DNA of 22,147 bases, taken from assembly GCA_004565275.1 (NCBI GenBank), contig SDOX01000080.1:38771-60917 (forward strand). The letters are read 5' to 3'. The stretch comes from Nannochloropsis salina CCMP1776 (taxonomy: Eukaryota > Sar > Eustigmatophyceae > Eustigmatales > Monodopsidaceae). The notes beneath the pieces were generated by a model. It made no database searches. It worked only from the letters and a program-made list of their open reading frames with translations, and had not been told where the DNA came from. The translations under genes and the position numbers were made by a program. Positions 1-22,147 of the stretch are shown one piece after another; position 1 is the stretch's first letter, and each line of letters begins with the position of its first letter.

Positions 1-981
1 AAGATGGGGAACGGACGTGAGATTCATTTTCTCGGGAAGGAGTTGAAAGCCCAGGCCGATGGATGAAGCCATCCCGCCCCTGGGAAGGAGCACCCGGAGC
101 AGATTCCTGCCGGTGCCGAGTTTGCTCAAGCGGGTGGTGACTGGGGGGAGGGGGAGGGGGAGGGAAAGAGGGAGGGAAGGAGGCAGGTCGGGCGGGAGGG
201 CGGGGCGGAGGGAGGGATGACTATCATGGGAGAACAGCGAGGACGGGGTTTCCGGACACGGCGATAGGCCAGGCAGGGAATGGATAAGAAGATCGTGGAA
301 GGGAGCAGAAAGGAAGGGGCGCATAAGAAAAGAAGGGAAGGATGGAGGAAGAGAGGAAAAGAGACAGGGAGGGAGGGAGGGAGGAAGGGAAAGAGGGAGG
401 GAAGATCACCTCGCCCATTGACGCGGACCCTTCCCTCCTGCAAGAGTCGTCGGCAGGCTCGCCGAGAGAGCTCAGGGAATCGACGAACAAGCAGGATATC
501 CAGGGGGAGCATGCCTGAGAGGGGGACCGGGAGGGGAGGAGGGGAAGTGGGAGGCACGCAGCCCCCCGTCTGCCAGTGTCCGGGCTATTACCAAGCCCTT
601 CCTCCCCGCTTCCTCCCTTGCACGACAACTGATCATCCTAGCCTGCGCTTCGTGTCGTCCTTCCCCCCACCCGGACACCCACCTACCCTCCTTGGCAGTG
701 ACGTGGAATTCAGCAATCTCCTCTCCATCCTCTACCTCCATCACCGCCGGGATTCCTTGGTCATTTCCCACGCCTTTCTCTCCTTCCTCTTGCATGCCTC
801 CACCTTGTACGCTGGAGAACAGGGCCCAGGATCGGAGGAAGGAGATGTCAGCTTTCCTAACAGGGATACTTTCGATGTGCCTCGTCGTGAAGGGGAGGGA
901 CGAGAAGGAGGGCACGCCCATTCGGTATCTCCAGGCGGCACCGACATCAAGGAGAAGGAATAGAACGGGTAGGTAAATCAT
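1..981 (-). CDS. S4-domain RluA-like pseudouridine synthase, plastid-type presequence, 3' end outside window
   Basis: Proposed exons, in transcript order, are 981-687, 514-410 and 140-1. The phases agree (1, then 1), each intron is GT-AG, and both acceptors follow pyrimidine tracts. The N-terminus (MIYLPVLFLLLDVGAAW) is hydrophobic and looks like a signal peptide, with W at the predicted cleavage point. Stramenopile plastid presequences use an aromatic residue there. Residues about 90-135 read EIAEFHVTAKEG, then LDILLVRRFPELSRRACRR, then LLQEGRVRVNGR, which is the classic S4 RNA-binding motif found ahead of the catalytic domain in RluA/RluD enzymes. The third exon gives FQLLPEKMNL, resembling the linker before the catalytic core, but that core (the HRLD-type aspartate) lies outside the window. 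The likely role is uridine isomerisation in plastid rRNA. Other S4 proteins (TlyA-like) are possible. An in-frame ATG at 1011 is an alternative start. The S4 call is firm; the enzyme class is inferred. Confidence 0.6.
141..409 (-). other. Intron 2 of the S4-domain gene, pyrimidine-rich on the sense strand
   Basis: The donor follows the VNGR codons (GTGATC reading down from 409). The acceptor CAG lies just above 140, behind a long C/T tract. On the plus strand the intron is a series of GGGAGG and GGAAGG runs. It has no coding signal of its own; the long open frames that cross it come from the repeat. Confidence 0.5.
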
Positions 982-1748
982 ATGGTCGGAGCTTCCAAAT
1001 GCTGCATCCAAGAGGGGAATAAAGCGGCTCTAGTACTCTGGCCAATGATTTCAGCCGCTCGTTCCCAGGGGGGTAGCTCCCTACGGGATGTCCTTGAAAT
1101 AGACGGAAAGTAATTAGACTAAGTCATGAACAAGGAGCTCCATAATTATTCATGCACCTCCGCGGTTACGCCGCTTTAAATCTTGCTGCCCGTGGGGTTC
1201 AATCTATGCGAGGCGTTGTGGGAGACGGCGAACATGGAAGTTGAAGTTCCTCCGTACTACGCTTCGACGGCCCCCCTCCTTCCTCTTTGCCTGCTTTTTT
1301 CACGCTCTATGTCACATTCAACCCCCTCCATTCTAGATCTCATTGATTGTACAAGAATCTTCACGCAATAATCATTTGGTGCCGGTAAAATTTGTTCTCG
1401 ACGTTCCTTTGTGCGCTTCACACCCCTTCTGCTGGTTTTCTTCTATGAAGTTTTATCCCTGGTTCACTCAACTTTATTCCCGAAAACGATTGTATACCCC
1501 ATCAGCACGTCCAGACTCTCAATATAATCGGTGTTGCCGGATAAGATCCGGAGATTGGAAGGAATGTGTATATTTGGGACGTGTCTTATCGTCATTGTTG
1601 ACAGATTTGTGTGCTTTCAGAGCTTATCATTCATCACGAAGTTTCCAACGCACTGTGAATTCACTTCTCATGCCCCCAAAGGACCCATCATTCCGTTCTC
1701 TTCATTGTTTTGTCTATCAGAGAAGAAGTCGGGGGTCGCTGCATCCAA
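982..1748. promoter_or_regulatory. Divergent spacer between the S4-domain gene and the membrane-protein gene
   Basis: This roughly 770-base stretch separates two outward-facing starts. It is closer to balanced base composition than its flanks and has no GGGAGG tracts. It must hold both promoters and 5' UTRs. I could not pick out a convincing TATA box or other named element. An open frame at 1343-1924 crosses it but shows no domain. Confidence 0.4.
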
Positions 1749-2697
1749 ATGGTGTCAACACGTCGGCAATCGGCAAAGCTGGAGTCCCGCAAGCAACAAG
1801 AAGCCACCTACAGGAATGCCGCCCTGGGCTCCATAGCGGCCGTCGTATTGGGCCTGCTTATATTCTTCCTACTTCCCAAACGCGTGACGGGGTGGAGGTA
1901 GGCCCAAGACGGGGAGGGTGGTGACGGAGGGAGGGGGCAAGCCCAGGCCGCCCGCGCCCCAATCCCCCCACCAACCCTCAGCTCCATCACATGCTCCCTT
2001 CTCAACAGGGTCTCCATCCCCGGACACTCGCGTCGCTTGCCTCAGACTTCGTGGCGGAGCCCTCAAATGCGCCAGTTTCCTCGCTCACCCCAGCCTCGGA
2101 CTATGCCCCCCCCCCCCGCCGTCCCTCCCTTCCTCCCTCGTCGCTCCACGGCCCATGCGCTCAGCCCCACGAAGGCCCTTACCTCCCTCCTTCCCACCAG
2201 CATCACTTTATCCGGCCTCTTTCTCCTCCTGTCTCACGTCATTCCCCCGGACGTGGCCCTGGCAGCTCCTCTTCCCCGCTCCCTCTCCCCCACGCTCCTG
2301 GTCCTCTCCCAGGAGGGAGGGAGGGAGGGAGGGAAGGAGGGGGACAGTGTCCCGTCGAAGATTGCCCTGGAGGATTTGGAGAAGGAGCTGGGGGAGGCAG
2401 CCTTCTTCGGGGGTAAGGAGGTGACGGGAGAGTCCGGAGAGGAGGAGCTAGCGACGGGGTGAGTCCTGGGAGGGGGGGGGAAGGAGGGGGAGGGGGAGGA
2501 CGCGGGTTCACAAGGAGGGTCTCGGGCGGGCACGGGGGTGAAGGATAGTGGCTTGGGTGGTAACGATGTTTCTCTATCCCTCCTCCTTCAGGCGAGAGCC
2601 CCTCTCCCCCCCGTCGTCTCCCTCGTCGACCGACCGCCTGAACGCGCTTCTGAACAGCAAACGCAAAAGCGTGGAGCCCCGGACCCACGGTCTTTGA
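1749..2697 (+). CDS. Membrane protein of unknown function, three exons
   Basis: Proposed exons are 1749-1897, 2009-2458 and 2592-2697, joined in phases 2 and 2, giving about 234 residues. Exon 1 encodes a basic, coiled start (MVSTRRQSAKLESRKQQEAT) and then a clear transmembrane helix, AAVVLGLLIFFLLPK. Exon 2 is Pro/Ser-rich, then has a second hydrophobic stretch (SITLSGLFLLLSHVIPPDVALA) ending in an AxA-like site, then an acidic helix (IALEDLEKELGEAAFFGG). Exon 3 ends DRLNALLNSKRKSV...THGL, stop. I do not recognise the family. A GGGAGG tract inside exon 2 reads EGGREGGKEG, so either the repeat was taken into the coding sequence or another intron lies there. The first half of exon 2 is the weakest part: all three frames are open, and the chosen one rests on phase alone. 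The second hydrophobic segment could be a thylakoid-lumen signal, which would make the true start different. Confidence 0.45.
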
Positions 2698-3577
2698 GGG
2701 AGGGAGGGAGGGCGGGAGGAGGAAGGGGGGGAGGGGCAGGAGGCCGGGAGGAAAGCTGCAGTGGGTGAGAGAGAAGGGGGAGGGCTGGAGGGAGGAGGCG
2801 GAGGAGGGGGGGCTCGGAAGAGGGGGAGGAAGGGAGACGATGCCAGAGGGATTGAGCACAGAGCGAAGGAGCGCGATATGGGAGGGCCAAAGTGGTGAAG
2901 AGGAGGGGCAAAGAGACTTTTGCGGGGAAAGGGGGGGGGGCGTCGGGGAAGGAAGAGGAGTTGGAGGGGAGGGACACTGCGGAGAGGGAGAAGGAGAAGG
3001 AGGTCAGGCACGCAGGGGAGGGCCAGGCAGGCGGGACGGATTTGAAAGGAAGGGGGTACTCGCCTAAGGTGGGTAGCGTCGGGTCTCATGGGAGCGTGAG
3101 AGATGGGGAAGGAGGGGATTGGCGAGGAGGTGACGGAGGGAGGATGCCGACGGAAGGGCAAGGAGGGGGGGGGAGGCGCGTGCGTACATAGCCCTTGGTG
3201 AAATGTAATTCAAATGCAGCCATCCCCAAGCGGTTTGGGACCATAAATTCGAGAGACGCGCGTACAATGCCTCTTTGGCGGAAAGAAAAAGCAAGTGAAA
3301 AAGACGCAAAAGGGTATGCACCCGCCTGCAAGTTGCTGCAAATTTCATTGGCTTTCGGCACCGGGGCAGAGACTTTGAAAGCTCCCCGCCTTGAACCACG
3401 CATGTCGCCCACGGAGAGCCCCTTGCGCCGCTCGCACAAACGGCGGCCCCCTCTGCTCCCTCTATGCCTCAGCTTTCGCCCCGTCACGAAGGTTTTCGCG
3501 CCACTTTTGAGGTCCCGGTCGCATGCCTCGGTGTCCCTCCCCATCGCCGTCGGCCCACCTGCCTTTCCTTCCCCTGT
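2698..3577. other. Convergent spacer with 3' UTRs, G-rich low complexity then mixed sequence
   Basis: This lies between the stop of the membrane-protein gene and the stop of the fibrillin gene, both pointing inward. About 2698-3180 is purine-rich on the plus strand (GGGAGG, GGAGAA runs). About 3190-3577 is mixed sequence. Long open frames on both strands here are low-complexity and carry no domain. I see no gene. Confidence 0.5.
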
Positions 3578-6500
3578 TCAACCAAATCCCACCGGCCGCG
3601 CGTAGACAAAGTAGCCCCGCTCCTCCCACCCGTCCTTCCCCCCGTCCTCCCCCCCTCCCTCCCTGACGATCCGAAAGTCCTCGTCCAAGTAGACTACCTC
3701 CACCAGACACCGAGGCCCCGACCCGGACCAGTTCCAAGGGAGGAGGTTCCACGCCTTACAGGGAGGCAGGTAGGGAGGAGGGACAAGGGCGAGAAAGGGT
3801 GGGTGCAAAGGTCAGTGACGGCCTCGGCAGGCGCCGGATCGAAGGCTCGATGTTGGCCCCAGGGGGGGGGGGCGCGCAAAGAAAAAGCAAAGCACACGTC
3901 ACCTCTTTGGTCGGAAATTGTTTGTTTTCCAGCCAGGCGCCCAGGAGGGGCATTGTTTTGAGCCCCGCGAGCCTGTCGAGGAAAGGGCAGGAGAGACGGC
4001 AAGGCGGGGGAAAGGCGGGGGCGGGGAGGAGGGTGAGGAGGGTGGGGAGGAAGAGAGCCAGGGGTCTCGATCTCCACCTCCATGGGACGCCTCGGCGTGG
4101 TCACACAACCAGGGCGCAGCCGCAGGAGTGGGAAGCCAAACCCAGCGTGTGTGGGCGCCGGCCCCGCCCTCTCTCCTCTTCCTCGCTCGGTGGGGCAAGA
4201 AGGCCCTCCCTTGTTCCCTTTTCGCCTCCCTCCCTCCCTCATTCCCTCCCTTCCTCCCTCCCTCATGCCCTCCCTTCCTCCCTCCCTCATGCCCCTCCTG
4301 CTCCCTCGCAATTCAACCGATCATTCACGACCAGAATTTTGCCTCATTCCCCCATTCCCTTCTCCCTCCTTCCTTCCCTCCCACCCGTCCTTCTCCCTTG
4401 CTCCTCCTCCACGCACTAGAAGCGTTCACGCCTTATAGAAATGCCTCGCCCGCCCTCCTTCGGCCCCTCCCTCTACTCCCGCCCTCTCACCTCTTGAAGG
4501 AAGTCTTGGCTACCGCGTACTCCAGACGCAACGCGGTCCCTTGCGCGGACTCCGAGACGGTCAGCTGACAGGGCATGATGGGTTGGGAGGGTGAGGGCGA
4601 GAGGGATGGGATGGGAGGGTAAAGGGACCGAGGGAAAAAGAGACGGGGGCATTGGGGGGTAAAATGGCACGAAGCAGCCACTCACCCCGTCGGCGAGGGA
4701 AAGGACGCGTCCTCCGAAGGTAGGAAGGAGCTTGAACCAGCCTGAGGGGAGGGAGGGAGGGAGGGAGGGAGGGAAGGAGGGAGGCATGGGGCGGGCGAGG
4801 AGGCGGAGGAGCCGGTGGGCGGGCGGCTTACCGATGAGGGGGATGGTGGTGAGGGGGAAGAGGACCGTGTCGAAGGAGGAGAGGAGGGTCTGGGCCTGGG
4901 ACAGGGAAGATCGAGGGCGATCTGGGGTCAAAGGTATCGCAACTGGAGCAAGACGCTACCTTCATTCCTCTCCCTCATTCCTCATCACGCCCGTCCACTG
5001 TTAATGGATAGCCTATCATCCTCCCTCCTCTTTCATCCTTCTTGGGCTTCCCCCTCCTTTCCTTGATGTCCTTTTTCCTCATCCTACCTGCAGATCGATG
5101 GTCTGTGCCACGCGCCCGATCTGCGAAGCACCCCAGGAGCAGGTCTGGAGCTCGTGCAGCTTGAAGAAGAGCTCAGACTGGAAGGAGGGGAGGAGGGCGG
5201 GAAGGAAAGAGTCCTTCGTAGTTATTCTCCTTTCTTTTTAACGCACTTCTCTTTATGACACGTGTGTGACGGTTTCCGCCGCGATGCACACTTGCCGACC
5301 TCCCCCCCCTTCCCGCCCTCCCTTTCCTACTCCCCCTTAAATCCCACCTTCGTGGGATCGGCGTAGGCGCGCTCGATGGCCTGGAAGAAGGGGGATGAAC
5401 GGAAGAGCTGCTTGGTCGAGTACACCTGTTTTTCCACGGGAGGGAGCAGTGATGTTCTCATTATCTAAACCCTCTCCCTCTGTCGCGGTCTTGGGCCACC
5501 CTCTTCTCCTTCTCACTCCCGTCTTGCTTCACATACAGCAGACGCATGTATGCAGACAATCAAGACGGAGGGCGCTCGACTCGTCAATTTTCTCTAAAGG
5601 AGGCCTCATCGTCTCCATCGCATCTCCCTCATCTCATTTGGATATGGCACAAATGGAGATAAGAAAGGAAATCCACCTGATACCCTTATTCTGTTAGGCC
5701 TCATGACACACAAACACTGACACGGTCCTCGCTCTCCCCCTTTGTCTCCCTTCCACTCACCAGCTCCCACTCTCCCTCCAAGAGCACCGGGCTCATCGCT
5801 TGCTTCCTTTCACGTCCCTTGGCAATCAACAGCTCTAGCAGGGACACCATTGTCTCTCTTTCAGCTGAAATGAAGACAAGTTGAAGAAATGTGAGTTGCG
5901 TAAAAAGTGAGAGATTCGCGTCAAGAAGGGAAGATCGTGAACTAGGGAAGTCGCACTCACCAGCGTAGAGACCTTCATCACTGACCAAGGGGTCTTGCAG
6001 CTTACCCCTGTCTGTGAGAGCCGCTAGCTGACACACTTTTAATTTGATGGATGCAACTGAGAGGGAAGATCGCGTTGCAGTGCTGATCAGGGATAAATCG
6101 AGAGGAGGGTGGCAAAATAAGGAAATGAGGTCACGTAATGAGATGAATCGACAGGCACGTTTCCACCTCCACTAATCGCACGCAAAAAAACAGGAATCCT
6201 CAATGAAAGTAACTAATTGAAAGGATTAAAATTATTTATCTTGTCGTAATACAAGTACATTCGGAAGGAAAACCAAAAACTGAGTACACAGAGTTATCGT
6301 AAAATACCTGAAGAGCCGGAGGTCTCGCGCTGTCGACCTCCCATTGTGTACCGTACTCGAAATAAAAAGGGGCGAAGAAAGCGGATTGATGGGATGCTTA
6401 TCTTGGTGATATAGATTAATACAGAAAAGGAGTGAGATGACACCCATTTGTTGTTGTCCACACACCAAGAAAAAATGTTGCTCCTCAATCGTGACGATCA

Positions 6501-6596
6501 ATGCCACATCAGTACCGTACCTATACCAAGCACCAACGACAACAGTCCAGGTGCTCCCAGCAACAACAGCTGTAGTAACGGAAATTTCAGCCGCAT
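3578..6596 (-). CDS. PAP/fibrillin-family plastid lipid-associated protein, eleven exons
   Basis: Exons in transcript order are 6596-6521, 6355-6308, 6056-5961, 5864-5761, 5425-5348, 5177-5088, 4895-4832, 4741-4686, 4564-4491, 3972-3903 and 3754-3578. All junctions are in phase and total 933 nt (310 residues plus stop). The start MRLKFPLLQLLLLGAPGLLS is a signal-type sequence, as expected for a bipartite plastid presequence, though no aromatic residue is obvious after it. Family landmarks follow in order: LAALTDRGKL (about 58-67), LLEGEWELVYSTKQLF (101-116), FFQAIERAYADP (about 121-132), GRVAQTIDLQ (155-164) and VEVVYLDEDFRIVR (270-283), ending YFVYARP (300-306). These match the PAP/fibrillin lipocalin-like domain. 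Members coat plastoglobules and thylakoids, bind lipids and support stress tolerance. The exon at 3972-3903 and the first two exons are the least certain. The insert at 284-299 (Gly/Glu-rich) is unusual between the last two strands. Confidence 0.75.
4221..4310. repeat. CCCTCC-type minisatellite, about 24-bp unit, within a fibrillin intron
   Basis: A unit close to CCTCCCTCATGCCCTCCCTT plus four bases recurs about two and a half times. It lies in the large intron between the fibrillin exons ending at 4491 and starting at 3972. On the gene's sense strand it is purine-rich and lies in the 5' half of the intron. Confidence 0.5.
4745..4784. repeat. (GGGA)n microsatellite in a fibrillin intron
   Basis: About ten GGGA units lie directly upstream (in gene sense) of the exon starting at 4741. 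They form the CCCTCC polypyrimidine tract of that acceptor on the minus strand. Confidence 0.7.
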
Positions 6597-7560
6597 GCGT
6601 CCTTGACCCTGTCTTTGTGTGCGGCATGAACGCCACGTAGTGGGGACCATCTTGCTATGGTATGCTCGCGTTCGCGCAATAATTTGAATCGGAGGAACTC
6701 TTGTAACGGTTTGGAAGTTGTCGCAACGGTCGGACCCAGCCGCCCTGCAGGGTCCTCGTGGCTTGGTATGGGTCTTCTGCGCAAGCATTCTACGTGGCCT
6801 TTTAATGTTTGGTGGATTTATGCTTTTATATATATTTACTCGTGGTCTGAGGAAGTGTGGTGGGAGTTGGACGCATAACAAAGATGAATGGCTTGTTCCT
6901 TACACTCGAAGGTCGATGGCGTCAAAATGAGACAGAGGCCGAGAGAGGAGCATCCTCTGCAATGTAATCCTTTGGGATGGGAAGCAGTTGCTTGAAAGCT
7001 TTCTTCTTTAAACTGACGATGGGATTGCATTCTAGTCTTTAGTCATAGTAAACGACAACGTGTATGTTTTCAGAGATCGTAAAAGTAGGGGTTGGGTATC
7101 TGGCCTCTCGAGTCGTCGGCCCATTTGTGGCCTTCTGCACGGAGGAGGAGCGTGCCCAACGGAACCAAAGAAAAGTGTCCTCGAGCCCTAAGTACTACTC
7201 ATACATTTGAGGTACTAGGCGTCCTCCTGCAGATTCCTCCTCTGCACATATCAATGCAACAACATGCTTACTCGACATGTGAGCTGAAATGAGGTCGTGT
7301 GTGCAAAGATGTCTGAAAGTGCATATCCTCTGCGCTGACGCTGTCCCATTGGTAGAAAACCATTTATCGTCCTCATTGTAAATGAGTTTGCTTGTCAGGA
7401 AGGTCTTCTTATGTCCTACGAAGCCGTCAAGAGTCGCTCTTGCGTCTCCTGATACCATGGTCACGAAATCTCTTGAGCTGCCGTGAGCTATTCTTTGCGC
7501 CCAGGACCCACCCAATCCCCCCTTTCTCCCTTTCCACAAAGGCACTGCGTAAACACAAAC
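6597..7560. promoter_or_regulatory. Divergent spacer between the fibrillin and acidic surface-protein genes
   Basis: This roughly 960-base region lies between two outward-facing starts. It is nearer to 50% GC than the rest and free of GGGAGG tracts. AT-rich patches (for example around 6825-6840, TTTATATATATTT) could be core promoter elements, but I cannot place a start site. No open frame here shows a domain. It should contain both promoters and both 5' UTRs. Confidence 0.4.
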
Positions 7561-9912
7561 ATGCCGACTCTAGCCGTCAAACGTGGCGTTCTTGTCCACG
7601 TGCTTGCGGCTCTCGTACTGACAGCCCCTGCTTCGGAGGGTCAGCTTTTTGGTGGCTTGGGCGCCGCACGCGGCCGGACCAACAATAACAACAACAACAA
7701 CGCCGCGGGTGGTAACGGCGGTGGATTATTCGGCTTCGGCGGAGGCGGGCTTATGGATGCCTTCACCACTAGGAGCCCTGATCCAACTAAGGCTCCGACC
7801 AACGCGCCCACCCTCGCTCCTACCACGGCGCCCACCCTGGCCCCGACGCGGAAGCCGCTGATCAAGAAAGAAACCGCCCCCCCCACCAATTACTGGGAAG
7901 AAGACGACGATGAGGACGATGACTTCACCTGGCCACCCACCACTGTGAGCGAGAACGGCGAGAACGGGCCGGATCTGGAACTCACGGCGGACGATGACGC
8001 TGATTTCGACTCTCTGGCCGCCGATGATGACCTTGAGGACGATGACTTCGAGATTGACGAGGATGAGAAGGCTCTGGCCGCTGATGATGATATTGAGGAC
8101 GATGACTTCGAGATTGACGAGGATGAGAAGGCTCTGGCCGCTGATGACGATGTCGAGGACGATGACGTTGAGGTTGATGAGGAGGCTCTGGCCGCTGATG
8201 ACGATGTTGAGGACGATGACGTTGAGGTTGATGAGGAGGCTCTGGCTGCTGATGACGATGTCGAGGACGATGACGTTGAGGTTGATGAGGAGGCTCTGGC
8301 CGCTGATGACGATGTCGAGGACGATGACGTTGAGGTTGATGAGGAGGCTCTGGCCGCTGATGACGATGTCGAGGATGAGGTCGAGGATGATGACGAGGAG
8401 AGCTGGGATGAAGTGTACGACGAAGAGGAGGAGGTTCTGGTCGACGATGTCGAGGATGAGCTCGAGGATGATGACGAGGAGAGCTGGGATGAAGTGTACG
8501 ACGAAGAGGAGGAGGTTCTGGCCGCCGATGACGATGTCGAGGATGAGCTCGAGGATGATGACGAGGAGAGCTGGGATGAAGTGTACGACGAAGAGGAGGA
8601 GGTTCTGGCCGCCGATGACGATGTCGAGGACGAGGTCGAGGATGATGACGAGGAGCTTGTCGACACATTCTTCGGAGACGATGACGCAGAGGATGGCGAG
8701 GAGGAGGAGCTCGGGGACGACGATTTGCAGGTGATTGAAGACGACGATCTTGAGATGGACGATGATTTTGAGGAGTTCATGGAGGCGGCGGCGGAGGAGG
8801 GGGAGGAGGAGGAGGAGGAGGAGGACGAAGAGGAGGAGGAGGACGAAGAGGAGGAGGAGGAGGAGGATGAGGAGGATGTTGCAGTGGCGGAGGAGGAGAA
8901 AGACGAGGAGGAGGATGAGGATGAGGATGAGGATGAGGATGAGGACGAGGATGAGATCGAGGATGAGATCGAGGAGGAGGATGAGGATGAGGATGAGATC
9001 GAGGATGAGGATGAGGATGAGGATGAGATCGAGGATGAGATCGAGGATGAGATTGGCGAGGTGGACTGGGACGATGACATGACGCCAGCCCAGGATGATG
9101 ACTTGACGGACGACGACGACTACGAGGAGTCGATGGCTGCACTGCAGGCGACGGAGAAAGAGGAGGCACTTTCCCCCATCCTGCCCGAGGGCTCCACCGT
9201 CCCCGAGGGAGAGGAGGAGGCCGGGGCCAGCGTCCTCCCTGTGGAGGACACGGAGGTGAAGGAGGACGAGGAAGCCTCTGCCGGCGTCCTCCCTGTCGAG
9301 CCTGTGGAAGATACCGTGGCCCCGGAGGCGTCGGAGAGCCAGGTCGCCACCCCGCCCTCCCCAATGAGGACACCGCGCCCCACGAATCAGGTGCCCCTGC
9401 CGGAAGCGAGCGGGGACAAGGAAGCGCCTGAGGCCATCGCCGAGGGGGGAGGCCTCCCCGGGGGGAATGGCGGGGCCGGGAACGGCGGGGGCATGCCAAA
9501 CCTGGGCGGGATCGGGAATGGGCCGGTGGGAGAGATGGTGAAGGAAGGTGCCTCCAACCTGGTGGAGGGTTCTTCGCCCATGGCGGGGACGGAGGGGGAG
9601 GCCGGAAGCGAGAGCAATCCCATGAGTGGCGCGGAGGAGGAGGCGCTGGTGGAGGATACGAACGCGAGGGAGGCAGAGAGTGAGGCCACCACCACCACCA
9701 CCACCACCGAAATCCTTCCCCCCCAGGCCGAAGTGGACCCTTCCGCGCAGAGCAATGTGAAGGAGGTGCTGCCCGTGGAGGACACGGTGCCTGCGGACGG
9801 GACCATGGGCGAGGAGACCGTCGTCCACTCCGGAGCCGGTCTGGCCCGTACATCCGGGTTGGTTTTGGCCGCGACGCTGCTGTTTGCTTTGGTCCCTGCC
9901 TTGGCGCTTTGA
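7561..9912 (+). CDS. Secreted, GPI-type, extremely acidic tandem-repeat protein
   Basis: Single exon, 783 residues. The ATG at 7561 is preferred over an in-frame ATG at 7483 because a signal peptide follows it at once: VKRGVLVHVLAALVLTAPAS, cleaved near residue 27. Next come a Gly/Asn-rich stretch with seven Asn in a row (about 40-65) and a PT-repeat spacer (APTNAPTLAPTTAPTLAPT, about 73-99), a style common in stramenopile surface proteins. From about 108 to 522 the chain is almost wholly Asp/Glu: 20-, 18- and 29-residue units (LAADDDVEDDDVEVDEEA is the 18-residue form), then unstructured DE runs. Residues 523-760 are Pro/Gly/Glu-rich with a run of Thr. The end, SGLVLAATLLFALVPALAL, is a GPI-attachment-type tail. 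I recognise no enzyme domain. Likely a polyanionic, intrinsically disordered cell-wall or surface protein that could bind cations; that role is inferred. Codon use is strongly GAG/GAT/GAC. Confidence 0.85.
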   Translation: MPTLAVKRGVLVHVLAALVLTAPASEGQLFGGLGAARGRTNNNNNNNAAGGNGGGLFGFGGGGLMDAFTTRSPDPTKAPTNAPTLAPTTAPTLAPTRKPLIKKETAPPTNYWEEDDDEDDDFTWPPTTVSENGENGPDLELTADDDADFDSLAADDDLEDDDFEIDEDEKALAADDDIEDDDFEIDEDEKALAADDDVEDDDVEVDEEALAADDDVEDDDVEVDEEALAADDDVEDDDVEVDEEALAADDDVEDDDVEVDEEALAADDDVEDEVEDDDEESWDEVYDEEEEVLVDDVEDELEDDDEESWDEVYDEEEEVLAADDDVEDELEDDDEESWDEVYDEEEEVLAADDDVEDEVEDDDEELVDTFFGDDDAEDGEEEELGDDDLQVIEDDDLEMDDDFEEFMEAAAEEGEEEEEEEDEEEEEDEEEEEEEDEEDVAVAEEEKDEEEDEDEDEDEDEDEDEIEDEIEEEDEDEDEIEDEDEDEDEIEDEIEDEIGEVDWDDDMTPAQDDDLTDDDDYEESMAALQATEKEEALSPILPEGSTVPEGEEEAGASVLPVEDTEVKEDEEASAGVLPVEPVEDTVAPEASESQVATPPSPMRTPRPTNQVPLPEASGDKEAPEAIAEGGGLPGGNGGAGNGGGMPNLGGIGNGPVGEMVKEGASNLVEGSSPMAGTEGEAGSESNPMSGAEEEALVEDTNAREAESEATTTTTTTEILPPQAEVDPSAQSNVKEVLPVEDTVPADGTMGEETVVHSGAGLARTSGLVLAATLLFALVPALAL
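8014..8133 (+). repeat. Coding minisatellite, two 60-bp units
   Basis: Two in-frame copies encode LAADDDxEDDDFEIDEDEKA (residues 152-191). The copies start at 8014 and 8074 and differ at a few bases. Confidence 0.85.
8134..8349 (+). repeat. Coding minisatellite, four 54-bp units
   Basis: Units start at 8134, 8188, 8242 and 8296. All encode LAADDDVEDDDVEVDEEA, and they are almost identical in DNA, with only silent C/T changes. Such uniformity suggests recent duplication or conversion. Confidence 0.9.
8350..8652 (+). repeat. Coding minisatellite, about three and a half 87-bp units
   Basis: Units start at 8350, 8437, 8518 and 8605. They encode LAADDDVEDELEDDDEESWD followed by EVYDEEEEV. The second is 81 bp (LVDD in place of LAADDD), and the last diverges after EDDDEE. 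The W and Y are the only aromatics in this acidic block. Confidence 0.85.
8780..9060 (+). repeat. (GAG/GAT)n coding microsatellite, poly-Glu/Asp
   Basis: Nearly uninterrupted GAG, GAT and GAC codons encode long E runs and then DE/EI patterns within the surface protein. The minus strand is CTC/ATC-rich and so is open in several frames. Confidence 0.85.
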
Positions 9913-11191
9913 ACGCCCCTCTTGGATTGGGACGTTTCGAGATGAGGAAGGGGTACAGCTTGTGTTTGCATGGTGACTTTCATTTCGGACGCGGGGAAGA
10001 GAGGAGGAAGGCGTTGGGTGAGGGAGCGAGGGACCATCAGGGATGAGGAAAGAGAGTTACAAGGGAGAGGAGGAAAGGGCGAATTGAAATGCATAAAGAA
10101 AGGAGGAGAAAAAAAGGAGAAAGCGGGCGGCGGGGAGTACGGGGCGGGTCGGGGGGGGGGGAAGAGGAGACTAGAGCTTCGCGATTCGACCAAGCTACCA
10201 GCGTGCCATGACCTTAGACTGCCTGTCCGATATTGTATTTCCCCCGCGCCGCAAAAGAGGGGAGAGTCGCCGGTTTTGAGTGTCTTCATCAAATTCTCAT
10301 CGTCTTATTTTGTATCTGTGTGCATGTGGAGAGGGAGATGAGGAGTCTCCAGGCTTGCCTGGGACCTCCTTGGTCATGCAAAATTGCTCGTTTAGGGTGC
10401 GTGATTGTGCTTTTCGTAGCTCTTCTTGGTTCAAGGTTGTGAGAGCCGTAGGAGCGAAGCCATCTCTCCCGCGTCCCTCCCTTGTCTTTTCCTCTTTCAC
10501 CGCCTTGTCGACGGGCGGAAGGGGGAAGGAAGACCGAGGGGAAGGCCTGCGTGAGGCCTGCGTGAGGCGTGGGCGTGCGGAGAGGGAGGAAGGGCGAGGA
10601 GGAGAGAGAGGCTGCGAACCAAAAAGAAGAAAAAGAGACGGAGAAAATGTCAAGGCGAGGAGAAAGACTGGCGCAGGGTATTATGGAGGCTCCTTGAATC
10701 CTACTGTTGTCGTTGCTTTTCTTTCCAAACCACACCCGACTCTGGAGTCGCGGACACAAGAGCCTCGTCTGCCCCCCCCTTTCTGTACACCCCCCCCCCC
10801 AACCGCTCCAAAAATCATGTGCCTGCCATGCCTGTGTAGATTCCGAGGCGCACGGATGCTTGTAATACCCCTTCCTCCTGGCCAACCTCCTACAGTCAGC
10901 TTCTACCTTCAGTCGAGCGCTCTTGCCACCCCTTCTTCCCTGCGAGCATCCCATCGTCCGCTCCTGCCTAAGGTCCTGTTGTTGTTACCCATACCCCTTC
11001 CTTCCATCGACCCCTTCCCTTTGCCCCTCTCTTCCTCAATACCGACCCGGAAGTTCCCCTCACCTCAGACCCTCCCGCCTCCCGCCAATCGTACGACGCT
11101 GTCGCTCCGCTCCTCTTCGGCATTTCTTTTCGCCCCCCTTGTCATCGACCTGGCCATTCCGGGTTCGATTCTGGGTCGACCCCTCCACTCC
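9913..11191. other. Convergent spacer with 3' UTRs; no gene seen
   Basis: The stretch lies between the stop of the surface-protein gene and the stop of the methyltransferase gene. It contains purine-rich tracts (about 9995-10175 and 10515-10650), C homopolymers near 10775-10800, and pyrimidine-rich sequence from 10870 on. A 422-codon open frame at 10280-11548 crosses it but is Pro/Ser/Arg-rich, has no domain, and overlaps two methyltransferase introns. Confidence 0.5.
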
Positions 11192-13251
11192 TCATGCTGG
11201 CGCCTTTTTTCTCAGCTCGTAGATGAACCAGCCTCGAGCCTCGTCTCTCAGCACTTGCGTCACCTGGATCGAGAGGGAGGAGGGGCACCGACAGGAGGGA
11301 AGGGGTCAGTGTGGTGGCGGTGGGGAGGAACGTCTACGCGCCTCCTTGCACCCAACCCATACATTAACCACACAGATTCGGCAGATTGCGATAAAAAGCG
11401 GAAACTTCGGGGGAGAGGGAGGGAGGGAGGGAGGGAGGGAGGGAGGCGGGGCGTGAGAGGAAATGGAGAGGGCATGAAAGAAAAGGGGCAGCAAGGACAA
11501 GTGAAAAAACCACCCTCCCCAACCCCCCCCCCCCCAAAAAAGAACTAAATTCAAAAGAAAGCCAGCGCGACAAGACGAGCGACAAGACATGAAGAGGGTG
11601 GAACGCACTGACACCTACAGAGGGCATGCCTCTTCGTCAAAGGGGCGGGTCTCACCTGCATGGAGGCCTCAGCGCATGCCAAGAAGTCGTCCACGCCGTC
11701 CGCATTCCGGCGTTCGACGCTGATGATGCCCAGGCTGGGACGTGAGGTGGGTGAAAAAGGGAGGGAGGGAGGGAGGGAGGGAGGGAGGGAGGGAGGGAGG
11801 GAGAGAGGGAGGGAGGGAGAGAAGGAGGGAGGGACGGNNNNNNNNNNNNNNNNNNNNNNNNNNNNNNNNNNNNNNNNNNNNNNNNNNNNNNNNNNNNNNN
11901 NNNNNNNNNNNNNNNNNNNNNNNNNNNNNNNNNNNNNTCAAGACTCACTTGTAGCTCTCTCCCCAGAAGGGCGCATAAATGCAGTCGCAGCAAACGGCCA
12001 GGTCCACCCGCCCCCACCCTGCCCGGCCAAGGAAGCCTCGCGCCGCTTCTCTCGACCACCCCAAGGGCGCCGCGAACAGGGAGGAGGAAGGGGCTGGGGG
12101 AGGGGAGGTATCGGCGGAGGAAGAGGGAGAAGGCTGGGGGAGGCAGGAGGCGGGCGCCTCTCCTACCTCCTCCGCTCCCTCCAGTCCTCCCTCGCCGACC
12201 GTTTCCACACCAAAATTTTCCTTGATATTCGCGCGTATAATCCGCATGAGCTCCGCCTGCTCCGTCAGGGCCACAGAGGCCGCTCCCATCAGGTGGCAGA
12301 GGACGCCGGGCACCCCGCTGCACAGGGGGGGGGGGGAAGGGGGAGAGAGGGGGGAGGGAGATTGACGGAGACGAACGGGTCTGAGGGGGTTGCTGAAAGA
12401 CACCGCCTTCGTGGGACCTGTCCGTGTGCTTCTTTCCCTCTCTTCTTTCCGCCCTCCCTCCCTCCCTCCCTACCACCCACAGCCCAGCTCCACGACCCTG
12501 GCGCCCTTCAGCTCCCTCCGGTAGGTGCGGTGCAAGTATTCGGCGGTCCACAAGGAGACTGGCCAGACCATCGTCCCTATCCAAGAGAGAGATGGGCTGA
12601 TAAATGACAACGATGATAACATCGACGTGGCTGGAAAACACTCACATACGGGTGGTTTTTGCGAGGGAAAAAAAGGGACCAGGTTTTCCGGGGTCACTCA
12701 CCAGGCCAATACGCGCCATCAAACAAGGGTGCCAATTCGTCCTCCTCCTGTGTACATGTGGCGCGTCCGTGAGCCCCTCCTAACCATAAACTCGCCCTCA
12801 TGATTTCATTGTAAGGCCTCCACGTGCATCATAAAATGCGCCTTTGGCCATGTCATGTCCCTTTCCTTCACTAATTTTAGCAACACTAGAACTCTAGCAC
12901 TCCGCCCCACCCTCTGTTCGACCCTCTTATCCTCCCAAATTTTCTTACCAAGAGAGTTCGGAAGGTCAACCGCCTCCCCTCGTATTCCACCACCACTTTT
13001 TCCTCCACAACCATGGCTCCTTTCTCACCATCCCGTTCTGCTCCTCCATCCATTCCCTCTTCTTTTATTAGTCGAATGACATCGGACTCATACCCCTGTG
13101 GTGGCCAGTCGCATGTGACTTCTTGGGGTGGGCGGCTGCTATGGCCTTCCCGACCTCCTCCCTCCCAGGCTAGGCCTTCCCCTCTTTCCCAAGCCTCCGA
13201 ACCGACACCAATGTCATCTTCCGGGCTTCTCATCTGGTCACCGTTACCCAT
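11192..13251 (-). CDS. Family-16 (METTL21-like) protein methyltransferase, interrupted by an assembly gap
   Basis: Exons in transcript order are 13251-12949, 12747-12702, 12576-12474, 12317-11949, 11734-11656 and 11263-11192. All are in phase, giving 323 residues from visible sequence. Landmarks of the Methyltransf_16 family: GTMVWPVSLWTAEYL (117-131), the SAM-binding motif VVELGCGCGVPG (144-155), SVALTEQAELMRIIRANIKEN (acidic loop and helix), DCIYAP (262-267, the post-II D-x-x-Y type motif), ISVERR (278-283) and the last strand GWFIYELRKK. These enzymes transfer methyl from SAM to lysines of translation factors and chaperones; the substrate here is unknown. A Pro/Ser/Glu insert lies between the NIKEN helix and LGWS. 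The join from WGESY to LGIISVERR lacks the helix family members normally have, and 100 Ns lie in exactly that intron, so an exon may be missing. The donor at 12473 was chosen because it restores GCGxG spacing. Confidence 0.7.
11411..11449. repeat. (GGGA)n microsatellite in the last methyltransferase intron
   Basis: About nine GGGA units lie in the intron between the exons ending at 11656 and starting at 11263. Just beyond (11517-11534) is a run of C then A that makes a low-complexity patch. Confidence 0.65.
11759..11837. repeat. (GGGA)n microsatellite abutting the assembly gap
   Basis: At least 75 bases of GGGA with a few GAGA changes run straight into the Ns. This is the kind of G-rich simple repeat that stops sequencing and assembly. 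Confidence 0.85.
11838..11937. other. Assembly gap of exactly 100 N
   Basis: One hundred Ns is the usual placeholder for a gap of unknown length, so distances across it are not reliable. It lies inside the methyltransferase gene, between the exons ending at 11949 and starting at 11734. Confidence 0.95.
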
Positions 13252-13820
13252 GTGTGTCCTTCAAAGCCTCACCTGTGGAGGCATAGTGTAAATCGTGGGT
13301 GTTCTTATACTTGCAATACTTAAGGGAGAGCTCCGGGTAGGTTATTCGGGAGAGGCAGGGAGAGGGCATCTTGGAGCTTTAAGGCCCATTATGGGTTTTT
13401 AAATGGTGCAATGTATCCACCAAGAGATCATGTAAACCAAATAGGACATTAAAACGATGAGTGGCTTCCCTAGTGCCCCATGCACCACTATCTTTCCGAC
13501 AAGAGTATTGAGTTGCTCCGCCACAAAACTTGGGTCCAGTCGTGTCTCATCGAGGGCGCGGCCGGACAGTCTCAGGGTGAAGTTGTCGACAGAGAAGCGA
13601 CATGGTTTCCCCAATAAACTTGAGTGTCAGTAGTAACTACAACCTGGAGCATTCAAAACCGCAAATGGACCTCAGACGAGATCCTGCATGCACGCATATA
13701 AGACTGCAAATTATCCGACCTAACTAAAACGGACAGCGAAAGTTACATTGTTATGTATACGCTTTCTTATTTTCTTTCATATACTCAGTAATATCACTCG
13801 TGTTCTTTGATGCGGCAGCT
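13252..13820. promoter_or_regulatory. Spacer holding the methyltransferase promoter, with an unexplained minus-strand open frame
   Basis: This lies between the methyltransferase start and the stop of the trigger-factor-like gene, both on the minus strand. At 13614-13399 the minus strand is open with protein-like content: SVDNFTLRLSGRALDETRLD, then SFVAEQLNTLVGKIVVHGAL, ending in a hydrophobic WW stretch. It has no ATG (the frame opens at TTG). I found no splice sites joining it to either neighbour. It may be an exon of an unmodelled transcript, a decayed gene piece or chance. Confidence 0.35.
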
Positions 13821-15153
13821 TCAACCCACTTTAGTATCTGTCTCTTCACCCTCTGCTGTCGTATCAAGCGATGTGGCTTTGCCCGGGACACCGATAGCAT
13901 CTATTTCACAAGCGAAAGTCAAATCAGTGCCGATCTCGTAGTCCTAAGGAAAAGCGAGGGTACAAGGAGGATGGGATGGGAACAGTAAGAAGAGGGAAGG
14001 TTTGTGAGGTAGAATTCTTTCCACGAGAGTCCCGCCGGTCCCGACCAAAGAAGGCACCATGCATGTCTTTCTAAAAACGAGGGAGACATGAAAAGGAAAG
14101 GCGTAAGAAGAGTGGATTAAGGGCGGAAAGGAGGAATACCTTTGCCAATTCCTCTGTGCTTTGGGGCACCTTCATCCGGAGCTTGCGTTCATTGGCGGGA
14201 AAGTTCTCCAAGCCGTGCATCTCCATGGCCGTTCGGCAGGCGTCCATGATGGAGGCCTGCGCGGTAACAACCCGGGAGGGCAAGAAGGATTATAGGCGGG
14301 CAAAGGGGAAGTCAAATGACAATGAGGTGAATAATCAAATTGTGTCGTAGGGCAGACATGTATCTATGCGCCTCATTTGACACGAATCTCATGAATTTGA
14401 ATTTGTCGCGATCGAGGTATTTGATACACGACAGACAGGGTCAAAAGCACCCCGACCAAGCTGCAAAAGACACCGTACCGTGACAGCGCTGAGTTTTACG
14501 CCCACCAACGCATGGGGAGGCATGACGCCCTTCCGAAAGCCCGGGAAATTGGCGTTCAGTGTCCCGGCTGTGACGTGAGAGGATACAATAAGACGAATAA
14601 GGGGGACAGGGATGATCCTTTCCCATCAAACAGTCCAGAAAAATCAAGAAGAGAAGAAAAAAAGACGAGTGACTGAGTATTCGGCCTACTTGCAGCACCT
14701 CTTTTGCCCTGCTTTCGTACATTTCAATGCCTGGTTGTACGTTTTCTTCACATCGGGCCCATATATCTCTGCTTCCACCAAATAGCCACAAACAGGGCGC
14801 TCGGCGGAGGGGTCTTCAACCGATACTCTGCATAAAAAGACATCATCACCAAGAAATGATGAGATACATAGTTAAAAAAGATGCTGAAACGTGAAAATCT
14901 GACACCACTTGAGGACGGTTTATGCGGGTATAGTGCAATTTGGCCACGACATGCCTTACCTTGTAACTTTCAAGGTGGGATCCAGGGTGGGTAATATTTC
15001 TCCGATGAAATTCTGTATTGTACTGCGTAAACAAAGCACAGATCGCTGGTTTAGCGTTGCTAAGGGAGACGGGAGGACAAAGGCGACAGTCACCGGAGGG
15101 AAGAGGAGGTTGAAAAAAATGACCAGCAGGACAGGAAAGCTACATGCAAGCAT
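13821..15153 (-). CDS. Plastid-targeted trigger-factor-like protein, ribosome-binding domain only
   Basis: Exons in transcript order are 15153-14960, 14827-14721, 14567-14479, 14256-14140 and 13943-13821. The phases fit, giving 209 residues. The N-terminus is a model bipartite plastid presequence: a hydrophobic signal (ACSFPVLLVIFFNLLFPPVT) cleaved before F25 in VAFVLPSP, then a Ser/Arg/Leu transit part. The mature part reads LKVTRVSVEDPSAERP, then VKKTYNQALKSGTLNANFPG, then FRKGVMPPHAL (residues about 109-119 hold the PGFRKG signature). A helix follows (SIMDACRTAMEMHGLEN), then EIGTDLTFACEIDA. PGFRKG is the ribosome-contact loop of bacterial trigger factor. The usual PPIase and C-terminal chaperone domains are absent: the stop comes right after the N-domain. 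Likely role is holding nascent chains at the plastid ribosome, by inference from the family. The donor after LK (GTACGA) was picked because it alone keeps the frame. Confidence 0.72.
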
Positions 15154-16075
15154 GGCCTCCTTTGAGCACTCTGCAGGCTATGAATAAAGATAATTGAGAG
15201 GAATGTGGGTTTCGTGATAAGCGATATCCCGTACGTGTCGTAATGGGTATAGAGTATCGTTCTATTTCAAGGCCGTCCATCCATCGTGACGCCATCCACG
15301 ATACGCTCCGGCACGATCTCCCATGACACTACACTTTCTCCCATAGTTTAGATCAGCACATTCATCACCGCGGCTTTGGAGACGATAGCAATTTGTTGCT
15401 GTAGTGCCCTCGCATGTCCCCTACGTGTGGCGAAGCAGAAAATGTGGAAAAGTCTTGTGCCCGGCCTTCGCGAAGAAATGGAAAATGTGACAATTTCCTG
15501 ATCTGAATGCTCTATGCTTGCACCGATCATGTGCATGTTCATTCTATATTTCCCCCCCTTATTTTAGGAATTATGTGTACGATAACATGCGTGCCAGTTG
15601 CATTCCGTTTTCTCTACACATTATACTCTTCCTGCTAGTATGATAAAAAATTTAGCTATGACGTTGCATTTCACTACAATAACAGACGAAGCTGCATCCA
15701 AGAATTAATATAAGATTTTTTGTAGACAAAACGAGTCAGATATTGAACAATTGTAATGCTTATTTTCTCTGTCGCTTGTATGTGGCATTTCTTATAAGAC
15801 AAAGAAACTGGTAACATTTTTTGGGGCCTCGAGGGCAAAAATGTTCAAGGCAAATTGTAATATTTTGCCCGAGAAAAGAAAGTGTAAACATCTTAAAAGT
15901 CTCGACTTTCGCTCTATCCAGGTCCCGGGACGGCTACATCTTCACAAGCCTCCACAAATCACTGTGCAAGATCGAATTTGTCTCAAGCTTTTTTAGAACT
16001 ATAAGATATGCTTGCACACTTTGCCTGACACCACGAAAATGCCGCATTCTCCGTCTCTGCTGTTTTGTCGGTGTA
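15154..16075. promoter_or_regulatory. AT-richer spacer upstream of the trigger-factor-like gene
   Basis: This is the promoter side of the trigger-factor-like gene and the 3' side of the PX gene. About 15540-15830 is clearly AT-rich (TTTAGCTATG, AATTAATATAAG, GATAAAAAATT), unlike most of the window. There are no GGGAGG tracts. Short open frames occur, none with a domain. I see no gene or RNA. Confidence 0.4.
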
Positions 16076-17647
16076 TTATCTTAAACCCGGCTCCCCCAGT
16101 ATAAACGCTTGCCAATCCGGATTTCGTTGGACGTATGGGAAATTCTAAAAAGAGAGGAAGAAAAATTAAAAAAGTAGCGTGAGGAGGAGAAAGAGATGGT
16201 GCAGCTAAAAAAATAAGTAGGATATCCAGGAGTCTGTCTTGCTGGTCTTGCATTTCATATGTTTACCTGTAGTCTCTGCATGTATTCGTCCAATGCTGCG
16301 CGCCTTTCCTCCAGGAAGGAGGGGGAAGTGTGCGCCGTGAGGGCTTTCAGATATTTGGGAGGAAGACGAGGGAGGGAGGAAGCAAGGTGGTGTCCCCAAA
16401 AGTAAGATCGAATCTGAAAAGGGAAAAGAGAGAAAGGAGGGCCGCGTTTGAGGACTTTGAGAAGGAAGGCGTTAGAGAGAGCGACATGTCGAACCTAGGA
16501 CGACAAAGGTGAGGAAGGGATGGGATGGACGCCTGTAACAAGACCACGCAAGACACATGCTGGATCCTTTCGTCTCAATCTTGACGTCCGTTTCACCTAC
16601 TTTCACATCCAGTTTGTCAAAGTCTCGGAACCGAAACCGGTGTTCCTTTTCTTTGGAACCCGCCCTCCCGTTCGCTCCTTGCTCTCCTTCCTCGGCTCCG
16701 GTTCCCTCCGTCGCGGCCCACCGCGTTTTCAGTGTGTAGAAAGCTCCCACTTTCGCTTTTCCACTGGACCTGACGACCCCTCGAGAAGATGATTGCAGTA
16801 GGGTTTCCTCCTCTCCTTCCTCAACCTCATCTTCCAGTTTATCCTCCCTCGTCTTCCTTTTTTTTCTGTCTTCTCCTCCCTTTTCAGTGTCCAATGGCAA
16901 CAAAGCTACAGAAGATATCGTCACGCTTTCTATGGACAATTTTCCTGATAAACCCACTGTTTTTTTTCCTCCCTCTCCACCGTCCGCTTGCTCTGTGTCG
17001 CAGGCCCATGGACGACCTCGAATAACGAGCGAGTAGGAAGTGAGCCCTAATGGTTGGGAAATGTTTAAAGTGTACATCAATTCAATGGATATGGAAAGTG
17101 CACGTGCGTGCGGTGATGGACATCATTACGCTGTCGATTCCAAAGCGACAGACCAGGATAGTCAACAACGGTGAGCTCGCACGGCACTTTTCCTTGAAGA
17201 ATTTCGAATGATACGATTCCTCCGCTGTCAATACGGTCGACGGAGTGGTGAACAATTTGTCCTATTCAAACGGGGAGAAAGTGAAAGCGAATTATGTATA
17301 TTTTCGGGATGGGTGAAAGCTTTGCACACAGAACGTCGAAAAGACGCTACCAGGGTACGGTAGCATTTTTTCAATTTTTTTCATCGTTTACGTACCGTCG
17401 ACATATATGATCTTTTCACCCTTATGGCGATGATGCCTGTTAGGGCGATTGCAAAGTGAGACTTTGCTATCTTTCATTTTTCTTATTTGATCCTTGTATC
17501 TCAACACGTATCCTTCAAAACGTGCCGCCTCCCTTACCGTAACATGATTAGGACCTCTATCTCTTGTCCATTAGCTCTACAAGGGTAGCGCCAAATTCTT
17601 GTGACTAACCCAGAGAGTGTGGCCTTAGTCGGTGGTTGGTTTCCCAT
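16076..17647 (-). CDS. FAIM1-like beta domain fused to a PX domain
   Basis: Exons in transcript order are 17647-17538, 17436-17396, 17261-17130, 16944-16601, 16413-16267 and 16144-16076, all in phase, giving 280 residues. Residues 1-95 (TRIWRYPCRANGQEIEVLIM, then LRHHRHKGEKIIYVDGQIVH, then GGIVSFEIL and CELTVVDYPG) match the pattern of Fas apoptotic inhibitory molecule: W, then H-x-x-x-GxxxxYVDG, then short strands. An acidic/Lys-rich linker (about 112-145) follows. The PX domain begins near VTISSVALLPL and has FYTLKT, the RRYSDF equivalent RFRFRDFDKL (197-206), the loop LPRLPPKYL (223-231), and FLEERRAALDEYMQRLQNFP. PX domains bind phosphoinositides, often PI3P, on endosomes. PX is confident; the FAIM-like call is a by-eye match. 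Exon 4 could instead start at 17016 (same frame, 24 residues longer). An in-frame ATG at 17734 is an alternative start. If the GTAATG donor at 17129 is not used, the first part would end alone at 17077. Confidence 0.62.
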
Positions 17648-18108
17648 CGTGGACTCTCCTGTCAAGGATGAATGCAGGAACACAAAGGAATGCATTAATG
17701 TTGCAAGCGTACCTACGGCTACCCATGCCGTCATTCTCGGCCAAAAATTTCAAACTACATACGATAAGCATAAGTCGATCAATGGACCCTCAACCGTCCC
17801 ACGCTATGACCCCGTCTTGACGATGCACCACGCATTGCTACCTGCTTTGATTTAGCCGTTAGCGACCGTTTACGACGGTTTAGAGCCTCGCTTTTGGAGT
17901 CGAGTCTTCCCTTTTCCAAACCCTCACACCGAAAGGGCTATGACCAGGAACTGGTTGTCGCCTCCACTTCCATACTGTAATTTTTTACGTGTATTCCATT
18001 ATCTGAATCACTTCAATAGGCCAGAAAAAGCAAATTTGTACCCACCTGCCAGCGGAGCACCCGCGTCACGGAACGAAGCTAGCGTGCGAAGCCCGACTGT
18101 TATCACAT
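17648..18108. promoter_or_regulatory. Divergent spacer between the FAIM-PX and ankyrin genes
   Basis: The spacer is about 460 bases between two outward starts, with no GGGAGG tracts. It must hold both promoters. Open frames at 17601-17855 and 17940-18155 (plus) show no domain. An in-frame ATG at 17734 would extend the minus-strand gene into it. Confidence 0.45.
17855..17880. promoter_or_regulatory. Cluster of MYB-core-like CCGTT/CGGTT motifs with a short inverted repeat
   Basis: The sequence has CCGTTA, CCGTTT and CGGTTT within 26 bases. ACCGT (17865-17869) and ACGGT (17875-17879) form an inverted pair around TTACG. The CNGTT core is the plant and algal R2R3-MYB site. It sits in the divergent spacer, where it could act on both genes. 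Chance is not excluded. Confidence 0.25.
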
Positions 18109-21100
18109 ATGGGCCAAAACTTGATAGCATCCATCACGCACGTAAATGTGGGTGATGTTGTTGCCATTATTGTCTTGCTTGCCTTTTTCTGGCTGGATTA
18201 TGCGCAGGTCAGGAGCAAATAAAAGATTTAATCGATTTTGATAGGTCTTAACCACCTCCTAACCTTTTCCGGTTCCTGCCTTTCCGTGGAAATCATCTCT
18301 TCAGGGTTGGTTTACGTATAACAAGGATTGGATACATCAACTAGACCCTGAAAAATCCAAAGGCTTACTTATTGCGTCCAACAGCGGTCGAAACAGCGAA
18401 GAACTCAGCCAAAAACCGAGGACGGAAAGCGATGTGGAGGAGATTCATATAAAAGTCCTCCTTCTTCGGCTTCGTCGACCCCAACCAACAGAAGCAGGAC
18501 AGAGGGCGAGATTGAGGGCGGAGGACGCAGACGAAAGAAAGTCTCCTCACTACCTCCGGTTTTTCCCACTCCCTCCTAAGGAAGACGTCCCGTCCACGGC
18601 CTCCAGGCATGAGGGCAGGTGAGGTCAGCATGGACGGTGTAGAGTCCATATACAGACTCATATTTTGGTGTTTCGACTATCCGCCTCTTACTGTGTGACT
18701 TGACCGGTCTTATCACTAAATAAAAAGCGATTATTACCTTTCTGTCACTGATCCTCCTCCGATACCTACCCGGCTCCCATAATCGGCTTCTCTTGACTTT
18801 TAATCTAGTGCTTATTTTTAACCACACGCTTCCTAGAGCATTATATCCTAGTCATACGGTTCTTTGTTTCCTAATTTGTTTTTTAAATCCCTACGATCAC
18901 AGCGGCGCGGGGAGTGGATCCTTGGGGAGGGAGAGGAAGCGCCCCCGACGGTTAAGGATGGAGGTCTGGGAGGAGGAGGAGGGAGAGGAGGGAGGAAGCC
19001 GTCTTCCTGCCTATCTTGCTGACGTTGATGGAGTTATAGTCCGGGCCAGGTTTGGAGGGAGGGCGGGAGGAAGAAAGGGCGGGAGGGAGACATATCAAGA
19101 AAAGAGGAAGGAAAGACGGGGAGAGGCCGCGGCAGATATTTGTCTATTGCTCATTAGTCTTGTCGCCTACATCAATTTTACAGCAAAGCCTCCATCGCGA
19201 GACTTCCATGCATTGTCGCCAGGCTTCGGGAAAGGCTTCCGGCCGCCGCTCCCTCCCTCCCGCCCTCCCCCCCGCCCTCCCCGCCCTCCGATCCTCCGTG
19301 CTCGCCCCCCCGTCCCTGGATGATCCTCTTTCATCAGCCTCAAGGCAGCACGGACGATCGAGAAAAAGAAAGGGAGGAGGAGACGGGCCCAGAATTCGGG
19401 GAGGAAAGTGCATATACCCTTGCAGCAGCTTGCGGGGTCACACGTGTCTTGCTGCCTTCTCCTCCCTCCTCCTCCTTCTCCTCAACCTCCTCATTCCTTC
19501 CATTGTCATCGTCTCGCTCCCCATCTCCGCCCTCCCTCTCCTCCGCCTTCCATGTGATGATCAGCGACGTCCTCCTTGCCCGGGCCATGGCCGCGATTGA
19601 CGGGGCGGATGAGACGGAAAAGACGGAGGAAGCGGAGGAGGAGGAGGAGGAGGACGAGGGAGACATAATCTTATGCAGCAAGGCAAGAATGTTGATCGAT
19701 TTGAGCCTGGCCTTCTACTCAAGCCCCCTTTCAGCCCCACCCACACTCCCCGTAAGACAGCGCCGGGGTGTGTGGGGGTGGTGAGGGAAGGCAGTGGCAT
19801 GGGCGGGCGGTGGACGCAGGGAGGGAGCCAGGACGCGTTGGAGGCATAAAAAGGGGGGGAGGAGGGACGAAGGGGACGAGGGAATCGGTGGAGAGAACAG
19901 GCGCAGTGCAGTTATGCTGGCAGTCTTGGAACTCACCCTGTATTCCTTCCCCATTTCTTTCTTCCTCCCTCGACCCGTAGCTTGCACATCGAGCTGCCTG
20001 CCTCCGGCACCTCCCATTGCTCTCCTTCCTGATCCATCGGTTCCCCGCCGTCCTCCTTCATCGCGACCGTGAGCAGGGAAAGACGCCCCTCCATTTCCTG
20101 TGTGAGGGAGGGAGGCAGGGAGGGAGGGATGGAGGGGGGGAAGAAAGGGAGGCTGCCCTCGCGCTTGCATTGCGAGAAGGCGTTGATGCCTTATGGATTA
20201 GGGATAAGGAGGGAAGAACCCCCCAGGAGCTTGCTGAGGAGGTAAGGGGAGGAAAGAGGGAGGGAGCGACCTGGGGAAGGGAGGGAGGGGAAGGGCGGGT
20301 GAAGAAGGGCCTTGCAAGCGTTGGGAATGAATTTCAAGCCGTGCAAGATTAACTTCCTTTTCATTACCCTCGCTACCCCCCTCCCTCCCTTCCTCCCTCG
20401 CTCTCTCCCTCCCTCCCTTTCTTCCTCCAGCCCTCGGTGGCCTCGGCCCTGTACACGGCTGGTATTCAGTATCAGACACTGCAGGCGCAGCTGGGATGGG
20501 ATGGAAACAGGGAGGGAGGAAGCAAGGAAGGGAGGAAGGGAGGGAGGGAGGGAGGGGAAACATCCGCAGAAGACAGCAGGTTTTGCCAACGAAGCGTGGT
20601 TGTACTCGGAGACGATGCGGCAGGTGGGAGGGAGCGCATGGTGGAGGAAGAAAGGGAAAAGAGAGAGAGTGGAGAGGTGTCAGAGAAGAGGAGGGACGGA
20701 TTCTTTTTCTGATACTGAGAGGCCCTTCACTTCCTCTTCTCACTCCAGGCATCGCATACCTGCGCTCCCTCCTCCTCCCTCCTGGGGCCTGTGCCCCCTC
20801 CGTCTCCTCGGACTGCATCATCCACGACATCGTCCTCCTTCCTCCCTCTTGCCCTTCCTCACCCCGCCTCGAGACATCCGGGGGAGGGAAGGAGCGGAAC
20901 CTCCAGTCCCCAGCAAGGGAAGTGATGAGGCGGGAAGAGGAGGGAAGTGGAGGGGATGAAGGTCTGGAGGAGGGGAAGGAGGGGGAGGATTCTGGGGAGG
21001 AGGAAGGGGCGTGTTGCACGGCTCTTCTAGGCCAGTCGTTGTGGTGGATGGCCTCCCTCATGGGAGTGGACGGGAGTGATGAGGAAGGAAGGCAAACGGA

Positions 21101-22147
21101 GGGAGTGGAAAGCGTATCAGCGGATACGAATCCCAAAGTGGTGAGGCGCGATGGAAATAAATTCGGGGGGCGGGGGAGGGAGGAAGAGGGATTGGGCCTC
21201 GGTGCTGTCCCAGTGCCTTTCTGACCAAACTTGGACTCTCATCCACCACGTCGGTGTTCTCTCCCTCTCCCTCCCTCCCTCCCTCCCTCCCTCCCTCCCT
21301 GATTCCTTCCCTCCCTCCCTCCCTCCCTTTTTCCCTCCAGGACATCCCTCCCTTCTTCGCCAAAACGCGTCGCTTCCATTCCCCTTCCTTGTCACAGCAC
21401 GTGGAGGGGGACGGGGAAGAGGGCGGGAGGGAAGTCGGGAGGGAGGAAGCAGTCCGTATGCACACGTACGCACCAAAGAGCTACGCGGCCTTGTCGATGC
21501 TGGGGCCCCGGGTGAGGAGGGAGGGGGGGAGAGAGGGGAGGAAGGGAGGGAGGAAGGGAGGGAGGAAGGGAGGAAGGAAAGAGATGTGTAGGAGGATAAA
21601 GGGTGAGGTCTTACCGGTATTTGTAGCCGGGAATCATCCATATCAACCTCTCCATTTCCTTCTCTTTCTTCCTCTCCCTTTCCTCCTCCCTCCTCCTCCT
21701 CCTCCTCGCGTCTCCCTCCCAATCCCTCCTCTCCATCCTCATCCCTCCTGCCCTCCTCATCCCTCTCCAAAGGCCTATACAGGACATCCCTCCCCCCTCT
21801 TCCTCCTTCCACTCTGCCTCCATCAATCTCGCACCGACCTTCTCTCCTCCCTCCGCCGCTACCTCCCTCTCCTCAATCTGGCGTCTGCGCCCGGCGGTCA
21901 GGGAGGAAGGTAGGAAGGGGGAGAGAGAAAGAGAGGGAGAGGAATAATTAACCTGATAACCATACGAGTGGTGTATATTTCGATGCTTGGAGGGCAGGAT
22001 GGACGTGCGGCGTTGACGAGTCGGAAAGAGGGAGGGAGGGAGGGAGGGAGGGAGGGAGGGAGGGGAGGGGGGGAGGGAGGGGCAGTAGATTGTCAGATAT
22101 GGGCCAGCACGGCCTGGAATCCAACCTCAAGGGGAAGAGGGATGGTG
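18109..22147 (+). CDS. Membrane-anchored ankyrin-repeat protein, C-terminal part unrecognised, 3' end outside window
   Basis: Proposed exons are 18109-18207, 18305-18618, 18903-19049, 19184-19751, 19981-20241, 20431-20468, 20580-20623, 20749-21140, 21341-21511, 21773-21896 and 22097 onward. Phases agree throughout (about 736 residues so far). The ATG at 18109 opens MGQNLIASITHVNVGDVVAI then IVLLAFFWLDYAQ, a single N-terminal membrane helix (about 14-31). A charged cytosolic-type region and a long Pro/Ser then poly-Glu stretch follow. Ankyrin repeats are clear at residues 377-463: LAHRAACLRHLPLLSFLIHR, then DREQGKTPLHFLCE, then LREGVDALWIRDKEGRTPQE. The rest (SVVVLGDDAAGIAYLRSLLL; IPPFFAKTRRFHSPS; MHTYAPKSYAALSML; LLPLCLHQSRTDLLSSLRRY) matches no family I know. 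A GGGAGG tract codes for a Gly/Arg/Glu insert between the two ankyrin units. Exons 6-7 and the donor at 21897 (GTCAGG; GTAGGA at 21910 is the rival) are the weakest points. Confidence 0.55.
21261..21338. repeat. (CTCC)n microsatellite before an ankyrin-gene exon
   Basis: Two blocks of CTCC/CCCT units (21261-21300 and 21308-21338) form the polypyrimidine tract of the acceptor at 21340. The same intron has a GGGGGCGGGGGAGGGAGG tract near its start (about 21165-21185). Confidence 0.75.
22028..22082. repeat. (GGGA)n microsatellite in the last visible ankyrin-gene intron
   Basis: About 55 bases of GGGA units lie just upstream of the proposed acceptor at 22096. Here the tract next to the acceptor is purine-rich, the reverse of most introns in the window. 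Confidence 0.75.

Follow-up and report, generated by a model that had tools for sequence, protein, structure and literature searches.

FAIM is a small protein known chiefly from animals, and PX is a type of domain by which proteins are anchored to cell membranes. The N-terminal domain of FAIM has been described as eight antiparallel strands arranged in two sheets, with a reported dimer, and its interaction with the C-terminal FAIM domain has been reported to be important for anti-apoptotic activity (PMC6628066, in excerpt). According to the same excerpt, no FAIM-interacting protein has been identified, yet the binding of FAIM-L to XIAP is described. The origin of FAIM has been assigned to the holozoan ancestor (PMC7056718, in excerpt), and some animals are devoid of the corresponding Pfam family, PF06905 (PMC6343361, in excerpt).

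For PX domains, the residues that act as PtdIns3P ligands have been named, SNX7 is listed as a PtdIns3P-only binder and some members are reported to be without lipid binding (PMC6449406, in excerpt). The PX proteins of kinetoplastids resemble the gene analysed here in being protist PX proteins with partner domains. They differ from it in the partners themselves, those named in the abstract of a survey of 170 such proteins being Pkinase, Lipocalin_5 and Vps5/BAR3-WASP; the term 'FAIM' occurs 0 times in the text of this survey (PMC10380299).

In the present work, we examined a gene in which a FAIM1-like module is placed ahead of a PX domain. It lies in the window, i.e. the whole stretch of 22,147 nucleotides of Nannochloropsis salina CCMP1776 that was analysed, and 34 light-harvesting matches in the genome mark its host as a photosynthetic organism. 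The initial annotation knew of no described FAIM-PX pairing, and this was borne out in the full-text literature, where FAIM combined with PX, sorting-nexin or stramenopile terms returned no such pairing, most subscription journals lying outside this search. In the same literature, nothing related was found for the PX domain with Nannochloropsis. Since no FAIM-PX pairing was found in this literature, we regard the combination as a new domain architecture made from two known families. Some non-holozoan protists carry FAIM1 annotations of automatic origin, and public eukaryotic protein databases may already contain unremarked automatic annotations of proteins such as this one.

Gene model in the window

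The gene is carried by the minus strand and extends from an ATG at 17647 to a TAA at 16076, with a joined frame that is open over 306 residues. Six exons were defined, and all five introns are bounded by GT and AG. The introns are 101, 134, 107, 187 and 122 bases long; as none of these lengths is divisible by three, each intron needs to be removed to keep the frame. The span 16076-17647 of the initial annotation was thus exact, its outer ends being the same in the rebuilt model, and its six in-phase exons were recovered, but the protein is longer than the 280 residues it had announced. The exons are listed below, with their joints compared to one of two paralogues of the same genome, hereafter C48 and C78.

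17538..17647, minus strand: exon 1, with the ATG and the first part of the FAIM-like module (MGNQPPTKATLSGLVTRIWRYPCRANGQEIEVLIML); donor GTAAGG; joint 1 ungapped against C78, intronless at this place (MLR-HHRH with LRHNK)
17396..17436, minus strand: exon 2, with the HxxxxGEKIIYVDG motif of the FAIM-like module, covered by the Pfam FAIM1 alignment; donor GTACGT; joint 2 adjoins a two-residue gap in the alignment to C78
17154..17261, minus strand: exon 3, middle of the FAIM-like module (QIVHHSVDRIDSGGIVSFEILQGKVPCELTVVDYP); donor GTCTGT, the weakest of the five by eye
16601..17046, minus strand: exon 4, end of the FAIM-like module (LTSYSLVIRGRPW), a charged linker and PX as far as RFRFRDFDKL; joint 4 ungapped against C78, which has no intron there (FDKLDVK-IRSYF with FDKLDRLVRSAF)
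16267..16413, minus strand: exon 5, with the PPK loop (LPRLPPK) and helix 2 (FLEERR) of PX; recognized as PX by itself in the genome-wide search, with 24.7 bits, above the cut-off; joint 5 ungapped against C78, which has no intron there (MQRLQ-NFPYVQRNPD with LQRLIRMPKASHNPD)
16076..16144, minus strand: exon 6, with the last PX helix (NFPYVQRNPDWQAFILGEPGLR) and the TAA stop

Three other versions of this model were considered and rejected. A donor GTAATG for exon 3 at 17129 also keeps the frame, and it adds eight residues within the module and lowers the FAIM1 score from 15.1 to 12.0 bits; because of the better FAIM1 match, the joint 17154/17046 was preferred. When exon 4 is ended six bases earlier, two residues are lost relative to the C78 alignment. 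Reading exon 5 through to a stop without exon 6 leaves the protein without its last PX helix.

The FAIM-like module and its paralogues

When the complete window protein was compared with Pfam, FAIM1 was the only family listed besides PX, with 12.4 bits (E 0.13) over positions 16-81 of a 172-position profile. With residues 1-106 alone, FAIM1 was the sole family listed and reached 15.1 bits (E 0.019, profile 16-80), the curated cut-off of the family being 22 bits. To control this comparison, the module was also run in reverse and in nine shuffled versions: FAIM1 was found in none of these ten sequences, and other families were found in three of them (E 0.11-0.28). Since the controls match unrelated families this often, the window module taken by itself is suggestive, not convincing.

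A FAIM1 search of the 26.5 Mb genome gave one place, C48:390455-390688, with 25.3 bits, above the cut-off. At C48:390809-391066, a PX domain was found by the genome search with 36.2 bits; the two domains are 120 bases apart, in one open frame of 843 residues without a stop. When the C48 protein was scanned, FAIM1 scored 24.2 bits over profile positions 13-84, so that C48 alone passes the FAIM1 cut-off in either search, which the window protein and C78 both miss. After the PX domain of C48 comes a PDZ-like stretch, which with 17.5 bits does not reach its cut-off of 23.2, and the frame ends with a low-complexity tail of about 500 residues, the frame being uninterrupted. As regards a stand-alone FAIM in this genome, C48 was the single candidate scored by this family search; intron-split copies can escape it, as C78 and the window gene did.

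The PX domain of C78 looked the closest to that of the window, and for this reason the DNA upstream of it was read. It belongs to a gene of three exons on the minus strand, at about 702.5-703.8 kb, encoding 301 residues. FAIM1 scored 13.5 bits on the whole protein and 16.3 bits on the module alone (E 0.0079), over profile positions 12-81. By eye, the C78 motif, LRHNKLSGTRFVVLDG, is the nearest to the animal pattern among the three modules. The two introns of C78 are placed differently from those of the window gene, and the FAIM-PX stretch of C48 has none; this points either to an early origin of the paralogues or to introns that change readily.

As judged from these alignments and profiles, the FAIM-PX pairing is real and recurring, the same domain order being present in three genes of one genome. 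It is the presence of the two further FAIM-PX genes, one of them intronless across both domains, that renders the FAIM-like module of the window protein convincing.

Furthermore, the modules were compared with each other. The alignment of the C48 and C78 modules scored 67, the mean for shuffled sequences being 9.6 (z 12), and none of 1000 shuffles scored as high. For the window module, z was 3.5 with C48, a score equalled by 8 of 1000 shuffles, and 2.9 with C78, where 17 of 1000 did so. By these pairwise scores, the window module is more diverged than the other two and modestly above chance. When the window was left out and the profile was made from C48 and C78 only, the spliced window module reached 12.0 bits, whereas 2000 shuffles gave 7.3 at most; the single unspliced exons of the window were not picked out by this profile. 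When the C48 protein was searched against the whole genome, the matches after itself were C78 (1.4e-10), the window gene (2.3e-7) and, as the fourth and last, C6 (0.084), a PX protein with a Vps5 domain (41.4 bits).

In order to relate the modules to FAIM1 itself, single sequences and profiles were compared with the human protein and with the PDB. In phmmer comparisons with the N-terminal segment of human FAIM1, the scores were 17.7 bits for C48, 10.6 bits for C78 and 7.7 bits for the window module; the highest scores among 2000 shuffles were 8.9, 9.9 and 7.4, respectively. The N-terminal 113 residues of C48 gave exactly one PDB match at E ≤10, which was 3mx7, the N-terminal domain of human FAIM1 (E 0.015). 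With a profile of the three modules, 3mx7 was found among 177635 PDB sequences at E 2.9e-5, the next match being at 0.94. A profile of the three complete proteins gave 58 matches at E ≤10, mostly PX domains, with 3mx7 at 7.3e-4. An AlphaFold prediction of the C48 FAIM-PX stretch, run without alignment, had a mean pLDDT of 34 and a pTM of 0.27 and was uninformative on the fold.

On the strength of these comparisons, which are of sequence only, we regard the window module as a homologue of FAIM1's N-terminal domain (3mx7). Like FAIM1, it aligns with the N-terminal half of the PF06905 profile, and the three-module profile is collinear with 3mx7. Unlike FAIM1, it corresponds to the N-terminal half only, it is fused to PX and the window copy falls below the family cut-off. 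As modelled here, none of the three proteins matches FAIM1 past profile position 84 of 172, where the C-terminal FAIM domain would be expected, and PX follows instead. Thus, the module, its fusion and the completeness of PX, all put forward in the initial annotation, stand, but what precedes PX is half of FAIM1; likewise, the profile check that it had proposed succeeded with the three modules together and remained below the Pfam cut-off for the window module alone.

PX domain and other PX genes of the genome

Residues 218-299 of the window protein match the PX family (Pfam PF00787) with 45 bits (E 1.6e-11). The corresponding scores of the C78 and C48 proteins are 53.9 and 33 bits, and all three exceed the curated PX cut-off, 21.6 bits. 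Judged by eye, the first part of the window PX domain contains a long low-complexity insert. The solved sequences that scored highest with this domain were SNX7, SGK3 and SNX1. It shares with SNX7, SNX1 and SGK3 the PX motifs, the PPK loop and the arginine of helix 2, and differs from these proteins in that the window protein has no BAR/Vps5, kinase or FERM domain and carries a Phe where the canonical residue is Tyr. It differs from the SNX-BAR sorting nexins in the same respect, no Vps5 domain following PX.

The PPK loop, defined as a large aliphatic residue followed by P-x-x-P-x-K, reads LPRLPPK in the window protein and LPSLPIK in C78; in C48 (LPELPGR), an Arg replaces the Lys. When the window PX domain was aligned to SNX7, the residues of the predicted PtdIns3P site were Arg-Phe, the Lys of LPRLPPK and the Arg of EERR. 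Three of the four canonical residues are therefore kept at this predicted site, and the Phe in place of Tyr is a conservative change. In C78, all four predicted residues are found (RRY, LPSLPIK, EHRR).

C48 resembles the SNX27-type adaptors in that its PX domain adjoins a PDZ-like stretch, which scores below its cut-off. The domain order of SNX27 is PDZ-PX-FERM, whereas that of C48 is FAIM-PX-PDZ, no FERM domain was found in the 340 residues of C48 that were scanned and the window gene has no PDZ.

A genome-wide PX search gave 13 places at E ≤1, of which 12 were above the cut-off. Around the ten places other than the three FAIM-PX genes, two module profiles were run at E ≤5 on six-frame fragments of 6-7 kb stretches, reaching roughly at least 4.5 kb upstream. 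The best values obtained near these ten places were E 1.2 (C52) and 2.3 (C72), and 3.5 with the second profile (C52); they were taken as noise, in a search that could miss a copy whose module is interrupted by introns, just as the window exons escape the C48 and C78 profile. Another PX pairing was seen in this genome at C70, about 428.3-430.7 kb, where PX (56.3 bits) and EDR2_C (114.8 bits) share one frame.

The tree of the PX domains was poorly resolved, none of its branches being starred: two changes of the FAIM-PX label are required on it, and one origin was found in 10% of 200 bootstrap trees. One of the other ten domains, C42, grouped weakly with the three FAIM-PX members (85/94), with a partial, low-complexity match and a long branch. 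Because of this poor resolution, the tree was not used as an argument for a single origin. Relatives of FAIM-PX were also sought in viral and prokaryotic contig collections, in which 0 loci were confirmed; as the collections consist of viruses and prokaryotes, this result has no bearing on other algae.

Proposed role and alternative readings

The architecture established above from sequence leads us to propose, with reasonable but not full confidence, that the window protein acts as an endosomal membrane adaptor, in which a FAIM half is joined to a PtdIns3P-binding PX domain. The PX domain would bind PtdIns3P and direct the protein to the membranes of endosomes or of the vacuole. The FAIM half would be a beta-sandwich that either holds a partner protein or forms a dimer, by which the avidity for the membrane would be raised. 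A reading in terms of membrane traffic is plausible and fits the residues of the predicted PtdIns3P site. In C48, the PDZ-like stretch would suit a scaffold or cargo-adaptor role.

Instead of an adaptor, the protein could be an anti-aggregation or anti-death factor similar to animal FAIM, for which PX would provide placing only, or the PX domain could have exchanged lipid binding for protein contacts; we consider this pair of possibilities unlikely. FAIM has been reported to counter stress-induced aggregates (PMC7056718, in excerpt), but the C-terminal domain is missing here; anti-apoptotic activity is reported to depend in part on how this domain contacts the N-terminal one (PMC6628066, in excerpt), and the FAIM half should therefore not act quite like animal FAIM. 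As regards lipid binding, PX domains that do not bind lipids exist (PMC6449406, in excerpt) and the window protein has the Phe for the canonical Tyr, whereas the Arg, Lys and Arg of the predicted PtdIns3P site are kept.

It is more doubtful still that the module is some other small beta-rich domain proper to a PX subfamily, the likeness to FAIM1 being due to convergence or chance. Such a reading would account for the window and C78 scores below the Pfam cut-off (15.1 and 16.3 bits) and for single-sequence matches to human FAIM1 that, for these two modules, barely exceed shuffled sequences. However, C48 is above the FAIM1 cut-off, and FAIM1 is the sole non-PX family in the three proteins save for the weak PDZ of C48, in a shared profile register (16-81, 13-84 and 12-81). 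Moreover, the three-module profile leads to FAIM1 at 2.9e-5 and to nothing else below 0.9.

Finally, the wrong joining of two adjacent genes of the same strand, one for a short FAIM-like protein and the other for a separate PX protein, is very improbable: the donor GTCTGT at 17153 is weak and an unspliced exon 3 would reach a stop near 17077, but both domains share one uninterrupted frame in C48, C78 requires two introns only, placed elsewhere, the window joints 1, 4 and 5 are ungapped against intronless stretches of C78, and within exon 4 the FAIM-like module ends and PX begins without a change of frame.

Three proteins with a FAIM half and PX in a photosynthetic genome extend the FAIM fold, as predicted from sequence, beyond animals and their close relatives. 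They indicate that the fold is usable as a module of multidomain proteins, here physically linked to a domain of the phosphoinositide-binding type, and a testable lead on the N-terminal FAIM domain is provided, namely a conserved endosomal partner or a dimer. A broader and frankly speculative view, to which we give rather little credence, is that FAIM-PX proteins are an ancient family in stramenopile algae, and perhaps in a wider group, whose single FAIM half binds the partner while phosphoinositides anchor the adaptor to endosomes; on this view, the FAIM fold would be older than the holozoan ancestor, with a first role in endosomal membrane traffic or proteostasis, and the two-domain soluble FAIM of animals would be derived.

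Elsewhere in the window, three minor observations were made. On the plus strand, an open frame of 811 residues (7477-9912) has a hydrophobic start and C-terminus and long Asp/Glu-rich repeats (AADDDVEDDDVEVDEEAL); in Pfam, it matches the PT repeat only, below the cut-off, and by eye its product looks like a secreted or GPI-anchored acidic repeat protein. On the minus strand, an open frame at 129-584 matches the S4 RNA-binding domain with 34.4 bits, above the cut-off of 22.8, and is perhaps, at a guess, the start of an RluA-type pseudouridine synthase. A low-complexity stretch near 11.8 kb contains consecutive N, translated as 34 X, which probably correspond to an assembly gap or to masked bases.
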